A DNA stretch of 64,000 nt from Quadrisphaera granulorum (GTDB lineage Bacteria > Actinomycetota > Actinomycetes > Actinomycetales > Quadrisphaeraceae), in the NCBI RefSeq assembly GCF_003149145.1, contig NZ_QGDQ01000027.1, positions 1-64,000 of the forward strand. The letters are read 5' to 3'. Shown piece after piece: positions 1 through 64,000 of the stretch. The first letter of the stretch is position 1; every line of letters begins with the position of its first letter. Made by a program: the position numbers and the translations under genes. The notes beneath the pieces are model-generated. The model saw only the letters and a program-made list of their open reading frames with translations, was not told where the DNA came from and did not search any database.

Positions 1-713
1 ACCTGCGCTTGCGTCGACCACGCCGTCCACCCCAGCGCGGGAGCCAGTTCGGCGACCAAGTCCTCCAACCCCGCAGCAGCCACAGCGTCGGCGTGGCGCT
101 GGAACGCCGCACCCACCCCCTCACCCACACCCTCACCCTCGTTGTCGTTGTCGCTGTCGCTGTCGGGGATCGGGGTGGGGCCGCGGCGGGCGCGGCGGTA
201 GATCGGGGCCAGGGCGGCCAGGTCACGGATCCGGTTGGCGTGGGCAGCGCCGATGATCTCTTGCCCGGCGCGCATCCGCGTCAGCAGCAGGGCCGCGGCC
301 GCGACCTCTTCCCGTTCAGCGCGTACCGCCGCCACCGCCGCCCAGGTCGCGGGCTCGCACGTGCTCAGCCAGGTGCAGAAGGCGGCGACGGCGGTGTCGG
401 TGACCTCATCGGGACCGGGCAGGGCACGCAGGTGCTCATCGAGGTGGTCATAGACCGCGGCCAGTTCGGTCTGGGTCAGGCCCGCCGGGCCGGGCAGGCC
501 ACCGGCGGCTGCGGTGGCGCGGCGGGCGTGGTGGTGACGTTCGGTGCGGGGACCGCGCATCGGTGGCCGGTTCAGCACTCCGGGGATGCGGACGCGGCGG
601 TGGGTGCGCCGCGGTGGGCGCGCAGGCAGCTCCGACAGCTCACCGGACGGCTCAGCAGAGGAGTCGGCGGGGGCTGTTTCCTCCTGCCCGCTACTCGGTT
701 CTGCGCCGTCCAT
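1..713 (-). CDS. DUF222/HNH-type endonuclease-like protein, N-terminal part (truncated by window edge)
   Basis: This reading frame starts at an ATG (711-713) and stays open through the left edge, so only the first ~237 residues are visible. An acidic/basic unstructured head (rich in E, S, P, then R and H) precedes a helical region with an LTQTELAAVYDHLDEHL stretch and an AELAPALGWTAW-like segment, which resembles the N-terminal DUF222 domain of the large actinobacterial DUF222-HNH family. The catalytic HNH motif would lie beyond the edge and is not seen. Near residues 183-202 a run of DS, DN, EG and VG dipeptides comes from simple DNA repeats. Family members are multicopy 13E12/REP-like proteins whose role is unknown; nuclease activity is inferred only from the usual HNH domain. 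No clear ribosome binding site precedes the ATG. Confidence 0.65.
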   Translation of the reverse strand, partial: MDGAEPSSGQEETAPADSSAEPSGELSELPARPPRRTHRRVRIPGVLNRPPMRGPRTERHHHARRATAAAGGLPGPAGLTQTELAAVYDHLDEHLRALPGPDEVTDTAVAAFCTWLSTCEPATWAAVAAVRAEREEVAAAALLLTRMRAGQEIIGAAHANRIRDLAALAPIYRRARRGPTPIPDSDSDNDNEGEGVGEGVGAAFQRHADAVAAAGLEDLVAELAPALGWTAWSTQAQ

Positions 714-893
714 GCCGGCAAGCCTATCGCACAGGTGTTCGATCAGACAACCCCCAGTGGGGCTGTGACCTGGGCTGATGTGGTTTCAGGCGCGGACGCG
801 CAGCCCTCGGGGGGTGGCCGTGAACCCTGCTGTCTCCAACGCCGCCCAAGCCGGCGGACGGCCGCCTAGCGCGGACGCACTTACTGTGAGGGG

Positions 894-2060
894 GTGACCG
901 TCGCGCTGGGAATCCCCCGTCGCCGCACCACGGCGCCCGCGGAGCCTGGGACCGCGAGCATGCCGATGCTGCCCGCGGACCGCCCGCCGGTCGCCGCCGT
1001 CCCCGGGTTGCTGGACCGGCACGGTCGCACCGCCACAGACCTGCGCGTCAGCCTCACCGACCGCTGCAACCTGCGCTGCACCTACTGCATGCCCCCCGAA
1101 GGCCTGGACTGGACCCCCGCCAGCCAGCTCCTCAGCGACGAGGAAGTCATCCGCCTCATCACCATCGCCGTGACCCACCTCGGCATCACCGAAGTCCGCT
1201 TCACCGGCGGCGAGCCACTGCTGCGCAGAGGCCTCGAGAGCATCGTCGCGGCGACGTCAGCCCTGCGCACAGCACACGGCTCCGCCCCGGAAACCTCCCT
1301 GACCACCAACGCCCTCGGACTCACCCGCCGCGCCGCTGGCTTGGCGCAGGCAGGTCTGACCCGCGTCAACGCCTCCCTGGACACCCTCCAACCCGAGCGC
1401 TTCGCGCGGATCACCCACCGCGACCGCCTCCCCGACGTCCTCGCCGGCCTGCGCGCCGCCGCCGACGCCGGCCTCGGCCCGATCAAGGTCAACGCGGTGC
1501 TGTTGCGCGGCATCAACGACGACGAAGCCCCCGACCTGCTCACCTGGGCGCTGCGCGAGGGCTACCAGCTGCGGTTCATCGAGCAGATGCCCCTGGACCC
1601 GCACGGCGCCTGGGACCGCTCCCAGATGATCGACGCCGACCAGATCCTCACCTCCCTGGCCGCCCGCTTCGACCTGACCCCCGAGCCGAGCTCCGTACGC
1701 GGCTCCTCCCCGGCGGAGCTGTGGCACGTACGACCCCTGGGAGCCGTCCAAGATGAGGACGACGACGAGCCGCGCGGCACCGTCGGCGTCATCGCCTCGG
1801 TGACGCGCCCGTTCTGCGCCGACTGCGACCGCACCCGCCTGACCGCCGACGGGCAGGTCCGCGAGTGTCTGTTCGGTTCCCGCGAGCACGACCTGCGCTC
1901 CCTGCTGCGCTGCGGCGCCACTGACGCCCAGCTAGCTGACGTCTGGCGTGCGGCGATGTGGGGCAAGGTCGCCGGGCACGGCAGCGATGACCCCGCCGCC
2001 GTCGGGTTCGACCAGCAGGCTCCCCAGCCGACGCGCCCGATGAGCGCGATCGGTGGCTGA
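894..2060 (+). CDS. moaA: GTP 3',8-cyclase MoaA (molybdopterin biosynthesis)
   Basis: Radical-SAM enzyme that turns GTP into 3',8-cyclo-7,8-dihydro-GTP, the first step of molybdenum cofactor synthesis. The SAM-type iron-sulfur cluster motif CNLRCTYC puts cysteines at 58, 62 and 65. The second cluster is supplied by Cys308, Cys311 and Cys325 (FCADCDRTR ... CLFG). A TGGEPLLR motif lies near residue 104, and the protein ends in the conserved GG (MSAIGG). At 388 residues it is slightly long because of an N-terminal extension; GTG 894 follows a GAGGGG stretch, while an internal ATG at 960 would give a more usual length. The last 8 bases overlap moaD, which implies translational coupling. moaE lies 4.5 kb away on the other strand. 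Confidence 0.96.
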   Translation: MTVALGIPRRRTTAPAEPGTASMPMLPADRPPVAAVPGLLDRHGRTATDLRVSLTDRCNLRCTYCMPPEGLDWTPASQLLSDEEVIRLITIAVTHLGITEVRFTGGEPLLRRGLESIVAATSALRTAHGSAPETSLTTNALGLTRRAAGLAQAGLTRVNASLDTLQPERFARITHRDRLPDVLAGLRAAADAGLGPIKVNAVLLRGINDDEAPDLLTWALREGYQLRFIEQMPLDPHGAWDRSQMIDADQILTSLAARFDLTPEPSSVRGSSPAELWHVRPLGAVQDEDDDEPRGTVGVIASVTRPFCADCDRTRLTADGQVRECLFGSREHDLRSLLRCGATDAQLADVWRAAMWGKVAGHGSDDPAAVGFDQQAPQPTRPMSAIGG

Positions 2061-2322
2061 GGTGGAACTGCTGGTGCGCTACTTCGCCGGCGCCGCGGCT
2101 GCAGCGGGCACCGACGAGGAAGTGGTGCAGATTGCTGTGGGTGCCACCGCTGAGGACCTCCTCGCCGTACTGGCCGGACGGCATCCGCGTCTGGTCCCGG
2201 TGCTCGAGGTCGCCAGCCTGCTCGCTGACGAGCTCGTGGTCCGCGACCGCACAGCGGCGCTGGCGACCACAGCCGGACGGCGGCTGCAGGTCGACGTGCT
2301 GCCGCCCTTCGCCGGCGGCTGA
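2053..2322 (+). CDS. moaD: Molybdopterin synthase small subunit MoaD
   Basis: An 89-residue ubiquitin-fold sulfur carrier that ends in the diagnostic Gly-Gly (PPFAGG). In the family this C-terminus is adenylated and thiocarboxylated and donates sulfur to precursor Z within the MoaD-MoaE synthase. It begins MAEVELLVRYFAGAA, typical of MoaD/ThiS proteins. The GTG start at 2053 overlaps the moaA stop (8-base overlap), so the two are probably one operon. The gene ends 7 bases before a convergent gene on the minus strand. Confidence 0.93.
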   Translation: MAEVELLVRYFAGAAAAAGTDEEVVQIAVGATAEDLLAVLAGRHPRLVPVLEVASLLADELVVRDRTAALATTAGRRLQVDVLPPFAGG

Positions 2323-2329
2323 CGTCGCC

Positions 2330-2704
2330 TCACGAGGAGGGTGAGTCGGTCGCGCTGGCTGACGTCTCCTGCAGCGGGCTCGGCTCGCTGGTCGCAGTGG
2401 TTGAGGTGGTCGCGCTGGCCGAGGTGGCTGCCGTGGCCGGGGCAGTAGCGGTCGGAGCAGTAGCGGTCGGGGTGGGCGCCGCGGACTGCGTCGCGGACTG
2501 CGTTGCGACAGCTGTCGCCGTCACTGTCGGGCTCGCGCTCGGGCGTTCCACCTCGCCCCAGGTGCCCGCGGTGACGGTCACTCGTTCCACCGCCGTGGCG
2601 CTGAGGGTCGCCCCGGTGGTCCCGGACCCCGCGGCGGTGGCGACCACCCCCAGGGCAGCCACCGCCAGCACCCCGGGTACCGCAGTCCGGCGACGGAACG
2701 TCAT
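2330..2704 (-). CDS. Small secreted protein with SipW-type signal region and Ser/Thr/Ala-rich tail
   Basis: A 124-residue protein starting MTFRRRTAVPGVLAVAALG. The hydrophobic segment (about 10-28) is followed by TTGATLSATAVERVTVTAGTW, a pattern like the processing region of SipW-dependent substrates, where a G-x-x-A-x-x-x-x-T core precedes an N/V-T-F/V-x-AGT motif. Residues after about 55 are a low-complexity tail of Ser, Thr, Ala and Pro, encoded by short tandem DNA repeats (15-bp units at 2442-2471 and 12-bp units near 2480-2503). Its ATG overlaps the stop of the SipW-type peptidase gene (ATGA), so it is the last cistron of the operon beginning with the sensor kinase. The likely role is a minor cell-surface or fibre-associated subunit (inference). 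The precise function is unknown. Confidence 0.72.
   Translation of the reverse strand: MTFRRRTAVPGVLAVAALGVVATAAGSGTTGATLSATAVERVTVTAGTWGEVERPSASPTVTATAVATQSATQSAAPTPTATAPTATAPATAATSASATTSTTATSEPSPLQETSASATDSPSS
2442..2503. repeat. Short tandem repeats within secreted-protein tail
   Basis: Two 15-bp copies of GCAGTAGCGGTCGGR (2442-2456 and 2457-2471) are followed by two near-identical 12-bp units of GCGGACTGCGTY near 2480-2503. On the minus strand they encode the repeating T/A/P/Q/S tail of the small SipW-type substrate. All units are multiples of three, so copy-number changes would keep the frame. Confidence 0.75.
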
Positions 2705-3597
2705 GGTGAACCGGGCCCCAGCGGCGCGGCGAGAGGGCCGCTGCGCTGCACGTCCACCGGGGCGAGGGCGCGCAGCTGCGACACCGCCTCGTGGACGACG
2801 GCGGGTGCCGCGGTGACCGCCACGCTGACCGTGCTGTCGGTGCTGGCGATGACGGTGCCGGCGTGTTCCTCGAGCACGTGCTCCAGGGCGTCCGCGTCGA
2901 GTCCCCCGGCGACGTGCAGCGTCACCACGGCCAACTCGCGGCTGGCCGTGCGACCGGTCCACCCCGGGATGGGCTCGGTAGCCGCCGAGGCCAGGCGGGC
3001 GCGACGCCGCTCGCGGGCGACACCGGCCACCTGGCACACGGCGTAGACGAGCAGCCCGGCGCCGGCCAGGAGCAGGGCGAGCCCCCGCTGGGGCACACCG
3101 CCGGCGCTGCCGCTCAGCAGGTTGCTCACCCAGCCGACCCACGGCACGGAGTACCAGAGTCGGCCTCGGACGGCGCTGGCCGGCACGGGCTGGTCGTCGT
3201 CGTCGTTCGCGTCGCCCCGGGTGGTGAGTTCCACTGCCCCGGAGGCGTCGTGACCGATCGCCACGACACGGTGGGTGATGAGCGATCCGCCACCGGCCAC
3301 CTCGTACGTGACCACGTCGCCGATGTGCAGCGCGCCCGCCTCGACGGGCCGCACCACCGCCACCGACCCCGCGGGCATCCCCGGCGCCATGCTGCCGGTG
3401 AGCACCACGAGCGATGTCGCCCCCGTCAGACGGGGCACGACGACGACGGCGGCGAGCGCCGCGAGCACGCACAGCAGCACGCCGACCGCGAGCGCGGTGG
3501 CAGCCGCGCGGGCGGGTCGGCGTGCTGCCGCGGGCCGCCGGGACGCGGCGGGCACCGCGCAGTGGCGCCCGGTGCGCGCGGGCGTGGCCGGCGCCAT
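2701..3597 (-). CDS. Signal peptidase I, SipW/ER type, with C-terminal extension
   Basis: A membrane serine protease of the archaeal/ER-like SipW branch. A transmembrane segment (about 32-56) precedes the nucleophile motif LTGSMAPGM (Ser69). ITHRVV supplies His109, replacing the Lys of the ordinary bacterial type, and TRGDAN gives the conserved Asp129. A second membrane segment lies near 172-194. Residues 200-298 are an unusual soluble extension with a beta-alpha pattern that is not part of the usual SipW core. The gene sits 3 bp after a TasA-like gene and overlaps a second small substrate gene by 4 bp, exactly the arrangement expected for a dedicated peptidase. It presumably removes the signal peptides of those two neighbours. 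Confidence 0.9.
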   Translation of the reverse strand: MAPATPARTGRHCAVPAASRRPAAARRPARAAATALAVGVLLCVLAALAAVVVVPRLTGATSLVVLTGSMAPGMPAGSVAVVRPVEAGALHIGDVVTYEVAGGGSLITHRVVAIGHDASGAVELTTRGDANDDDDQPVPASAVRGRLWYSVPWVGWVSNLLSGSAGGVPQRGLALLLAGAGLLVYAVCQVAGVARERRRARLASAATEPIPGWTGRTASRELAVVTLHVAGGLDADALEHVLEEHAGTVIASTDSTVSVAVTAAPAVVHEAVSQLRALAPVDVQRSGPLAAPLGPGSP

Positions 3598-3600
3598 CGG

Positions 3601-4410
3601 TCAGGCCGTCGGGGAAGCGCTGCTCGTCGCGGGAGACGTGGCGGTGCTGGCCGCGGGAGACGGCGCCGCCGCCACGACCTGCGCGAGCCGCAGGCGGACG
3701 TCGAAGCTGGAGGTGTCCGACTGCACGGCGTTGTTGTCGTCGCGCAGCGGCAGCGTGAGCGTGAGGCGAACGCAGGCCGCCGTCGCCGGGGGCACCGGGG
3801 CCAGACCGGAGAAGTCGAAGTAGCGGGGCCCGTTCACCACGGCCGCCAGCGAGTCGGGGGCCGGCAGGTAGGTCTCGACCACGGTGGAGGTGGTCGTCGA
3901 GCCAGGCTTCGTGACGATCTTGGTGGTGGTCACGGGGGCGGTCGGCAGGGGACCGACGAGCACACCGGGGCCTCCGGCGGTGGCGGCCGGGCAGCGTGCG
4001 TCGACGTTCTTGCCGGCGACGGCGGGGAACGCGACCGCGGAGATCAGCGCCTGGTTGGACAGGTCTCCGAACTTGCCGGAGTTGCTGTCGCAGTCGTCGT
4101 CGAACTGCTTCTCGTCGCCGCTGCAGCCGTTCTCGCGGTCCACGAGGTTGGCCAGCTCCGCGCCGAGGGAGGCGGGGGTGGCGCTCTTGTTCTCCACGAG
4201 GAAGGTCTGGGAGACGCCGGCGCCGCCGGGCACGAGCGAGCCGCTGCTGGCGGAGCCGGCGCTGGCCACGCCCACGGAGAAGCTGGCGGCGGAGACGCGG
4301 GACGCCTCGACGGTGCTGGTCGAGGAGAAGGCGGCGTACGTGGTGCCTGCGCCGAGCAGCGCGAGCGCGCCAGCTCCGGCCAGGGACGCCTTGAGGATGC
4401 GGCCGTTCAT
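3601..4410 (-). CDS. TasA/CalY-like secreted protein (SipW-dependent type signal)
   Basis: A 269-residue secreted protein. The N-terminus (MNGRILKASLAGAGALALLG then AGTTYAAFSSTST) is the signature of SipW-dependent substrates, where a hydrophobic stretch is followed by YAxF and a Ser/Thr-rich segment. The mature part has beta-rich character, acidic patches and several Cys (one pair near CSGDEKQFDDDCDS, another in DARCPAAT and TAACVRLTL). It ends in a low-complexity tail of P, A, S and T. In Firmicutes the TasA/CalY family forms extracellular fibres; a similar surface-polymer role here is inference. It is followed directly by its probable peptidase and preceded by a LuxR-type response regulator, suggesting two-component control of a surface structure. 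Confidence 0.8.
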   Translation of the reverse strand: MNGRILKASLAGAGALALLGAGTTYAAFSSTSTVEASRVSAASFSVGVASAGSASSGSLVPGGAGVSQTFLVENKSATPASLGAELANLVDRENGCSGDEKQFDDDCDSNSGKFGDLSNQALISAVAFPAVAGKNVDARCPAATAGGPGVLVGPLPTAPVTTTKIVTKPGSTTTSTVVETYLPAPDSLAAVVNGPRYFDFSGLAPVPPATAACVRLTLTLPLRDDNNAVQSDTSSFDVRLRLAQVVAAAPSPAASTATSPATSSASPTA

Positions 4411-4472
4411 CGGGCCTCCTGGTGTGCGCCCGATCGGGCGGCGCGGGTCGTTCCCGCGCAGTACCGCCAGCG

Positions 4473-5153
4473 TCAGGCGCGGCGGCGCATCCGGTCATCG
4501 TCGAAATCGATGAAACCCGCCCGGCGGGCGGCCGCGGCGGCGGCCAGCTGAGAGCGCACGCCGAGCTTGGTGAGCACGGCACGGATCTGGGTGCGCACGG
4601 TCGCCTCGGACACGCAGGCGTCGCGGGCGATATCCGCGGCGGGCACGCCGTCGACGAGGGCGTCGAGCACCGCCTGCTCGCGCGGGGTGAGGGAGCGGAA
4701 CGGGGCCAGTGCGCGGTCGGCGGCGGCAGCGGCGTGCAGCAGGGCGGCCCTCTGTGCGGGGGTGTGCAGGTCGGCCCCCGCGGCGGCGCGTTCTACAGCG
4801 CTCACGACGTCGGGCAAGGGCCGCTGCTTCGAGACCACCCCGCGGGCGCCGGCACGCAGGCAGCGGCCCCACCGGGCAGGGTCTTCCTCGGCAGTGAGCA
4901 CCAGGACGGGGACGGCGGGAGCGAGGCGGCGTAGCAGTCGATCGCCACCGGCCGGGTCGCGCGCGCCAAGGTGGAGGTCGAGGACGACGACGTCGGGCGG
5001 CTGTGAGGCGAGCTCTGCCACGAGCGCAGCGTCGTCCGGTGACGTGGACAGCGCCGGCAGCTCGGGGCGGTGGCCGACGGCCGCGAGAGCGGCGGCAAGC
5101 GCCTGGGAGAGCAGCTGGTGGTCGTCGAGCAGCGCGACGCGCAGGCCGCTCAC
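4473..5153 (-). CDS. LuxR/NarL-family response regulator
   Basis: A 226-residue DNA-binding response regulator. The receiver domain has Asp10-Asp11, the phospho-acceptor Asp59 (VVVLDLHLG) and Lys109 (VVSKQRP). The LuxR-type helix-turn-helix occupies about 153-210 (LTPREQAVLDALVDG ... SEATVRTQIRAVLTKLGV). Its ATG overlaps the stop of the histidine kinase gene by 4 bp, so kinase and regulator are co-translated. The next gene, 62 bp downstream, is the TasA-like protein, the most obvious candidate target of the pair. Confidence 0.93.
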   Translation of the reverse strand: MSGLRVALLDDHQLLSQALAAALAAVGHRPELPALSTSPDDAALVAELASQPPDVVVLDLHLGARDPAGGDRLLRRLAPAVPVLVLTAEEDPARWGRCLRAGARGVVSKQRPLPDVVSAVERAAAGADLHTPAQRAALLHAAAAADRALAPFRSLTPREQAVLDALVDGVPAADIARDACVSEATVRTQIRAVLTKLGVRSQLAAAAAARRAGFIDFDDDRMRRRA

Positions 5154-6490
5154 CGGGCGAGCGTCCGCTCGGGTCGGGGTGCCGTGGCGGCGCCGGCGGG
5201 CAGGCGGAGTTCGAAGGTCGCCCCGCGGTCGGACTCGAGCAAGCGCAGCGAGCCCCCGTCGGCCTCGGCGAGGAGCTGCGCGGAGGCCAGGCCGAGCCCC
5301 GTGCTGGTGGGGTCGGCGGTGACGCCGGCGGTGAAGAGGCTGGTGTGCAGGGGGGCGGGCACGCCGGGGCCGTCGTCGGTGACGGTGAGCACCGCGGACT
5401 GCCCACCGGGCTCGGTGCTGACGGCGACGCTCAGGTGCACGGCCGCCCCGGGCGCGTGGCGCTGGGCGTTGTCGAGGAGGTTGGCGACGACGCGGCGCAC
5501 GGCGTCTTCACTGCCGAGCGCGAGCACCGGCGGTCCGGGCTGGGGGCCAGTGACCCGCAGACCGCGGGCCCGCCAGGCCGTGACCACCGGATCAGCGGCG
5601 GAGCGCAGGTCGACGACGCCGGGCGTTCCTGTGGGCGGCGGGGCTGCGTCGGCGAGGAGGCGCTCCACGCGGTGGAGCTCCTCGTGGACGGCTACCACGA
5701 GGTCGCGGCGGGTGGCGCCGGGCAGCACCGCGGGCTGCTCCCCCGTGAGGACGGCGCTGGCTGCGCGGACCGCGGCGAGCGCGCTGCGGGCGTCGTGACG
5801 GCGCAGGCGGTCCTCTGCGAGGTCGGCGGCCCACCGTTGCTGCCCGGCGACGGCCCGCAACCCCCTCACCTGCTGGGCGCGCAGCGCGGCCCGCAGGCTG
5901 GCCAGGGCACCGCACAGCGCAGCCCCGCCGGTGGCGCCCAGGGCGGCCGGCCACAGCAGCGGCCAGGGCGCAGCGGCCAGCCCGTCGGGCGCCGGCCAGG
6001 GAGACCATCCGGCGCCCGTGAGCAGAGCGGCTCCCGCGCCGGCGGCGAGCACGAGCCCGCTACTGCCGAGCAGCGCTGCGCCCGGCCGCAGGTCGGTGCG
6101 GACGGCAGCAGCGCGGCGCGCGGCGCGGGCGTGGGGGGCGGCGGCCAGCAGGCCCGCTGCCAGCGCAACGGCCGTGACCGGTGCTGTGGCCTCCGGCGCG
6201 GCGACACCGCTGCTGAGCCACGCGGTGAGGGGACCGACCCCACCGGCGAGGGCCAGGGCCAGCGCGGCGTGCGCGGGTCTGCTGCGCCCGCCGACGCGCC
6301 AGGCGCACAGCAGCAGGACCGTGGCGATCACGAGGGGTGCGACGGCCACCGCAGCGGCCACCGGCGGATCTGGCGCCACGGCGGCGATGCCCGTCGCGCC
6401 GACAGCCCCCGCTGCGGCGCTCTGAGCGAGCTGTCGGGCAGGAACGGGCTTCTCGGGCACGGCAGCCCGGCGATCGGGGCCGCAGTACAT
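5150..6490 (-). CDS. Membrane sensor histidine kinase
   Basis: A 446-residue sensor kinase when started at ATG 6488-6490, chosen because GGAGGG lies five bases upstream; a longer in-frame start at 6538 lacks such support. The protein begins MYCGPDRRAAVPEKP, a cysteine-containing GPDRR motif seen at the start of some actinobacterial kinases, then carries about six or seven hydrophobic membrane segments. The phospho-acceptor region contains RLRRHDARSALAAVR. The ATPase part shows the N box (NLLDNAQRHAP), G1 (VTDDGPGVP) and G2 (STGLGLAS). It overlaps the response regulator gene by 4 bp. The stimulus is unknown; the lack of a large extracellular domain suggests sensing within or near the membrane. 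Confidence 0.9.
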   Translation of the reverse strand: MYCGPDRRAAVPEKPVPARQLAQSAAAGAVGATGIAAVAPDPPVAAAVAVAPLVIATVLLLCAWRVGGRSRPAHAALALALAGGVGPLTAWLSSGVAAPEATAPVTAVALAAGLLAAAPHARAARRAAAVRTDLRPGAALLGSSGLVLAAGAGAALLTGAGWSPWPAPDGLAAAPWPLLWPAALGATGGAALCGALASLRAALRAQQVRGLRAVAGQQRWAADLAEDRLRRHDARSALAAVRAASAVLTGEQPAVLPGATRRDLVVAVHEELHRVERLLADAAPPPTGTPGVVDLRSAADPVVTAWRARGLRVTGPQPGPPVLALGSEDAVRRVVANLLDNAQRHAPGAAVHLSVAVSTEPGGQSAVLTVTDDGPGVPAPLHTSLFTAGVTADPTSTGLGLASAQLLAEADGGSLRLLESDRGATFELRLPAGAATAPRPERTLAR

Positions 6491-6601
6491 CGGACCCTCC
6501 ACGATTCCCCTCCACCCCTTGAGGCGCATCCGCCACACCAGTCACAGGTGACGGTAGGGAGGGACGGCGATCAGGTCACGGAGGCGCGCCGCAACGAAAG
6601 A

Positions 6602-7066
6602 TCAGGGGCAGGCGACCCACTCGTCGGTGCCATCGGCGAGGAACTGGTGCTTCCACACCGGCAGGCGTTCCTTCACCTCGTCGACCAGGACGGCGGCCGC
6701 GGCGAACGCCTCCCTGCGGTGCGCCGCGGAGACCGCCACGGCCAGTGCTACCTCGCCGACCGCCAGCGGTCCGATCCGGTGGGAGACCGCGACGGCATCG
6801 ACGGGGTGGGCCGCCGTGACGTCGGCGACCACCTCGGCCAGCGTGCGGGCGGCGGTGGGGTGGGCCACGTAGACGAGGCGGTCCACCGCGGCGCCGTGGT
6901 CGTGGTCGCGCACGATGCCCGCGAAGGTCACGACGGCGCCCGCGGCGCGGGTCTGGACGAGGTCGGCATGCTCCGCGACGTCGAGCGGAGACTCGGTGAC
7001 CACGGCCAGCGCCACGCGGCGGGCGGGCTCGTCGAGGCGGTCGGGGGCGCCGGTGGGAGCTGTCAC
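6602..7066 (-). CDS. moaE: Molybdopterin synthase catalytic subunit MoaE
   Basis: Large subunit of molybdopterin synthase, which uses the MoaD thiocarboxylate to make the dithiolene of molybdopterin. The 154-residue protein carries the family hallmarks: FAGIVRDHDHG near 48, SHRIGPL near 95, and the catalytic segment VKERLPVWKHQF with Lys132 and Lys139, matching the two essential lysines of the family. GTG 7066 overlaps the stop of the upstream fusion gene by 4 bp. It works with the MoaD encoded at 2053-2322, although the two are in different operons separated by the kinase/SipW cluster. Confidence 0.95.
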   Translation of the reverse strand: MTAPTGAPDRLDEPARRVALAVVTESPLDVAEHADLVQTRAAGAVVTFAGIVRDHDHGAAVDRLVYVAHPTAARTLAEVVADVTAAHPVDAVAVSHRIGPLAVGEVALAVAVSAAHRREAFAAAAVLVDEVKERLPVWKHQFLADGTDEWVACP

Positions 7067-7959
7067 GGGGCCAGGGTAGGTCTGGTGTCGACGTCGGCCC
7101 CGTCGTCGAGGTCAGCGCACTCGACCAGTCGGGCGCCGGCGCTGCGCAGGTAGGGGCCTGCACCACGGTCCCCCCGGGCCGCGGCGGCCGCTGCCGACCA
7201 GTGCGCACGCCCGATGAGGACGGGGTGCCCGGGCCGCCCGGCGTAGGTGGCCCGCGCCAGCGCGGAGACGGGGCGGCCGGTGGAGGAACTGGCGCTCAGC
7301 ACCCTGCGCACCACGGCGGGGTGCAGGCCCGGTGTGTCGACGAGCGCCACGAGCGCGGTGGCCGACGGCGGCTCGTGAGCTGCGAGGGCGAGCAGGCCCG
7401 CGCGCAGGGACGCGCTCATGCCCTCCTCCCAGTGCTCGGCGACGACGACGGCGACCTCGCTGTCGACGGGCACCAGCTCGCGCGCGCGCTCGGCCTGCGC
7501 ACCGAGCACCACGAGCACCCGGTCGCAGCCGCCGTCGCGCAGCGCGCGGACACGCTGGACCAGCCACGGCTCGCCGTCGTCGTCGTGAGCCAGCGCCTTG
7601 GGTCCGCCGAAGCGGGTACCTGCGCCGGCGGCCAGCAGCAGACCGGTGGTGCCGGCCGGATCGGGCCAGTTCGGCCGGCGCCGGCGGACGCCCTCCCGCT
7701 TGGCGCGCTGGGTGACGCGGAGGCCGGAGGCCACGAGTCGGCGCGTGAGCTCGCGGCCTCCCACGGGCTGGGCACCTGCGGCGACGAGGGCGGGGACCAG
7801 GACGTCGGGGACGTCGTAGTGGTCGGCGTCGAAACTGCGCGCGGGCACGCCGGCGGCTCGGGCGAAGGCGTGCAGCTCGTCGAGGGAGGTGTCGCTGACG
7901 AGGTGCGCCCACAGGCGGCCGTGCGCGGGCCAGCGCGCGTCGTCGACCAGCACCGCCAC
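7063..7959 (-). CDS. DUF4031 - MobA/MocA-like nucleotidyltransferase fusion protein
   Basis: A two-domain protein of 298 residues. Residues 1-82 match the DUF4031 pattern (MAVLVDDARWPAHGRLWAHL, then DADHYDVP). Residues 104-298 are a nucleotidyltransferase of the MobA/MocA type with the signature LLLAAGAGTRFGGPKA (108-122) and a VALVDTPGLHP segment near 230, the position of the metal-binding VxxxDxP. MocA attaches CMP and MobA attaches GMP to molybdopterin; which is used here cannot be read from the sequence. The stop overlaps the moaE start by 4 bp, which supports a molybdenum cofactor role. It starts at GTG 7957-7959. The function of the DUF4031 part is unknown. Confidence 0.85.
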   Translation of the reverse strand: MAVLVDDARWPAHGRLWAHLVSDTSLDELHAFARAAGVPARSFDADHYDVPDVLVPALVAAGAQPVGGRELTRRLVASGLRVTQRAKREGVRRRRPNWPDPAGTTGLLLAAGAGTRFGGPKALAHDDDGEPWLVQRVRALRDGGCDRVLVVLGAQAERARELVPVDSEVAVVVAEHWEEGMSASLRAGLLALAAHEPPSATALVALVDTPGLHPAVVRRVLSASSSTGRPVSALARATYAGRPGHPVLIGRAHWSAAAAAARGDRGAGPYLRSAGARLVECADLDDGADVDTRPTLAP

Positions 7960-7968
7960 CGGGCGAGG

Positions 7969-8727
7969 CTACGCGAGCAGCGAGGCGGCGGCGGGGTCGA
8001 GCACCACCGTCGCGCGAGGGTGCAGCTGGAGCAGCGACGCCGGGCAGGCGACGTCGACGGGTCCCTCGAGCGCCGCAGCCAGCGCCTGCGCCTTCGCGGC
8101 GCCGCTCGCGACGAGGACGAGCTCGCGGGCAGCCGCGATGGTGGCCAGGCCCTGGGTGAGGGCGGCTACGGGCACCGCCGAGACGTCGCCACCGAAGTAG
8201 CGGGCGTTGTCCTCGCGGGTGCGCGGCGCCAGCTCCACGAGACGGGTGCGGCTGTCGAAGGGTGAGCCCGGCTCGTTGAAGGCCAGGTGCCCGTTGCCGC
8301 CGATGCCGAGCACCTGCACGTCCACCCCGCCAGCTGCGGCGATCGCCTCCTCGTAGGCGAGGGCCGCAGCCGCGTGGTCACCGGTGTGCGGGTCCGGCCC
8401 GAGCACGGCGTGGTCGGCCAGGGGCACATGCACCTGCAGGTCGCGCCGCACCACCTCGCGGTAGGACTCGGCGTGGCCGGCGGGGAGCCCGACGTACTCG
8501 TCGAGGAGGAACCCCTGCAGCAGGCTGGCATCCACCTCACCTGCGCGTACCCGCTCGCCGAGGGCCCGGTACAGGCGGAGCGGGCTGCCACCGGTGGCGA
8601 TACCGAGGACGGCGCGCCCCCGCTCGGCCACCGCGCGCTGCAGGGCGGCCGTGACGGCGTCGGCCGCCAGGTGGGCGGCCTGCTCCTCGGGGACGACGAG
8701 CACCCGCACCGCCGCGGCGCTCCTCAC
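7969..8727 (-). CDS. nagB: Glucosamine-6-phosphate deaminase NagB
   Basis: Converts glucosamine 6-phosphate to fructose 6-phosphate and ammonia, the entry of amino sugars into glycolysis. The 252-residue protein shows GIATGGSPLRLY (42-53), FLLDEYVGLP with Asp76, and GIGGNGHLAFNEPGSP with His147 and Glu152, all family landmarks. The start is GTG 8725-8727, which overlaps the stop of the permease gene (GTGA) and has GGAG seven to eight bases upstream. It is the last gene of an ABC transporter operon, which suggests that the imported sugar contains or yields GlcNAc/GlcN. Confidence 0.92.
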   Translation of the reverse strand: MRSAAAVRVLVVPEEQAAHLAADAVTAALQRAVAERGRAVLGIATGGSPLRLYRALGERVRAGEVDASLLQGFLLDEYVGLPAGHAESYREVVRRDLQVHVPLADHAVLGPDPHTGDHAAAALAYEEAIAAAGGVDVQVLGIGGNGHLAFNEPGSPFDSRTRLVELAPRTREDNARYFGGDVSAVPVAALTQGLATIAAARELVLVASGAAKAQALAAALEGPVDVACPASLLQLHPRATVVLDPAAASLLA

Positions 8728-9563
8728 TTGAGGGCTCCTGCGACACCGTCGGCGACGAACCACCGGGAGAGGAAGAGGAACGCGACCATGATCGGGATGA
8801 CTGCGAGCAGCGCACCCGCCATGACCATCGAGTAGTCGGTGCCGAAGCTGACGTTGAGCTGCGCCAGCGATGTCTGCAGCGTCTGGACGTTGGGGTTGAC
8901 CAGCACGATGAGCGGCCAGACGTAGTCGTTCCAGGCAGCGACGAACGTGAAGATCGCCAGGAAGGCCAGGCCGGGCCTCGTCGTCGGCAGAGCGACGTGC
9001 CACCACTGCCGGAAGAAGCCGCAGCCGTCCATGCGGGCGGCGTCGAGCACCTCGTCGGGCACCGACGTCGACATGTACTGACGCATCCAGAACACCCCGA
9101 ACGCGTTGGCCGCTGCCGGCAGCACGAGCGCCTGCAGCTGCCCGACGAAGCCGAGCTCGCGCATGATGATGAACTGCGGGATCAGCGACAGCTGCGCGGG
9201 CAGCATGAACAGCAGCAGGAGCAGGCCGAACAGCGCGCGTCGCCCCGGGAACTCGAACTTGGAGAACGCGAACGCCGCCAGCGAGTCGAGGGTCAGGACG
9301 GCGCCCGTCGTCACGACGGCTACGAGCGCGGTGTTGCCGAGCGCGCCCCAGAAGTCGATCCGGGCGAAGACGTTCTGCAGGTTCTCGAGCAGGTGAGTCC
9401 CCGGAACGAGCTTCGGCGGTGTGGAGAAGATGTCCCGCGTGGTGTTGGTGGCCATGACCACCGACCAGTAGAAGGGAAACAGGGCGACGACGACGCCGAC
9501 CCACAGCACGAGGTGCGGCACGAGCGAGCGCCAGTGACGGCGGAGGGGGCGCGCAGCACGCAT
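8724..9563 (-). CDS. Sugar ABC transporter permease (MalG type)
   Basis: A 279-residue inner-membrane permease of the CUT1 sugar importer family, with six predicted membrane helices. The EAA-type loop that contacts the ATPase reads DAARMDGCGFFRQWWHVALP (about 172-192). The final residues, VADGVAGALK, match the usual G-A-x-K tail of MalG-like proteins. The ATG abuts the stop of the MalF-type gene by one base, and the stop overlaps nagB by 4 bp. No ATPase gene is in the operon, so a shared MsiK-type ATPase elsewhere probably energises it. Confidence 0.93.
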   Translation of the reverse strand: MRAARPLRRHWRSLVPHLVLWVGVVVALFPFYWSVVMATNTTRDIFSTPPKLVPGTHLLENLQNVFARIDFWGALGNTALVAVVTTGAVLTLDSLAAFAFSKFEFPGRRALFGLLLLLFMLPAQLSLIPQFIIMRELGFVGQLQALVLPAAANAFGVFWMRQYMSTSVPDEVLDAARMDGCGFFRQWWHVALPTTRPGLAFLAIFTFVAAWNDYVWPLIVLVNPNVQTLQTSLAQLNVSFGTDYSMVMAGALLAVIPIMVAFLFLSRWFVADGVAGALK

Positions 9564-10507
9564 CAGGAGTCCTCTCCGGCACGGGCCAGACGGAAGTTGA
9601 TGACCACGAACACGAGCACCACGGCAAAGACACCGAGGGCGATGGCTGCGCCGTAGCCGTAGTCGTTGTTGTTGAAGGCCTGCTGGTAGAAGTACAAGAC
9701 CATCGTCAGCGCGCCCTGCCCCGGACCACCGGAGTTGGGGTTCACTGCCGTGTTGGACCCGAAGAGCACCTGCGGCTCGGTGAAGGTCTGCAGGGTCGTG
9801 ATGGTGGAGATCACCGTGGTGAAGAGGATGACGGGCCGCAGCAGCGGCACGGTGATGGAGAAGAAGGCTCGCACCGGGCCGGCGCCGTCGAGCTGGGCCG
9901 CCTCGTAGACGTCACCGGGGATGGCCTGCATGCCCGCCAGGTAGAGGATCGCGTTGTAGCCGCACCACTGCCAGGTGATGAGCACCGCCACGACCACCTT
10001 CATGGCCCACGGGTCGCTCAGCCACGGGACCCCGGTCAGCCCGACGGCTTCCAGCAGCTGGTTGACGAGGCCGAACTGCTCGCTGAACAGCGCACCGAAG
10101 AACAGCGTGACCGCCACGATCGAGGTGACGTTGGGCAGGAAGAACGCCAGCCGGTAGAACGCCTTGAGGCGCGTGACGTTGTTGATGAGCGCCGCGAGGA
10201 CCAGCGCCATCGCGAGCATGGGGAACGTCCCCAGCACCCAGATGACGAGGGTGTTGAAGAGCGCCCTGCGGAACGTCGCGTCCTGCACGAGGAACTCGAA
10301 CTGGCGCAGGCCGACGAACTCCGAGGCTCCGATGCCGCCCAGCACGCTGTACTTCTGGAAGGACAGCCACACCGAGAAGCACACCGGGATGAGGACGAAG
10401 ACGCCGAAGAGCACGAAGAACGGCGCGATGGCCAGGTACACCGGGCCGAGCCTCTGCCGCGACCCGCCCCGGCGCCCGCCTGGCGGGCAGGGCCTGCCCG
10501 CTCTCAC
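9563..10507 (-). CDS. Sugar ABC transporter permease (MalF type)
   Basis: A 314-residue CUT1 permease. An Arg/Pro/Gly-rich cytoplasmic head (to about residue 24) precedes six membrane helices. The EAA loop reads EAAQLDGAGPVRAFFSITVP. The start is taken as GTG 10505-10507, which forms GTGA with the stop of the binding-protein gene; the frame stays open further upstream, but that region belongs to the binding-protein gene. It pairs with the downstream MalG-type subunit to form the translocation channel. Confidence 0.9.
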   Translation of the reverse strand: MRAGRPCPPGGRRGGSRQRLGPVYLAIAPFFVLFGVFVLIPVCFSVWLSFQKYSVLGGIGASEFVGLRQFEFLVQDATFRRALFNTLVIWVLGTFPMLAMALVLAALINNVTRLKAFYRLAFFLPNVTSIVAVTLFFGALFSEQFGLVNQLLEAVGLTGVPWLSDPWAMKVVVAVLITWQWCGYNAILYLAGMQAIPGDVYEAAQLDGAGPVRAFFSITVPLLRPVILFTTVISTITTLQTFTEPQVLFGSNTAVNPNSGGPGQGALTMVLYFYQQAFNNNDYGYGAAIALGVFAVVLVFVVINFRLARAGEDS

Positions 10508-11781
10508 TTCACGCCGGCGCGGTCGGCGACCTGCTTCGCGGCGGCCACCGCGTCGGTCCAGGCGGCAGCCGGGTCCTTGCCACCTTCGACATTGGAGAGC
10601 TCGGTGTAGTAGGGCGCCGCGATGGCAGCGTTGTTGGGGTCGTCGTAGACGGTCGGCAGCGCCTGTGCGGCCGGTCCGAAGACCTCGATCGTGGCCTGCC
10701 CGCCGTAGAAGTCCTGGCCGGCGGTGAGCGCTGGGAGTGCGTAGGCGGCCGTGGTGGCCGGGAAGACGCTGGCGTCCGTGAAGCTCTTCGCCGCGTTCTC
10801 GGGGGTGAGGAGAGTCTTGATGTAGTCGAAGGCCGCCTGCGGGTTGCGGCACGCGGTCGTCAGTGCGAGGAAAGATCCACCGATGTTGGCGGGGCCGCCC
10901 GGAGTTCCCGTGACCCGCCACTTCCCCGAGGTGTCGGGGGCTCCGCTGGCGATGTCCAGCCCGAACCAGGCCGGGCCGACGTGCCCGACGATGCTGCTCG
11001 CGGCGAGGGCCTGGTTGTAGCCGGTGCTGTCGTAGATGCCGGCGGAGACACCGTCGGTGTGGCTCTGCACGGCGAGGTCCCAGGCCTTCTTGACGGCGGT
11101 GCCGTCACCGGCCCACGCGCCGGCCTTGGTCACGAACGTCTCCGGCTGCTGCGCCAGCGCCGCAGCGAAGACGTCTGTGGTGTTGCGCACCGAGGTGGCG
11201 CCGGTGGCGGCCTTGACGGTCTTGGCGGCCTGGAACCAGCCGTCCCAGGTGGCCACGAGCTGGCCGGCGGCCGTCGGGTCCGTCGGCAGACCGGCCTTGG
11301 CCCAGGCGTCCTCGCGGTAGTAGGTGGCGGTGGGGCCGAGGTCGATCGGCAGGCCGATCTGCTTGCCGTCGGCCGTGGTGGCCGCGGCGTACTTGGCGGC
11401 CGCGAAGGAGGAGGCGATGTCCTTCGCGCCGAGCTCGTTGAGGTCGAGGAAGGCACCGGCCTGGGTGAGGAAGGAGGGCATGTCTTCGCCCTTGATCCCG
11501 GTGATGTCGGGCACGGACTGGCCCGAGGAGAGCGTGGTGGTGAGGCGCTGCTTGAAGTCGCCACCGATGATCGACTTGGTGATCTTCACGCTGCTCGCCA
11601 CGGACGCCGCGACATCGTCGACGACCTTCTCGGAGATGGCGCCCGCCCAGATCCAGAAGGCGAGCTCTTTGCCGTCACCGGACCCACCGGAGCCGCCCGA
11701 GCCGCAGGCGCTGAGCGCCCCGGTACCGGCCAGGCCGAGGAGGCCGGACGTGAGGAGGAAGGACCTGCGGGACACGTTCAC
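10504..11781 (-). CDS. Sugar ABC transporter substrate-binding lipoprotein
   Basis: A 425-residue extracellular solute-binding protein, family 1. The N-terminus carries an RR-containing signal (VSRRSFLLTSGLLG) and the lipobox LSAC, so it should be anchored by lipid at Cys26 and may use the Tat route. A Gly/Ser linker follows. The start GTG 11779-11781 has AGGAG eight bases upstream. It is the first gene of the binding protein-MalF-MalG-nagB operon and is divergent from a DeoR regulator, its probable repressor. The substrate is probably a glycan-derived amino-sugar oligosaccharide (inference from nagB and the adjacent GH38/GH29 genes). Confidence 0.9.
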   Translation of the reverse strand: MNVSRRSFLLTSGLLGLAGTGALSACGSGGSGGSGDGKELAFWIWAGAISEKVVDDVAASVASSVKITKSIIGGDFKQRLTTTLSSGQSVPDITGIKGEDMPSFLTQAGAFLDLNELGAKDIASSFAAAKYAAATTADGKQIGLPIDLGPTATYYREDAWAKAGLPTDPTAAGQLVATWDGWFQAAKTVKAATGATSVRNTTDVFAAALAQQPETFVTKAGAWAGDGTAVKKAWDLAVQSHTDGVSAGIYDSTGYNQALAASSIVGHVGPAWFGLDIASGAPDTSGKWRVTGTPGGPANIGGSFLALTTACRNPQAAFDYIKTLLTPENAAKSFTDASVFPATTAAYALPALTAGQDFYGGQATIEVFGPAAQALPTVYDDPNNAAIAAPYYTELSNVEGGKDPAAAWTDAVAAAKQVADRAGVK

Positions 11782-11824
11782 GGGACGCTCCTGGGGTGAG
11801 CCGGCGCTGGCTGATCGCCGCGTC

Positions 11825-11887
11825 GTTCTGTGAAGGATTCTGAACGAGTTTGGCGATCCGTGGGGGGAAGTTAGCCTTCACCTGAAG
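11825..11887. promoter_or_regulatory. Candidate DeoR operator region between divergent transporter and regulator genes
   Basis: The 131-bp divergent intergenic region holds two dyads. GTTC (11825-11828) and GAAC (11842-11845) frame an interrupted palindrome, and CTTCA-CC-TGAAG (11876-11887) is a 12-bp palindrome 26 bp before the regulator's start codon. Such paired dyads are typical of autoregulated DeoR-type control. Binding is inference only. Confidence 0.4.
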
Positions 11888-11912
11888 AAGTTCGCAAGGT
11901 AGTGTCCAGAAC

Positions 11913-12710
11913 ATGCTCGCCGAGCGCCGCCAGCAGCTGATCCTCAGCATCGTCCGTTCCGACGGGCCGGTGTCGATCACCACGCTCGTCAACAGGCTCG
12001 GCCAGAGCGCCGCGACCATCCGTCGCGACCTCATCGCCCTTGACGAAGAGGGCCTGCTCAAACGCGTCTACGGCGGCGCCGCTCCGCTGCCGGACGAGCG
12101 CGACGAGCCGTTCGCCCAGGTCGCCGATGTGCACGTGCCCGAGAAGCGAGCCGTGGCCGCCGCGTGCGCCGAGCTTGTCCGAGACGGTCAGACGGTGCTG
12201 CTCGACATCGGCACCACGGCGCACCAGGTGGCGTCTCTCTTGCACGGCCGGCAGATCACGGTCGTCACGACGAACATGGCCGTCTTTGACGAACTTCGCG
12301 ACGACGACGCCGTCGAGCTCGTCGTCCTCGGCGGGGTCCACCGGCGCCAGTACCGCTCACTCGTGGGATTCCTTGCTGAGGACGCTCTGCGCCAAGTCCG
12401 TGCAGATGTGCTGGTGCTCGGCACCAGCGGCATCGCCCCCGACGGCTCCGTGATGGACACGACCATCGTCGAGGTGCCCATCAAGCGGGCCATGATCGCC
12501 GCTTCGGAGCGGGTCATCCTCGCGGCCGACGCCTCGAAGTTTCCCGGCTCCGGTGTCGCGAGGGTGTGCGAAGCGAGCGCCCTCGACGTCGTCGTCACGG
12601 GAGCCGACGCCGACCCCACCAGCTGCGCCGCCCTCGAAGCGGCCGGCGTCGACGTCCGGCGGGTGCCGGTGCCCGCTCCGTCGACGCCCAGCCGCCTCAC
12701 CGCCGTCTGA
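11913..12710 (+). CDS. DeoR/GlpR-family transcriptional regulator
   Basis: A 265-residue sugar-responsive regulator. The N-terminal winged helix-turn-helix (MLAERRQQLILSIV ... SAATIRRDLIALDEEGLLKRVYGGA) is classic DeoR, including the RRDL recognition helix and the VYGGA wing. The C-terminal sensor domain carries LLDIGTTAHQVA, TTNMAVFDEL, VLGGVHRRQYRS and ADASKF, which bind phosphosugars in this family. It is divergent from the ABC/nagB operon and lies 26 bp upstream of the alpha-mannosidase gene on the same strand, so it probably controls both sides. Confidence 0.94.
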   Translation: MLAERRQQLILSIVRSDGPVSITTLVNRLGQSAATIRRDLIALDEEGLLKRVYGGAAPLPDERDEPFAQVADVHVPEKRAVAAACAELVRDGQTVLLDIGTTAHQVASLLHGRQITVVTTNMAVFDELRDDDAVELVVLGGVHRRQYRSLVGFLAEDALRQVRADVLVLGTSGIAPDGSVMDTTIVEVPIKRAMIAASERVILAADASKFPGSGVARVCEASALDVVVTGADADPTSCAALEAAGVDVRRVPVPAPSTPSRLTAV

Positions 12711-12736
12711 CCTGTTCCGAAGACCTGAGGAGTCCC

Positions 12737-15700
12737 GTGCACGACGACACCCGCCACGTCGCGAAGCGCGTCGAGCGCATCCTGCTCGAGCGCATCGTCC
12801 CGGCGGTCTACCGCGAGACCACCCCGCTGCAGCTGGAGGTCTGGCACGTCCCCGGCGAGCCCGTCCCGGTCTCCGACGCGCTGACCGCCACCTACGAGCC
12901 GTTCGCTGCGGGGACCCGCTGGGGACGTCCGTGGTCGACCAGCTGGTTCAGGCTGCGTGGGACCGTGCCGGAGGCGTGGGCCGGGCAGCGCGTCGAGGCG
13001 GTCATCGACCTCGGCTTCGTGGGCGACTGGCCGGGCAACCAGGCCGAGGGCCTCGTCCACACCGCCGACGGTGTGCCGGTCAAGGGCGTGGCCCCGCGCA
13101 ACCAGTACGTGCCGATCGCGCGTCCCGCCGCCGGCGGGGAGCGCGTCGACCTGCTGCTCGAGGCCGCCGCGAACCCCGACATCCTCGCGAAGGGCATGGT
13201 CCCGACGCCGCTGGGCCACCCCGACACGGCGGGAACGGACCCGATCTACAGGTTCGAACGGGCCGACCTCGCCGTCCTGGACGAGGAGGTCTACGCCCTC
13301 CAGCTCGATGTCGAGGTGGCGCGCGAGCTGGCCGAGGAGCTGAGCGTGGGAGACCCGCGCCGCGCGGAGCTGCTCTTCGCCCTCGAGCGCTGCGTCGACG
13401 CGCTCGACCTCGCCGACGTGTCCGGCACCGCCGCCGCCGCGCGCGCAGCGCTCGCCCCGGCGCTGGCCAAGCCCGCCACCGCCAGCGCCCACGTGGTCTC
13501 CGCCGCTGGTCACGCCCACATCGACTCCGCGTGGCTGTGGCCGCTGCGCGAGACGATGCGCAAGAACAGCCGCACCTTCTCCAACGTCGCGGCGCTCGCG
13601 CAGGAGTACCCCGACCTCGTCTTCGCGTGCTCCTCCGCGCAGCAGTACGCGTGGACGCAGGAGCGCTACCCCGTCGTCTTCGAGCGGATCAAGGAGGCGA
13701 TCAAGGCTGGCACCTGGGCGCCCGTGGGCGGCCAGTGGGTCGAGGCGGACGGCAACCTGCCCGGCGGCGAGGCCCTCGCCCGGCAGATCGTCGTCGGGAC
13801 GAAGTACTTCCGCGAGCAGCTCGGCGTGGAGCCCCACGGCGTGTGGCTGCCCGACTCCTTCGGCTACACCGCCGCCTACCCGCAGCTGGCGCGCCTGGCC
13901 GGGTTCGACTGGTTCCTCACCCAGAAGATCTCCTGGAACGAGACCAACAAGTTCCCCCACCACTCCTTCTGGTGGGAGGGCATCGACGGGTCGCGGATCT
14001 TCACGCACTTCCCGCCCGCCGACACCTACAACGGCAACTTCGACGGCGCCGAGCTGGCGCACGTGGTGCGGAACTTCCAGGACAAGGGCCGCGCGACGAC
14101 GTCGCTGTACCCGTTCGGCCACGGCGACGGCGGCGGCGGCCCCACCCGCGAGATGGTGGAGAAGGCGCGGCGCACCGCCGACCTCGAGGGCAGCCCCCGC
14201 GTGGTCATCGAGCACCCCGACGCGTTCTTCGCCCGCGCGCGGGCCGAGTACGCCGACGCGCCCGTCTGGTCCGGTGAGCTGTACCTCGAGCTGCACCGCG
14301 GCACGTACACGTCGCAGGCGAAGACCAAGCGCGGCAACCGCCGCAGCGAGCACCTGCTGCGCGAGGCCGAGCTGTGGGCCACCGCCGCTGTCCTCGGCTC
14401 GGGCGCCGCCTACCCGGAGATCGAGCTGGACGCCCTGTGGAAGACGGTGCTGCTGCACCAGTTCCACGACATCCTCCCCGGCTCCTCCATCGCCTGGGTG
14501 CACCGCCAGGCCGAGGAGACCTACGCCCGCGTGGCCGCCGAGCTGGGCGCGCTCGTGGAGGGCGCCGCTGCTTCGCTGGCGTCACCGTCCTCGGGCAGCG
14601 GTGCCTCGGCGGTGTCGCTGCTCAACACCTCGCCGCTGCCGTTCCGCGGTGTCGCTCTGCTCCCGTCCGGGACCACAGAGCTCGACGACGACGAGCGCGG
14701 CCAGCGCCTGGCCGACGGGCGCACCGCTGTGCTGGCGGCGGTCGACGCGCAGGCGGCCTCACCGCTGGGCGCGGGTGACGTCGCCGTCCTCGGGGTGAGC
14801 GTCGAGCAGGGCGACGGCGGCCTCGTGCTCGACAACGGGGTGCTACGCGTCGTCGTCGACACCGACGGGCTGCTGCCGTCCGTGCGCGACGTCACGACCG
14901 GCCGCGAGCTCGTGGCGTCGGGGCACCGGGCGAACCTCCTGCAGCTGCACACCGACTTCCCCAAGTACTGGGACGCCTGGGACGTCGACGCCCACTACCG
15001 CCGCCAGGTCACCGACCTGGTGGCAGCGGAGTCCGTCGAGGTGGTCGACTCCGGCCCGCTCGTGGCGTCGGTCAGGGTGGTCCGCACCTTCGGGGCGAGC
15101 CGCCTGGAGCAGCTGCTCGTGCTGCGCGCCGGCTCGGACCGCCTCGAGGTCGAGACCGACGTCGACTGGCACGAGCGCGAGAAGATGCTCAAGGCCGCCT
15201 TCCCGCTGGACGTGCACGCCGAGCGCTTCTCCTCCGAGATCCAGTTCGGGCACGTCGTGCGGCCCACGCACACCAACACCAGCTGGGACGCCGCCCGCTT
15301 CGAGGTGGCCGCGCACCGCTGGGTGCACGTGGGCGAGCCGGGCTTCGGCGTCGTCGTCGCCAACGACTCCACCTACGGCCACGACGTCACCCGCTCCGCG
15401 GTGGGCGGCGGCGCCGGGGAGCCGGCGAGCACGTGCACCACCGTGCGCCTGTCGCTGCTGCGCGCGCCCCGCGTGCCCGACCCCGAGGCCGACCAGGGCA
15501 GCCACCGCTTCACCTACGCGGTGGCGCCCGCCGCCACGCCGCGCGAGGCGCTGCGCCACGGGTACGAGCTGAACCTGCCGCTGCGTGCCGTGGCCGGGTC
15601 GGTGTCCGTGCCGTCCGTGGCGACGACGACGAGCGGCGACGCGCTGGTCGAGTCCGTGCGCCTGGCCGACGACGGCTCCGGTGACGTGCTGCTGCGCGTC

Positions 15701-15895
15701 TACGAGCCGACCGGCGCCCGGGGGGCGAGCACGCTCCACCTGGGGTTTGCTGCGGCGTCCGCGCACGTCGCGGACCTGCACGGCACCGCGCTGCAGGGGG
15801 CCACGGCGGAGGAACTCGAGATCTCCGAAGCCGGTGACGTGCAGCTGCTGCTGCGCCCGTTCCAGGTGCTCACCCTCCGGGTCTCGCGCGCCTGA
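12737..15895 (+). CDS. Alpha-mannosidase, glycoside hydrolase family 38
   Basis: A 1052-residue GH38 enzyme that hydrolyses alpha-linked mannose from glycans. The catalytic domain shows HAHIDSAWLWP with His261 and Asp263 as zinc ligands, GGQWVEADGNLPGGE, and the nucleophile Asp373 in GVWLPDSFGY. The FGHGDGGGGPTREM and HQFHDILPGSSI motifs also match bacterial/Ams1-type members. The middle helical and C-terminal beta domains follow to the end. There is no signal peptide, so it acts in the cytoplasm on imported oligosaccharides. GTG 12737 has AGGAG four bases upstream; the longer open frame to 12566 overlaps the regulator and is not used. Confidence 0.95.
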   Translation: MHDDTRHVAKRVERILLERIVPAVYRETTPLQLEVWHVPGEPVPVSDALTATYEPFAAGTRWGRPWSTSWFRLRGTVPEAWAGQRVEAVIDLGFVGDWPGNQAEGLVHTADGVPVKGVAPRNQYVPIARPAAGGERVDLLLEAAANPDILAKGMVPTPLGHPDTAGTDPIYRFERADLAVLDEEVYALQLDVEVARELAEELSVGDPRRAELLFALERCVDALDLADVSGTAAAARAALAPALAKPATASAHVVSAAGHAHIDSAWLWPLRETMRKNSRTFSNVAALAQEYPDLVFACSSAQQYAWTQERYPVVFERIKEAIKAGTWAPVGGQWVEADGNLPGGEALARQIVVGTKYFREQLGVEPHGVWLPDSFGYTAAYPQLARLAGFDWFLTQKISWNETNKFPHHSFWWEGIDGSRIFTHFPPADTYNGNFDGAELAHVVRNFQDKGRATTSLYPFGHGDGGGGPTREMVEKARRTADLEGSPRVVIEHPDAFFARARAEYADAPVWSGELYLELHRGTYTSQAKTKRGNRRSEHLLREAELWATAAVLGSGAAYPEIELDALWKTVLLHQFHDILPGSSIAWVHRQAEETYARVAAELGALVEGAAASLASPSSGSGASAVSLLNTSPLPFRGVALLPSGTTELDDDERGQRLADGRTAVLAAVDAQAASPLGAGDVAVLGVSVEQGDGGLVLDNGVLRVVVDTDGLLPSVRDVTTGRELVASGHRANLLQLHTDFPKYWDAWDVDAHYRRQVTDLVAAESVEVVDSGPLVASVRVVRTFGASRLEQLLVLRAGSDRLEVETDVDWHEREKMLKAAFPLDVHAERFSSEIQFGHVVRPTHTNTSWDAARFEVAAHRWVHVGEPGFGVVVANDSTYGHDVTRSAVGGGAGEPASTCTTVRLSLLRAPRVPDPEADQGSHRFTYAVAPAATPREALRHGYELNLPLRAVAGSVSVPSVATTTSGDALVESVRLADDGSGDVLLRVYEPTGARGASTLHLGFAAASAHVADLHGTALQGATAEELEISEAGDVQLLLRPFQVLTLRVSRA

Positions 15896-15910
15896 CTCCC
15901 GCTCCCCGTC

Positions 15911-15951
15911 CGTGATCATGGGCCTCCGCCACCCCCGCGGTGGCGGAGGCC
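15911..15951. terminator. Hairpin with dispersed GTGATCATGGGC repeat between GH38 and GH29 genes
   Basis: A perfect 13-bp inverted repeat (15921-15933 with 15939-15951, 5-nt loop) follows the alpha-mannosidase stop. It is preceded by CGTGATCATG, and the whole unit 15911-15933 matches one arm of the larger hairpin at 49238-49293 with a single base difference. It could act as a terminator or as an attenuator ahead of the fucosidase gene; no T-run follows. Confidence 0.65.
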
Positions 15952-15970
15952 CTTCCCGTGGAGGCACCTC

Positions 15971-17347
15971 GTGGCCATGTTCGACCCCACCGCCCAGCGT
16001 CCTGCCGCGTACCGGCGGTTCGTCCGCCCGGTGCCGAAGTGGTTCACCGACGCCAAGCTCGGGATCTTCGTCCACTGGGGCGCCTACTCCGTGCCGGCGT
16101 GGGCGGTGCCGCTCGGCGAGCACGGCGGCAGCCACGACGACTGGTTCCTGGGGAACCCCTACGCCGAGTGGTACGCCAACACCATCCGCATCCCGGGCTC
16201 CCCCGCGGCGCAGCACCACCGCGAGGTCTACGGCGACGCGCCCTACGACGACTTCCTCGACGCCTGGCACGCGGAGGCCTTCGACGCCGACGCGCTCGTG
16301 GCCCTGTTCGCGCGCGTCGGCGCCCGCTACGTGGTGCCCACCACCAAGCACCACGACGGCATCACCCTCTGGGACGCGCCCGGCACGGGCACGCGCAACA
16401 CCGTGGCCCGTGGCCCGCGCCGCGACCTGGTGCGCGAGTTCGAGCGGGCGACGCGGGCGGCCGGGCTGCGGTTCGGCGTGTACTACTCCGGCGGCCTCGA
16501 CTGGCACGCCGCCGACACCGGGCCCATCTGGGACGCCGACGACGACTCCGGCGCCCGTCCGCTGGACGCCGCGTACGCCGCCTACGCCTCCGCCCAGGTG
16601 CGCGACCTCATCGAGCGCTACGCCCCCGATGTGCTCTGGGGTGACATCGACTGGCCCGACGCCGGCAAGCCCGAGGGCCCGCTGTCCTTCACGCACCTGC
16701 TCGACGCCTTCTACGCGAGGTGCCCCGAGGGGGTCGTCAACGACCGGTGGGGCCTGACCCACTGGGACTTCCGCACCAGCGAGTACCAGGCCGGGACCGC
16801 CCTCGAGGGCGACCAGGCGTGGGAGAACTGCCGCGGGATCGGGCTGTCGTTCGGGTACAACCGGAACGAGGGCCCGGAGCACCACCTCGACGGGCCGGCA
16901 GCGGTCCGCCACCTCGTGGACGTCGTCTCGCGCGGCGGCAACCTGCTGCTCAACGTCGGTCCGGACGCCGCGGGGCGGATCCCGGAGCTGCAGCTGCGGT
17001 GCCTGGAGGGGCTGGCGGCGTGGATGGCGGTGAACAGCCCCGCCGTGCACGACACGCGGCCGTTGCCGGCTGACGTCGCGGCCGGTTCCGACGGGGACGA
17101 CGACGGGCGCTGGGTCCGGTGGACGGCGAGCCGCGACGGCGCGCACGCGTTCGCCGTCGTCGACGGTCCGGCGGGGCAGGTGGCGCTCGCAGCGCGGGCC
17201 GATGCGCTGCAGATCGACGCTGCCCGTGTGCTGGGCGGTGGGCCCGTGGCGGCACAGGCCGTGGACGGCGGCGTCGTCGTCGACCTCCCCGTGGTGGCGG
17301 AGGCGGCGGGGCCCCTCGTCGTGGAGCTCCCCCGCCGCCACCCCTGA
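15971..17347 (+). CDS. Alpha-L-fucosidase, glycoside hydrolase family 29
   Basis: A 458-residue GH29 enzyme that removes alpha-linked fucose. Landmarks are WFTDAKLGIFVHWGAYSVPAW (24-44), TTKHHDGITLWD (124-135), GVYYSGGLDWH, and VLWGDIDWPD with Asp225 in the nucleophile position. The NLLLNVGPDAAG segment is also typical. There is no signal peptide, so it acts inside the cell. GTG 15971 follows a GGAGG; an ATG two codons later is an alternative. It lies 75 bp after the alpha-mannosidase gene, in line with stepwise trimming of N-glycan-type oligosaccharides. It converges with the GH4 gene with only 4 bp between stops. Confidence 0.93.
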   Translation: MAMFDPTAQRPAAYRRFVRPVPKWFTDAKLGIFVHWGAYSVPAWAVPLGEHGGSHDDWFLGNPYAEWYANTIRIPGSPAAQHHREVYGDAPYDDFLDAWHAEAFDADALVALFARVGARYVVPTTKHHDGITLWDAPGTGTRNTVARGPRRDLVREFERATRAAGLRFGVYYSGGLDWHAADTGPIWDADDDSGARPLDAAYAAYASAQVRDLIERYAPDVLWGDIDWPDAGKPEGPLSFTHLLDAFYARCPEGVVNDRWGLTHWDFRTSEYQAGTALEGDQAWENCRGIGLSFGYNRNEGPEHHLDGPAAVRHLVDVVSRGGNLLLNVGPDAAGRIPELQLRCLEGLAAWMAVNSPAVHDTRPLPADVAAGSDGDDDGRWVRWTASRDGAHAFAVVDGPAGQVALAARADALQIDAARVLGGGPVAAQAVDGGVVVDLPVVAEAAGPLVVELPRRHP

Positions 17348-17351
17348 CGCC

Positions 17352-18731
17352 TCAGCAGGTGTGTGCAGCCGCCAGTGCCGCCGCCACCTCGGGGATCTCC
17401 CGGGTGTAGCCGTCGAGCAGGGCCTTCGCCCGCGGCAGCGACTGCACCAGCGGGTGCAGCGCGAACGCCTTCTCCGCTGCCGCGCGCGAGCCGGACAGCG
17501 CGGCGTCGATCGTGTAGCGCTCGCAGGCCTTCAGCTGCTGCATGAGGCCCAGCTGGTGCAGGTCGGGCTGCGTGACCTGCTGCCTGACCATGCCCGCCGC
17601 CGACACACGCACGGGGACCTCGACGACGGCGTCCGCAGGCATGCCCGGGATCGTGTCGCCGTTGCGGACGTTGAGGATGAGCGTGGCCGGCTCGTCGCGC
17701 GCCACGGCCCGCATCACCGACAGCGCCACGCCGGCGTAGCCGTCGTCGCCCTGGAAGGGGCTGTCCTCGGCATCGGCGACGTGGTCGTCGGGCTTGGCCT
17801 CGGCCATGTACGTGGCGCTGCGGGCGGCGGAGGTGTCCTGCCACAGCTGCCACGGGTCCTCGGCGGTGCGGACGCGTGCGAAGAAGTCGGCCTGGTCCAC
17901 CACCAGCTGCTCACCGCGGGTGCGGGGCCGCTCGAGGATGGCGGGCACGGCGTCGCGGTTGCAGTAGTAGTAGTAGAGGTACTCGTTGGGGATGTTCCCT
18001 AGCGTGCGCAGCGCGTCCACGCCGAAGACGGCGCCCTCCTCGAGGGAGCCGAGCAGGACGTCGTCGGCGAGCACGCGCGGCAGCACGTCCTCACCGCGGT
18101 GCAGCACGCGGCGCAGCCAGCCGAGGTGGTTGAGGCCCGCGTAGTCGAGCTGCACCTCGCGGGGATCGATGCCGAGACCAGCGGCGATGCGTCGGCCGAG
18201 GCCGGACGGGGTGTCGCAGATACCGACGGCGCGGTCACCGAGCACCCGCTGCAGCGCCTCGGTGATCATGCCGGCCGGGTTGGTGAAGTTGATAAGGACG
18301 GCGCGCGGCGCCACAGCGGCAATGCGCTCGGCGACGGCGGTCATCACCGGCACGGTGCGCAGGCCGTAGGAGATGCCGCCGGGGCCGACGGTCTCCTGGC
18401 CGAGCACGCCCAGGGAGAGCGCCACGCGCTCGTCGGCCACACGGCCGGCCAACCCACCGACGCGGATCGCGGAGAAGACGAAGTCGGCGTCGGCCAGGGC
18501 GACGTCGAGGTCGGTGGTGGCGTGCACCACCGGGATGGAGGCGGCGTCGGTGCCGTGGAGCTGGGCCCGGCGCGCCGCCGAGGCCAGGATGGTGCGTACG
18601 GCCTCGAGGCGGTCGGCGCCGACGTCGTAGAGCCACACCTCGGTGATGCGGGGGCTGCCGGTATCGGCCAGGAGCGCGCGGTAGACGTCGGGCACGCGGA
18701 ACCCGCCGCCGCCGATGATGGTGAGCTTCAC
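17352..18731 (-). CDS. Glycoside hydrolase family 4 (6-phospho-beta-glucosidase-like)
   Basis: A 459-residue NAD- and metal-dependent glycosidase of family 4, which cleaves by oxidation-elimination. The Rossmann start MKLTIIGGGGFRVPDVYRALL binds NAD. Metal ligands are likely Cys172 (GICDTPSG) and His202 (GLNHLGW), with NFTNPAG (148-154) in the substrate site. The TPSG after the Cys differs from the more usual N-V/I-P sequence, so the exact sugar (phospho-glucoside or other) is uncertain. Its ATG overlaps the stop of a DeoR regulator gene by 4 bp; they form a regulator-enzyme operon. Confidence 0.88.
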   Translation of the reverse strand: MKLTIIGGGGFRVPDVYRALLADTGSPRITEVWLYDVGADRLEAVRTILASAARRAQLHGTDAASIPVVHATTDLDVALADADFVFSAIRVGGLAGRVADERVALSLGVLGQETVGPGGISYGLRTVPVMTAVAERIAAVAPRAVLINFTNPAGMITEALQRVLGDRAVGICDTPSGLGRRIAAGLGIDPREVQLDYAGLNHLGWLRRVLHRGEDVLPRVLADDVLLGSLEEGAVFGVDALRTLGNIPNEYLYYYYCNRDAVPAILERPRTRGEQLVVDQADFFARVRTAEDPWQLWQDTSAARSATYMAEAKPDDHVADAEDSPFQGDDGYAGVALSVMRAVARDEPATLILNVRNGDTIPGMPADAVVEVPVRVSAAGMVRQQVTQPDLHQLGLMQQLKACERYTIDAALSGSRAAAEKAFALHPLVQSLPRAKALLDGYTREIPEVAAALAAAHTC

Positions 18732-19507
18732 GCCACGACCACCCGTCCGCCGGCCGCGGCGACCCTGTCGAGGGCCTCCTGCGGGGCTCCAGTCGTGGTG
18801 ACGAGCACGTCGACGGCCTCCAGCGACGTCGTCTGCAGCGAGCCCGTCCCCGGGAACTTCGCGTGCGACGCCAGCAGCACGGTCTGCGTTGCAGCGGCCA
18901 AGAGGCCCTCCTTCGTCGGTGCCTCGACCGACATGTCGTCGACGACCCGGCCATCGGGTCGCACTCCGGTGCAGGACAGGACGGCGACGTCGCAGCTGAT
19001 GCTGGCGAGCGCCTGCAGGGTCAGCGCGCCGACCAGGGTCTGGAAGTTGCGGCGGACGCTGCCGCCGAGGAGGACGAGGTCGACGGCGGGGTCGTCGCGG
19101 AGCTCGTCGAGCACGGCGAGGTTGCTCGTGATGACGGTGACGGGTCGGCCCGCGAGGTGGCGCGCGACCAGCGGCGTCGTCGTGCCGATGTCGAGGGCGA
19201 CGACGGCGCCGTCGGGCACGAGGTCGGCCGCGGCGCGGCCCATGGCGGCCTTGAGGTCGGCGTCGGCCTGGGCAGTGGTGGCGTAGGGGTGCTCGAGCGC
19301 GCCGTCGGACGTGCGGTCTGCCGGTCGATCGAGGACGACGGCGCCGCCGTGCGTGCGGCGCAGCTCGCCGCTGGCGCCGAGCTGCTGGAGGTCGCGCCGC
19401 ACGGTGGAGGGGCTGACCTGCAGGGCCTCGGCGAGGTCGTTGACGGAGGCGAAGCGGTCGGCGTCGAGCCGTTCGAGGATCTGCTCGTGGCGCTGGCGCG
19501 TCTGCAC
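18728..19507 (-). CDS. DeoR/GlpR-family transcriptional regulator
   Basis: A DeoR regulator of about 259 residues. The winged helix (TRQRHEQILERLDAD ... SPSTVRRDLQQLGASGELRRTHGGA) and sensor motifs LDIGTTTPLVARHL, TSNLAVLDEL, LLGGSVRRNFQ and ASHAKFPG are typical. The start is placed at GTG 19507; a TTG at 19519, four codons upstream, is possible. It overlaps the GH4 gene by 4 bp and is divergent from a PfkB sugar kinase gene, so it probably represses GH4, itself and the kinase in response to a phosphosugar. Confidence 0.9.
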   Translation of the reverse strand: MQTRQRHEQILERLDADRFASVNDLAEALQVSPSTVRRDLQQLGASGELRRTHGGAVVLDRPADRTSDGALEHPYATTAQADADLKAAMGRAAADLVPDGAVVALDIGTTTPLVARHLAGRPVTVITSNLAVLDELRDDPAVDLVLLGGSVRRNFQTLVGALTLQALASISCDVAVLSCTGVRPDGRVVDDMSVEAPTKEGLLAAATQTVLLASHAKFPGTGSLQTTSLEAVDVLVTTTGAPQEALDRVAAAGGRVVVA

Positions 19508-19524
19508 GGATCCAGTCAACCGTA

Positions 19525-19581
19525 GTGCGCGTTTTCAGTCAATCGATCGTGACGGGGATGCCTGATGCGCGAAAGTGCGCA
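19525..19581. promoter_or_regulatory. Candidate operator elements between DeoR and PfkB genes
   Basis: The short divergent intergenic region contains GTGCGCGTTTTC (19525-19536) and the imperfect palindrome TGCGC-GAAAGT-GCGCA (19566-19581). These share a TGCGC core next to a T- or A-rich tract in opposite orientation. Their location between divergent genes, one coding for a DeoR protein, suggests operator half-sites. The evidence is purely positional and by eye. Confidence 0.3.
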
Positions 19582-19602
19582 GGTGTGCCAGGATCGCGCG
19601 TC

Positions 19603-20586
19603 ATGACGCAGACCGACGACGTCGACCTGGCCTTCCTCGGCCCCGTCTACCTCGACCTCGTCATGGGCGGGGTGAACGCCCTGCCGACGCTGGGCAGCGA
19701 GGTCTACGCGACCTCCCTCGACGTCAGCCCCGGCGGCACCGCCACCCGCGCCGTCGCTGCGGCGCGCGTCGGTGCGCGCACGGCACTGCTCACCCGGTTC
19801 GGCACCGACGAGTGGGGCGACCGGTTGGTCGCGGCGCTGAGCGCCGAGCCCGGCCTGGTGCTCGACGGCGCGGAGCGCAGCGAGGCCGTCGGGACGCCGG
19901 TGTCGGTCGCCGTCGTCGCCGGTGGAGACCGCACGTTCGTCACCCACGAGGTGCCCCGGTGGCGCCAGCTCACCCAGCAGCCAGGGCGGCGCTACCTGCC
20001 GCGCGCCCTGCACGTGGACGTCGCCGCGCCGGTCCCGCTGTGGGTCGGGGGCCTGCGCCAGCGCGGCTGCACCGTGGTCGGAGGCATCGGCTACGTCGAC
20101 ACCCCCGGCTGGGGCGCGCAGGTGCGGTCCCACCTCGCCGACGTCGACGTCTTCGTCCCCAACGACGACGAGGCGCAGCGCGCCACTGGCGCGGACGGAG
20201 CGGAGGCTGCGGCAGCGGCGCTGGCGGAGCAGGTGGCGCTGGCGGTAGTGACGCGCGGCGCGCGCGGCGTGGTCGCCTGCGACGGCGGTACACGCGTCGA
20301 GGTCGGCGGCGCCGGACGGACGGAACTGGGTGGCCTGTTCGACGAACCCGTCGTCGACACGACCGGCGCCGGCGACGTGTTCGTGGCCACCTTCATGGCC
20401 GCAGGGCTCGAGGACTGGTCCATGCGGGAGCAGCTCCAGGCTGCGGTGGTGTGCTCGGCGCTGTCCGTGCGACGCGCCGGTGGGGCCAGCAGCGCCCCCA
20501 CCCGCGCGGACCTGCGCGCGTGGTGGGGGCAACTGGACTCCCCTGGCCGCTCAGCGCTCGCGCACCTCGAGGCCTGGACCACCTGA
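19603..20586 (+). CDS. PfkB-family carbohydrate kinase
   Basis: A 327-residue ribokinase-like sugar kinase. The start MTQTDDVDLAFLGPVYLDLV is chosen at ATG 19603, since the region upstream looks like the shared promoter. It shows SPGGTATRAVAAARVGA (substrate-side GG motif), VFVPNDDEA, VVTRGARG and the ATP-site signature DTTGAGDVFVATF with the catalytic Asp in GAGD. It phosphorylates a sugar released by the adjacent glycosidases; the identity is not visible. It is divergent from the DeoR-GH4 pair. Confidence 0.88.
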   Translation: MTQTDDVDLAFLGPVYLDLVMGGVNALPTLGSEVYATSLDVSPGGTATRAVAAARVGARTALLTRFGTDEWGDRLVAALSAEPGLVLDGAERSEAVGTPVSVAVVAGGDRTFVTHEVPRWRQLTQQPGRRYLPRALHVDVAAPVPLWVGGLRQRGCTVVGGIGYVDTPGWGAQVRSHLADVDVFVPNDDEAQRATGADGAEAAAAALAEQVALAVVTRGARGVVACDGGTRVEVGGAGRTELGGLFDEPVVDTTGAGDVFVATFMAAGLEDWSMREQLQAAVVCSALSVRRAGGASSAPTRADLRAWWGQLDSPGRSALAHLEAWTT

Positions 20587-20602
20587 CCGCCCTCTATCCC
20601 GA

Positions 20603-20674
20603 ACTTTCCGCGGCAAGTGCGGAAAAGACGCCCTCCGTTGGCGCACTTGCCGCGGAAAGTGCGCCAACGGAGGG
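20603..20674. terminator. Two overlapping inverted repeats between convergent genes
   Basis: Hairpin B has perfect 18-bp arms (20631-20648 and 20657-20674, 8-nt loop) and looks like a bidirectional terminator between pfkB and the membrane protein gene. A second perfect inverted repeat with 19-bp arms, hairpin A (20603-20621 and 20642-20660), shares bases with it, so only one of the two can form at a time. No U-tract follows. Confidence 0.75.
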
Positions 20675-20687
20675 GAGAGTTCCTGGT

Positions 20688-21581
20688 TCAGCGGTTCGGA
20701 GCGATGCCCGTCACCACGGTGCCGTCAGCACGGGTGAAGTCCAGCGTGTACGTCGACACCGGACGACCGCCGTCGCAGTTCCCGGCGCACCCTCCGGACT
20801 GACCTGACGGGTACGGCTCGGAGGTCATCCGCATGAGGCGGCCCGGCCACCACGCCGCGAAGTGTCCGTTCTGCACCGTTGCCTGCACTGTCAGCCCCTC
20901 CTCGGTGTGGACCGTCACCGCCGTGACTCCGTCCCCCACATCACCATCGACGACAGACAGCTCATCGCCGGGAGTCGCCTGCTCGAACTCACCCCCAGGA
21001 AGGATCTCCCCGGGGGCGGGACGGGGCCCTCCGCCACCTCCGCTCGCGGCGATCCAGTGCGCGCGGTCCTCCCCTGGAGGTAGCGCGACCATGCACGTCA
21101 ATGACACCGGCTCCGCAGTGCCGTCATCCATGACCAGGAGCACGAGGTCGCCGCGACGCTCAGCCAGCTGAGGCAGCAGCGCAGAAATTTTGATGCCCCC
21201 CATGTGAGAGGCAGAGTCGGCACACGCTGTCTGGGCGGCGGCGATGTCGGCGGCGCTGGCAGGCACCGGCACCGGCTCCCAGGAGTCGGCGTAGGCGGTC
21301 GTGCCGCCTCCGAGCACCTGGGTCACGCCGATGCCCACCGCGACGGCGGCCGCCGCCGCGCCGAGCATCGCCACGCGCATGCCCGTGCGCCTGCGACGGG
21401 GCACGAGGGGATCACGGCGCAGGGAGGCCCGCTCGTCGGGGAAGCGGCCGATGATGAGCGTCTGCTCCAGTGCCGCGGCGGCGCGGACGCGGGCGACATC
21501 GTCGAGGGTTACGGCCGGTGCGGCGTCGAGCGAGCGCAGCGCGGCGTCGAGGCGGGCGTCGGGGATGCGGGTCTGGCTCAT
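20688..21581 (-). CDS. Membrane-anchored protein, probable anti-sigma partner
   Basis: A 297-residue protein whose ATG overlaps the stop of an ECF sigma factor gene (ATGA). An N-terminal cytoplasmic part (about 1-66, with PDARLDAALRSLDAAP) precedes one membrane segment (about 68-90) and a long exported domain containing Cys in AAQTACADS, SLTCMVALPP and GGCAGNCDGG. This topology and position are typical of anti-sigma factors or sigma-linked sensors, although no ZAS zinc motif is present. The function is inferred from context only. Confidence 0.7.
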   Translation of the reverse strand: MSQTRIPDARLDAALRSLDAAPAVTLDDVARVRAAAALEQTLIIGRFPDERASLRRDPLVPRRRRTGMRVAMLGAAAAAVAVGIGVTQVLGGGTTAYADSWEPVPVPASAADIAAAQTACADSASHMGGIKISALLPQLAERRGDLVLLVMDDGTAEPVSLTCMVALPPGEDRAHWIAASGGGGGPRPAPGEILPGGEFEQATPGDELSVVDGDVGDGVTAVTVHTEEGLTVQATVQNGHFAAWWPGRLMRMTSEPYPSGQSGGCAGNCDGGRPVSTYTLDFTRADGTVVTGIAPNR

Positions 21582-22165
21582 CGGGTCGCCTCCAGGGCGT
21601 GGGGGTTCGGGCGGGGAGCGGGCTCCGCGGCGTCGTCGTCGGACAGGTGGGAGCGCAGCGCGCGGCGGGCACGCATGAGGCGCAGCCGGTAGCCGGTGGG
21701 GGTCGTGCCGAGCACCAGCGCCGCCTGCACGGAGGTGAGGTCCTCGAAGACCGTGAGGGCTAGCACCTCCTGCTCGGCCGGCGAGAGGCGTCGCCAGGCG
21801 GCCGCAAGGTCGAGCCCCGCGACGACGTCGTCGTGCGGGTCCGTCGTCGCCGCGGCGCCGCCAGCCTCGGTGGCGTCGCTGACGCGCACCGCGAGCGCTT
21901 CCCGCCGCCCGCTCCCGCGCCGGGCAGTCAGCAGGCAGTTGCGGGCGATGCCGAACACCCAGGCGCGCTGGGCGTCGAGGCGTCGCGGGGCGTCGTCGAA
22001 GCGGCGCCACGCGACGAGCATCGCGTCGGCGACGACGTCCTCCGCGCTGCTCACCGCCTCGGCGGGCGATCGGCGCCGCACGAACCTGAGGACGTCGGCG
22101 TGAACGTCCGCGTACAGCGCGCGGAAGCGCTGCTCGGCGTCGTCTGGGGTTTGGGGTGGGCTCAC
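21578..22165 (-). CDS. RNA polymerase ECF sigma factor (sigma-70 family)
   Basis: A 195-residue alternative sigma factor. Region 2 spans about 10-80 (FRALYADVHADVLRFVRRR ... AEDVVADAMLVAWRRFDD), and region 4 spans about 122-175 (RLSPAEQEVLALTVFEDLTS ... GYRLRLMRARRALRS). The GTG start at 22163-22165 has GGAG upstream. It is translationally coupled to a membrane protein gene that probably regulates it. Its own promoter and target genes are not evident in the window. Confidence 0.92.
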   Translation of the reverse strand: MSPPQTPDDAEQRFRALYADVHADVLRFVRRRSPAEAVSSAEDVVADAMLVAWRRFDDAPRRLDAQRAWVFGIARNCLLTARRGSGRREALAVRVSDATEAGGAAATTDPHDDVVAGLDLAAAWRRLSPAEQEVLALTVFEDLTSVQAALVLGTTPTGYRLRLMRARRALRSHLSDDDAAEPAPRPNPHALEATR

Positions 22166-22200
22166 ACCTCACTCCTTGCCGCCACCGGCCCCGCTGTTTC

Positions 22201-25200
22201 TCAGGCTGGCAGCTCCCGCAGCGTGACGGAGAACGACCGCGCCTCCGGGTGCAGCACGTACTGCGGGAGCACGGCCGGTCCGCACGAAGCGGTGCCGGTG
22301 CCGTGCAGCGCGGCGTCGAGGGTCACCACGAGGTCGGGCCCGGGCACGAGCTCGGCGTCGTGGCGGGCCGCGGCCAGCTGCTCGGTGGTCCACCGGCGGG
22401 CGGTGAAGCCCGTGGTCGGCGCCCCCTCCACGCGCAGCCCCGGCGTGCGAGGCACCCCGAGCTGCTGGCCGCCGGTCAGCTCCAGCCAGCGAACGTCGGC
22501 GCGGTGGCCGTTCTCCTGCGGCATGACGTACGGCGTCTGCAGCTCCGCCACGGTGGCGCTGAACCGCCCGACACGCGCGGCAAGGCCCGTGTCCGGGTAG
22601 GCCTCGCCGGGTCCGCGGCCGAACCACGCAACCCGGTCGAGGGCGCGCGGCAGGTGCAGGCGCACCCCGAGGCGCGGCCACGGCAGGGGCTGCTCCCCCT
22701 GGGGCTGCACGTGCACGTCGAGGCGCACGGCGGCACCTCCGGCGGCGTCGGGCTCGAGGGCGGTCCACCGAAAGGTGGTCAGGACGCCGTGGTCGTGCAG
22801 CGGCGGCGCGACCCTCGTCGTCACCAGGAGCATGCCCCCCTCGACCCGCACGTCGCGGACCTGGTGGGTGAGCTGGTGCAGCTTCGCCTCGCGCCACGCC
22901 TCGGCGAGGTTGCCGTTGTCGCCCTCGTCGTTGTCGGTGGGTGCACGCCACAGGTCGAGACGGAGTCCGTGCACCGGCAATCCGCCCAGGCGGTGCAGCG
23001 CACCGGTGCACGCGTCGAAGGCCGCGCCGCCGAGGAGCAGGTCGGCTCCGCGACGCACCGGCGCGATGTGGGGGCTGGACAACGACGACGACGGCAACGG
23101 GTCCAGCGCGACCTGCCCGGAGCCGAGCGCGTGCCCGGCGGGCGCCCACGGCTCGTCCTTGCGCGAGACGGCGGTGACCGTGACCCACCGCTCCGACGCA
23201 CCACCGCGTGCGGGTACCAGGGCCGCGGCCGGGAGCACGACGTCAGCGGACTCCCAGGGCCCGAGCGCCGGCGTGGCGAGCTCGCCGCTGGCCACCGGCT
23301 CGCCGTCGTCCTCCCTCACCCACCGCAGGGAGACGTCGGACAGGTCTCGCACGTCATAGCGGTTGGTGATCCTCACCGCGGGCGCGCCGCCGCCACCCAC
23401 CGGAACGATCTTCACCGGGGCGTAGGCGACCGCGACGTCGAGCAGCCCGGGCGACGGCGTGCGGTCGGGGAAGACGAGCCCGTCGGCCACGAAGTTGCCA
23501 TCGTGGACGACCTCGCCAAAGTCGCCGCCGTACGCCCACCGCTCCCGGCCATCAACGACCTGGCGTAGGCCGTGGTCGATCCACTCCCACACGAACCCGC
23601 CCATGACGCGGTCGGAGGACTCGAACAGGTCTTGGTACTCGGCCACGCCGCCCGGGCCCAGGCCCATGGCGTGCACGTACTCGCACTGCACGAAGGGCAG
23701 ACGACGACGGCGCGCGTCGGCGGCGTCGTCACGGGGGCCGGCGGTCTGCCCGTCGTCCTCGAGGGCCTCGTCACTGCCGAGGTGCGCCTCCGCGCCGCGG
23801 GCGATGCGCTCGACCTCGGCGTGGGAGGCGTACATGCGGCTGTAGACGTCGACGTCGTGGTAGCCCCAGTCGTGCTCGTAGTGCAGGGGCAGTCCCGTGC
23901 CGACCTCGCGGGCGGCGCGGGCCATGGCGGACAGGTTGCGCCCGACGCCGCTCTCGTTGCCGAGGGACCACATGATGACGCTGGCATGGTTCTTGTCGCG
24001 GTGCACCGTGCGGACCATCCGGTCGACCATGGGCGCCTCCCATGCCGGGTCGTCGGAGGGGTTGCGGCGCCACCCGTTGAAGTAGAAGCCGTGCGTTTCC
24101 AGGTCGCACTCGTCGACGACGTAGAGCCCGTACTCGTCACACAGGTCGAGGAACCGTGGGTGCGGCGGGTAGTGGCTGGTGCGGACGGCGTTGATGCCGT
24201 GCTGCTTCATGAGCAGCACATCGGCGAGGTCCTCGGCGGGCGTGGTGGAGCGGCCGCGGTCGGCGGAGACCTCGTGGCGGTTGACGCCGCGCATCAGTGT
24301 CCGGGCACCGTTGACGGTGAAGACGTCCCAGTCGCCCGTGGTGGAGGGGACGATCGCGACGGTCCGGAAGCCGATCCGCAGGCGCACGCGCTCGGTGGCG
24401 GTGGCCACCTCGGCGTCGTACAGGCGCGGGGACTCCGCGCTCCACGGGTCGACCGGGACCACCGCTTCCTCGCCCGGTGCGAGGTCGAGGCCGAGCTCGG
24501 GCACGAGCACGCGGGCTGCCGCCGTGCTGTCCACCTCGACGCGCAGGGACCCGGTGCCGGCGGCGTGGTCGTAGCCGGCGTGGACGTGCACATCGTCGAC
24601 CCCACCCGCGGGACGTCCGAGCAGCCGCACGTCGCGGAAGATCCCCGACAGCCACCACATGTCCTGGTCCTCCAGGTAGGAGCCCGAAGACCATTGGTGC
24701 ACCCGCACCGCAACGACCACCTGCTCGCCCGCGGCGGGGAGGTGATCGGTGACGTCGAACTCGGACGCGAGCCGAGAGCCGACCGACCTCCCCACGTCCG
24801 CGCCATCCACCCAGACCCGGAAGGCGGAGTCGACGCCCTCGAAGCGCAGCACCGCGCGGCCTCCGGCGGCGACGACGGCGGCGAGGTCATCGGGGACGAC
24901 GACGGCGAGCCGGTGGTCGCCTGTCGGGTTCTCGTCCGGCACGAAGGGCGGATCGACGGGAAACGGGTACTGCAGGTTGGTGTACGCCGGCCGGCCGTAG
25001 CGGCCGTCGGTGTTGTGGGGCGCGAGCTGCCAGTGGCCGGGGACGGTCAACAGGTCCCAGGCGGAGTCGTCGAAGCCGGGCTGCGCGAAGGACTCCTCGA
25101 CATCGGCGCGCGGGCTCCAGCGGAAGCGCCAGTCGCCGGCCAGGTCGAGCTCGGGGGCGTCCGAGCGCAGGGCAGCGCGTGCGGGGAGCACCCCCTGGGC

Positions 25201-25233
25201 GGGGTTGTGCTGCTCGAACCAGTGGGGTCTCAC
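22201..25233 (-). CDS. lacZ: Beta-galactosidase, glycoside hydrolase family 2 (LacZ type)
   Basis: A 1010-residue GH2 beta-galactosidase with the full LacZ architecture: sugar-binding domain (1-210), immunoglobulin-like domains, TIM barrel (about 300-600) and the C-terminal beta-galactosidase small chain domain. The acid/base is Glu427 (MWSLGNESGVG) and the nucleophile is Glu518 (FVQCEYVHAMG). RTSHYPPHPRFLDLCDEYGL and GGDFGE are further landmarks. There is no signal peptide, so it is cytoplasmic. It starts at GTG 25231-25233. It lies downstream of groEL on the same strand but is separated by a terminator, and adds galactose removal to the glycan-use region. Confidence 0.95.
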   Translation of the reverse strand: MRPHWFEQHNPAQGVLPARAALRSDAPELDLAGDWRFRWSPRADVEESFAQPGFDDSAWDLLTVPGHWQLAPHNTDGRYGRPAYTNLQYPFPVDPPFVPDENPTGDHRLAVVVPDDLAAVVAAGGRAVLRFEGVDSAFRVWVDGADVGRSVGSRLASEFDVTDHLPAAGEQVVVAVRVHQWSSGSYLEDQDMWWLSGIFRDVRLLGRPAGGVDDVHVHAGYDHAAGTGSLRVEVDSTAAARVLVPELGLDLAPGEEAVVPVDPWSAESPRLYDAEVATATERVRLRIGFRTVAIVPSTTGDWDVFTVNGARTLMRGVNRHEVSADRGRSTTPAEDLADVLLMKQHGINAVRTSHYPPHPRFLDLCDEYGLYVVDECDLETHGFYFNGWRRNPSDDPAWEAPMVDRMVRTVHRDKNHASVIMWSLGNESGVGRNLSAMARAAREVGTGLPLHYEHDWGYHDVDVYSRMYASHAEVERIARGAEAHLGSDEALEDDGQTAGPRDDAADARRRRLPFVQCEYVHAMGLGPGGVAEYQDLFESSDRVMGGFVWEWIDHGLRQVVDGRERWAYGGDFGEVVHDGNFVADGLVFPDRTPSPGLLDVAVAYAPVKIVPVGGGGAPAVRITNRYDVRDLSDVSLRWVREDDGEPVASGELATPALGPWESADVVLPAAALVPARGGASERWVTVTAVSRKDEPWAPAGHALGSGQVALDPLPSSSLSSPHIAPVRRGADLLLGGAAFDACTGALHRLGGLPVHGLRLDLWRAPTDNDEGDNGNLAEAWREAKLHQLTHQVRDVRVEGGMLLVTTRVAPPLHDHGVLTTFRWTALEPDAAGGAAVRLDVHVQPQGEQPLPWPRLGVRLHLPRALDRVAWFGRGPGEAYPDTGLAARVGRFSATVAELQTPYVMPQENGHRADVRWLELTGGQQLGVPRTPGLRVEGAPTTGFTARRWTTEQLAAARHDAELVPGPDLVVTLDAALHGTGTASCGPAVLPQYVLHPEARSFSVTLRELPA

Positions 25234-25262
25234 CCGCTCACTCTGCCGGAGCTACGGGACGA

Positions 25263-25298
25263 CGAAGGGCGGCACCCCCGAGGGGGTACCGCCCTTCG
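25263..25298 (-). terminator. Terminator after groEL
   Basis: A strong hairpin (25263-25279 with 25282-25298, about 16 paired bases with one mismatch and a 2-nt loop) lies just after the groEL stop and before lacZ. It is the expected end of the heat-shock transcript. Confidence 0.85.
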
Positions 25299-25329
25299 TG
25301 CTCTCAGCCGAGGCGGCTGAGCGGCGGGA

Positions 25330-26988
<1,659 letters not shown>

Positions 26989-27118
26989 TCAGACGTATCG
27001 GATGGTGCTGCCGACCGGCCGGGCGCCCGCGACGGACGCCGCCGGCGCACCGGGCCTGCACCCGGGGCCTGCGACTCGCCCAGCACGGCCGGGGAGCGCG
27101 GGGCTCCCAGGTCCTGTG

Positions 27119-27145
27119 CTGGCACTCGGGGTCACCGAGTGCCAG
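27119..27145 (-). promoter_or_regulatory. CIRCE element 1 (HrcA operator)
   Basis: The inverted repeat CTGGCACTC (27119-27127), nine spacer bases, then GAGTGCCAG (27137-27145) matches the CIRCE consensus TTAGCACTC-N9-GAGTGCTAA with the exact N9 spacing. It is upstream of groEL on the minus strand, where HrcA would bind and repress. Confidence 0.93.
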
Positions 27146-27153
27146 GTACCAGA

Positions 27154-27180
27154 TTGGCACTCTCGCCCGCCGAGTGCAAA
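27154..27180 (-). promoter_or_regulatory. CIRCE element 2 (HrcA operator)
   Basis: The inverted repeat TTGGCACTC (27154-27162), nine bases, GAGTGCAAA (27172-27180) is a second CIRCE 8 bp from the first. On the minus strand a TTGCAC that could serve as -35 lies inside this element, with CAATCT 17 bases downstream as a weak -10, so the operator probably covers the promoter. Confidence 0.9.
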
Positions 27181-27227
27181 CACGCTGCGCCTCAAACACC
27201 CTCCCGGACGCCCTCCCCCAACGCAAC

Positions 27228-27258
27228 GACGGCGCCGCCCCGAGGGGGCGGCGCCGTC
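27228..27258 (-). terminator. Terminator after cspA-like gene
   Basis: A perfect 14-bp GC-rich hairpin (27228-27241 with 27245-27258, 3-nt loop) lies 19 bases after the cold-shock gene stop. It separates that transcript from groEL downstream. Confidence 0.85.
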
Positions 27259-27277
27259 AGGCGCGTGGGGGTGGACC

Positions 27278-27478
27278 TCAGGCGAGGCGGACAGCCTCGG
27301 CCTGGGGGCCCTTCTGGCCGGTGCCGACCTCGAACTCGACGGCCTGCCCCTCCTCGAGGGAGCGGTAGCCGTCCATCTGGATCGCGGACCAGTGGACGAA
27401 GACGTCGGGCCCACCGTCGACGGTGATGAACCCGTAGCCCTTCTCAGCGTTGAACCACTTCACGGTTCCTAGTGCCAT
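27278..27478 (-). CDS. cspA: Cold-shock protein, single CSD
   Basis: A 66-residue RNA/DNA-binding cold-shock protein. It starts [20 protein letters not shown], which includes RNP1 (KGYGFI), and RNP2 is VFVHW. The ATG 27476-27478 is preceded by AGGAG at good spacing; a longer open frame upstream is ignored because family members start at this point. A long leader is typical for csp mRNAs. Contrast with the three-domain relative at 40521-41387. Confidence 0.97.
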
Positions 27479-27837
27479 GGTGCGTGCTCCTGCAGTGCGG
27501 TGGTCGAGGAAGGGCAGTGGCGCCCGACCCCGGGTCTGGAGTCCGTGGGCCTGGCGGCCCCGATCGGCGTCCTCGACGAGCGGGGAGCCCTGTGTCGCTG
27601 AACTGACCGTCACTGAACTGATCGACCGAGCCGCAGGGTAGCGGTCAGTGAGCACGGCGAGCGAGGCTCAAGGCCAGGTCAGCGCCATGGAATGGCTTCC
27701 GCGGGGCCAGGCGCCCCCCTTCTGGGGACGCGTGATCAGGCCCGACCTGCGGGGTCACACATACAGGGCGCCACGAAGCCCTCGATGCCCCACAGTTGGG
27801 TGTCCCCCCGGAGGTGGACACCGCGTGTCGATCTGGG
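27479..27837 (-). other. Gene-free leader region upstream of cspA-like gene
   Basis: No convincing gene lies in this 359-bp stretch. It presumably holds the csp promoter and a long 5' untranslated region. A 15-bp imperfect tandem repeat of GTCRCTGAACTGAYC (27594-27608 and 27609-27623) is the only clear structure. No confident -35/-10 pair could be picked by eye. Confidence 0.6.
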
Positions 27838-28425
27838 TTATCGAAGGACGACAGTGAGTGAGCGCGCCTCGGCTTTGGGGTCGAGCACCGCGGTGCCGCC
27901 GATCTCGGCCGCGAGGGCTTCCGCAGCGCCCTGGAGTTCCTCGGTGGGGTGCAGCACGGTGATGCCCTGGTGCGCCGATCGCTGCGCCGCGGTGGCGTTG
28001 CCGGTGCTCGCGACCGTCCAGCCGTCGGCCTTCAGCGCCTCGGCCCGCTTCGCCGCGAGGCCCTGGGTCCCGGTGCCGTTGAGGACGACGACGGGGGTGC
28101 TGCGGTCGGGCGTCGCAGCGTCGCTCGGCGCACTGGGATCGCTCGGTGAGCTCGCAGTGCTTGGCGCCGACGCATCGTCGGCTGGCTGGTCCGCGCCCGC
28201 GGCGGGTGCGGCAGAGGCCTCCACCTTGGGACCCGCCGAGGCGGGGTTGCTCGTGGTGGTCCAGGCCATCCAGCCGGCTCCGAGGGCCGCCGCGACGACG
28301 AGGACGATGACGACCGGCGCGAGCGCGCCCCCGCTGCGGCGGGGGGCCGCGCGGTGCGCGCCCCGACGTCCGTCGCGGGGCGGGGTGACGGCGTCGAAGT
28401 CGTCACGCGGGTACGGCGAGCTCAC
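27838..28425 (-). CDS. VirR-like membrane protein with LytR C-terminal domain
   Basis: A 195-residue protein with a basic cytoplasmic head (1-33), one membrane helix (about 35-56), a Ser/Ala/Pro/Asp-rich linker, and a LytR_C domain (about 110-195) starting PVVVLNGTGTQGLAAKRAEAL. It has no LytR-CpsA-Psr catalytic domain. Mycobacterial VirR has the same plan and affects the envelope and vesicle release; an equivalent role here is inferred from architecture and from its position between DUF3263 and groEL2-like genes. It starts at GTG 28423-28425. Confidence 0.85.
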   Translation of the reverse strand: MSSPYPRDDFDAVTPPRDGRRGAHRAAPRRSGGALAPVVIVLVVAAALGAGWMAWTTTSNPASAGPKVEASAAPAAGADQPADDASAPSTASSPSDPSAPSDAATPDRSTPVVVLNGTGTQGLAAKRAEALKADGWTVASTGNATAAQRSAHQGITVLHPTEELQGAAEALAAEIGGTAVLDPKAEARSLTVVLR

Positions 28426-28490
28426 GCTCCGACGGTACGTGCTAAGGCCTCGCGGCGAGGGGAGAACGGAGGACGCGCCGCGTCCGCCCG

Positions 28491-28730
28491 TCAGTCGTCG
28501 TCGCCGTTCCAGGCAGCGGTGCGCTCGGCCCGCAGGCGCCGCAACCGGTGGACCAAGGCGGGGTCGGCGGCAAGCGCCTCGGGATCGTCGAGAAGAGCGT
28601 TGAGACGCTGGTAGTAGCGGACGGCGGACATGTCGAGCTCGTCCCGGACCGCCTGCTCCTTCTCACCGCGTCGGCGGAAGGTCCGCCGCTCCAGGGCGAG
28701 CACCGCCAGGTCCCGCTGCGACAGCGCCAC
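28491..28730 (-). CDS. DUF3263 domain protein
   Basis: A 79-residue protein with the DUF3263 pattern: [40 protein letters not shown] and [15 protein letters not shown]. The motif is helix-turn-helix-like, suggesting a small DNA-binding protein (inference). GTG 28728-28730 is chosen because the family begins here; the longer frame upstream runs into the divergent ung gene. The next gene on the same strand is the VirR-like gene, as in mycobacteria (Rv0430-Rv0431). Confidence 0.85.
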
Positions 28731-28780
28731 CGGCCCACCCTGCCAGAGCGCGGCCCGGCCGGGCAGGGCAGCGTGGGGCC

Positions 28781-29470
28781 GTGACCGCCTCGCCGCTCGC
28801 CGCCGTCCACCCGTCCTGGCAGGAAGCCCTCGCCCCGGTGGCGGACGACCTCGCCCGGTTGGACACCGAGCTGACGGCGCGGCGATCCGCTGGCGAGGAG
28901 GTGCTGCCGGCACCCGAGAAGGTTCTTCGGGCCTTCGAGCAGCCGCTCGACGCGGTGCGGGTGCTGCTGCTCGGTCAGGACCCCTACCCCCGCCCCGGGC
29001 ACGCCGTGGGGCTGGCGTTCTCCGTGGCCCCCGACGTGCGCCCGTTGCCCCCGACGCTGCGCAACCTCCTGCGCGAGCTCGTCGCCGACACAGGGGTTCC
29101 CGCGCCCGCCTCGGGGGACCTCTCGCCATGGAGCGAGCGCGGGGTGCTGCTCCTCAACCGCGTGCTGACGGTGCGTGCCGGAGCCTCGGGCTCCCACCGG
29201 CGCCTGGGATGGGAGCGCGTCACCGACGCCGCCGTGCGGGCCCTCGCCCAGCGGGGAGGCCCACTGGTGTCCGTGCTGTGGGGCAGGGACGCCCAGACCG
29301 CCGCACCGCTGCTGGCCGGCACCGCGGTCATCACCGGCGTGCATCCGAGCCCGCTGTCCGCGGCGCGCGGCTTCCACGGCTCGCGCCCCTTCAGCGCCGT
29401 CAACGCCGCCCTCGCCGAGCAGGGCAGCGACCCACTCGACTGGTCGCTGCCTGCGGAGCGACCGAGTTAG
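28781..29470 (+). CDS. ung: Uracil-DNA glycosylase, family 1
   Basis: A 229-residue base-excision repair enzyme that removes uracil from DNA. Motif A is [20 protein letters not shown] with Asp67 as the catalytic residue, and the minor-groove loop is [13 protein letters not shown] with His188. Length and both motifs fit the Ung family. It starts at GTG 28781 and is divergent from the DUF3263 gene with about 50 bp between. Confidence 0.96.
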
Positions 29471-29479
29471 CGTGCCCGG

Positions 29480-30298
29480 GTGTCTGGGGAACCGCGGCGC
29501 GTCTTCCGCCGCTACGTCGCCGTCGGAGACTCCTTCACCGAAGGCATCGACGACCCCGACCCCGCGACCCCCGGGCGGCACCGCGGCTGGGCGGACCGCC
29601 TCGCGGAGGTGCTCGACGCCGACGCCCGCGCCGCCGGTGGGCGGCTGGAGTACGCCAACCTCGCCGTCCGCGGGCGCAAGCTCGGCCAGGTCGTCGCCGA
29701 GCAGCTCGACACCGCGGTGTCGCTGCACCCCGACCTGGTGAGCTTCTGCGCCGGAGGCAACGACATCCTGCGCCCGGGGACGGACGTCGACGCGCTCGCG
29801 ACGGACCTGGACAACGCCGTCGCCCGCCTTCGCGCCGTCGGCGCCGACGTGCTCCTGGCTACCGGCTTCGACCCCGGCGGCCTCCCGGTGGTGCGCTGGA
29901 CGCGGGGCCGGGTCGCCGCGTTCAACCTGCACGTGTGGTCCATCGCCCAGCGCCACGACGCCCTGGTGCTCGACCTGTGGTCGATGCGGGCGCTGTACGA
30001 CGCCAGGCTCTGGGCGCCGGACCGGATCCACCTGGCGCCGGAGGGCCACGCGCGGGTGGCGCTGCTCGCCGCCGCGACCGTCCGGGGCCTGCACGGCGGG
30101 GCGTTGGGCGCAGCGGAGCGCGAGTGGGCGGCGCCGCTGCCTCCGCACCCGGCGCCCGGCCGGGTCGCGCGGGCGCGCGCCGACGCGCAGTGGGCGCGCA
30201 CCTATCTGGCGCCGTGGGTGCGGCGCAGGATCGAGGGGCGTTCCAGCGGTGACGGTGTGACCGCGAAGCGGCCCGAACCGCTGCCGTTGGACGGGTGA
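29480..30298 (+). CDS. SGNH/GDSL-family hydrolase
   Basis: A 272-residue esterase-like protein without a signal peptide. Block I is VAVGDSFTEGIDD with Ser18, block III is GGND with Asn94, and block V is APDRIHLAPEGH with Asp181 and His184 completing the triad. A C-terminal extension after 200 is rich in Arg, Ala and Pro. Substrates of this family are acyl esters or acetylated sugars, and none can be assigned here. It lies 9 bp after ung on the same strand, so it is probably cotranscribed. Confidence 0.9.
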   Translation: MSGEPRRVFRRYVAVGDSFTEGIDDPDPATPGRHRGWADRLAEVLDADARAAGGRLEYANLAVRGRKLGQVVAEQLDTAVSLHPDLVSFCAGGNDILRPGTDVDALATDLDNAVARLRAVGADVLLATGFDPGGLPVVRWTRGRVAAFNLHVWSIAQRHDALVLDLWSMRALYDARLWAPDRIHLAPEGHARVALLAAATVRGLHGGALGAAEREWAAPLPPHPAPGRVARARADAQWARTYLAPWVRRRIEGRSSGDGVTAKRPEPLPLDG

Positions 30299-30409
30299 CA
30301 TTCGGAGGGGACGACCGCCAGACGACCGCGCTCGGGCGGGTGCGACACACCCTGCCGATCGCAGGGCAATCGGCCTCTCGAAGGGGGTCTGCGTGCCACC
30401 ATCGCTGCT

Positions 30410-32395
30410 ATGACGACCGACCGGCTGCAGCAGCTCTCCGGCCACCCCGGGAGCACGGCAGCCGCGACGCCGGATGTCGCCGACGGCGTCCTCCTGAGCT
30501 CCGCCTCGCCCTCCGGCATCCCTCACGCGGCGCTCAGCGGGCCCGTCGAGCGGCCCGCCGTGTCCGAGCGGGCACTGCGTGCTCGTCAGGCTGGCCGCCC
30601 CCTGGCCTCCCCCGTCGTGCTGCCGCCTGCGGGCCAGGCGCCGGCCGTGAGACCCGAGGCTCCTGAACGCGCCGTCCACCTCCTCGGCCTCGCGCAGGAC
30701 CATGCCGAGCGGGTGCGTGCAGCCGCTGAGGCCGATGCCGCCGCTCTGCGCCGCTCCACCGCCGCGGAGGCCGAGAAGCTGCGCCTCGAGGCCCAGCGGG
30801 AGGCCGCGGCTCTGCTGTCACGAGCCCGCGCGGAGGCCGCCGAACTGCGCGCCGAGGCCGAGCGCCGCAGCCGCGAGCTCCCGGAGCAGGCGCTGCGGGA
30901 AGCCGACGAGCTCGCCGAACGCGCCCGCCGCGACGCCGACGCCGTTCGGGCTGCCGCCGAGGCCCACGCCGCGCAGGTCCGACGCGGCGCCGACGCCGCC
31001 TCCCGCGAGTCGCTGGAAGAGGCGGAGCGTCGGGCCACGTCGCTCCACGAGGAGGCGACGCGCCTGCGTCGCGAAGCCACCGACCTGTCGGCGGCGGTGA
31101 CCTCGCTGCGCAGCGAGCACACCGAGGTCAGTGCCGTCGTCGCCAGCCTGCGCGAGCGGTCCGCCACGGTGATGGCCGAGGCACAGGCCGAGGCACAGCA
31201 GATCGTCGAGGACGCCGCCGAGCAGGCCTCCATGGTGGTGCACGCTGCGGCGGAGACCGCCGACGTCATGGTCGCGCAGGCGATGGCCGAGCGGGCTGAC
31301 GCCGAGGAGCTGGCCCGCAACGCCCGCCAGCGCGCCGTCGAGGAGGGCGACCGCCTGCTCGCCGGGCGACGCGCCGAGGCCGACCAGCTGCTCGCCGCGG
31401 CACGGGAGGCCGCGGGGCGCGAGCGTTCCGAGGCCATGGCCGAGGCCGACACGGTGCGCGAGACCGGTCACCTGGAGGCACAGCGCGCCACCGCCGAGGC
31501 GTACGCCCAGGCCGAGCGTCTGCTGGCCGCCGCCACGGAAGACGCCGCCACGTGCCGCCGCACCTCCGAGGAGCTGCTGGCCGAGGCGCGCCGGGAGGCC
31601 TCCCGCGCTCGCGAGGCCGCCGAGCAGGAGGCGCGCCAGGTGCGAGCCCAGGCCCGGGCCCAGGCCGAGAAGGAGCTCACCGCGTCCGCCGAGCAGACGG
31701 CCTGGACCGCCAGCACGGTGGAAGCGCTGCTCGCTGCTGCACAGGAAGAGGCCCGCGCCGTCCGCAGCCGCGGGCACGCCGAGGCGGCACAGGTGGTCCG
31801 CAAGGCGCGTCAGCAGCTCCAGGGCGTCTTGGGCTCCGCGAGCCGGCGGGTGCGTGCGCGCCTGGGCGGTCTCGAAGAGGAGGCGCAGGTGCTGCGCCTG
31901 GCCGCCGCTGCAGAGCTGGAGCGGGCCCGCGGCGAGGCCGTGCGCCTCGTGCGCGCCGCCCGTGAGGACGCCGACCGCGTGCTCACGGCCGCCGGTGCTG
32001 CCGAGTCCACGGCGCGCGACCGCTCCCTGCGCCGTGTCGAGGAGGCCGAGAACGGTGCGCGCGCACTGCGCGCCCGTGTGGCCGAGGAGGTCGCCCGGGC
32101 GCAGCGCGAGGCTCAGGACGCCCGCCGCGAGGCCCGCTCAGAGGCTCTGCGCCTCGTACTCGACGCCCGCAGCGAGGCCGACCGTGAGCGCGCTGCCGCC
32201 GTCGCCGAGCGCGACCGCCTGGCCGCGGAGGTGGCCGACCTCACGCGCCTGCGTGAGTCGGCGGCTGCGGAGCTCGGGCAGCTGTCGGGCATCATCGAGG
32301 CGCTCGCCGCGAGGCGTCGCAGCGGCTCCGCGCACTTCCCTGACCCTGTCGACGCCACTTCGGCGAGCGGCCCGCGATCCTCCCTGCCACGGTAG
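30410..32395 (+). CDS. Long alanine-rich coiled-coil protein (Scy/FilP-like)
   Basis: A 661-residue protein. The first ~80 residues are Pro/Ala/Ser-rich and disordered. Nearly all of 85-635 is continuous heptad coiled coil rich in Ala, Glu and Arg, with recurring phrases such as AEAERLLAAA, REAAELRAEAERR and AEADQLLAAAREAA. It resembles the filament-forming cytoskeletal proteins of actinobacteria (Scy, FilP) in composition and length scale, but no specific repeat period was verified. A DivIVA-type coiled-coil gene follows 49 bp downstream, a pairing that suggests a cell-pole or growth scaffold (inference). No strong Shine-Dalgarno precedes the ATG. Confidence 0.75.
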   Translation: MTTDRLQQLSGHPGSTAAATPDVADGVLLSSASPSGIPHAALSGPVERPAVSERALRARQAGRPLASPVVLPPAGQAPAVRPEAPERAVHLLGLAQDHAERVRAAAEADAAALRRSTAAEAEKLRLEAQREAAALLSRARAEAAELRAEAERRSRELPEQALREADELAERARRDADAVRAAAEAHAAQVRRGADAASRESLEEAERRATSLHEEATRLRREATDLSAAVTSLRSEHTEVSAVVASLRERSATVMAEAQAEAQQIVEDAAEQASMVVHAAAETADVMVAQAMAERADAEELARNARQRAVEEGDRLLAGRRAEADQLLAAAREAAGRERSEAMAEADTVRETGHLEAQRATAEAYAQAERLLAAATEDAATCRRTSEELLAEARREASRAREAAEQEARQVRAQARAQAEKELTASAEQTAWTASTVEALLAAAQEEARAVRSRGHAEAAQVVRKARQQLQGVLGSASRRVRARLGGLEEEAQVLRLAAAAELERARGEAVRLVRAAREDADRVLTAAGAAESTARDRSLRRVEEAENGARALRARVAEEVARAQREAQDARREARSEALRLVLDARSEADRERAAAVAERDRLAAEVADLTRLRESAAAELGQLSGIIEALAARRRSGSAHFPDPVDATSASGPRSSLPR

Positions 32396-32444
32396 GGGCG
32401 GCCGCCTCGGTCGCGTCGACCGCTGATGACTCCCCGGAGGCACG

Positions 32445-33419
32445 ATGTCTGACACCGGCGCGTTCCGCACCGTCCTGCGTGGGTACGACCCTCTCCAGGT
32501 CGACCAGCACCTCCAGCACGTCGAAGGAGCTCTCGCGGAGTCGCGCGAGGTGTGCGCCGAGCTGGCGGAGCAGGTGCAGGCGCTCGAGCGGCGTCTGACC
32601 GAGCGCGCCGCGGAGGACGCCGCCGAGGTGGTGCGCCCCGACGCGCTGCGTCTGTCTCACGCCGACCTGGGCGCGCGTGTCGCGCAGATCCTCGCGCTCT
32701 CCGAGGAGGAGGCGCTGGAGGTGGTCGCGCGCGCCGAGGCGGACGCCGAGGCGCTACGCAGCGAAGCTGAGGCGCACGCGCGGCTGGTCCGCGCGGACGC
32801 CGATCGATACGACACCGCGGTGCGCGCCGACGCCGCCGTGGAGGCGCAGCGGGTGCTCGCCGATGCTCAGCGCCGGGCCGATGACGTGCTCGACGCCGCG
32901 GAGCGCCACGCCGCGGCTCGCCGCGAGGAGGCGGAGGCTGCCTGGGAGGAGGCGCGGTCGAGGGCCGCGCAGGCCGCGGCCGACTTCGAGCTCGCGCTCG
33001 CGACGCGGCGGCACCGCACCGAGGTGGAGGCCTCGGAGCGTGCCCGCGAGCAGGCGGAGGAGCTGGAGCACGCCGAGCGCCTGGTGGCTCAGGCCCGGGA
33101 CCGGGCCGACGCCATCGAGCAGGAGGTCGCCGACCGCACCGAGGAGCTGCTCTCCTCCGCCCGCCAGCAGGCCGCTGCCCTCCTGGAGGAGGCACGCCGC
33201 CGCGCCGACGAGGTCCGCTCGGAGTCGCAGCGTGAGCTGGCGGCCGCCACGGCACGCCGCGACAGCATCAACGCTCAGCTGGCCAACGTGCGCCAGATGC
33301 TGGCGACGCTGTCGGGTGGCTCGTCAGCCCCGGCAGGCTCCACCCCGGTGACGGGCCTGGACGACGGCGCGGTCATCGACCTCCGCGACGACGCGACCCG
33401 CACAGCCCCGCGGCGGTAG
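32445..33419 (+). CDS. DivIVA-like coiled-coil protein
   Basis: A 324-residue protein with a DivIVA-like start, FRTVLRGYDPLQVDQHLQHV (residues 7-26), which resembles the F-x-x-x-x-x-GYdxxqVDxfl motif that binds curved membrane. A long Ala/Glu/Arg coiled coil (about 30-275) follows, then a short acidic tail (DDGAVIDLRDDATR). GGAGG lies five bases before ATG 32445. It belongs with the 661-residue coiled-coil protein upstream. This is a second-type paralogue of the essential DivIVA/Wag31 rather than that protein itself, judging from the length and absence of division-cluster neighbours. Confidence 0.8.
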   Translation: MSDTGAFRTVLRGYDPLQVDQHLQHVEGALAESREVCAELAEQVQALERRLTERAAEDAAEVVRPDALRLSHADLGARVAQILALSEEEALEVVARAEADAEALRSEAEAHARLVRADADRYDTAVRADAAVEAQRVLADAQRRADDVLDAAERHAAARREEAEAAWEEARSRAAQAAADFELALATRRHRTEVEASERAREQAEELEHAERLVAQARDRADAIEQEVADRTEELLSSARQQAAALLEEARRRADEVRSESQRELAAATARRDSINAQLANVRQMLATLSGGSSAPAGSTPVTGLDDGAVIDLRDDATRTAPRR

Positions 33420-33428
33420 CGGGCAGCG

Positions 33429-33926
33429 CTAGAGCGCTTCGAGGCGGTGGTACGCGCGAGCGTGGTGCACCAGCGGCGTGCCACCCGCCACGGCGGTGAC
33501 CTCGGGGCGCACGAGCAGCACCACGCTGTCACCGGCCTCGATCACCTCGTGGACGGGCCCGGCCAGTCGCGCGACCACACCTGGCAGCTCGGGTAGGCCG
33601 GTCTCGTCCCAGGTCCATGACCCGTCCTCGGGGAACCGTCCCGCCGCGGAGGCAGCGAAGCGCCGCGCGAGGTGCTCCTGGCCGTCCGCGAGCAGGTGGA
33701 CGGCGGCACGGCGCTCGGACAGCAGCGCGTCGATGCTCGAGGAGCTGCGTGAGACGTTGAACGACAGGAGCGGCGGCTGCAGGGACACCGAGGCCACCGA
33801 GATGGCGGTGAAGCCGACGGGACGGTCTCCGGAGCGGGTGGTGACCACCCAGGCGCTGGACGCGACGGTCCGGAAGGCGCCGGGCAGGTCGACGACGGGC
33901 GCGGTGGCAGCGGCGGTGCAGGTCAT
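33429..33926 (-). CDS. Flavin reductase-like protein (NAD(P)H:FMN oxidoreductase), S-box controlled
   Basis: A 165-residue flavin reductase domain protein that would supply FMNH2 to two-component monooxygenases. LPGAFRTVASSAWVVTTRSG, PVGFTAISVASVSLQPPLLSFNVSR and the SSSSIDALL stretch are typical FMN-binding segments. ATG 33924-33926 is chosen because a strong GGAGGAG lies just upstream; the longer open frame runs through a riboswitch. The SAM-I aptamer (33940-34030) ends in the very bases that hold the ribosome site, so translation should fall when SAM is abundant. Monooxygenases under the same type of riboswitch are at 46554 and 54434. Confidence 0.9.
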   Translation of the reverse strand: MTCTAAATAPVVDLPGAFRTVASSAWVVTTRSGDRPVGFTAISVASVSLQPPLLSFNVSRSSSSIDALLSERRAAVHLLADGQEHLARRFAASAAGRFPEDGSWTWDETGLPELPGVVARLAGPVHEVIEAGDSVVLLVRPEVTAVAGGTPLVHHARAYHRLEAL

Positions 33927-33939
33927 GGCGGGATCTCCT

Positions 33940-34030
33940 CCATCGGTCCTGGCGGGAGCACCTGCCTCGTCCGCGGACGGGCTGGTTGCTGCGGCGTCGA
34001 CGAGCCAGATCTCTCGGCCGCTCTGGATGG
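33940..34030 (-). promoter_or_regulatory. SAM-I (S-box) riboswitch 1, upstream of flavin reductase
   Basis: On the minus strand the conserved aptamer landmarks occur in order: P1 CCATC (complement of 34026-34030), CAGAGCGGCCGAGAG, a CGACGCCGCAGCAACC segment, GGTGCTCCCGCC, then P1' GATGG (complement of 33940-33944). GGAGGAG, the ribosome binding site of the reductase, runs straight on from P1', so control is probably at translation initiation. There is no room for a separate terminator. Confidence 0.9.
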
Positions 34031-34104
34031 GCGTCTCAGATCGTCTCCCGCCCGACAGCCGCCTGTCAACGCGGCTCACCCGAGCCACCGTCTAGCGTGG
34101 CCGT

Positions 34105-34401
34105 GTGGAGCGCGTGGTGATCGGCGTTGCGACCCTCGTCGTCCTCGGCGCGGTCGCGGGTGTCGCAGGCCTCCTCCTGGCATCTCGTCGGCGCCGCCCC
34201 GCGGGGTCGACGGCCGTGCTGCTGGGAGTCGCGCTGGCGTTCGCCGGTGGTTTCTCAGGCTACTTCGTCGGTCCCAAGGGCGGCAGTGGGGCCTTCCTCA
34301 CCGCTTCGGCATGGGCCGGTGCGTCCCTCGGGGCGGCGCTGGCGATCATCGCGCTCGCCGTCGTGTCCCGTACGGAACGGTCTCGCTCCCGGCGCCCCTG
34401 A
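34105..34401 (+). CDS. Small membrane protein, unknown function
   Basis: A 98-residue protein with three hydrophobic membrane segments (about 4-26, 36-56 and 64-87) and Arg-rich loops (ASRRRRP, RTERSRSRRP), consistent with the positive-inside rule. No family was recognised. GTG 34105 is the likely start. It sits 4 bp before the PP2C phosphatase gene on the same strand, so the two are probably cotranscribed. Confidence 0.65.
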   Translation: MERVVIGVATLVVLGAVAGVAGLLLASRRRRPAGSTAVLLGVALAFAGGFSGYFVGPKGGSGAFLTASAWAGASLGAALAIIALAVVSRTERSRSRRP

Positions 34402-34405
34402 CGCT

Positions 34406-36082
34406 GTGACGGCCGGCTTCCCCGCGTGGTTCTATCGGTCGGTGTTCTATCGGTCGGTGCACGACGACGGCGCCGGTGCCGGCAGCGCTGGCGCTGCGGT
34501 GCCGCCCGGCTGGTGGCAGCGGGCCCTCGCGAGCTTCCCCGATCCCGTGGCCGTGCTCGGGCCCGACTGGGAAGTGCTCTGGGTGAGCCCCATGGCGTCC
34601 ACCGCCAGCGGCCTCGATCCGGCGACAGTGCTGGGCCGTGTGCTGTGGGACGTGGTGCCTGGCACGGCCACGAGCGAGGAGCCGCTGCGTCGGGCCGCCC
34701 GCACCGGCACCACCACCACGTGGGAGGCCCGCATCGGGGGGCCCCACTGGTACGAGCTGCAGGCGGTGCCCCTGGACGGGTTGCTGCTCGTGGTGGCGCG
34801 CAGTTCCGACGAGCGGCGGGCGGCTGCGGCGGAGCTCGCCGCGATGCTGGAGCGCACCCGTCTCGTGCTGGAGGTGTCCACGCAGCTGGGCGCCGCACGC
34901 ACCCTCGACGAGGTGGCCGCCGCCGTGGTCGCGGTGGCCACCGAGCAGCTCAAGGCCGACTACGGCGGCCTGTCGGTGGTCGACAGGACCGCCGGTCGTG
35001 TGCGGACCGCCTCCCGGGCCCAGATCGACCCCGAGGTCGAGGAGGTCTGGGCCGACCTGCCCCTTGAGCACGAGGGTCCCGCCCCCTATGTCTGCCGCAC
35101 CGGCGAGGAGCTCGTCTTCAGCTCCCTGGAGGAGATCGAGGCGCGCTTCCCCGCCGTCGAGCAGCGCATCCGCAGGTCGGGGCTGCGGTCTGGTGTCGTG
35201 GTGCCGCTGGTGACCGAAGACACCGTGGTCGGAGCGCTCACCGTCGGCTTCGTGGCCGAGGGACAGGCCACCGCCGGCGTTCTCGACGTCGTGCGCGCCA
35301 GCGCCGTGGCGGCCGGGCAGGCGGTGCGGCGGGCGCTGCTCCTGGCAGACCGGGCCAGCGCGGCGGAGGTGCTGCAGCGCGCGCTGCTCGCACCACTGCC
35401 GAAAGGGCTCGACGTCGAGGTCGCCGCGCGCTACCTGCCTGCGGGTCACCGCGACCACGTCGGGGGCGACTGGCACGACGCCGTCCCCCTCGACGGAGAC
35501 CGCCTCGCCCTCGTCGTGGGAGACGTCGCGGGCCATGACATCGAGGCCGCCGCGGTGATGGGGCGCGCCAGCAGCTCCCTGCGGTCGTTCCTCCTGGCCG
35601 TCGACGGGTTGCCGTCGCGCGCGCTCACCGCCATCGACGACGCGTTCTTCCGCCTCGACGTGCCGGCCCCCGCGACCGTGGTGGCGGGGGTTCTGACACC
35701 CCCCGGGGCGGGCGGCGCGCGCAGCTGGCGCTGGGCGAATGCCGGTCATCCCCCGCCCCTGCTGGCGACGGCGGGCGGCCGGGCGCGGGTGCTGGCGCGG
35801 CGCCCGGAACTTCTCATCGGCATCGACCCGACCACCGAGCGCACCGACCATGTGGTGACGGTGCCCTCGGGGTCGGTGCTCCTGCTGCACTCCGATGGCT
35901 TGGTGGAGCGGCGCGACCGCGACCTGGACGACGGCACCGCCGAGCTGGCGGCGCTGCTGGGGCCGCTGGCCGCCGCGTACGCCGACCGCCCGCTGGAGGC
36001 CATGCTCGACGCGCTGCTCGCCCAGGCCCTGCCCGTGCGCCCCGCCGACGACGTCGTCGTGCTGGCGGTGCGCACGCCTTGA
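34406..36082 (+). CDS. PAS-GAF-SpoIIE (PP2C) serine phosphatase
   Basis: A 558-residue regulatory phosphatase. A PAS-like domain (about 32-130, FPDPVAVLGPDWEVLWVSP), a GAF domain (about 150-310, LDEVAAAVVAVATEQL ... SGLRSGVVVPL) and a C-terminal SpoIIE/PP2C domain (about 330-555) follow each other. Metal ligands are in VGGDWHDAVPL, VVGDVAGHDIEAA and PADDVVVLAVR. Such enzymes dephosphorylate anti-sigma antagonists (RsbU-like). The anti-sigma-type ATPase at 51584 is a possible distant partner. GTG 34406 starts the frame. A 15-bp tandem duplication near the start gives FYRSVFYRSV. Confidence 0.9.
   Translation: MTAGFPAWFYRSVFYRSVHDDGAGAGSAGAAVPPGWWQRALASFPDPVAVLGPDWEVLWVSPMASTASGLDPATVLGRVLWDVVPGTATSEEPLRRAARTGTTTTWEARIGGPHWYELQAVPLDGLLLVVARSSDERRAAAAELAAMLERTRLVLEVSTQLGAARTLDEVAAAVVAVATEQLKADYGGLSVVDRTAGRVRTASRAQIDPEVEEVWADLPLEHEGPAPYVCRTGEELVFSSLEEIEARFPAVEQRIRRSGLRSGVVVPLVTEDTVVGALTVGFVAEGQATAGVLDVVRASAVAAGQAVRRALLLADRASAAEVLQRALLAPLPKGLDVEVAARYLPAGHRDHVGGDWHDAVPLDGDRLALVVGDVAGHDIEAAAVMGRASSSLRSFLLAVDGLPSRALTAIDDAFFRLDVPAPATVVAGVLTPPGAGGARSWRWANAGHPPPLLATAGGRARVLARRPELLIGIDPTTERTDHVVTVPSGSVLLLHSDGLVERRDRDLDDGTAELAALLGPLAAAYADRPLEAMLDALLAQALPVRPADDVVVLAVRTP
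34430..34459. repeat. 15-bp perfect tandem duplication in PP2C gene
   Basis: TTCTATCGGTCGGTG occurs twice in direct succession (34430-34444 and 34445-34459), adding the residues FYRSV in the N-terminal region. It looks like a recent in-frame slippage duplication. Confidence 0.9.
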
Positions 36083-36085
36083 AGG

Positions 36086-36949
36086 TCAGCCGGGCACGTA
36101 GTCGAACGTCTCGGGGTTCGGACCGGTGCGCCCCTGCTCGCCCTTGTCGAGGGCGGTGATGGCGGCGACATCGGAGTCGGCCAGCTCGAAGTCGAAGATC
36201 TCGAAGTTGGCCTGCATGCGCTCGGTGGTCACCGACTTGGGGAAGACGATGTCGCCGCGCTCGATGTGCCAGCGCAGGGTGACCTGGGCGGTCGACTTTC
36301 CGACTCGCTCGGCGATCTCGCTGATGGTCGGGTCGTCCAGGACGCGGCCCTGGGCGATCGGCGACCACGCCTCGGTGGCGATCTGGTGCTCCGCTCCGTA
36401 GGCACGGGTGGCGTCGTTGGTGAAGTAGGGGTGCACCTCGATCTGGTTCACCGCGGGGGTGATCTCGGTCTCGGCGGCCAGGCGGCGCAGGTGGGACGGC
36501 GTGAAGTTCGAGACGCCGATCGAGCGGGCGCGCCCGTCGCGGTAGAACTCCTCTAGCACCCGCCAGGTGGCGGAGAAGTCGCCGTCGTACAGGGTCGGCA
36601 GCGGCCAGTGGATGAGGAACAGGTCCACCTGCTCCATCCCGAGCGCCTCGAGCGTGCCGTCGAAGGCCCGCCGCGCGTCGTCGGGGCGGTGGAAGCCGTT
36701 GTTGAGCTTGCTCGTGATGAAGAAGTCGTCGCGGTCGAGGCCGGACGCGCGGACCGCCTCACCGACGCCCTTCTCGTTGCCGTACATCTGCGCGGTGTCG
36801 ATGTGCCGGTAGCCGATCTCGATGGCGCGCCCGGTCACCTCCGCGGTGTCCTCCGGCGGCACCTGGAACACCCCGAAGCCGAGCTGCGGGATGGTGCGCC
36901 CGTCGTTGAGGGTGATCGTCGGGACAGTTTTCTGCGTCGTCTCGCTCAC
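36086..36949 (-). CDS. Aldo/keto reductase
   Basis: A 287-residue NADPH-dependent reductase of the AKR family (AKR5-like). Catalytic tetrad landmarks are IDTAQMYGNEKGVG (Asp, Tyr), FITSKLNN (Lys) and LFLIHWPLP (His). RSIGVSNFTPSHL, PAVNQIEVHPYF and DIVFPKSVTTERM (coenzyme loop) follow. GTG 36947-36949 is preferred because the protein then begins SETTQKTVPTITLNDGRTIP as relatives do; a TTG at 36997 would add 16 residues. It converges with the PP2C gene, the stops being 3 bp apart. The substrate is unknown. Confidence 0.9.
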   Translation of the reverse strand: MSETTQKTVPTITLNDGRTIPQLGFGVFQVPPEDTAEVTGRAIEIGYRHIDTAQMYGNEKGVGEAVRASGLDRDDFFITSKLNNGFHRPDDARRAFDGTLEALGMEQVDLFLIHWPLPTLYDGDFSATWRVLEEFYRDGRARSIGVSNFTPSHLRRLAAETEITPAVNQIEVHPYFTNDATRAYGAEHQIATEAWSPIAQGRVLDDPTISEIAERVGKSTAQVTLRWHIERGDIVFPKSVTTERMQANFEIFDFELADSDVAAITALDKGEQGRTGPNPETFDYVPG

Positions 36950-37005
36950 GACCTGAGCGTTACCCCGCTGTGGCCGGTCTACACCTGCCGTCGACAAGCG
37001 CCGGC

Positions 37006-37893
37006 TCAGACCAGGCCCGCGACGGCCCCCGCGAGCCGCACGACGTCGAGCGCGTCGTCGCCGTCGCCGACCGGCTGGAGCACCACCGACGTCGCGCCAG
37101 CCTCGCCGTAGGCGCGGACCAGGGCTGCGACCTCCTCGGGCGTCCCCACGAGCGGCGTGGCCGGGCGGGCGTTGCCCCAGCCGTCGGCCTCGACGTCGAT
37201 GCGCTCGCGCGCCCGCTCTCCCACCGCCGACGGCACAAAGACCACCACGTGGAACGTCGGGTCGCCGACACGCCCCGTGTGCCGGACGGAAGCGGCGACC
37301 TGCTCCGGCGACGGCCCGGCGTCGAGGATGACGCCGTCGGACCGCTCCCCCGCCAGCGCCAGCGTCTTCGGCCCGCGGGCGCCCACCAGCAGGGGCGGCA
37401 CCACGTGCGGCGGGTGGTCGAGCCGCACGTCGTCGAGGTGGACGTAACGGCCGTCAGCGCCGACGCGCTCACCGCGCAGCAGCGGCGCCAACACCTCGAG
37501 GTGCTCGCGCAGCAGCGTCATCGGGGAGGCCTCCCGGGCGCCGACCTGCCCCATCCAGTCGAGCACGCCGTGCCCGACACCGGGCAGGAACCGCCCGGGG
37601 AAGGCCCGAGCCAACGCGGCGACCTCCATGGCCGTCAGCGCCGGGTTCCGCAGCGGCACGGGCATGAGCCCCAGGCCCACGTGGATCGTCGAGGTCCACG
37701 CCAGCGCGAGCGCGGACGAGGTGAGCCCACCGGCCCAGAAGCAGTCCTCCCACAGCCACAGCTCGTGCGCACCTGCCTGCTCTGCGGCGGTGGCGTGCTC
37801 GCGCAGCACCTCCGGTGGCTGCTGCGGGCGAACGACCACCCCCACGGCCAAGGACGAGGACGACGACGACGGCTGCGCGGCGCTGCTGGGCAC
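37006..37893 (-). CDS. LLM-class oxidoreductase (probable F420- or flavin-dependent)
   Basis: A 295-residue luciferase-like monooxygenase-fold protein. GLGLMPVPLRNPALTAMEVAAL, FLPGVGHGVLDWMGQVG, PPLLVGARGPKTLALAGERSDGVIL and VGTPEEVAALVRAYGEAGATSVVLQPV are typical of the actinobacterial F420-dependent subgroup. The cofactor is an inference from those motifs. The start is GTG 37891-37893; the frame upstream overlaps the adjacent SDR gene and is not used. Confidence 0.85.
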   Translation of the reverse strand: MPSSAAQPSSSSSSLAVGVVVRPQQPPEVLREHATAAEQAGAHELWLWEDCFWAGGLTSSALALAWTSTIHVGLGLMPVPLRNPALTAMEVAALARAFPGRFLPGVGHGVLDWMGQVGAREASPMTLLREHLEVLAPLLRGERVGADGRYVHLDDVRLDHPPHVVPPLLVGARGPKTLALAGERSDGVILDAGPSPEQVAASVRHTGRVGDPTFHVVVFVPSAVGERARERIDVEADGWGNARPATPLVGTPEEVAALVRAYGEAGATSVVLQPVGDGDDALDVVRLAGAVAGLV

Positions 37894-37910
37894 GACGCGC
37901 AGCCTGCCAG

Positions 37911-38678
37911 CTACCCCTCGGGGAGCACCTGCCCGCCGTCCACGACGAGGCTCTGGCCGGTGACGTACCCCGCCTGCTCGCTGGCGAAGAAGAGAGCCGC
38001 AGCGGCGATGTCGTCGACGGTGCCGAGCCGGCCCAGCGGCACGGCGTCGGCCATCGTCTGCAGGTACTCGGCGCCCAGCTCGTGCAGGCCCTCGGTGAGC
38101 ACGTTCCCGGGGAGCACCGCGTTCACCGTCACCCCGTGGGGTGCCAGCTCGATCGCCGCCGTCCTCATGAAGCCGAGCTGGGCGGCCTTGGATGCGCCGT
38201 AGTGCGACCAGCCGGCGTCGCCGGTGATCGGGCCGGTGATCGAGGAGGTGAGCACCACACGACCGCGGGGGGAGGCGCTGAGCAGCGGTGCGCACGCCGC
38301 GACGGCCAGGACGGTGCCCTTGACGTTGACCGAGAGCACCTCGTCGAGGTCTGCCTCCGTCATGGCGGTCAGCTCTGCCTTGGGAAAGATGCCGGCGTTG
38401 GCGCACAGCACGTCGAGGCCGCCCAGCTGATCGGCCACGGCCGCCGCCAGGGCGGCGCAGCCGGCGCCCGTGGAGACGTCGAGCGCCGCGTGCTGCACGT
38501 CGCCCCCTTCGGCGCGCAGGGCATGGGCGACCTCGGCGAGGTGCTGCTCCCCACGGGCGGTGAGCAGCACGCGCGCTCCCGCCCGCGCGAATCCGCGCGC
38601 GATGCCCAGGCCGATGCCGCGGCTGGCGCCGGTGACGGCGACGCGCACGCCGTCGAAGGAGGAGAACGAGGTGCTCAT
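37911..38678 (-). CDS. Short-chain dehydrogenase/reductase (FabG-like)
   Basis: A 255-residue classical SDR. The NAD(P) motif is VTGASRGIGLGIA (15-27), LCANAGIF is the NAG motif, LTSSITG supplies the catalytic Ser, and HYGASKAAQLGF the Tyr and Lys. PGNVLTEGL and GQSLVVDGGQVLPEG close the fold. ATG 38676-38678 is the natural family start. The next gene on the strand, the LLM protein, follows after 17 bp. The substrate is unknown. Confidence 0.92.
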   Translation of the reverse strand: MSTSFSSFDGVRVAVTGASRGIGLGIARGFARAGARVLLTARGEQHLAEVAHALRAEGGDVQHAALDVSTGAGCAALAAAVADQLGGLDVLCANAGIFPKAELTAMTEADLDEVLSVNVKGTVLAVAACAPLLSASPRGRVVLTSSITGPITGDAGWSHYGASKAAQLGFMRTAAIELAPHGVTVNAVLPGNVLTEGLHELGAEYLQTMADAVPLGRLGTVDDIAAAALFFASEQAGYVTGQSLVVDGGQVLPEG

Positions 38679-38833
38679 GCGTGCACCCCAGCGCACTGCT
38701 CCCGCCCGCGGGGAACATGAAACACGCTGGTCACATGCCGGTGACGCCCGTGCCGTGCAACCGGAGGAATCTCGCGCACCGAGCGTGCCCACCACGGGGG
38801 CGCCCCCTATCCACTCCTCCCAGGAGGCCTGAC

Positions 38834-40450
38834 GTGGCCACCGAGACCACCGGCACGACACCCACCGTCCCGCCGCAGCGGGGCTCGTCGACAACGAGCT
38901 CCACGACCAACTCGCCGCCGGCGGCCCTCAAGGCCGGCTCGCTGGGCCTGGTCGCCGTCCTGTTCATGGCGGTGGCCAACGCGGCTCCCATCACCGCCAT
39001 CACCGCCAACGTCCCGATCGCCATCGCCTACGGCAACGGGCTGCAGGCTCCGGCGGGTTTCGCCGTCGCCACGGTGATCCTCACCCTGTTCGCCATCGGG
39101 TTCGTCTCGATGGCCAGGCACATCACTACCGCCGGCGCCTTCTATGGCTTCATCACGCACGGCCTGGGCACCATCTGGGGCACCGCCTCGGGGGCGCTGG
39201 CCACCATGGCCTACGTCGTCTTCGAGGCGTCGCTGGTGGGCATCTTCAGCTACTTCGCCTCCGATGCTCTGGACCAGTGGTTCGGGGTGGGGGTGAACTG
39301 GCTCGTCCTCGCCGCGGCCTGCGTGCTCATCGTGGGAGTGCTCGGCTACTTCGACATCAGCCTGGCCGCCGTCGTCATGGGCTTCTTCCTCGTGTGCGAG
39401 GTCGTGCTGCTCACGGCGCTCGCGGTGTCCGTCGTGGTCCGCGGGCCGGCCGACGGATGGCAGCTCGGCTCCCTCGACCCGATCGGGGCGTTCACCGGTC
39501 TGCCGGAGGGCGGCGGCTTCGACATCACCTCGGGCGACCCGCCCGCCCTGCTGGCGGCCGGCAGCGGCGCGATCGGCCTGTTCTTCGCGTTCTGGTCGTG
39601 GGTGGGCTTCGAGACCACCGCGGTGTACGGCGAGGAGTCCAAGAACCCGCGGCGCATGGTGCCGCGGGCCACGCTCCTGGCCGTGGTCGGCCTGGGCGTC
39701 TTCTACGTGCTGGTCTCCTGGCTGGTCATCGCCGGCAACGGTGCCCAGCAGGCCATCACCCTGTCCGCGACGGACCCGACGTCGATGTTCACCGGCCTCG
39801 CCGCCGCCAACCTCGGTGGAGAGTGGGTGGCGGACGTCTACCTGTTCCTCATCGTCGCCGGGTCCTTCGCCTGCGCCCAGGCCTTCCACAACGCGGCGTC
39901 GCGGTACCTGTTCGCCATGGGGCGTGACCTGCCGGCGCTGCGGGGGTCGCTCGGCGCGGTGCACGCCAAGCACGGCTCACCGCACATCGCCTCGCTGGTG
40001 CAGACGGCCATCACAGCGCTGTTCGTCATCGGCTTCTACGTGCTCACCACCCACGGCAGCGACGTGAGCCAGGGTGCGTACTACTACCTGTACAGCCTGC
40101 TGGCACTGATGGGCACCATGGCGATCCTCATCGTGCAGGCCATCTGCTCGTTCGCGGTGATCGTCTACTTCCACGTCAAGAAGGCGCACCCGGGCGGCCT
40201 GTGGACCACCGGCATCATCCCGGCCCTCGGTGGCATCGGCATGCTCTACGTCGTCTACCTGCTCTTCTCCAACATCAGCTTCGCCGGAGGGCCGGCGTCG
40301 GTGTCGCCGTTCTTCACGGCCATCCCGTACATCGTCGGGGCGTGCTTCGTGCTGCCGGCGCTGGGAGCGCTGTGGCTGCGCAGCGTGCGGCCGGAGACGT
40401 ACGCGGCGCTGGGCCGCACCGTCCTGGAGGAGTCCGTCGAGCGCTCGTGA
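38834..40450 (+). CDS. APC-family amino acid permease
   Basis: A 538-residue transporter with about twelve hydrophobic membrane helices. Residues 1-30 are a Thr/Ser/Pro-rich cytoplasmic tail. LGLVAVLFMAVANAAPITAI and the WVGFETTAVYGEESKNPRRMVPRA loop are hallmarks of the APC superfamily (amino acid/polyamine antiporters). GTG 38834 has GGAGG seven bases upstream. It is divergent from the SDR gene and ends at a strong bidirectional terminator. The substrate cannot be read from the sequence. Confidence 0.9.
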   Translation: MATETTGTTPTVPPQRGSSTTSSTTNSPPAALKAGSLGLVAVLFMAVANAAPITAITANVPIAIAYGNGLQAPAGFAVATVILTLFAIGFVSMARHITTAGAFYGFITHGLGTIWGTASGALATMAYVVFEASLVGIFSYFASDALDQWFGVGVNWLVLAAACVLIVGVLGYFDISLAAVVMGFFLVCEVVLLTALAVSVVVRGPADGWQLGSLDPIGAFTGLPEGGGFDITSGDPPALLAAGSGAIGLFFAFWSWVGFETTAVYGEESKNPRRMVPRATLLAVVGLGVFYVLVSWLVIAGNGAQQAITLSATDPTSMFTGLAAANLGGEWVADVYLFLIVAGSFACAQAFHNAASRYLFAMGRDLPALRGSLGAVHAKHGSPHIASLVQTAITALFVIGFYVLTTHGSDVSQGAYYYLYSLLALMGTMAILIVQAICSFAVIVYFHVKKAHPGGLWTTGIIPALGGIGMLYVVYLLFSNISFAGGPASVSPFFTAIPYIVGACFVLPALGALWLRSVRPETYAALGRTVLEESVERS

Positions 40451-40512
40451 CTCGCACTGACACGCAGGAGCCCCCGACCGCTGGTGCGGTCGGGGGCTCC
40501 TGTCAGTGCGAG
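40451..40512. terminator. Large bidirectional terminator hairpin
   Basis: A perfect 17-bp GC-rich stem (40465-40481 with 40486-40502, 4-nt loop) is extended by an outer 10-bp stem (40451-40460 with 40503-40512) across a 4-nt bulge. It lies between the permease stop and the stop of the converging cold-shock gene. Confidence 0.92.
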
Positions 40513-40520
40513 CGGTCAGC

Positions 40521-41387
40521 TCAGATGGGCTGAACCGTGTCGGCCTGCGGGCCGCGCTGGCCCTGGCTGGCCTGGAACTCCACGCGCTGACCCTCGGTCA
40601 GCTCGCGGTAGCCGCCCTGGTCGGCGATGGCCGAGTAGTGGACGAAGACGTCCGGGCCGCCGTCGTCGGGCTCGAGAAAGCCGAAGCCCTTCTCGGCGTT
40701 GAACCACTTCACGGTCGCCTGGCCCTCAGCGATGATCGGGCCGCCACCGCCGCGGGGGCGCTCGGCGCCACGACCGCCGCCGGCAGCGGCGCGGGGCTCA
40801 CGCGGAGCGCGAGCAGGAGCCGCCGGGGCCGGGCCGAGGGCCTGGACCCAGTCGGCCTGCGGGCCGCGCTGGCCCGGGCTGGCCTCGAACTCCACGGGCT
40901 GGCCCTCGGCCAGCTCGCGGTAGCCGCCCTGGTCGGCGATGGCCGAGAAGTGCACGAACACGTCCGGGCCACCGTCGGAGGGCTCGATGAAACCGAAGCC
41001 CTTCTCCGCGTTGAACCACTTGACGGTGCCCTCGCCAGCAGCGCCGCCGCCGCGCTGCGGGGCCGGAGCGGCCTGGCGGCCGTAGCCACCGCCGCCACCG
41101 AAACCACCGCTGTCACGGCCGCCGCGACCGCCACCGAAACCACCGCTGTCACGGCCGCCGCCGCGGGGAGCCGCCGGAGCGGAACCCACGGGGGTGACGT
41201 CCTCGGCCTGCGGCCCGCGCTGGCCACGACCCTCGGAGTACTCGACCGGCTGCCCCTCGTCGAGCGAGCGGTATCCGCTGCTCGCGATGGCCGAGAAGTG
41301 GACGAACAGGTCAGGCCCGCCGTCGTCCGGCTCGATGAAGCCGAAACCCTTCTCTGCGTTGAACCACTTCACTACGCCCTGGGGCAT
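40521..41387 (-). CDS. Triple cold-shock-domain protein with Gly-rich linkers
   Basis: A 288-residue protein made of three complete cold-shock domains at about 1-66, 119-184 and 223-288. Each starts with [12 protein letters not shown](I/L)EP, containing RNP1, and has FVH(F/Y)SAIA as RNP2. The linkers are Gly/Arg/Ser-rich (RGG- and GGFGGG-type, 67-117) and Ala/Pro/Arg/Gly-rich (186-221), reminiscent of disordered RNA-binding tails. ATG 41385-41387 has GGAG seven bases upstream. Bacterial Csp proteins are normally single domains of about 67 residues, so a three-domain chain is unusual. The likely role is multivalent RNA binding or chaperoning (inference). Confidence 0.95.
41094..41165. repeat. 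36-bp tandem repeat in linker of triple-CSD gene
   Basis: Two copies of a 36-bp unit (distance from AAACCACCGC at 41101 to the same at 41137) encode the duplicated RDSGGFGGG-type linker segment. In addition, the three domains share near-identical DNA around TTGAACCACTTCAC, indicating internal gene duplication. Confidence 0.8.
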
Positions 41388-41586
41388 CCCACAGTCTCCG
41401 TCATCTTCGTGTACGTATCCGGCGCTCAGGTCATGACCTGGTGCACCACAGACCAGTGTGACAGCAAACGAGGCTCCTGCACACCACCTGGCGGGCTCAA
41501 TTCCGAAGAGAACGCCGTCCCACGCCACCTGACAGTAGCCGTCAGGCACTATCGACAGAGTCACGGTTCTGTCGTCAGGAGTGCTA

Positions 41587-42516
41587 ATGGGTTGGACGCT
41601 GGAGCAGCTGCGCACGCTCGCGGCCCTCGCCGACGCCGGCACCATGGCCGCCGCCGCGGCTGAGCTGGGCTACACCCCGGGGGCGGTCTCCCAGCAGATG
41701 GCCACGCTGGCCGCGGCGGCGGGCCGTCCGCTCCTCGTGCGGGTCGGCCGGCGGGTAGAGCTCACCGATGACGGGCTGCTGCTGCTCGCGGGCGCACGGG
41801 AGGTGCTGGCTGCCGACGAACGCGCCCGCTCGGCCCTTGCCGCGCCCCGGGCCGACCGGCGCGCCGTCGTCACCCTGGGAGTCTTCGGGTCCGCCGCAAG
41901 CGCAGCGTTCGGGCCGACGACGGCGCTGCTGCGGCAGCGGGCGCCATGGGTGGACGTGCGGGCGGTGGAGGTCGACGTCGAGCGAGCGATCGACGCGGTG
42001 GTGCCAGGACCAGGAAGCTCCGCGCTCGACGTGGCGCTCGGCCTGGAGCACCCCGACTCCCCGTCACCACCGGTGGCGGGGGTCACCGCGGTGCCGCTGC
42101 TGGTCGAGCAGTACGCCGTGGTCGGGGCGGTCGGGTCCCTCCCGGTGGGGACCGAGGCACTCCGCGGGGTGCTGCAGCAGGCGGACTGGGTGCTGCCACC
42201 CCTCGACACCGCCTTCGGGCGGGCGGCGCGCACCGCGTGCGCGCGGGCTGGGATCGCCCCGTCGGTGCGGCACACGGTGACCGACACCGCGGTGTCGCTG
42301 GCCCTGGCCGAGTCGGGGGCGGGCCTGACGCTGGCGACGCCCCTCATGCTGGCGCTGCGCCCCACGCGCTGCGACACCGCGCCACTGCCCGATCCCGCCG
42401 GCGGCGGCGCCCAGCGTCGCGTGGTTGCCCTCGTCAGGGCGACGGCGGCTGAGCGGGAGTCGGTGCGGCTCGTGCTCGCGGCGCTGCAGGAGGCGTTCAC
42501 CCACCTCTCCCCGTGA
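41587..42516 (+). CDS. LysR-family transcriptional regulator
   Basis: A 309-residue regulator. The N-terminal winged helix ([20 protein letters not shown], then [25 protein letters not shown]) is the LysR HTH, followed by a linker helix and a substrate-binding domain from about 92 ([22 protein letters not shown]). ATG 41587 is chosen because AGGAG (41577-41581) lies five bases upstream; a GTG at 41581 overlaps that site. It is divergent from the triple-CSD gene, and its target is not evident. Confidence 0.92.
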
Positions 42517-42553
42517 TCATGGACTTCCAGAACAGCCACCGCGTGGCGGACGT
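42511..42553. repeat. Dispersed GTGATCATGG repeat, degenerate copy
   Basis: CCGTGATCATGGACTTCC, then GCCACCGCGTGGCGGA, begins inside the stop of the LysR gene. It shares the core of the units at 15911 and 49238, with a shorter internal dyad (GCCAC/GTGGC). It appears to be a third locus of the same repeat family. Confidence 0.65.
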
Positions 42554-42574
42554 GCCTGCGGGGAAGGGGACGGC

Positions 42575-43012
42575 ATGACCACTGCCTCTGAGAGCGATCC
42601 CTTCGACCTGCAGCGCTTCCTCGACGCCCAGGCGGGCGGTACCTACGAGGCCGCCCTGGCGGAACTGCGCGCCGGGCGCAAACGAGGCCACTGGATCTGG
42701 TTCGTGCTCCCGCAGATGCGCGGCCTCGGGCTGAGTGCCACCAGCCAGCACTACGGCGTCACCGGGCTCGCCGAGGCCCGCGCCTACCTTGCCCACCCCG
42801 TCCTCGGACCGCGGCTGCGCGAGTGCTTCGAGGTGCTTGCCGGTCTGCCCGAGACCGACCCGGTGCGCGTACTGGGTTCCATCGACGCGGTCAAGGTCCG
42901 CTCCAGCGCCACGCTGTTCGCCGCGGCGGCACCTCAGGAGCAGGTCTTCACCGCCGTGCTCGACCACTGGTACGGCGGCCATCCGGACGACGCGACGATC
43001 TCGCGCCTGTAG
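42575..43012 (+). CDS. DUF1810 family protein
   Basis: A 145-residue protein with the DUF1810 pattern: DPFDLQRFLDAQ, YEAALAELRAGRKRGHWIWFVLPQMRGLG, SATSQHYGVTGLAEARAYL and VLGPRLRE. These are small all-helical cytoplasmic proteins of unknown function; some annotations call them calpastatin-like. ATG 42575 is the start. It lies just after a copy of the dispersed repeat and ahead of the second SAM riboswitch, and is probably its own transcription unit. Confidence 0.93.
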   Translation: MTTASESDPFDLQRFLDAQAGGTYEAALAELRAGRKRGHWIWFVLPQMRGLGLSATSQHYGVTGLAEARAYLAHPVLGPRLRECFEVLAGLPETDPVRVLGSIDAVKVRSSATLFAAAAPQEQVFTAVLDHWYGGHPDDATISRL

Positions 43013-43045
43013 ACAGCGGGACCGGTGCGCTAGTCTCCCGCCACA

Positions 43046-43130
43046 CCATCCAGAGTGGCTGAGAGACCCGGCTCGTTGACGCCACAGCAACCACCCCTCG
43101 CAGGGCAGGTGCTACCGCCGGGACCGATGG
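43046..43130 (+). promoter_or_regulatory. SAM-I (S-box) riboswitch 2, upstream of organosulfur operon
   Basis: In order: P1 CCATC (43046-43050), CAGAGTGGCTGAGAG, CCGGCTCGTTGACGCCACA, GCAACC, GGTGCTACCGCC, and P1' GATGG (43126-43130). AGG directly after P1' is part of GGAGG, the ribosome site of a tiny ORF at 43139. The region 43013-43313 otherwise has no larger gene. The aptamer predicts repression of the downstream ABC/monooxygenase operon at high SAM. Confidence 0.92.
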
Positions 43131-43138
43131 AGGTCACC

Positions 43139-43165
43139 GTGTCTGCCTGTATGCCCCAGCGCTGA
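43139..43165 (+). CDS. Putative 8-residue cysteine-containing leader peptide
   Basis: GTG TCT GCC TGT ATG CCC CAG CGC TGA encodes MSACMPQR. Its GGAGG (43129-43133) overlaps the 3' strand of the S-box P1 helix, with good spacing to GTG. The combination of SAM aptamer, ribosome site and tiny ORF with Cys and Met codons mirrors the leader at 57244-57309 and suggests a second, translation-based sulfur sensor. It is too short for compositional proof. Confidence 0.45.
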   Translation: MSACMPQR

Positions 43166-43313
43166 GCCGTCGGCGCTACCCGCGCAGCGCCACCGCCAGC
43201 GCTCCCCCTCGCACCACCGCGCCCCGGATCACCGGGCCGCTGCCTCACGCCCGCTGATGGGCGGCAGTAACTCACCCGCGCCCTCGCTCGCCTTCGTCTG
43301 CCTGGAGAGTCCC

Positions 43314-44702
43314 GTGTCCCTGCTCCGCCGCTCCCCTTCGTCGTCCTCCCTCGCGGAAGCCGCGGCGCTGTCACGTCGCCAGCTGCTGCGCGCCGGCGTG
43401 CTGCTCGGCGGGGCCGCCGCCACCGCCGGATCCCTGGCTGCCTGCGGCTCCGGCGGCGGCGGGGAGGCGCTCGCAGCCCCCAGTGGCGACCCGACCAGCG
43501 CGCTGCAGGGCAAGACACTCAAGCTCATGGTCAACCAGCCGCACGTGGTGGCCTTCCGCGACCTGCTGGCGCCGGAGTTCGCCAAGCAGTTCGGCGGGAA
43601 GCTCGAGGTCACCGCCATCCCCTACGACCAGCTGACCAGCAAGCAGATCCTCGACGTCCAGGGCGGCGCGGGAGAGTTCGACGTCTTCGACTACTTCTAC
43701 TTCGGCCTCGGTGCCCTCGTCGACGCCGGTGCCCTCGTCGACCTCACCGACTACATCGGCGGCGACGCGAACATCAAGACCGACGACTTCCTGCCGTCGA
43801 TCTACGACGTCTACACCCAGATCGACGGCAAGCGGTACGGCCTGCCGTTCGACGGCGACACCCACGTCCTCTACTACAACGTCGCGCTGCTGGAGCAGTA
43901 CGGCCAGCAGCCGCCGAAGACCTGGGACGAGTACGACGCCGTGGCCAAGGCCATCACCGAGGCCGGCGGCGGGAAGGTCTACGGCGCCGCGGTGCTCGGC
44001 CAGCAGGTGCCGATGATCCTCGGCTGCTCCTTCATCAACCGCCTCGCCGGCTACGGCGGCACCCTGGTCGACGCCGGGGGCAACCCCACCCTGACCACCG
44101 ACGCGGCCAAGGCGTCCCTGCAGCACCTCATCGACGTGCAGCCCTACGCGCTGCCGACGCCGCTGCAGGTGGGCTTCGACGAGTCCAACAGCGCCTTCCT
44201 CCAGGGCACCGCGGCGATGATCGACACCTGGACCGACCTGGGCCTGCGCGCCAACGACCCGGCAAACTCGAAGATCGTCAACGGCTGGGGCGTCGTCCCG
44301 CTGCCCGTCGGCGGGTCGAACACCACGCCGCGCACGGCGCTCAACGCGGGCTTCGGCCTGGGCGTGTCGACCGCGAGCAAGGAGCGGGAGGCCGCGGCGG
44401 CGTTCGTGGCGTGGGCGACTGACAGCACCCGCAACCTGCTCCTGGCCAGCTACGGCGGCTCGGGCATCGACCCCAACCGCACCAGCGTGCTCGACTCCCC
44501 CGGCTACGCCAAGGCCAGCGCGCCGGCCACCGAGGTCATCGCCACCGGCCTGCGCGGCAACCCCCTGCCGTGGCCCACCGACGCCCAGTCGCCCAAGCGC
44601 CTGCAGGACCTCGTCGACCAGCTGGCGCTGGCCCTGTCCGGCTCCCAGGACGTCGAGACCTCGCTGTCCAAGGCGCAGGAGGCCTGGGAGAAGAGCGCAT
44701 GA
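43314..44702 (+). CDS. ABC transporter substrate-binding lipoprotein (sulfur-regulated)
   Basis: A 462-residue extracellular solute-binding protein, family 1 (sugar/polyamine type). The signal contains SRRQLLRAGVLLGGAAATAG and the lipobox LAAC, consistent with a Tat-exported lipoprotein. GTG 43314 has GGAGAG upstream; a further in-frame start at 43257 is less supported. The mature protein shows FDVFDYFYFG and GLPFDGDTHVLYYN, ligand-site-like features of the CUT1 group rather than of SsuA/TauA sulfonate binders. It is the first cistron after the SAM riboswitch and overlaps the first permease gene by 4 bp. The ligand is probably an organosulfur compound (inference). Confidence 0.9.
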   Translation: MSLLRRSPSSSSLAEAAALSRRQLLRAGVLLGGAAATAGSLAACGSGGGGEALAAPSGDPTSALQGKTLKLMVNQPHVVAFRDLLAPEFAKQFGGKLEVTAIPYDQLTSKQILDVQGGAGEFDVFDYFYFGLGALVDAGALVDLTDYIGGDANIKTDDFLPSIYDVYTQIDGKRYGLPFDGDTHVLYYNVALLEQYGQQPPKTWDEYDAVAKAITEAGGGKVYGAAVLGQQVPMILGCSFINRLAGYGGTLVDAGGNPTLTTDAAKASLQHLIDVQPYALPTPLQVGFDESNSAFLQGTAAMIDTWTDLGLRANDPANSKIVNGWGVVPLPVGGSNTTPRTALNAGFGLGVSTASKEREAAAAFVAWATDSTRNLLLASYGGSGIDPNRTSVLDSPGYAKASAPATEVIATGLRGNPLPWPTDAQSPKRLQDLVDQLALALSGSQDVETSLSKAQEAWEKSA

Positions 44703-45598
44703 GCACGACGACGCCGGCCGTGCGCCACGTCCCGCGGTGGCTGTCGCTGCCGCCGCTGGTGGCGATCGTCGTCCTGCTGGTCTACCCCACGGTGTTCGTC
44801 GTCGCGGCGAGCTTCACGAGGACGACGCTGGCCCGCCCGCTGCAGGAGTGGACCGGCTTCGCCAACCTCACGTCGGCGCTGCAGACCGAGGCGTTCGCGG
44901 GCTCTCTCGTGCGCACGCTGGTGTTCGCGGTGAGCGCCGCCGTCCTCGCGACGGCCATCGGTACGGCGGTGGCGCTGCTGCTGCGGGCTCGGACGGGTCG
45001 AGGAGAGGGCGGCTTCGGCGTGCTCGGCACGCTCCTGCTGCTGCCGCTGGTCACGCCGCCGGTCATGGTGGGCGTCGCGTGGAAGCTGCTGCTCGCACCC
45101 GCGGGCGGCGCGCTGACCAGCACCTTCAGCTCCCTCGTCGGGTCCCCGGTGAACCCGCTCGGCTCGTCGAGCACGGCGTTGGGCACTCTCGTGCTCATCC
45201 ACGTGTGGCAGTGGACGCCGCTCGTGGTGCTACTCGTCTTCGCCGCTCTGCTCGGCGTGCCCGACGAGCTGCTCGAGGCGGCGTCCCTCGACGGCGCCGG
45301 CGCGCTGCACACCTTCACCGCGGTGACCTGGCCCGTCGTCGCCCCGACGGTCCTGTCGGTGCTGTTCCTGGAGCTGGTGGTCGGCTTCAAGGTGTTCGAC
45401 CTGGTCGCCGTGGTCACCTCCGGCGGACCCGGCCTGTCGACGGTCGTGGCGAGCTTCGAGGTGTTCCGCACCGGCCTGCGCGGCGACTACGACGTCGGCA
45501 CCGCCGCCGCCATGACCCTCGTGCTGGGCCTGCTCGTCGGGGCTGTGACCGCTGGTGTCTCGGCGCTGCGCACCCGCGCCGCGGGGGCCGACGCATGA
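44699..45598 (+). CDS. ABC transporter permease (MalF/PotB type)
   Basis: A 299-residue membrane permease with six helices. LLLVYPTVFVVAASFTRTTL opens the first membrane segment, and the EAA loop is EAASLDGAGALHTFTAVTWP. ATG 44699 overlaps the binding-protein stop (ATGA), and the stop overlaps the next permease. It is part of the SAM-regulated importer. Confidence 0.92.
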   Translation: MSTTTPAVRHVPRWLSLPPLVAIVVLLVYPTVFVVAASFTRTTLARPLQEWTGFANLTSALQTEAFAGSLVRTLVFAVSAAVLATAIGTAVALLLRARTGRGEGGFGVLGTLLLLPLVTPPVMVGVAWKLLLAPAGGALTSTFSSLVGSPVNPLGSSSTALGTLVLIHVWQWTPLVVLLVFAALLGVPDELLEAASLDGAGALHTFTAVTWPVVAPTVLSVLFLELVVGFKVFDLVAVVTSGGPGLSTVVASFEVFRTGLRGDYDVGTAAAMTLVLGLLVGAVTAGVSALRTRAAGADA

Positions 45599-46557
45599 CG
45601 CAGCTCGCCGACCAGCGCCCGATCGCTGCAGCGCAGGAGGCCGCCGTGGATCCCGCCGTGAACAGCAGCTCGACGACGACGAGCGCCGCCGAGCTCGAGC
45701 AGCTGCGCCGAGCGCGGCCTCGCGGGCCGCACCGCCGCTCGCCGCTGGCGCAGGTCGGTGTGCGCCTGGCGCTGGCGCTCGTCGCCGTCGTCGCGCTTGC
45801 ACCGGTCGCGTTCCTCGTATCGCTGTCGGTGCGCTCCACCGACGACGTCCTCACCGGCTCCTGGCTGCCCGGAGGGTTCGGTGAACTCGCCTGGGGCAAC
45901 TGGAGCGCGGCCTTCCGGACCATCCCACTGGCGCACATGCTCGCCAACTCCTGGCTCGTGGCGCTCGGGTCAGCGCTGGTCACGGCCGTCGTCGCGGTGC
46001 CGGGCGCTTACGTCACCGCCCGCGCCGGCAAGCGCGGTGCGCGCCTGAGTGCTGCGCTGCTCGCGGGGTACTGCGCGCCGCCCGTCGTCGCCGTCCTCCC
46101 GCTGTTCTTCCTCCTCAAGGAGGTCGGCCTCACCAACAGCGTGGTGGGTCTGGCGCTCGTCAACGGCCTGGCCAACGCGCCGGTGGCCGTGTGGCTGCTC
46201 GACTCCTTCGTTCGCCGCGTGCCGGTGGAGCTGGAGGAGGCCGCCTGGCTGGACGGGCTGTCCGTGGCCGGCGGGCTGCGCCGCATCGTGCTCCCGCTCA
46301 TCGCGCCCGGCCTCGTGGCGGCGCTGCTGGTGTGCACGTTCCTCGCGTACGGGGAGTTCCTCTTCGCCGTCTCCTTCGCGCAGACCACCGCCAGCCAGCC
46401 GCTGACCGTGGGCCTGTCGCTCTTCCAGGGCGACCGCACCGTGCAGTTCGGCCAGCAGGCCGCCGCCGCGCTGGTGGGCGTCGTCCCCGTGTACGTGCTC
46501 GCCGTCGTCGCCCAGCGCTGGCTGGTCGGCGGCCTGTCGCAAGGAGCCCTCAAGTGA
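45595..46557 (+). CDS. ABC transporter permease (MalG/PotC type)
   Basis: A 320-residue permease. A cytoplasmic head of about 50 residues, rich in Ser/Thr/Arg, precedes six helices. The EAA loop is EAAWLDGLSVAGGLRRIVLP and the tail ends GGLSQGALK. ATG 45595 overlaps the previous stop, and its own stop overlaps the start of the monooxygenase gene (GTGA). No ATPase gene follows, which is unusual for a self-contained sulfonate importer and suggests use of a shared CUT1 ATPase. Confidence 0.92.
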   Translation: MTQLADQRPIAAAQEAAVDPAVNSSSTTTSAAELEQLRRARPRGPHRRSPLAQVGVRLALALVAVVALAPVAFLVSLSVRSTDDVLTGSWLPGGFGELAWGNWSAAFRTIPLAHMLANSWLVALGSALVTAVVAVPGAYVTARAGKRGARLSAALLAGYCAPPVVAVLPLFFLLKEVGLTNSVVGLALVNGLANAPVAVWLLDSFVRRVPVELEEAAWLDGLSVAGGLRRIVLPLIAPGLVAALLVCTFLAYGEFLFAVSFAQTTASQPLTVGLSLFQGDRTVQFGQQAAAALVGVVPVYVLAVVAQRWLVGGLSQGALK

Positions 46558-48059
46558 CCTCGTCCAGCCCAGAGCCCCGCCCCAAGGACAGGATCTTCCT
46601 CAACGCCTTCGACATGACGTGCGTGGCGCACCAGTCGCCGGGCCTGTGGCGGGTGCCCGGTGACCAGAGCCACCGCTACAACGACCTGTCCTACTGGACC
46701 GACCTGGCGAAGCTGCTCGACCGTGGTGGCTTCGACGTGCTGTTCATCGCCGACGTGCTCGGCATCTACGACGTCTACAAGGGCGGCCCGGAGACAGCGC
46801 TCACCGAGGGCACGCAGGTGCCCGTCGGTGACCCGCTGCTCGCCGTCTCGGCGATGGCCGCGGTCACCGAACGCCTCGGCTTCGCCCTCACGGTGTCGCT
46901 GACGTACGAGAAGCCCTACGCGCTCGCCCGAGACTTCGCCACCCTCGACCACTACACGAAGGGCCGCGTCGGCTGGAACGTCGTGACGTCCTACCTGGAG
47001 AGCGCGGCGAAGAACCTCGGCCTCGACACGCAGGTCGAGCACGACCAGCGCTACGAGGTCGCCGAGGAGTTCCTCGACGTCACCTACCAGCTGTGGGAGG
47101 GCTCCTGGGAGGACGGCGCCGTGGTGCGCGACGCCGCGCGCGGCGTCTACACCGATCCGGCGCGCGTGCACCCGATCGAGCACCACGGCCGCTACTACGA
47201 CGTGCCGGGCATCGCGCTGACGGAGCCGAGCCCGCAGCGCACGCCGTTCGTCTTCCAGGCCGGCGCCTCCCCGCGGGGCGTGCGGTTCGCCGCGCGGCAC
47301 GCCGAGGCCGTGTTCAACACCGCCAGCCGCACCGAGGTCATGCGGCCCCAGGTCGACGCGCTGCGCGCCGAGGCGGCGAAGGCCGGTCGTGACCCGCGCA
47401 GCATCAAGGTGTTCTCGCTGCTCACCGTGGTGACGGCCGCCACCGACGAGGAGGCGTGGGCGAAGTACGAGCAGCTGAAGAGCTACGTCTCCTACGACGG
47501 CGCGCTGACCCTCTACGCCGGCTGGAGCGGGCTGGACCTGTCGACGTACCCGCCGGACGAGCCGCTGGAGTACGCCGAGACGCAGGCCGTGCGCTCCGCG
47601 GTGGCCGCGTTCTCCACCGCCGATCCCGACCGGCAGTGGACTCCGCGCGACATCGCCGCGTGGGTGGGCATCGGCGGCATGGGTGTTGTCGTCGTCGGGG
47701 GTCCGCAGACCGTCGCCGACGAGCTGGAGCGGTGGGTGCGTGACGCCGACGTCGACGGCTTCAACCTCGCGTACGCGACGACGCCGGGCACCTTCGAGGA
47801 CATCGTCGAGCACGTCGTGCCCGAGCTGCGCCGCCGCGGGCTGATCCCCACCCAGGACGAGCGCGACGCGCTGCCCGCCGGGACCACGCTGCGTGAGGCG
47901 ATCTACGGCGTGGGCAGGCGCCGCATCGCCGAGGACCACCCCGCGGCCGTGCACCGCCGCGCCCTGCAGGCCAAGGCCGCGGCCCGCGCGGCTGCGGAGG
48001 ACCCCACCACCACCGCCACTCCCCCGTCCGCGACGTTCAAGGAAGTTGCGCCCCGATGA
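46554..48059 (+). CDS. NtaA/SnaA/DszA-family FMNH2-dependent monooxygenase
   Basis: A 501-residue luciferase-fold monooxygenase. It begins with KDRIFLNAFDMTCVAHQSPG and has GVYTDPARVHPIEHHGRYYDVPG, VFQAGASPRGVRFAARHAEAVF and NLAYATTPGTFEDIVEHVVP, the typical NtaA/DszA pattern. Such enzymes use reduced FMN to oxidise and cleave organosulfur or aminopolycarboxylate substrates. GTG 46554 overlaps the permease stop. With the adjacent DszC-like enzyme and SAM control, a desulfurisation role is most likely. FMNH2 could come from the S-box-controlled reductase at 33429. Confidence 0.92.
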   Translation: MTSSSPEPRPKDRIFLNAFDMTCVAHQSPGLWRVPGDQSHRYNDLSYWTDLAKLLDRGGFDVLFIADVLGIYDVYKGGPETALTEGTQVPVGDPLLAVSAMAAVTERLGFALTVSLTYEKPYALARDFATLDHYTKGRVGWNVVTSYLESAAKNLGLDTQVEHDQRYEVAEEFLDVTYQLWEGSWEDGAVVRDAARGVYTDPARVHPIEHHGRYYDVPGIALTEPSPQRTPFVFQAGASPRGVRFAARHAEAVFNTASRTEVMRPQVDALRAEAAKAGRDPRSIKVFSLLTVVTAATDEEAWAKYEQLKSYVSYDGALTLYAGWSGLDLSTYPPDEPLEYAETQAVRSAVAAFSTADPDRQWTPRDIAAWVGIGGMGVVVVGGPQTVADELERWVRDADVDGFNLAYATTPGTFEDIVEHVVPELRRRGLIPTQDERDALPAGTTLREAIYGVGRRRIAEDHPAAVHRRALQAKAAARAAAEDPTTTATPPSATFKEVAPR

Positions 48060-49228
48060 GCACCACCGACTGGACCCTGGCCGCCCGCGACGCCGCCGCG
48101 AAGCTCGCGGTCGACGCCCTCGAGCGAGACCGCGCCAACGCTGAACCCCTCGCGGAGGCCCAGCTACTGCGCGAGCACCGCCTGCCGGGCCTGCTGCTGC
48201 CCGTCGAGGTCGGCGGTGGCGGCGGGACGTGGGCCGACGCACTGCGGGCCGTGCGCGAGGTGGCCGTGGCCGACGGCTCCATCGCGCAGCTTCTGGGTTA
48301 CCACTACGTCAACCAGGCCAACCTCGACTGGGTGGCCGACGCGGCGACCCGCGAGCGCTGGCAGCGGCGCTCCGGCGCCGCGCAGTGGCTGTGGGGTGAC
48401 GCGGTCAACCCCGTCGACCCCGACCTCACGCTCACCCCGGCGGGTCAGGGCGGTTACCGCCTCAACGGCCGCAAGAGCTTCGCCACCGGCGTCAGCAGCG
48501 GTGACGTGTCCGTGGTGTCCGGCCAGGACTCGGCGACCGGGCGCCACGTGCTCGTCGTCGTCGAGCGCGGCGCTGCCGGCGTGCAGCCCGGCGGCGACTG
48601 GGACAACCTCGGGCAGCGCCTCTCGGCCTCCGGCAGCGTCACCTTCACCGACGTCGAGGTACCGGCCGAGAACGTACTGGGCTTCCTCGACGGCGACGCC
48701 GCCACCCCGCGCGCCTCCCTGGTGACCCCGGCGATCCAGGCGGTGTTCGGCAACTTCTACGTCGGCGTGGTGCGCGGTGCACTGCAGACCGCGGCGGAGT
48801 ACACGAGGACGACGTCGAGGGCGTGGCTGCTGTCGGACTCGCCCAGCGCTGCGCAGGACCCGTACGTGCTGGCCACCTACGGGCGGCTCGTGGCGCGGCT
48901 GCGTGCCGCCGAGGCGCTGGCGGACTCCGCGGGTGAGGCGCTCACCGCCGCCGACGCCGCCGGTGACGCGCTGACCTGGGACGAGCGCGGCGAGCTGGCC
49001 GAACTCGTCGCGGCGCTCAAGGTGGTCTCCTCCGACCTGGCGGTCGAGGCGACGTCGGCGGTGTTCGAGGTGACGGGCGCCCGGGCCACGAGCAACCGCG
49101 TGGGCCTGGACCGGTTCTGGCGCAACGTGCGCACGCACACCCTCCACGACCCGGTGCAGTACAAGGCGCGCGAGGTGGGTGACCACTTCCTCAACGGCAC
49201 CCACCCGGAGTTCACGCTCTACACCTGA
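48056..49228 (+). CDS. DszC/SfnC-like flavin monooxygenase (acyl-CoA dehydrogenase fold)
   Basis: A 390-residue protein of the acyl-CoA dehydrogenase-like monooxygenase group. LLLPVEVGGGGGTWADALRAVREVA, GDGSIAQLLGYHYVNQANLDW-type substrate-lid residues (here VADGSIAQLLGYHYVN) and GRKSFATGVSSGD are typical. The C-terminal helical domain includes SSDLAVEATSAVFEVTGARAT. It lacks clear CoA-dehydrogenase catalytic glutamate context and is best read as an FMNH2-using sulfoxidase like DszC. Its ATG overlaps the previous stop (ATGA), and it ends the SAM-regulated operon. Confidence 0.88.
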   Translation: MSTTDWTLAARDAAAKLAVDALERDRANAEPLAEAQLLREHRLPGLLLPVEVGGGGGTWADALRAVREVAVADGSIAQLLGYHYVNQANLDWVADAATRERWQRRSGAAQWLWGDAVNPVDPDLTLTPAGQGGYRLNGRKSFATGVSSGDVSVVSGQDSATGRHVLVVVERGAAGVQPGGDWDNLGQRLSASGSVTFTDVEVPAENVLGFLDGDAATPRASLVTPAIQAVFGNFYVGVVRGALQTAAEYTRTTSRAWLLSDSPSAAQDPYVLATYGRLVARLRAAEALADSAGEALTAADAAGDALTWDERGELAELVAALKVVSSDLAVEATSAVFEVTGARATSNRVGLDRFWRNVRTHTLHDPVQYKAREVGDHFLNGTHPEFTLYT

Positions 49229-49237
49229 GCCACCGCC

Positions 49238-49293
49238 GGTGGCGGAAGCCCATGATCACGACCCACCGTTCGTGATCATGGGCTTCCGCCACC
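49238..49293. terminator. 24-bp-arm perfect hairpin, dispersed repeat, between convergent genes
   Basis: Arms 49238-49261 and 49270-49293 are perfectly complementary, with an 8-nt loop. Each arm contains the GTGATCATGGGCTTCCGCCACC unit, also found once at 15911-15933. Its place between the stop codons at 49228 and 49300 suggests a bidirectional terminator. The repeated sequence suggests a mobile or amplified intergenic element as well. Confidence 0.92.
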
Positions 49294-49299
49294 TCGGCG

Positions 49300-50841
49300 T
49301 CAGGGCGTCGACGGGCGGGCGAGCGCGGGGCTGCGCAGCTCGGCGAGGGACCCGGCCCGCAGCGGTGGGGTCACCCAGCGGGCGCGCAGGCTCGCCGAGG
49401 CGGCCTCGCCGCTGATCACCAGGCGGTGCGGCGTCTGCAGGAAGCGGACCTCCACCTGCAGCGACTCCGTCCCGCCCACGGCCCTGACCCAGCCGCCGCT
49501 CACCGCCAGCGGCACCACCCCGCCGCCGGTCCGGCCGAGATCCTCCGGCACCGGTGCATCGTGCAAGCGCCACTCCCCCGCGGCCACGGGGACCTCGAAC
49601 CGCCAGCCCTCGGGTACTGCGGACTCCTGCACTACCAACCACCAGCCGCTGGCGCGCCGCTCCACGCGGACGTCGCTCAGCGCAGCGTCGCCGGGCTGGA
49701 GCAGGGCGGACGGGGTGAGCAACAGCCCGTCCCAGGCCAGCTCGTCGGACGGTTCGGCGGCGCCGTCAGCCGGCGGCAACGCCAGCGCGACGAGCCGCTG
49801 CGCGAGCTCGTCGTCCGCGTCCGCGCTACTGGCCGACCGGGCGCGCTCGTCGTCGTCGAGAGCGGGCAGCAGGTGGGTCCACACGGCGTCGAGGACCGCC
49901 TGCATGTCCGGAGTGTCACTCGTGATGGCGACGACGGCGTCGTGCTCGGGCAGCACGAGCATGAACTGCCCGAAGGCCCCGTCCCCGCGGTAACCGTGCC
50001 GCTGGCGCCACAGCTGGAAGCCGTAGCCCTGGCGCCAGTCGACCTCGGGCTGGTGCGGGGTGGGCAGGTGGGCGCGGGATGCCTCGTCCACCCAGGCGGC
50101 CGGCAGCAACTGCTCTCCTCCCCAGCGGCCGCGCTGCAGGAGGAGCACACCGAGTGCCGCGACCGCGTCGGTGGTGGCGTGCAGCCCGGTGAAGCCGAGG
50201 TCGCGGCCCGCGGGGTGCTGCTGCCAGCCGAAGCACTCGGTGCCGGTGACGCCGAGCGGCTCGAACACGCGTGAGTGCAGGTGGTCGAGCAGTGTCTCGC
50301 CGCGGGCGTGCTGGACTGCGGCGCCCACCGCGTACGTGCACGGCTGGTTGTACGCGAAGACCGTCCCCGGCTCGCGCTCCGGCTCGATGCCGAGGAAGCC
50401 GCGCAGCGGCTCGTCGGGGTCGGCCGCCTGAGCGCGGTCCCACGTCTCGCTGAGGTGGCCGCTTCCCATGCCGACGAGGTGCCGCAGCGTCAGCGAGCGC
50501 GCCCGCTCGCTCGTCGCGGCGTCGGCGAGGCCGGGAAGGACGTCCACGAGCCGGTCGTCCAGTGAGAGCACCCCGTCGGCCACGGCCATGCCCAGCGCGG
50601 TCGCGGTGAAGCTCTTGCTCAGCGAGTACAGCAGGTGTGGCTGTTCAGGCGCGTAGGGCGCCCACCAGCCTCTGGCCACGACGTGGCCATGGCGCACGAG
50701 GACGACGCTGTGCGGGTCGATGAGGGGGTGCGCCTCCACGGCGTCCAGGAACGCCAGCACGCCCCGAGCGTCGACGCCCTGCGCCGACGGGGAGGAGGTC
50801 GGGAGCGACGAGGGGACAACGGCGGACGACGGCGTGCTCAC
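49300..50841 (-). CDS. Beta-lactamase-family serine hydrolase
   Basis: A 513-residue class C-like serine hydrolase. The SxxK motif is LYSLSKSFTATALG, which supplies the catalytic Ser and Lys. A Y-containing motif (FAYNQPCTYAVGA) occupies the YxN position, in the order Tyr-Asn. RHLVGMGSGHLSE and GYGFQLWRQRHGYRGDGAFGQFM are family features. The C-terminal third is an extra beta-rich domain. There is no clear signal peptide. GTG 50839-50841 is preferred over a TTG at 50895. Substrates of this family include esters and D-amino peptides, and none can be assigned. Confidence 0.88.
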   Translation of the reverse strand: MSTPSSAVVPSSLPTSSPSAQGVDARGVLAFLDAVEAHPLIDPHSVVLVRHGHVVARGWWAPYAPEQPHLLYSLSKSFTATALGMAVADGVLSLDDRLVDVLPGLADAATSERARSLTLRHLVGMGSGHLSETWDRAQAADPDEPLRGFLGIEPEREPGTVFAYNQPCTYAVGAAVQHARGETLLDHLHSRVFEPLGVTGTECFGWQQHPAGRDLGFTGLHATTDAVAALGVLLLQRGRWGGEQLLPAAWVDEASRAHLPTPHQPEVDWRQGYGFQLWRQRHGYRGDGAFGQFMLVLPEHDAVVAITSDTPDMQAVLDAVWTHLLPALDDDERARSASSADADDELAQRLVALALPPADGAAEPSDELAWDGLLLTPSALLQPGDAALSDVRVERRASGWWLVVQESAVPEGWRFEVPVAAGEWRLHDAPVPEDLGRTGGGVVPLAVSGGWVRAVGGTESLQVEVRFLQTPHRLVISGEAASASLRARWVTPPLRAGSLAELRSPALARPSTP

Positions 50842-51013
50842 GCGCTCGACGCTAACCGCACTCCCGTGATCGTCGCTCGGCGCGTCGCGCCCCAATCACT
50901 CCTCCCTCACTCGTATCTTCATTCACGGAGGCCCCATAAGCCTCTCCCGCATCAACGTCGTCATCGCCCCCGTTGTCGACCTCGTCGTCGACCCTGAGAG
51001 AGCCAGGTGCGCC

Positions 51014-51451
51014 GTGTCCACGCCGTCCTTCATCGACAGGCTCCGCTCCCGCTCACGCCGCAGCGACAGGTCAGCCCTCCTTGGGGCCGCTCCGGACCTC
51101 GTGCTGGAAACCTCCCCCGGTCCGCTGCCGGAGGACCACTGGCATGCGGGCGACCCGCGACTCGCTCCCGGCGACACGGTGCTGCGCACCGCTGACGTGC
51201 CCTCCCCGCGGCGTCCCGTTGACCAGCACCCCGTTGATCGGCACCCCGTTGATCGGCACGACCTCGCCGTCGTCCCCGAGGTGGACCTGCGCGCCGACGT
51301 CGTCGACCTGCGAGGCGCAGCCGCCCCCGTGGCCCCCACCGCCCCGGCCCCAGCCACCGAAGCCGAACTGCCCGAACCGTCCGCGGACCCGTCGAAGCCC
51401 GACCGGCCCGTCCAACTCGGCTGCGACGAGCCCAGCACCTGGTGGGGGTGA
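51014..51451 (+). CDS. Hypothetical Pro/Asp-rich protein
   Basis: A possible 145-residue protein with high third-position GC, in line with coding DNA here. The N-terminus is basic (STPSFIDRLRSRSRRSDRS), the middle has PVDQHPVDRHPVDRHD from a tandem 15-bp DNA repeat, and the end is Pro/Ala-rich. No family was recognised. The frame is open upstream to a GGAGG followed four bases later by an ATA codon (50936-50938), so the true start is uncertain. An overlapping minus-strand frame (51071-51538) is considered a shadow. It may be a spurious ORF. Confidence 0.45.
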   Translation: MSTPSFIDRLRSRSRRSDRSALLGAAPDLVLETSPGPLPEDHWHAGDPRLAPGDTVLRTADVPSPRRPVDQHPVDRHPVDRHDLAVVPEVDLRADVVDLRGAAAPVAPTAPAPATEAELPEPSADPSKPDRPVQLGCDEPSTWWG

Positions 51452-51583
51452 CGCGCAGGGCAGGGTGGACCGCACGGTGGCTCCCCCGCCCGGAACTCCC
51501 TCCAGTGCGCCGACAGGCCCCTCGCGTCTCTCCAGCAACAGACCGGGAAAACGTCTCCCGGACCTACCTGGAGAACAGCGGGC

Positions 51584-52810
51584 TCAGGAGCTGCTGAGCT
51601 GCTGCACGACCTCGTTGAGGTAGGCCCGGCGCAGGGCGGCGTGCTGACCGAGCCCGTCGGCGGTGGCCAGCAGCTGGTCCGTGCCGTCCAGCTGGGCGGT
51701 CTGCTCGACGGCGTCGCGGTAGGCCACCGCAGCTCGCCGCGCCGAGGCGGGAAGGTTGAGACGCACCGTGACCTCGCGCTCACCGCGGACCGCCGCGGCC
51801 GTCACCTGCTCCCGCAGCTGCCGCCTGCCGGCCTCGAAGCCTCTCGCGGCGGCGTCGAGCCGCGCGGCCAGCTCCAGCTCTGCCTGGTGCTGCGGTCGGT
51901 TGTGCTCCAGCGCCGACGCCCCTCCAAGCTGGGAGGCCGCGATACCTGCCGCGGGCGTGGCGAGCAGCACCAGCTGCAGCTCGCGCAGCAAGTCGTCCAT
52001 AGCTTCCTCGGCGGCGATCATCGCGGCGACGGGAAGGGCCCTCAGCTCGATGGCGCGCGTCACCTCGACGGCGACCATCGAGGAGGTGATGATGCCCGCC
52101 GTCGGGGTGTGGGGCGCCGCCGTGCCGCGGGCGCCCGACGGGCCCCCGGGCAGACCACGTACGGGGGCGGAGGGGTGTCCAGCCGGCAGGTCGGGGCCGG
52201 CGTCGTCGTCGCTCCAAAGGGCCAGCAGCTGCGCGGTATCCAGGTCGGGCGGGGCCACCGGCGCGGTGGCCTCCACCTCGAACCACACGGCCTTCCCCTG
52301 CCCGTGCGGGTGGCTGCCCCAGCGCACGGCAGTGCAGGCGACGAGGTCGAGGCCCCGCCCGCTCATGGCGCTGGCCGAGTGGGGCGTGTGCACGGGGGGC
52401 AACGGCGAGGCGTCCTCCACCTCGACGCGCACCCCACCCTCAAGGGTGGGGCGCAGGTGCACGGAGAAGCCGCTGCGAGCGTGGAGGACGGCGTTGGCTG
52501 CCAGTTCGGAGACCAGCAGGCCGGCGTCGTCGGCACAGCCGCCGAGTTCGACGGCGTCCAGCACGGACATGACGAAGCGCCGCGCCAGGCGGACGGCCTC
52601 GAGCTGCGCGGGGTAGGGAGGTGAGACGACGTGCGCGTCCTGCTCCCACGCCCGCACGGCGGCGCTGTCGTCGCCCATCTGCTGCTCTGCCTGCCTCGGG
52701 GGGTCGGGTCGGCTGAGTCGCCCACGGTAGGTGATGGGGAGCTCCCGCGTCCCCGACTCCGCCGCGCCGGTCTCCCCGGTGATGCCTGGACCTGGCGACA
52801 ACTCGGTCAC
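51584..52810 (-). CDS. Anti-sigma-type ATPase (HATPase_c_2) with helical C-terminal domain
   Basis: A 408-residue protein. Residues 60-180 form an RsbW-like kinase domain with SELAANAVLHARSG (Asn106 of the N box) and MSGRGLDLVACTAV (G box). In the family such domains phosphorylate anti-sigma antagonists or bind sigma factors. After a Pro/Gly-rich linker, residues 235-408 form a helical ANTAR- or sensor-like region rich in Ala, Glu and Arg that was not recognised. GTG 52808-52810 overlaps the stop of a DtxR-type regulator gene by 4 bp, an unusual coupling. Confidence 0.82.
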   Translation of the reverse strand: MTELSPGPGITGETGAAESGTRELPITYRGRLSRPDPPRQAEQQMGDDSAAVRAWEQDAHVVSPPYPAQLEAVRLARRFVMSVLDAVELGGCADDAGLLVSELAANAVLHARSGFSVHLRPTLEGGVRVEVEDASPLPPVHTPHSASAMSGRGLDLVACTAVRWGSHPHGQGKAVWFEVEATAPVAPPDLDTAQLLALWSDDDAGPDLPAGHPSAPVRGLPGGPSGARGTAAPHTPTAGIITSSMVAVEVTRAIELRALPVAAMIAAEEAMDDLLRELQLVLLATPAAGIAASQLGGASALEHNRPQHQAELELAARLDAAARGFEAGRRQLREQVTAAAVRGEREVTVRLNLPASARRAAVAYRDAVEQTAQLDGTDQLLATADGLGQHAALRRAYLNEVVQQLSSS

Positions 52811-53544
52811 GCGCCCGCCTCGAGCACGACACGCAAGGCCGCCGCGGCCGCGCGCGGCAGCAGGAGCTCGGTGCGGCTCTCGGTCAGCACGAGCAGGTCA
52901 CCGTCGTCGGACGAGGCGCGCACCAGCACGAGGACGGCGTCAAGCACCACTCCGGAGTCCGCCAGCCAACGGAGCACCGCGGGGTCGTCGTCGGAGATCC
53001 GCGCCACGCGCACCCGGACGCCCTCGCCGCAGCCGGTGAGCAGCACGGCCGCGGGGCGGGAGTAGGCGCCGTCGGCGGCGGGGATCGGGTCGCCGTGGGG
53101 ATCGCGCGAGGGGTGGCCGAGCAGTCCGTCGATGCGCTCGAGGAAGAGCTCCGACACCACGTGCTCCAGCACCTCCGCTTCCTCGTGCACCTGGTCCCAG
53201 CCATAGCCGAGGTGCTCCACCAGGTAGGTCTCGAGCAGGCGATGGCGGCGCACCACACGCAGAGCGCGGGTCCGCCCCGCCTCGGTGAGCTCCACCGGGC
53301 GGTACGGCGCGGGCACCACGAGCCCAGCGTCGACGAGGCGTTTGACCTGCTCGGACACCGTGGACGGGGCCAGCCCCAGGCGGGCGGCCAGAGCGGAGGT
53401 GGTGACGGGAGCGTCGTCCCACTCCTGGGCCGACCAGATGGTCTTGAGGTAGTCCTCGGCGACGGCGGTCACGCCGTCGCCGGCCTCACGAGCGCGGTCG
53501 GGACTCACCCGACGATCGTCGCGCACGGTCACCGCCTCGCGCAC
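52807..53544 (-). CDS. DtxR/MntR-family metal-dependent regulator
   Basis: A 245-residue iron- or manganese-responsive regulator. The winged HTH includes AVAEDYLKTIWSAQE and RLGLAPSTVSEQVKRLVDAGLV. The metal/dimer domain is RHRLLETYLVEHLGYGWDQVHEEAEVLEHVVSELF (with the ordered His, Glu and Cys/Met-type ligands), then GHPSRDPHGDPIP. The C-terminal SH3-like FeoA domain runs from about 165. GTG 53542-53544 is used as the start; internal GTG codons four and six codons on are possible. It is translationally coupled to the anti-sigma-type ATPase. Confidence 0.9.
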   Translation of the reverse strand: MREAVTVRDDRRVSPDRAREAGDGVTAVAEDYLKTIWSAQEWDDAPVTTSALAARLGLAPSTVSEQVKRLVDAGLVVPAPYRPVELTEAGRTRALRVVRRHRLLETYLVEHLGYGWDQVHEEAEVLEHVVSELFLERIDGLLGHPSRDPHGDPIPAADGAYSRPAAVLLTGCGEGVRVRVARISDDDPAVLRWLADSGVVLDAVLVLVRASSDDGDLLVLTESRTELLLPRAAAAALRVVLEAGA

Positions 53545-53566
53545 ATCGCCGTCCCCGAGCTCTTCG

Positions 53567-54325
53567 TCAGGCGCCGTCGGCCTCGTCCGAGGCGGCCTCG
53601 TGCAGCTCGTGGGCGACGGTGGTCACCGCACGACGGGCGATGGCTCCCTCGTGCCGCAGCTTCCGCAGATCGAGGGCCTGCACGTCACCGTGCTCCGCGA
53701 CCTGCTCCACCTCCCGGAGCCCGTCGGCCAGCTGCAGCACCCCCAGGTTGGCGGCGCTCCCGGCCAGCTTGTGCGCGACGGCGCGCGTGGCCCTGTCGTC
53801 TCCGCAGGCTGCTGCGGAGGTCAGCTCGACCAGGGACACCGGCGCCTGCGCGGCGAAGGAGAGCAGGAGACGGGAGAAGAGCGCGCGCTCGGCGGGGTCG
53901 CCGACGTCGCCAAGTTCGGCGAGACGGTCCCGCACCGAGCTGGCCACCATGCGGGTGGGGGCCTCGGCGGCCTCACCGACGGCCCGCAGCAGCGCCTTGG
54001 GGGCGAACGGCTTGCTGAGGTAGCTGCACCCGAGGGCGCGGCCAGCCTCGGCGTCGGCAGGCAACGCCCGCCCGGACAGGAGCACGACAGGCACCTGTGT
54101 CGTCTCCGGGTTGCCGCGCAGCTCGGCGACGAGCGCCAGCGCGCTCCCGCCGGGCATGAACATGTCGCTGACCATGACGTCGGGGAGATCCTCGCCGAGC
54201 TGCTCGCGCGCGTCAGGCGCGGACGCGACAGCCACGACGTCGTGGCCCGCCAACTCCAGACGCGAGGCGATGAGCTCCCGCGTGACGTCGTCGTCCTCCA
54301 CCACGAGAACGGTGACCACGGACAC
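53567..54325 (-). CDS. Response regulator with C-terminal Hpt domain
   Basis: A 252-residue two-domain signalling protein. The receiver (about 4-120) has Glu10-Asp12, phospho-acceptor Asp54 (MVSDMFMPGGSA) and Lys105 (YLSKPFAPK). The Hpt domain (about 135-235) has the phosphotransfer His185 in RAVAHKLAGSAANLG. REC-Hpt proteins pass phosphate within multistep relays. No hybrid kinase is adjacent, so it is an orphan. GTG 54325 is used; a GTG two codons later also has a well-placed GGAGG. Confidence 0.9.
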   Translation of the reverse strand: MSVVTVLVVEDDDVTRELIASRLELAGHDVVAVASAPDAREQLGEDLPDVMVSDMFMPGGSALALVAELRGNPETTQVPVVLLSGRALPADAEAGRALGCSYLSKPFAPKALLRAVGEAAEAPTRMVASSVRDRLAELGDVGDPAERALFSRLLLSFAAQAPVSLVELTSAAACGDDRATRAVAHKLAGSAANLGVLQLADGLREVEQVAEHGDVQALDLRKLRHEGAIARRAVTTVAHELHEAASDEADGA

Positions 54326-54415
54326 CTCCGGCTCCTGCGTTCACCGGGGCCGCGTCGCGGCTCGGCTGTCCTCACTCCATCGGCTCAAGGGGGCGAGAAC
54401 CTGAGCGCGCTGGAC

Positions 54416-54439
54416 GTCGACCTAGAAGTCGACCTAGAA
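54416..54439. repeat. 12-bp tandem duplication spanning a stop codon
   Basis: GTCGACCTAGAA occurs twice (54416-54427 and 54428-54439). On the minus strand each copy contains TAG in the same frame, so the monooxygenase gene ends at one TAG and has a second in-frame TAG four codons later. Confidence 0.8.
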
Positions 54440-55759
54440 ATCGAAGAGGTTCGCGCGGGCTCCGCCGTCACCGAACTCGTGCCGCAGCACGCCGCGACGG
54501 CGCAGCACGGGCACCAGCTCGTCGAAGAGACGGTGCAGCGTCACCGGGTGCAGGTCACCGGAGAGCAGCACCCCGTCGTTGTCGGCCTCCTCCCCTAACT
54601 CCTCGATCAGGTCCGCGATCTCCTCGGCGGTGCCGACCAGGCCCTCGCGCTTCGCGACCAGGCCCTTGCGGGCCCGGCGGCCCAGCACGTCGCGCAGCGG
54701 GGTGCTGGCGGGATCGTCGATGCCGGCGAACAGACCCTTGAGGGTGCCCCGCGAGACGTGCTGGCCGAAGGCGTCCGGCGGCAGCGGCGCGTCCAGATCG
54801 TGGGCGGTGAGGTCGGTCTCGAGGTCGCTGGACCAGTGCGCCGCGATGGTGAGCAGGTCCGCGTCGGTGGGGTGCAGGGACGCCGCCACCACGCGCTCGG
54901 CCTCCTCGCGGGAGGCCGCCACCTCGGCCTTGACCCAGAACAGCACCCGTACGTTCTCGGGCCGGCGGCCGGCGGCGCGAGCCGCCTCGTGCACGCGGGC
55001 GCGGTAGGCCCGGATGCTCGCGACGTCGAGGGGGGCGTACGCCAGCTGGACGTCGGAGTACGCCCCGGCGAAGGCGAGGCCGCGCGGGGATCCGCCGGGT
55101 GAGATCACGAGCGGTTCGCCGTCCCGCCCGTCGTCGAAGGGAGCGGCGTTGAGGGGACCGGTGACGTCGAAGTAGCGACCCTGGTGGCGCTGAGCGCGGA
55201 TACGGGTGCCGTCGGCGTATCGGCCGTCGGCCGCGACCAGGGCACCGTCCTCCCAGGAGCGCCACAGGTCCTTGACCAGCGAGGTCCACTCGTCGGCGCG
55301 GTCGTACGCGGCGTCATGATCGAGCGCAGGTGCACCGCTCACGTGCCGGGCACTGCCGGTGTCGGTGACCACGTTGAGACCGAAGCGGCCCCCGGAGAGG
55401 TGCTGCAGCGTGGCTGCCTGCCGGGCGGCGAGGTAGGGCGGGGTGATGCCGGCGTTGACCGTGGGGGCCAGCCCGATCCTCGATGTCGCGGCGAACAGGT
55501 ACGGCGCCAGCAGCAGCGGGTCGTGCTTGGGTCCGCCGTAGGCGCCGCGCACCCGCAGGTCGAGGGTCTCGGGGTTGCCGAGGGACACCGCGTCCTCCAT
55601 GACCACCAGGTCGACGCCGGCCCGCTCCAGCTCGCGCACCGCCTGCTGGTAGACGTCGGGACGGCGCCAGTCCCAGCCCCACGCCCAGTCGGGGCGGCCC
55701 CAGCCCTGCGGCCCGAAGCCGCGGGAGAAGAAGTACCCCACGTGCTGCAGACGGCTCAC
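54434..55759 (-). CDS. NtaA/SnaA/DszA-family FMN-dependent monooxygenase
   Basis: A 441-residue luciferase-fold monooxygenase. VDLVVMEDAVSLG, GLAPTVNAGITPPYLAARQAATLQHLSGGRFGLNVVTD and VISPGGSPRGLAFAGAYSDVQL are family features. A W-rich start (GFGPQGWGRPDWAWGWDW) is distinctive. Its ATG overlaps the metY stop by 4 bp, placing it in the SAM-riboswitch transcript with MetY. This implies release of inorganic sulfur from an organic donor for use by MetY after reduction (inference). Confidence 0.9.
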   Translation of the reverse strand: MSRLQHVGYFFSRGFGPQGWGRPDWAWGWDWRRPDVYQQAVRELERAGVDLVVMEDAVSLGNPETLDLRVRGAYGGPKHDPLLLAPYLFAATSRIGLAPTVNAGITPPYLAARQAATLQHLSGGRFGLNVVTDTGSARHVSGAPALDHDAAYDRADEWTSLVKDLWRSWEDGALVAADGRYADGTRIRAQRHQGRYFDVTGPLNAAPFDDGRDGEPLVISPGGSPRGLAFAGAYSDVQLAYAPLDVASIRAYRARVHEAARAAGRRPENVRVLFWVKAEVAASREEAERVVAASLHPTDADLLTIAAHWSSDLETDLTAHDLDAPLPPDAFGQHVSRGTLKGLFAGIDDPASTPLRDVLGRRARKGLVAKREGLVGTAEEIADLIEELGEEADNDGVLLSGDLHPVTLHRLFDELVPVLRRRGVLRHEFGDGGARANLFDF

Positions 55760-57180
55760 GCGGCACCGTCCACACGCGAACCTTCGAGGCTCGCGTCGTG
55801 CGGGGTGGCCAGCTCCGCGGCCACCAGGGCGCGGCGCAGGTCGGCTTGCAGGTCCTCGACGTCCTCGATGCCGACGGACAGGCGCACCGTGCCAGGGCCG
55901 ATGCCGGCCCGCTCGCGCTCGGCCTCGGTGCGGTGGGCGTGCGTGGTCGAGGCGGGGTGGACCACGAGCGAGCGCACGTCGCCGAGGTGGGTCATGTGGC
56001 TGAACAGCTGCAGCGCCTCGATGAAGCGCCGCGCCGCCGGGGCGCCACCGCGCAGGGTCACCGCCAGCACCGCCCCGGAGCCCCGCGGCAGGTACCGGCG
56101 GGCCCGCTCGGCGGAGGGGCTGGAGGCGAGGCTGGCATGGTCGACGCGCAGCACCGCCGGCTGACGTTCGAGCCAGCCGGCCAGCAGCGCCGCGCTGCGG
56201 GAGTGCTGCGCCATCCGCAACGAGAGGGTCTCCACGCCCTGCTGCACGAGGAAGGCGTTGAACGGCGACAGGGTCGGTCCGAACCGTGCGGCGATGCCGT
56301 GGCGGGCGTGCTCGACGTAGGCGCGCTCGCCGTGCAGGTCCACCCAGCTCCGACCGCCAAGCACCGCGCTCGCCCCGGCGAGCTGCGGGAACAGTGGGGC
56401 GCCGGCGGCGTCGAGCCGGTCCCAGGCGAAGCCCCGGCCGCCGACGACGGCCCCACCGAGGGCGGTGCCGTGGCCGGAGAGGAACTTGCTGGCCGAGTGG
56501 ACGACGACGTCGGCGCCGTGCTCGAGCGGGCGCATGAGGTACGGCGTGGCGAGGGTGTTGTCGACGACGAGCGGCACGCCGTGGGCGTGCGCCACCTCTG
56601 CGACGGCCGCGACGTCGAGCACCTCGTTGCGCGGGTTGGACAGCGACTCCGCGAACAGCGCCCGGGTGGTGGGGCGCAGCAGGCGCTGCCAGGCGGCCGG
56701 GTCGGCGTGGTCGTGGACGAAGTCCACCGCGATACCGAACCGCGCGAAGTTCTCCGCGAACAGGCCGCGCGAGCCCTCGTAGAGGTGGTCGGAGGCGAGC
56801 AGGTGGTCTCCGGCCTGCAGTAGGCCGAGCAGCGCGGTGGTGATGGCGGCCTGCCCCGAGCCGACCACGAGTGCCTCCGCTCCGCCTTCGAGCACGGCGA
56901 GCCGCCGCTCCAGGGCCGCCGTCGTCGGGTTGGCGATGCGGGAGTAGACGAACCCGTCCTCCTCGCCGGTGAAGCGGGCCGCGGCGGCCGCGGAGTCCTC
57001 GAAGCGGAACCCGGCGGAGACGTGGATCGGGGCGACGCGGTCTCCGTGGGGGCTGGACCCGTGGAGTCCCTCGTCACCGCCGTGGACCTGCTGGGTGGTG
57101 AAGCCGTACCCGGCGGTCCGGGAGAAGGAGGCGGGAAGGAGGGTGCGGGCAGTGGTCGAAACAGATGTCGAAGCGGGCAT
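55756..57180 (-). CDS. metY: O-acetylhomoserine sulfhydrylase (MetY-like)
   Basis: A 474-residue PLP enzyme of the Cys/Met metabolism family that makes homocysteine from O-acetylhomoserine and sulfide. Key features are FVYSRIANPTTAALERRLA, VGSGQAAITTALLGLLQAGD, FAESLSNPRNEVLDVAAVA, PLVVDNTLATPYLMRP with Asp207, and VVHSASKFLSGHG with the PLP lysine Lys232. ATG 57178-57180 has GAGAGG upstream. A small leader peptide and an SAM-I riboswitch precede it, so it should be repressed by SAM and possibly by cysteine. The product is probably direct sulfhydrylation to homocysteine. Confidence 0.93.
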   Translation of the reverse strand: MPASTSVSTTARTLLPASFSRTAGYGFTTQQVHGGDEGLHGSSPHGDRVAPIHVSAGFRFEDSAAAAARFTGEEDGFVYSRIANPTTAALERRLAVLEGGAEALVVGSGQAAITTALLGLLQAGDHLLASDHLYEGSRGLFAENFARFGIAVDFVHDHADPAAWQRLLRPTTRALFAESLSNPRNEVLDVAAVAEVAHAHGVPLVVDNTLATPYLMRPLEHGADVVVHSASKFLSGHGTALGGAVVGGRGFAWDRLDAAGAPLFPQLAGASAVLGGRSWVDLHGERAYVEHARHGIAARFGPTLSPFNAFLVQQGVETLSLRMAQHSRSAALLAGWLERQPAVLRVDHASLASSPSAERARRYLPRGSGAVLAVTLRGGAPAARRFIEALQLFSHMTHLGDVRSLVVHPASTTHAHRTEAERERAGIGPGTVRLSVGIEDVEDLQADLRRALVAAELATPHDASLEGSRVDGAA

Positions 57181-57197
57181 GACGGACCTCTCGGGGC

Positions 57198-57213
57198 GCG
57201 CCAACGCTGGCGC
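57198..57213 (-). promoter_or_regulatory. Hairpin next to metY ribosome binding site
   Basis: GCGCCA (57198-57203) pairs with TGGCGC (57208-57213) with a 4-nt loop, 6 bases from the metY GAGAGG. Together with complementary GGCGGC/GCCGCC segments at 57231-57236 and 57256-57261 that span the end of the leader peptide, this could form an attenuator. Structures were found by eye only. Confidence 0.4.
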
Positions 57214-57243
57214 AGGGCGGGCGGGTGACTGGCGGCGCTGGGG

Positions 57244-57309
57244 TCAGCGTCGACAGCCGCCGCTCGTCACGAGAGCGAGGTCGATGTGCAGGCGTCGGAC
57301 GAGCAACAC
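57244..57309 (-). CDS. Putative cysteine leader peptide (RRLHIDL...C type)
   Basis: A 21-residue ORF, MLLVRRLHIDLALVTSGGCR plus a final R, with GGAGG five bases before GTG 57307-57309. The Arg-Arg-x-His-(I/V)-Asp-Leu core with a terminal Cys matches small leader peptides often found ahead of actinobacterial sulfur-assimilation genes; cysteine-responsive attenuation by short Cys-rich ORFs is known in mycobacteria. It lies between the SAM-I aptamer (from 57318) and metY. The Cys codon directly follows GGC GGC, which can pair with downstream GCCGCC, so a ribosome stalled at Cys would change the structure near metY. Confidence 0.78.
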   Translation of the reverse strand: MLLVRRLHIDLALVTSGGCRR

Positions 57310-57317
57310 GGTGTCCT

Positions 57318-57423
57318 CCATCGGCCGTGGCGGGAGCACCTGACGCCGTCCCGGGGGGACTGCGCGGGTTGCTGCGGCGTCGACGAGCCACGTCTCTCGG
57401 CCGCTCTGGATGGTCGGCGACGA
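57318..57423 (-). promoter_or_regulatory. SAM-I (S-box) riboswitch 3, upstream of leader peptide and metY
   Basis: On the minus strand: P1 CCATC (complement of 57419-57423), CAGAGCGGCCGAGAG, TGGCTCGTCGACGCC, GCAGCAACC, GGTGCTCCCGCC and P1' GATGG (complement of 57318-57322). Long stretches of the core are near-identical to riboswitch 1. GGAGG for the leader peptide begins within P1', so SAM binding would directly limit leader translation. Confidence 0.92.
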
Positions 57424-57471
57424 CGGTAGGGGCGCCCCACCCGCCTGGTCAACCATCCGTTCCCTGCTGGG

Positions 57472-57933
57472 TCAGGTCAGGGGAACCCGGTGCCACGCGC
57501 TCGTGTACGCGAGACCGCTGCGCTTGAACATCTGCGTCACTGGGCAGCGGCGCTCGGTCTCCGTGCGGAAGGTCGCGAAGGTCGACTCGTCGGCATCCGT
57601 CTCGACGGTGACCCGCACGGAGACGCTGTCGAAGTTGGCGTTGCCCTCGGCGCCGCCGGCGATGACGGAGGGGTCGAGGTCGCCCTGGATGTGGAAGGAC
57701 CAGCGCCCCACGGCGATCCCGAGGCCAGAGGCGACCAGGCTCCCGGTGACCTGGTTGCAGCTGGTCAGAGCACCGAGGAGGTAGCTGAGGGGGCTGGGGG
57801 CGGCGTCCTCGCCCCCGAAGGAGGGGTAGGTGTCGGCCGTGAAGACATGCTCGTGGTCACCGGCGACCACGAGGCGCTGCGCGACACCAGTGCCTTCGGC
57901 GTCCACGACGAAGGGGACGGTCTCCTTGCTCAT
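57472..57933 (-). CDS. OsmC/Ohr-family protein
   Basis: A 153-residue peroxide-detoxification-type protein. The two redox cysteines are Cys59 (YLLGALTSCNQVTG) and Cys130 (RRCPVTQMF), as in the OsmC family, which reduces organic hydroperoxides. FDSVSVRVTVETDADE forms the beta strand before the second Cys. ATG 57931-57933 is chosen; the longer open frame enters the divergent PPOX gene. It lies just upstream of the metY riboswitch in the same direction, and its own promoter is in the short gap to the divergent gene. Confidence 0.9.
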   Translation of the reverse strand: MSKETVPFVVDAEGTGVAQRLVVAGDHEHVFTADTYPSFGGEDAAPSPLSYLLGALTSCNQVTGSLVASGLGIAVGRWSFHIQGDLDPSVIAGGAEGNANFDSVSVRVTVETDADESTFATFRTETERRCPVTQMFKRSGLAYTSAWHRVPLT

Positions 57934-57979
57934 GCCCCGACGATAGGCACCGACGACGGGCAGCGCGCAGGATGGCGGG

Positions 57980-58378
57980 GTGAGCACGCCCCTCCCCGCG
58001 CCCCTCCTGGACCTCCTCCGCAAGCCCTCCCCCTGCTTCGTGGCCACGCTCATGCCGGACGGCTCCCCGCAGCTGACAGAGACGTGGGTGACCACCGACG
58101 GCGAGAACGTGGTCATCAACGTGGTGGACGGGATGCAGAAGGCGCGCAACGTGGCGCGCGACCCGCGGGTGGCCGTCAACGTGGTGGACCCTGACGACCC
58201 GTTCCGCTTCTTCCAGGTGCGCGGTCGGGTGGTGAAGGCCACCACCGAGGGCGGGCAGGAGGGCATCGACGAGCTGTCGATGAAGTACCTGGGCCGGCCC
58301 TACCCGCAGTTCGACGGCGGGGGCGTGCGCCTGGTGCTGACGATCGCTGCCGACTCGGTGACCTCTCCCCGGGGCTGA
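57980..58378 (+). CDS. PPOX-class (F420- or FMN-dependent) oxidoreductase
   Basis: A 132-residue split-barrel flavin/deazaflavin-binding protein. CFVATLMPDGSPQLTETWVTTDGENVVINV, KARNVARDPRVAVNVVDPDDPFRFFQVRGRV and the terminal ADSVTSPRG match the TIGR03618-like PPOX subfamily of actinobacteria. Cofactor F420 is likely but not proven. GTG 57980 is the start; the gene is divergent from OsmC. Confidence 0.9.
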   Translation: MSTPLPAPLLDLLRKPSPCFVATLMPDGSPQLTETWVTTDGENVVINVVDGMQKARNVARDPRVAVNVVDPDDPFRFFQVRGRVVKATTEGGQEGIDELSMKYLGRPYPQFDGGGVRLVLTIAADSVTSPRG

Positions 58379-58418
58379 GCCCTCGCCAGCGCCGCCCCCT
58401 CGGCGCGACCATGGCGCG

Positions 58419-59753
58419 GTGAGCGCTGCGAAGACCACCTGCGTCGTCGTCGGCGGGGGCCCGGCGGGCGTCGTCCTGGGGCTCCTGCTCGCCCGCGCGG
58501 GTGTGGAGGTCACCGTGCTGGAGAAGCACGCCGACTTCCACCGGGACTTCCGCGGCGACACCGTGCACCCCAGCACGCTGCAGCTCCTCGACGACCTGGG
58601 CCTGTACGAGAGGTTCGCCGCGCTCCCGCACAGCGAGGTGCGCCGGGTGGAGCTCGCCGCGGGCAGCGGCGCGGTCGTGGCCGACTTCGAGCGCCTCGGG
58701 CGCCTGCTGCCGGGACTGCGCCACCCCTTCATCGCGATGGTGCCCCAGTGGGACCTCCTGACCCTGCTGGCCGACGCCGCCCGCGAGGAGCCGTCGTTCA
58801 CCCTGCGGACCAGCACGGAGCTGACCGGGCTGCTCACCGGGCCCGCCCGCGGGACCAGCGCTGGCGCGCGCGTGACCGGTGTGCGGTGGCGCAGCACCGA
58901 CGACGGCGGTGTCGTCGAGGGAGAGCTCGAGGCCGACCTCGTGGTCGCCTGCGACGGACGCCGGTCCACGGCGCGGCGGGCGGCGGAGCTGGAGCCCCGC
59001 GAGTTCGAGGTGCCCTTCGACGTCTGGTGGTTCCGGCTGCCCGTGGACGACGACGAGCCCGACGCGCGGCTGCTGCCGGTGATGGCTCCCGGCCGGGCGA
59101 TGATCGTCATCCCCCGTCGCACCACCACCGAGCGGTACCTGCAGGTCGCCTACCTGGGCCCCAAGGGCGGTGACGCGGCGCTGCGGGCGCGCGGCGTGGA
59201 GGCGTTCCGCCGCGACGTCGCCGAGATGCTCCCCGACCGCGCCGCGAACGCGCTGTCACCGGACGCGATCCGGTCCATGGACGACGTGAGCGTGCTCGAC
59301 GTCCGCCTGTCCCGGCTGCCCGTCTGGCACCGGGAGGGGCTGCTGTGCCTCGGCGACGCCGCGCACGCGATGTCGCCCGTGGGCGGCGTGGGCATCAACC
59401 TCGCCGTCCAGGACGCCGTCGCGGCGGCCCGCCTGCTCGCGACGCCCCTGCGCGAGCGGCGGGTGCGCCGCACCGACCTGGCGGCCGTGCAGCGGCGACG
59501 GACGCTCCCCACGGTGCTGACGCAGGCGCTGCAGCAGCAGGCCCACCGGAGGGTGCTCGCACCGGTGCTGGCCGGGGCGCAGGGAGGGCCGCCCCGGGTC
59601 GTGACCGCTGCGCTGCAGCGGGTGCCCCAGCTGGCCGTGGTGCCGGCCGCCGTGGTGGGGATCGGCGTGCGCCCGGAGCGCGCCCCGGCCTGGGCGCGCC
59701 GTCCCCCGTCGCCGTCGGCGCCGCCGTCCCCGTCCGCCGCCGTCAGCCACTGA
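58419..59753 (+). CDS. FAD-dependent monooxygenase (PHBH/UbiH fold)
   Basis: A 444-residue flavoprotein hydroxylase-like enzyme. The FAD-binding GGGPAGVVLGLLLARAGVEVTVLEKH starts at residue 12, the DG motif is LVVACDGRRSTARRAAEL, and the GD motif is LLCLGDAAHAMSPVGGVGINLAVQDA. The C-terminal third is helical with a Pro/Ser tail. Such enzymes hydroxylate aromatics or other substrates; its own is unknown. GTG 58419 starts 40 bp after the PPOX gene on the same strand. The 3' end overlaps the convergent GH13 gene by 11 bp. Confidence 0.92.
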   Translation: MSAAKTTCVVVGGGPAGVVLGLLLARAGVEVTVLEKHADFHRDFRGDTVHPSTLQLLDDLGLYERFAALPHSEVRRVELAAGSGAVVADFERLGRLLPGLRHPFIAMVPQWDLLTLLADAAREEPSFTLRTSTELTGLLTGPARGTSAGARVTGVRWRSTDDGGVVEGELEADLVVACDGRRSTARRAAELEPREFEVPFDVWWFRLPVDDDEPDARLLPVMAPGRAMIVIPRRTTTERYLQVAYLGPKGGDAALRARGVEAFRRDVAEMLPDRAANALSPDAIRSMDDVSVLDVRLSRLPVWHREGLLCLGDAAHAMSPVGGVGINLAVQDAVAAARLLATPLRERRVRRTDLAAVQRRRTLPTVLTQALQQQAHRRVLAPVLAGAQGGPPRVVTAALQRVPQLAVVPAAVVGIGVRPERAPAWARRPPSPSAPPSPSAAVSH

Positions 59754-61461
59754 CCACCCATGCCGTCATCGACGGCGGCAGGTGCCCGCCGTCGTCGAGG
59801 GGGCCGCTGGTCAGCACCAGCTCCCCGGTCGGCAGCGGCACGGACGGGCCGCTGCCGTCGGCGGCCCCGACGTTCACGACGCAGTGCCACCGCTCACCGC
59901 CCCGGGCGCCACCGGCGCGCTCGTCACCCACCGGCCGCGACCAGTGCAGGACGTCGCCGGTCGAACGCTCCCATCGCAGCTGCTCGGGGCCGAGCAGCTC
60001 GCGGCGCAACTCCAGCGCCACCCGGTGCAGGTGCAGCGTCGAGCCGGGGTCGGCCTCCTGCACCGACGCCGCGGCTCCGGCGAACCACGCCGGCTGCGGC
60101 AGGTGCGGGTCCAGCCCGCCGTCGGGGCCGAACCCGAACGAGGAGCCGTCGGGAGTCCACGGGATCGGGACGCGGCAGCCGTCGCGCCCCTTCTCGGCGC
60201 CCTCGGAGCGGAAGGCGATGGGGTCCTGGAGAACTTCCGGCGGGAGGTCGGCCACTTCGTGCAGCCCGAGCTCTTCCCCCTGGTAGAGGTAGGTCGAGCC
60301 GGGCAGCGCCAGCTCCAGCAGCAGTCCGGCGCGAGCGCGGCGCAGCCCGAGGGGCTTGTCGAGCGCGGGGGTGGCGCCGTCCCGCGTCACCCAGGCCTTG
60401 GCTGCCACGTGTGAGGGCAGCTCCGGGTCGGGCGGGAGCCCGTACCGGCTGGCGGCGCGCACGCAGTCGTGGTTAGCGAGCGTCCACGTGCATGAGGCGC
60501 CGACGTCCAGCTGCTCCAGGCCCAGCTCCACGCCGCGGCGCAGCTGCGCCGCGTTCCACCCGGCCTCGAAGAGGTCGAAGGTGAACGCCTGCCCGAGGCT
60601 GCTGGGATCGGAGTAGCGCCAGCGCCGGGAGGGGTGCACCGACGCCTCGGCGACCGCCGCGCGCGGCGGGTCGTAGGTGTCGAAGAGCGTCCGCCACTCG
60701 CGGTAGACGTCCATGAGCTCGTCACGGTCCCACAGGGGGTGGCTGCCGTCGTCGTAGAGAGCGCTGTGGGTGCTGGGCAGCTCCACGTCGAGGTTGTTGT
60801 CCACATCGCGGACCAGACCGTGTGCCACGTCGACGCGGAAGCCGTCCACGCCCCTGTCCGCCCAGAATCTGAGGGTGGCCAGGAAGTCGTCACGGACGTC
60901 CCGGTTGGACCACTCCAGGTCGGGCTGCTCGCGCGCGAAGGCGTGCAGGTACCACTGCCCGTCGCCGACGGGTTCCCACGCCGAGCCGCCGAAGATCGAC
61001 TGCCACGTCGACGGGGGTTCGCTCATCGGCCCGGCAGGTCCGTCGCGCCCGTCGCGGAAGACGTAGCGCCCTCGGGCCGCGGAGCCCCGCGGCGAGGCGA
61101 GGGCCTCGCGGAACCAGGGGTGCCGGTCGGAGGTGTGGTTGGGGACGATGTCGACGACGACGCGGATTCCGGCCGTGTGCAGCGCCTGCGTCATCTCGTC
61201 GAAGTCGGCCAGGGTGCCCAACCGCGGGTCTACCCCACGGTGGTCGTCGACGTCGTATCCGCCGTCGGACAGGGCCGAGGGGTAGAACGGTGAGAGCCAC
61301 ACCGCGTCGACGCCCAATGCGGCCAGGTACGGCACCCGCGAGGTGACCCCGCGCAGGTCGCCCACACCGTCGCCGTCGGAGTCGGCGAAGGAGCGCGGGT
61401 AGACCTGATAGACGACGGCCTGCCGCCACCAGGGCCGCTGTTCCGTGGGGTGGGCGGTCAC
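59743..61461 (-). CDS. Alpha-glucosidase, glycoside hydrolase family 13
   Basis: A 572-residue GH13 enzyme (oligo-1,6-glucosidase/alpha-glucosidase group). Region I is VVVDIVPNHTSDRHPWF, region II is GVDGFRVDVAHGL with nucleophile Asp211, region III is AVAEASVHP with acid/base Glu272, and region IV is LANHDCVRAAS with His331-Asp332. QDPIAFRSEGAEKGRDGCRVPIPW is typical. GTG 61459-61461 overlaps the permease stop (GTGA). There is no signal peptide, so it acts in the cytoplasm on a maltodextrin-like sugar imported by the linked ABC system. Confidence 0.95.
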   Translation of the reverse strand: MTAHPTEQRPWWRQAVVYQVYPRSFADSDGDGVGDLRGVTSRVPYLAALGVDAVWLSPFYPSALSDGGYDVDDHRGVDPRLGTLADFDEMTQALHTAGIRVVVDIVPNHTSDRHPWFREALASPRGSAARGRYVFRDGRDGPAGPMSEPPSTWQSIFGGSAWEPVGDGQWYLHAFAREQPDLEWSNRDVRDDFLATLRFWADRGVDGFRVDVAHGLVRDVDNNLDVELPSTHSALYDDGSHPLWDRDELMDVYREWRTLFDTYDPPRAAVAEASVHPSRRWRYSDPSSLGQAFTFDLFEAGWNAAQLRRGVELGLEQLDVGASCTWTLANHDCVRAASRYGLPPDPELPSHVAAKAWVTRDGATPALDKPLGLRRARAGLLLELALPGSTYLYQGEELGLHEVADLPPEVLQDPIAFRSEGAEKGRDGCRVPIPWTPDGSSFGFGPDGGLDPHLPQPAWFAGAAASVQEADPGSTLHLHRVALELRRELLGPEQLRWERSTGDVLHWSRPVGDERAGGARGGERWHCVVNVGAADGSGPSVPLPTGELVLTSGPLDDGGHLPPSMTAWVVSG

Positions 61462-62375
61462 TTGATGGCCCCTCGCGTCATGCCTGACATCACCCAACGC
61501 TGGGCGAAGACGTAGACGACGATCGTCGGCGCCATCGCCATGAGGTAGCTAGCGAACGCCACGTTGTAGTCCGTGGAGAACGAGCTCTGGAAGATCTTCT
61601 GGATGACGGGGATCGTCTGCAGGTCGGAGTTCGCGGTGATGAGCGAGGGCATCATGTAGTCGTTCCACGCTGCGAGGAAGGCGAAGATGCCGACGGTGGC
61701 GTTCATGGGCGCCAGCAGCGGGAAGATCAGCTTCCAGAAGACCTGCCACGTGGTGGCGCCGTCGATGCGGGCGCTCTCCTCCAGTTCACCGGGGATGGAG
61801 CGCAGGAAGGCGGAGTAGAGCAGCACGCTGAACGACAGCTGGAACATGACGTGCAGCAGCGCCACTCCGACGGGGTTGTCCAGGCTGAGGTACGCGGTGA
61901 GCTTGACCTGCGGGAGCGCGATCACCGGGAACGGGATGAACATCGCCGCGAGCAGGTAGAAGTAGCTGTACCGGAAGAGCTTGTGGTCCCACTGGCGGAC
62001 GATGGCGAACGCCGCGAGCGACGCCAGGACGATGACTCCGGCCACGCTGGCCGTCGCGACGAGCACCGAGATGACGAAGGCGGTGGGGAAGCCGACGAGG
62101 TTCCAGGCGTCCGCGAAGCTGCCCGGGTTGAACGGCGCCGGCAGGGAGAAGCCGTTGCCGTCCACGGACTGCGCGGGCGTCTTGAACGCCATGGTCACGG
62201 TCAGGTACAGCGGCAGGAGCACCGTCAGGCTGCACACGGCAAGCACTCCGGTGACGAGCCACGCGCTGCGGCTGGCGCGCCCGGTGACCGCACCGGTCCC
62301 GTGCTGGTGGCCTTCGTTGCGCCGGGCGGCCTTGGCGGCGGTCTCGACGGTGGCCGGATCTGCTGCGATGGCCAT
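61458..62375 (-). CDS. Sugar ABC transporter permease (MalG type)
   Basis: A 305-residue CUT1 permease. A cytoplasmic head of about 40 residues precedes six helices. The EAA loop reads ESARIDGATTWQVFWKLIFP, and the tail ends RWVMSGMTRGAIK, the usual G-A-x-K. ATG 62373-62375 abuts the stop of the MalF-type gene by one base, and the stop overlaps the GH13 gene by 4 bp. Confidence 0.94.
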   Translation of the reverse strand: MAIAADPATVETAAKAARRNEGHQHGTGAVTGRASRSAWLVTGVLAVCSLTVLLPLYLTVTMAFKTPAQSVDGNGFSLPAPFNPGSFADAWNLVGFPTAFVISVLVATASVAGVIVLASLAAFAIVRQWDHKLFRYSYFYLLAAMFIPFPVIALPQVKLTAYLSLDNPVGVALLHVMFQLSFSVLLYSAFLRSIPGELEESARIDGATTWQVFWKLIFPLLAPMNATVGIFAFLAAWNDYMMPSLITANSDLQTIPVIQKIFQSSFSTDYNVAFASYLMAMAPTIVVYVFAQRWVMSGMTRGAIK

Positions 62376-63256
62376 TACAGGCTCACCCCTCGGCGGTTGA
62401 TGATGCGGAGCTGGGCGATGGAGATGAGCACGGTGATGACGAAGAAGACCACCGCGTTGGCCATCTGGTAGGCGTAGTCGCCGCTGGTGAAGCCCGTGAA
62501 GATGGTCATGGCCACGGACGACGTCGACGTGCCCGGCCCACCGTCGGTGAGGCCGACGATGATGTCGTAGGCATTGAGGAAGTTCTTGAAGCCGAGCACG
62601 GTGTTGATCACCACGTACCCCGCCATGAGCGGCAGCGTGATGGCCGTGAACTGCCGCCACGGGGAGGCGCCGTCGAGCGACGAGGCCTCGTAGACCTCCT
62701 CGGGGATGGCCAGCAGGCCGGCCAAGTAGATGATCAGGGCACTGGGGACGGCCTGCCAGGCGGTGACGACGACGACGGCCACCCACGCCCAGTCCGCGTT
62801 CGCCAGGATGCTGCTGCCACCGAACACGGCGGGGATGGTGGTCGAGAAGACGTAGTTGAAGACGTACGCGATGACGATGCCCGAGACCACCATCGGGATG
62901 AAGAAGACCCCGCGCAGCGCCGTCTTGAACTTGATCCTCGAGTTGAGCAGCACCGCGAGGAACAGAGCGATCGCGTTGACCAGCAGCACGGTCACCACGG
63001 AGAAGCCGATGGTGAAGCCGTAGGAGCGCAGGATGCGCGGGTCGGTGAAGAGCACGAGGTAGTTCGACACCCCGATGAAGCTGTACTCGCCGTAGCCGAC
63101 GTAGTTGGTGACGGAGAAGAACATGCCCGCCAGTGCCGGACCGACGATGAGCAGCGTGAACAGCAGCAGCGCGGGCAGCAGCATGAGATAGAAGGCCGCG
63201 TCGACCTTCTTGCGCGTCCGGCGCACGGTGACCGCCGCCGGGCGGGTGGCGCTCAT
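62375..63256 (-). CDS. Sugar ABC transporter permease (MalF type)
   Basis: A 293-residue CUT1 permease with six helices. YLMLLPALLLFTLLIVGPALAG opens the first segment, and the EAA loop is EASSLDGASPWRQFTAITLP. ATG 63254-63256 overlaps the stop of the binding-protein gene (ATGA). It partners with the MalG-type subunit. As in the other two importers in the window, no ATPase gene is adjacent. Confidence 0.94.
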   Translation of the reverse strand: MSATRPAAVTVRRTRKKVDAAFYLMLLPALLLFTLLIVGPALAGMFFSVTNYVGYGEYSFIGVSNYLVLFTDPRILRSYGFTIGFSVVTVLLVNAIALFLAVLLNSRIKFKTALRGVFFIPMVVSGIVIAYVFNYVFSTTIPAVFGGSSILANADWAWVAVVVVTAWQAVPSALIIYLAGLLAIPEEVYEASSLDGASPWRQFTAITLPLMAGYVVINTVLGFKNFLNAYDIIVGLTDGGPGTSTSSVAMTIFTGFTSGDYAYQMANAVVFFVITVLISIAQLRIINRRGVSL

Positions 63257-64000
63257 GCGAGCGCCGACCGCTTGGCGAGGCGGTCCCAGTCGGCGTCGAG
63301 GATGCGCAGCATGCCGTCTCCGTCTCCATCGAGGAGGGCGCCCTGGAAGTAGTTCCAGAGCGGGATGGTGTTGGGCACGAAGGTCCCCGCGCCCTGGTAG
63401 ATGCGACCCGCCTCGAGGTAGGGCGCGAGCCCGGCCGTGCGCGGGTCGGTGGTGCCCTGGGCGCCCAGCAGGGGCGAGAAGGCCAGGTTCTTCTGGTTGT
63501 AGGTGGCGCACACCTCGGGGGTCATCATCCAGTCGACGAACGCGAGGGCTCCTTCGACGTCGGCACTGGCGGTGGGCACCCACATCGCGAGGTCGAGGTT
63601 GACGCGGACGGCCCGGTCGTCGGGATCCTCTGTCATCGGCAGCGAGAAGGTCCCCAGCTCCAGGTCCGGATCCGTCTTGGCGATCTCCCCCAGGGCCCAC
63701 GGTCCCTGCAGGTACATCGCGACCCGCCCCTGCCCCATCGCGAGGTTGCCGTCGGCGTAGGTCTTGGAGGGGAAGTCGGGGTTGAAGTAGCGCCGCAGCT
63801 CCAGGACGTTCGTCATTACCGGCCTGAAGGTCTCGAGGAACGTCGGCTTCCCGGAGGTGTCGCCCTCAGCGAGCTTGGCCTTGAAGAACGCCGGGACGTC
63901 CGCGCCGCTGCCGGTGGCGTAGTCCCACATGCCCTGCCCGAGCGTCCACACGTCGCGGGCGGTCGTGTAGATCGGCGTCACGCCGGCGGCCTGGAACCTC
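63253..64000 (-). CDS. Sugar ABC transporter substrate-binding protein, C-terminal part (truncated by window edge)
   Basis: The frame runs in from the right edge (first visible residues FQAAGVTPIYT), giving about 248 residues of a family 1 solute-binding protein. Features are GQGRVAMYLQGPWALGEI, LGTFSLPMT, LDLAMWVPTASADVEGALAFVDWMMTPEV and a C-terminal DADWDRLAKRSALA. An internal GTG at 63981 is not the true start. It is probably the first gene of the binding protein-MalF-MalG-GH13 operon; the signal peptide and promoter lie outside the window. Confidence 0.92.
   Translation of the reverse strand, partial: RFQAAGVTPIYTTARDVWTLGQGMWDYATGSGADVPAFFKAKLAEGDTSGKPTFLETFRPVMTNVLELRRYFNPDFPSKTYADGNLAMGQGRVAMYLQGPWALGEIAKTDPDLELGTFSLPMTEDPDDRAVRVNLDLAMWVPTASADVEGALAFVDWMMTPEVCATYNQKNLAFSPLLGAQGTTDPRTAGLAPYLEAGRIYQGAGTFVPNTIPLWNYFQGALLDGDGDGMLRILDADWDRLAKRSALA

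Follow-up and report, generated by a model that had tools for sequence, protein, structure and literature searches.

The window analysed here (64,000 nucleotides of a Quadrisphaera granulorum contig) carries an S-box followed by five genes, whose four junctions are all overlaps of 4 bp according to the open reading frames and the sequence. The succession of S-box, CUT1-type lipoprotein, two permeases and two flavin monooxygenases, already proposed with its overlaps in the initial annotation, was confirmed by Rfam, the open reading frames and family profiles; the S-box is real, the start first given for it (43046) falling 3 nt inside the aptamer. The features of the operon (43043-49293) are as follows:

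43043..43133, + strand: SAM-I (S-box) riboswitch aptamer (RF00162, 58.3 bits)
43139..43165, + strand: putative leader ORF MSACMPQR* (sequence)
43314..44702, + strand, start GTG: CUT1-type solute-binding lipoprotein (PF01547)
44699..45598, + strand, start ATG: permease 1, UgpA/MalF-like (PF00528; nearest NCBIfam models UgpA, GlcT and MalF, below cut-off)
45595..46557, + strand, start ATG: permease 2, MalG/UgpE-like (PF00528; nearest NCBIfam models GlcU, MalG and UgpE, below cut-off)
46554..48059, + strand, start GTG: NtaA/DmoA-family FMN-dependent (luciferase-like) monooxygenase (TIGR03860, 547 bits; PDB 6ak1, 562 bits)
48056..49228, + strand, start ATG: DszC/MsuC/SfnB-type flavin monooxygenase (PDB DszC 271 bits, MsuC 259 bits)
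49238..49293, no strand assigned: inverted repeat with 24-nt arms and an 8-nt loop, 3' of the operon (by eye), a probable terminator

Importer and monooxygenases of the operon

The lipoprotein matched SBP_bac_1 with 126.7 bits in a profile search, and its N-terminus displays, by eye, a twin-arginine-like signal and the lipobox LAAC. Its AF2 model (mean pLDDT 81.8) was closest in fold comparison to 5iai (Z 46.5), MalE3 (Z 42.9) and SmoF (Z 42.6), although it is remote from solved proteins, with 16-26% identity. Both permeases belong to BPD_transp_1, and their closest named models stay far under equivalog cut-offs. The association of an SBP_bac_1 protein with two MalF/MalG-type permeases assigns the importer to CUT1, a class assignment made with no equivalog cut-off reached. 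The five genes include none for an ATPase, as had been noted earlier; the absence is real but ordinary, because the genome encodes a single OB_MalK ATPase, located outside the operon (UgpC-type, 478 bits for a cut-off of 432), and we no longer regard it as a peculiarity. A MalK-type gene adjoins the importer/enzyme unit in two relatives (L176 and L177).

The first monooxygenase, which exceeds the curated cut-off of the NtaA/DmoA family (279.7 bits), had been labelled DszA-like. This label has to be dropped, since its nearest solved relative is the dimethyl-sulfide monooxygenase DmoA (6ak1, against 261 bits for DszA, 5tlc). Dimethyl sulfide diffuses and requires no importer, whereas the enzyme is here coupled to an importer and to a DszC-like partner. 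No SsuD/SmoC-type enzyme was found in the operon (TIGR03565, 78.7 bits versus 518.2). The second monooxygenase has an acyl-CoA-dehydrogenase fold in profile searches and misses the cut-offs of both the DszC equivalog NF043015 (292.8 versus 850 bits) and the SfnB equivalog TIGR04022 (242.9 versus 430.9 bits). Its motif WLWGDAVNPVD aligns without gap with WFWGNALNPLD of MsuC, at a position where DszC has a 5-residue insert. The pair recalls the Dsz/Bds 4S pathway and MsuC/SfnB in associating a DszC-fold S-oxygenase with a luciferase-family enzyme cleaving C-S bonds, but differs from the 4S pathway (DszA, DszB and DszC) by the missed DszC and SfnB cut-offs and by the lack of a DszB-like gene among the five; the cut-offs and nearest relatives speak against filing it as DszA/DszC.

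SAM riboswitches, leader ORFs and the genomic regulon

Scoring 58.3 bits (E 6.7e-11), above the gathering score of 44.4, the aptamer of the operon classifies as a SAM-I riboswitch, for which SAM binding and switching are predicted. Sequence and positional statistics revealed that short leader ORFs, often with Cys codons, take their Shine-Dalgarno from the 3' strand of such aptamers. In the operon, the last bases of the aptamer, GGAGG, can serve the putative leader ORF in this way, and the Cys-Met-x-x-Arg-stop of the latter is kept in three sister genomes. A leader start was found 4-9 nt behind the aptamer in 35 of 46 hand-picked S-boxes, for a mean of 5.1 in shuffles, and the count was repeated on all hits above 40 bits of our own S-box model R1, to which three own sites were added (87 listed, 69 distinct). 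Eight S-boxes went into building R1, six from this genome and one each from INWT6 and K. rubinsiae, and they match it for that reason. A stable fold of the whole leader was rejected, shuffles folding equally well (z 0.64). The riboswitch is likely combined with cysteine-type leader peptides, comparable to the mycobacterial Cys-rich leaders Ms4527A and Ms5788A and to NF042934, a family of putative leader peptides, which are likewise short leader ORFs with Cys codons. In M. tuberculosis, B12-riboswitch/uORF pairs (PMC11260477) show the same cooperation of riboswitch and uORF, with the difference that here the SAM-I aptamer would itself supply the Shine-Dalgarno.

Six S-boxes were found in the genome (150 of 263 candidates scored). 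They lead the operon, a flavin reductase gene, a MetY and NtaA-type unit, a unit of rhodanese, SsuD-like and DszC-fold genes with a peptide-type importer, an SsuA-family importer (207 bits, over the cut-off) and SfnG (565 bits, over the cut-off). Two of these units, unmentioned in the first reading, lie in the window on the minus strand (33937-34033 and 57315-57416), 9 kb (flavin reductase) and 14 kb (MetY-like unit) from the operon:

33937..34033, - strand: second S-box aptamer (RF00162, 49.2 bits)
33429..33926, - strand: flavin reductase, first gene after the second S-box, its ATG 10 nt behind the aptamer (PF01613, 96.8 bits)
57315..57416, - strand: third S-box aptamer (42.8 bits, just under the Rfam gathering score)
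57244..57309, - strand: putative leader ORF MLLVRRLHIDLALVTSGGCRR* (weak sub-cut-off matches to NF042936 and NF042934)
55756..57204, - strand, start codon provisional: O-acetylhomoserine sulfhydrylase (MetY)-like PLP enzyme (TIGR01326, 474 bits; PDB 4kam, 389 bits)
54434..55759, - strand: second NtaA-type monooxygenase (TIGR03860, 262 bits, missing the cut-off of 280; nearest PDB entry DszA, 171 bits)

The MetY-like enzyme also misses its cut-off (495 bits), its gene overlaps the second NtaA-type gene by 4 bp, and an S-box precedes it in sister genomes as well (L116, L127, L130 and L131). The flavin reductase is a likely FMNH2 supplier. Taken as a whole, these units suggest a SAM-riboswitch regulon devoted to sulfur foraging.

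Conservation of the operon and linkage of importers and enzymes

Matches to the lipoprotein occur in 14 of 198 genomes of the order, the present one included, and the S-box, the lipoprotein and the DmoA-like gene are grouped in four genomes of Quadrisphaera and six of Kineococcus type. Among the 12 loci sharing at least 66% identity, an S-box lies upstream of the lipoprotein in 11, the twelfth ending with its contig, and the DmoA-like gene lies nearby on the same contig in 11 (on another contig in G014). Farther away the riboswitch disappears: by R1, an S-box was accepted in none of the 19 CUT1 loci of the genome_contigs set (the upstream region of L029 being cut off), a single 20-bit hit in L052 (E 0.3) being rejected, and none was found in three Rathayibacter CUT2 loci, in the rhizobial clusters or in L177, L176 having a sub-threshold match only (29.2 bits with Rfam, 44.5 bits with R1). 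SAM control is lineage-bound, and its universality is ruled out by these distant S-box-free operons of the same make-up. The initial annotation had held that homologous operons lacking sulfur-linked regulation would refute its proposal; by this test of its own the proposal stands in the nearest loci, and fails in the distant operons because no S-box was found there. For the CUT1 operons of f14/g17, the following DszC-like gene was checked in L029 and L169 only. In Rhizobium plasmids (2 of 48 records), a remote CUT1 set without ATPase is divergent from a row of DmoA-like, SfnB, SfnB and SsuD genes, the SfnB-type proteins being only 32% identical to the DszC-like enzyme.

A census was performed on the best 80 of 521 confirmed DmoA-like relatives, a sample therefore biased to near relatives, in which a strong DszC-like neighbour was defined as a tblastn hit of at least 200 bits within 6.5 kb, the limit also applied to importers. 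Of these 80 loci, 33 had a strong DszC-like neighbour, and 25 of them also a sugar importer near the DmoA-like gene, versus 2 of the 47 lacking such a neighbour (Fisher p 1e-11, treating loci as independent of kinship); 45 had neither an importer nor a strong DszC-like gene. The adjacency of importer and enzymes is kept across relatives with varying gene orders and strands. That the importer is an unrelated neighbour merely sharing a transcript could be read from the 8 of 33 DmoA plus DszC loci of this sample with neither importer class near, but it appears highly improbable given the 4-bp overlaps between importer and enzyme genes, and the census and the changed gene orders led us to discard a chance neighbourhood. 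Beyond the 6.5-kb limit, a CUT2 set of P. cerasi (L100) was missed by the census. The Pseudomonas loci combine DmoA-like and SfnB-like genes, mostly without sugar importer, and L071, a Rhizobiaceae MAG, gave hits to a CUT2-type ATPase and permease.

The class of the importer is exchangeable. In the best 80 of 521, CUT1 was present in 19 loci and ribose-type CUT2 in 8, never both, and within the genus four of 6 genomes have CUT1 and two CUT2, in a mutually exclusive manner. On the DszC-like tree, whose 37 rows include 8 lacking an importer and from which L030 and L032 were omitted for weak or cut DszC-like hits, the class was exchanged at least 4 times, once inside this genus. One CUT2 importer has its own SAM-IV riboswitch (92.5 bits), and in L040, L055 and L069 CUT2 and the enzymes form a single S-box-led gene row. 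The sugar-like organosulfur substrate proposed at first has therefore a firmer link to sugar-class importers than could be known then, since relatives use an unrelated importer with the same enzymes; the sugar-likeness itself we still infer. A non-sugar organosulfur compound, such as a sulfone or bulky thioether, entering through a sugar-class importer with changed ligand, would agree with the non-sugar substrates of the named relatives DmoA, DszC, MsuC and SfnB and with SfnG in the same regulon. We consider it quite unlikely, as two unrelated importer classes would repeatedly have to shift their ligand alike.

Release of an aldehyde would lead one to expect an aldo-keto reductase beside the enzymes. 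A YghZ-type one (441 bits, cut-off 448) lies inside the gene row in L176 and L177, while in L035 and L044 it follows the row in line; near the best 80 of 521 loci such a gene occurs in only 3, one of which (L098) lacks an importer and has it on the other strand. The nearest solved relatives of the L176 reductase are 9nz6 and YghZ, and its identification as SmoB was not retained; the lack of a SmoB-named entry among the matches listed carries no weight.

Candidate substrates and proposed route

The two-component flavin monooxygenases known from aerobic organosulfur scavenging are associated with Ssu/Tau importers and act on small sulfonates, sulfones and thioethers. The conserved linkage supports a sugar-like organosulfur substrate here, and we regard it as fairly probable that the operon is a SAM-repressed sulfur-scavenging module combining import of a sugar- or polyol-like organosulfur compound with flavin-dependent sulfur removal. 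At low SAM, the S-box would open and let ribosomes reach the Shine-Dalgarno in the 3' strand of the aptamer. The lipoprotein and two permeases would import the compound, energised by the single MalK-type ATPase of the genome, and the co-regulated flavin reductase would give FMNH2 to both monooxygenases. Judging from their families, the DszC-type step may oxidise the sulfur and the DmoA-type step cleave the C-S bond, yielding an aldehyde along with sulfite, sulfinate or a thiol as the small sulfur unit. The S-box-led SsuD-, SfnG- and MetY-type enzymes could pass such units to homocysteine or methionine and on to SAM, closing the loop.

The importer of sulfo-SMO, the sulfoquinovose monooxygenase pathway first invoked as an analogue, has its own ATPase. 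The resemblance of sulfo-SMO / sulfo-ASMO to the present system lies in a sugar-type binding protein (SmoF), FMNH2-dependent C-S cleavage, a flavin reductase and an NAD(P)H-using reductase that acts on the aldehyde. The analogy holds for the layout only, because the steps described for that pathway in alpha- and beta-Proteobacteria (PMC12890257) involve an alkanesulfonate monooxygenase (SquD/SmoC) together with two reductases, one for flavin and one using NAD(P)H, whereas here we find DmoA-type and DszC-type enzymes and a SAM riboswitch. Desulfonation of an imported sulfosugar or sugar-like (sulfoquinovose-like) sulfonate as in sulfo-SMO would fit CUT1 with an FMNH2-type monooxygenase, the co-regulated flavin reductase, the aldehyde reductase of some relatives, the SsuD gene within the rhizobial cluster and SmoF among the nearest lipoprotein folds, where it is tied with maltose and trehalose binders. 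It nevertheless seems unlikely: the operon has no SsuD-type enzyme and its five genes no glycosidase, DszC-type S-oxygenation is needless for a fully oxidised sulfonate, the reductase of the relatives is YghZ-type and, aligned by fold, the lipoprotein shares just 19% identity with SmoF.

The boldest candidate substrate is a methylthio-sugar, methylthioribose or similar. CUT1 or CUT2 would import it, the DmoA-like enzyme would free methanethiol, and MetY, which may use methanethiol, would form methionine directly with O-acetylhomoserine. The standard MTA/MTR salvage was rejected upon search for mtnA and PNP_UDP_1: the genome has no mtnA match, and its one PNP_UDP_1 gene best fits purine nucleoside phosphorylase models. 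This absence, DmoA as nearest solved enzyme, the S-box-led MetY-like gene 14 kb off and in sister genomes, and the replacement of CUT1 by ribose-type CUT2 in relatives argue for oxidative salvage, as does 4ry8, titled 5-methylthioribose transporter, among the CUT2 fold matches (Z 33.1, 25% identity). However, 4ry8 ranks only 13, far behind 4wt7 (Z 41.8, 42% identity), and, among the nearest CUT2 relatives on plasmids, the two neighbourhoods inspected contain a sugar kinase, an SDR and an aldolase (L184) or no recognised sulfur genes (L185). A pure DmoA reaction would moreover make the DszC-type enzyme superfluous. Such salvage is a tentative reading, of low probability.

In a literature search of titles and abstract openings covering subscription journals thinly, we found no description of this system and no paper joining a SAM riboswitch with an alkanesulfonate monooxygenase; in the main text of an RNA-motif regulon survey of 2013 (PMC3766115), the words "sulfonate" and "monooxygenase" are absent. 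This suggests a sulfur-foraging route undescribed so far. Its most far-reaching version, which we think doubtful, would unite oxidative methionine recovery from methylthioribose-like compounds (interchangeable CUT1/CUT2 import, flavin-dependent C-S cleavage and recapture by MetY) with an S-box gating a cysteine-reading leader, SAM and cysteine being sensed together. That the same enzymes are paired with sugar importers of two unrelated classes points to bacterial competition for sugar-like sulfur compounds, and the importer swap makes the route testable, as the substrate would be defined by the ligands that the two binding proteins have in common.

The operon and the S-box regulon

The initial annotation had described an S-box followed by five genes joined by 4-bp overlaps, all of which was borne out by the Rfam match, the gene coordinates and the family profiles. 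The luciferase-family enzyme passes the cut-off of the NtaA/DmoA family, and its scores against solved proteins (DmoA 562 bits, LadA 455, riboflavin lyase 312, DszA 261) place DmoA much nearer to it than the three others. The last enzyme of the operon is of the DszC/MsuC/SfnB type (271 bits to DszC, 259 to MsuC); its motif WLWGDAVNPVD aligns with MsuC without gaps and the DszC insert is absent. CUT1 importers with a shared ATPase are usual in actinobacteria, and the genome encodes one OB_MalK ATPase, of UgpC type (478 bits for a cut-off of 432). A MalK-type gene (56-57%) adjoins the unit at loci L176 and L177.

The window holds a regulon rather than a single operon, with the following elements:

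33937-34033, minus strand: second S-box, upstream of a flavin reductase gene
43043-43133, plus strand: S-box of the operon (genes at 43314-49228)
57315-57416, minus strand: third S-box, slightly below the gathering score, preceding a MetY-like sulfhydrylase and a further NtaA-type enzyme

In total, six S-boxes were located in the genome. The fourth heads a unit of rhodanese, SsuD-like, DszC-fold and peptide-type importer genes, and the remaining two head an SsuA-family importer and SfnG, respectively. Because of the genes headed by all six, the S-boxes of Q. granulorum seem to control organosulfur foraging. Between the S-box units of the window, a luciferase-family (F420/LLM-class) oxidoreductase gene adjoins an SDR gene (37009-37956, minus strand), and a riboswitch search at this oxidoreductase found none. 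A scan of one Kineococcus-type genome gave 13 S-box matches. Six of these cluster within 33 kb, in the neighbourhood of NtaA/DmoA-type genes and genes for peptide importers, and form an S-box organosulfur island (L167-L168, G078:C1:1216000-1254900).

Conservation and exchange of the importer

The CUT1 lipoprotein has matches in 14 of 198 genomes sampled from the order, including its own. Twelve reach at least 66% identity: Q. granulorum, three others of its genus and eight genomes of the f14/g17 group, presumably Kineococcus. An S-box lies upstream of the lipoprotein gene in 11 of these 12, the contig ending at the locus in the twelfth (L022), and a DmoA-like gene follows closely on the same contig in 11, being on a separate contig in G014; both are present in ten (four Quadrisphaera, six f14/g17). 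Three genomes (G007, G101, G129) each carry three S-boxes on one contig, spanning 32-43 kb, one of which precedes a MetY-like gene.

Among the six Quadrisphaera genomes, four have CUT1 and two the unrelated, ribose-type CUT2 importer, the latter being both genomes of the genus with a DmoA-like gene but without the CUT1 lipoprotein. In Quadrisphaera INWT6 a SAM-IV riboswitch (92.5 bits) heads the adjoining CUT2 set, which is divergent from the DmoA-DszC unit; the S-box of that unit and the SAM-IV element stand back to back, and a MAG of the genus shows the same arrangement. Opposed SAM-IV and S-box elements, a short distance apart and heading divergent units, were noted in Quadrisphaera INWT6 and Kocuria (L025:9655-9965, L074:9573-9909, also L081, L090 and L094). 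In Arthrobacter and Paeniglutamicibacter (L040, L055, L069), one strand carries an S-box, then genes for a CUT2 binding protein, ATPase, two permeases, DmoA-like and DszC-like enzymes. Arthrobacter sp. MYb214 has a second S-box-like match between the two enzyme genes (L055:11558-11648; 57.9 bits with R1, a model built from eight S-boxes). CUT2 is also present at three Rathayibacter loci, and CUT1 at loci of Microbacterium, Mycetocola, Actinotalea and Phytohabitans.

The best 80 of 521 DmoA-like loci, a sample biased toward near relatives, were divided according to a strong DszC-like neighbour (tblastn, at least 200 bits within 6.5 kb). The 33 loci with this neighbour comprised 17 with CUT1, eight with CUT2 and eight with neither; the 47 without it comprised two, none and 45, respectively (Fisher's p 1e-11, ignoring kinship). 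None of the 27 importer loci carried both classes. When the CUT1/CUT2 label is mapped onto a tree of 37 DszC-like proteins, it requires at least four changes, a count which, unlike Fisher's p, accounts for kinship in part. In Pseudoclavibacter caeni, three DmoA-like and three DszC-like genes alternate in one cluster (L041:10001-20236), where neither CUT1 nor CUT2 was found.

Lipoprotein matches extend to 48 plasmid records. In the two examined, both from Rhizobium and representing a proteobacterial version of the system, the CUT1 set (46, 41 and 47% identity) is divergently arranged to genes for a DmoA-like enzyme (53%), two SfnB-type proteins (32%) and SsuD. No accepted S-box was found at any of the 19 CUT1 loci of the searched genome contigs (the upstream sequence of L029 being cut off), nor at the loci of Rathayibacter or the clusters of Rhizobium; the wider trait is therefore the importer-enzyme link, the riboswitch being narrower. 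L176 has a sub-threshold S-box candidate, and the search at L177 found none.

The substrate

Of the 50 structures listed as fold matches to the CUT1 lipoprotein, the majority carry sugar- or glycoside-binder titles; SmoF stands level with maltose and trehalose binders, and 6r1b bound glycerophosphocholine. The closest folds to the CUT2 protein are 4wt7 and 3l49 (42 and 46% identity), followed lower in the ranking by proteins of ribose type and by 4ry8, a 5-methylthioribose protein. A YghZ-type aldo-keto reductase, which fits an aldehyde product, is part of the gene row in L176 and L177, and in L035 and L044 it follows the row in line; one is near in only three of the best 80 of 521 loci, the third (L098) without an importer. 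A genome search for mtnA gave no match, and one PNP-type gene resembles purine nucleoside phosphorylase. Most weight is therefore given to a sugar-like organosulfur compound, not further named, with methylthioribose-like compounds retained as the boldest candidate.

Putative leader ORFs behind the S-boxes

The 3' strand of the aptamer typically ends in GATGGAGG. Among 69 distinct S-boxes (all R1 matches above 40 bits in three scans, together with three sites of the own genome), GGAG or GAGG is present at this end in 67, and an ATG or GTG lies 4-9 nt behind it in 55 (shuffled mean 7.5, highest 17). Starts 2-11 nt behind the aptamer open a long frame in 17, a short one in 41 and neither in 11; 32 of the 41 short frames include a codon for Cys, and an RR-x-HVDL-type motif occurs in 28. 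Eight leaders were scanned with NF042934, a putative leader peptide family: L107 passes (30.9 for a cut-off of 27), six match below it and one has no match. The own leader reads MSACMPQR*, its Cys, Met, Arg and stop being kept in three sister genomes.

From these sequence patterns, SAM riboswitch and leader-peptide control appear to be fused. SAM binding would likely repress translation, and translation of the leader may add a second control layer, perhaps sensing cysteine. Joint action of B12 riboswitches and translated uORFs is described for M. tuberculosis (PMC11260477).

The short leader ORFs are often of the RR-x-HVDL...C type, resembling Cys leader peptides. Overlap of the Shine-Dalgarno sequence with the S-box 3' strand was observed in the window (43130-43165 and 57244-57320) and at the S-boxes of L015-L021, L027, L130, L131 and L171.
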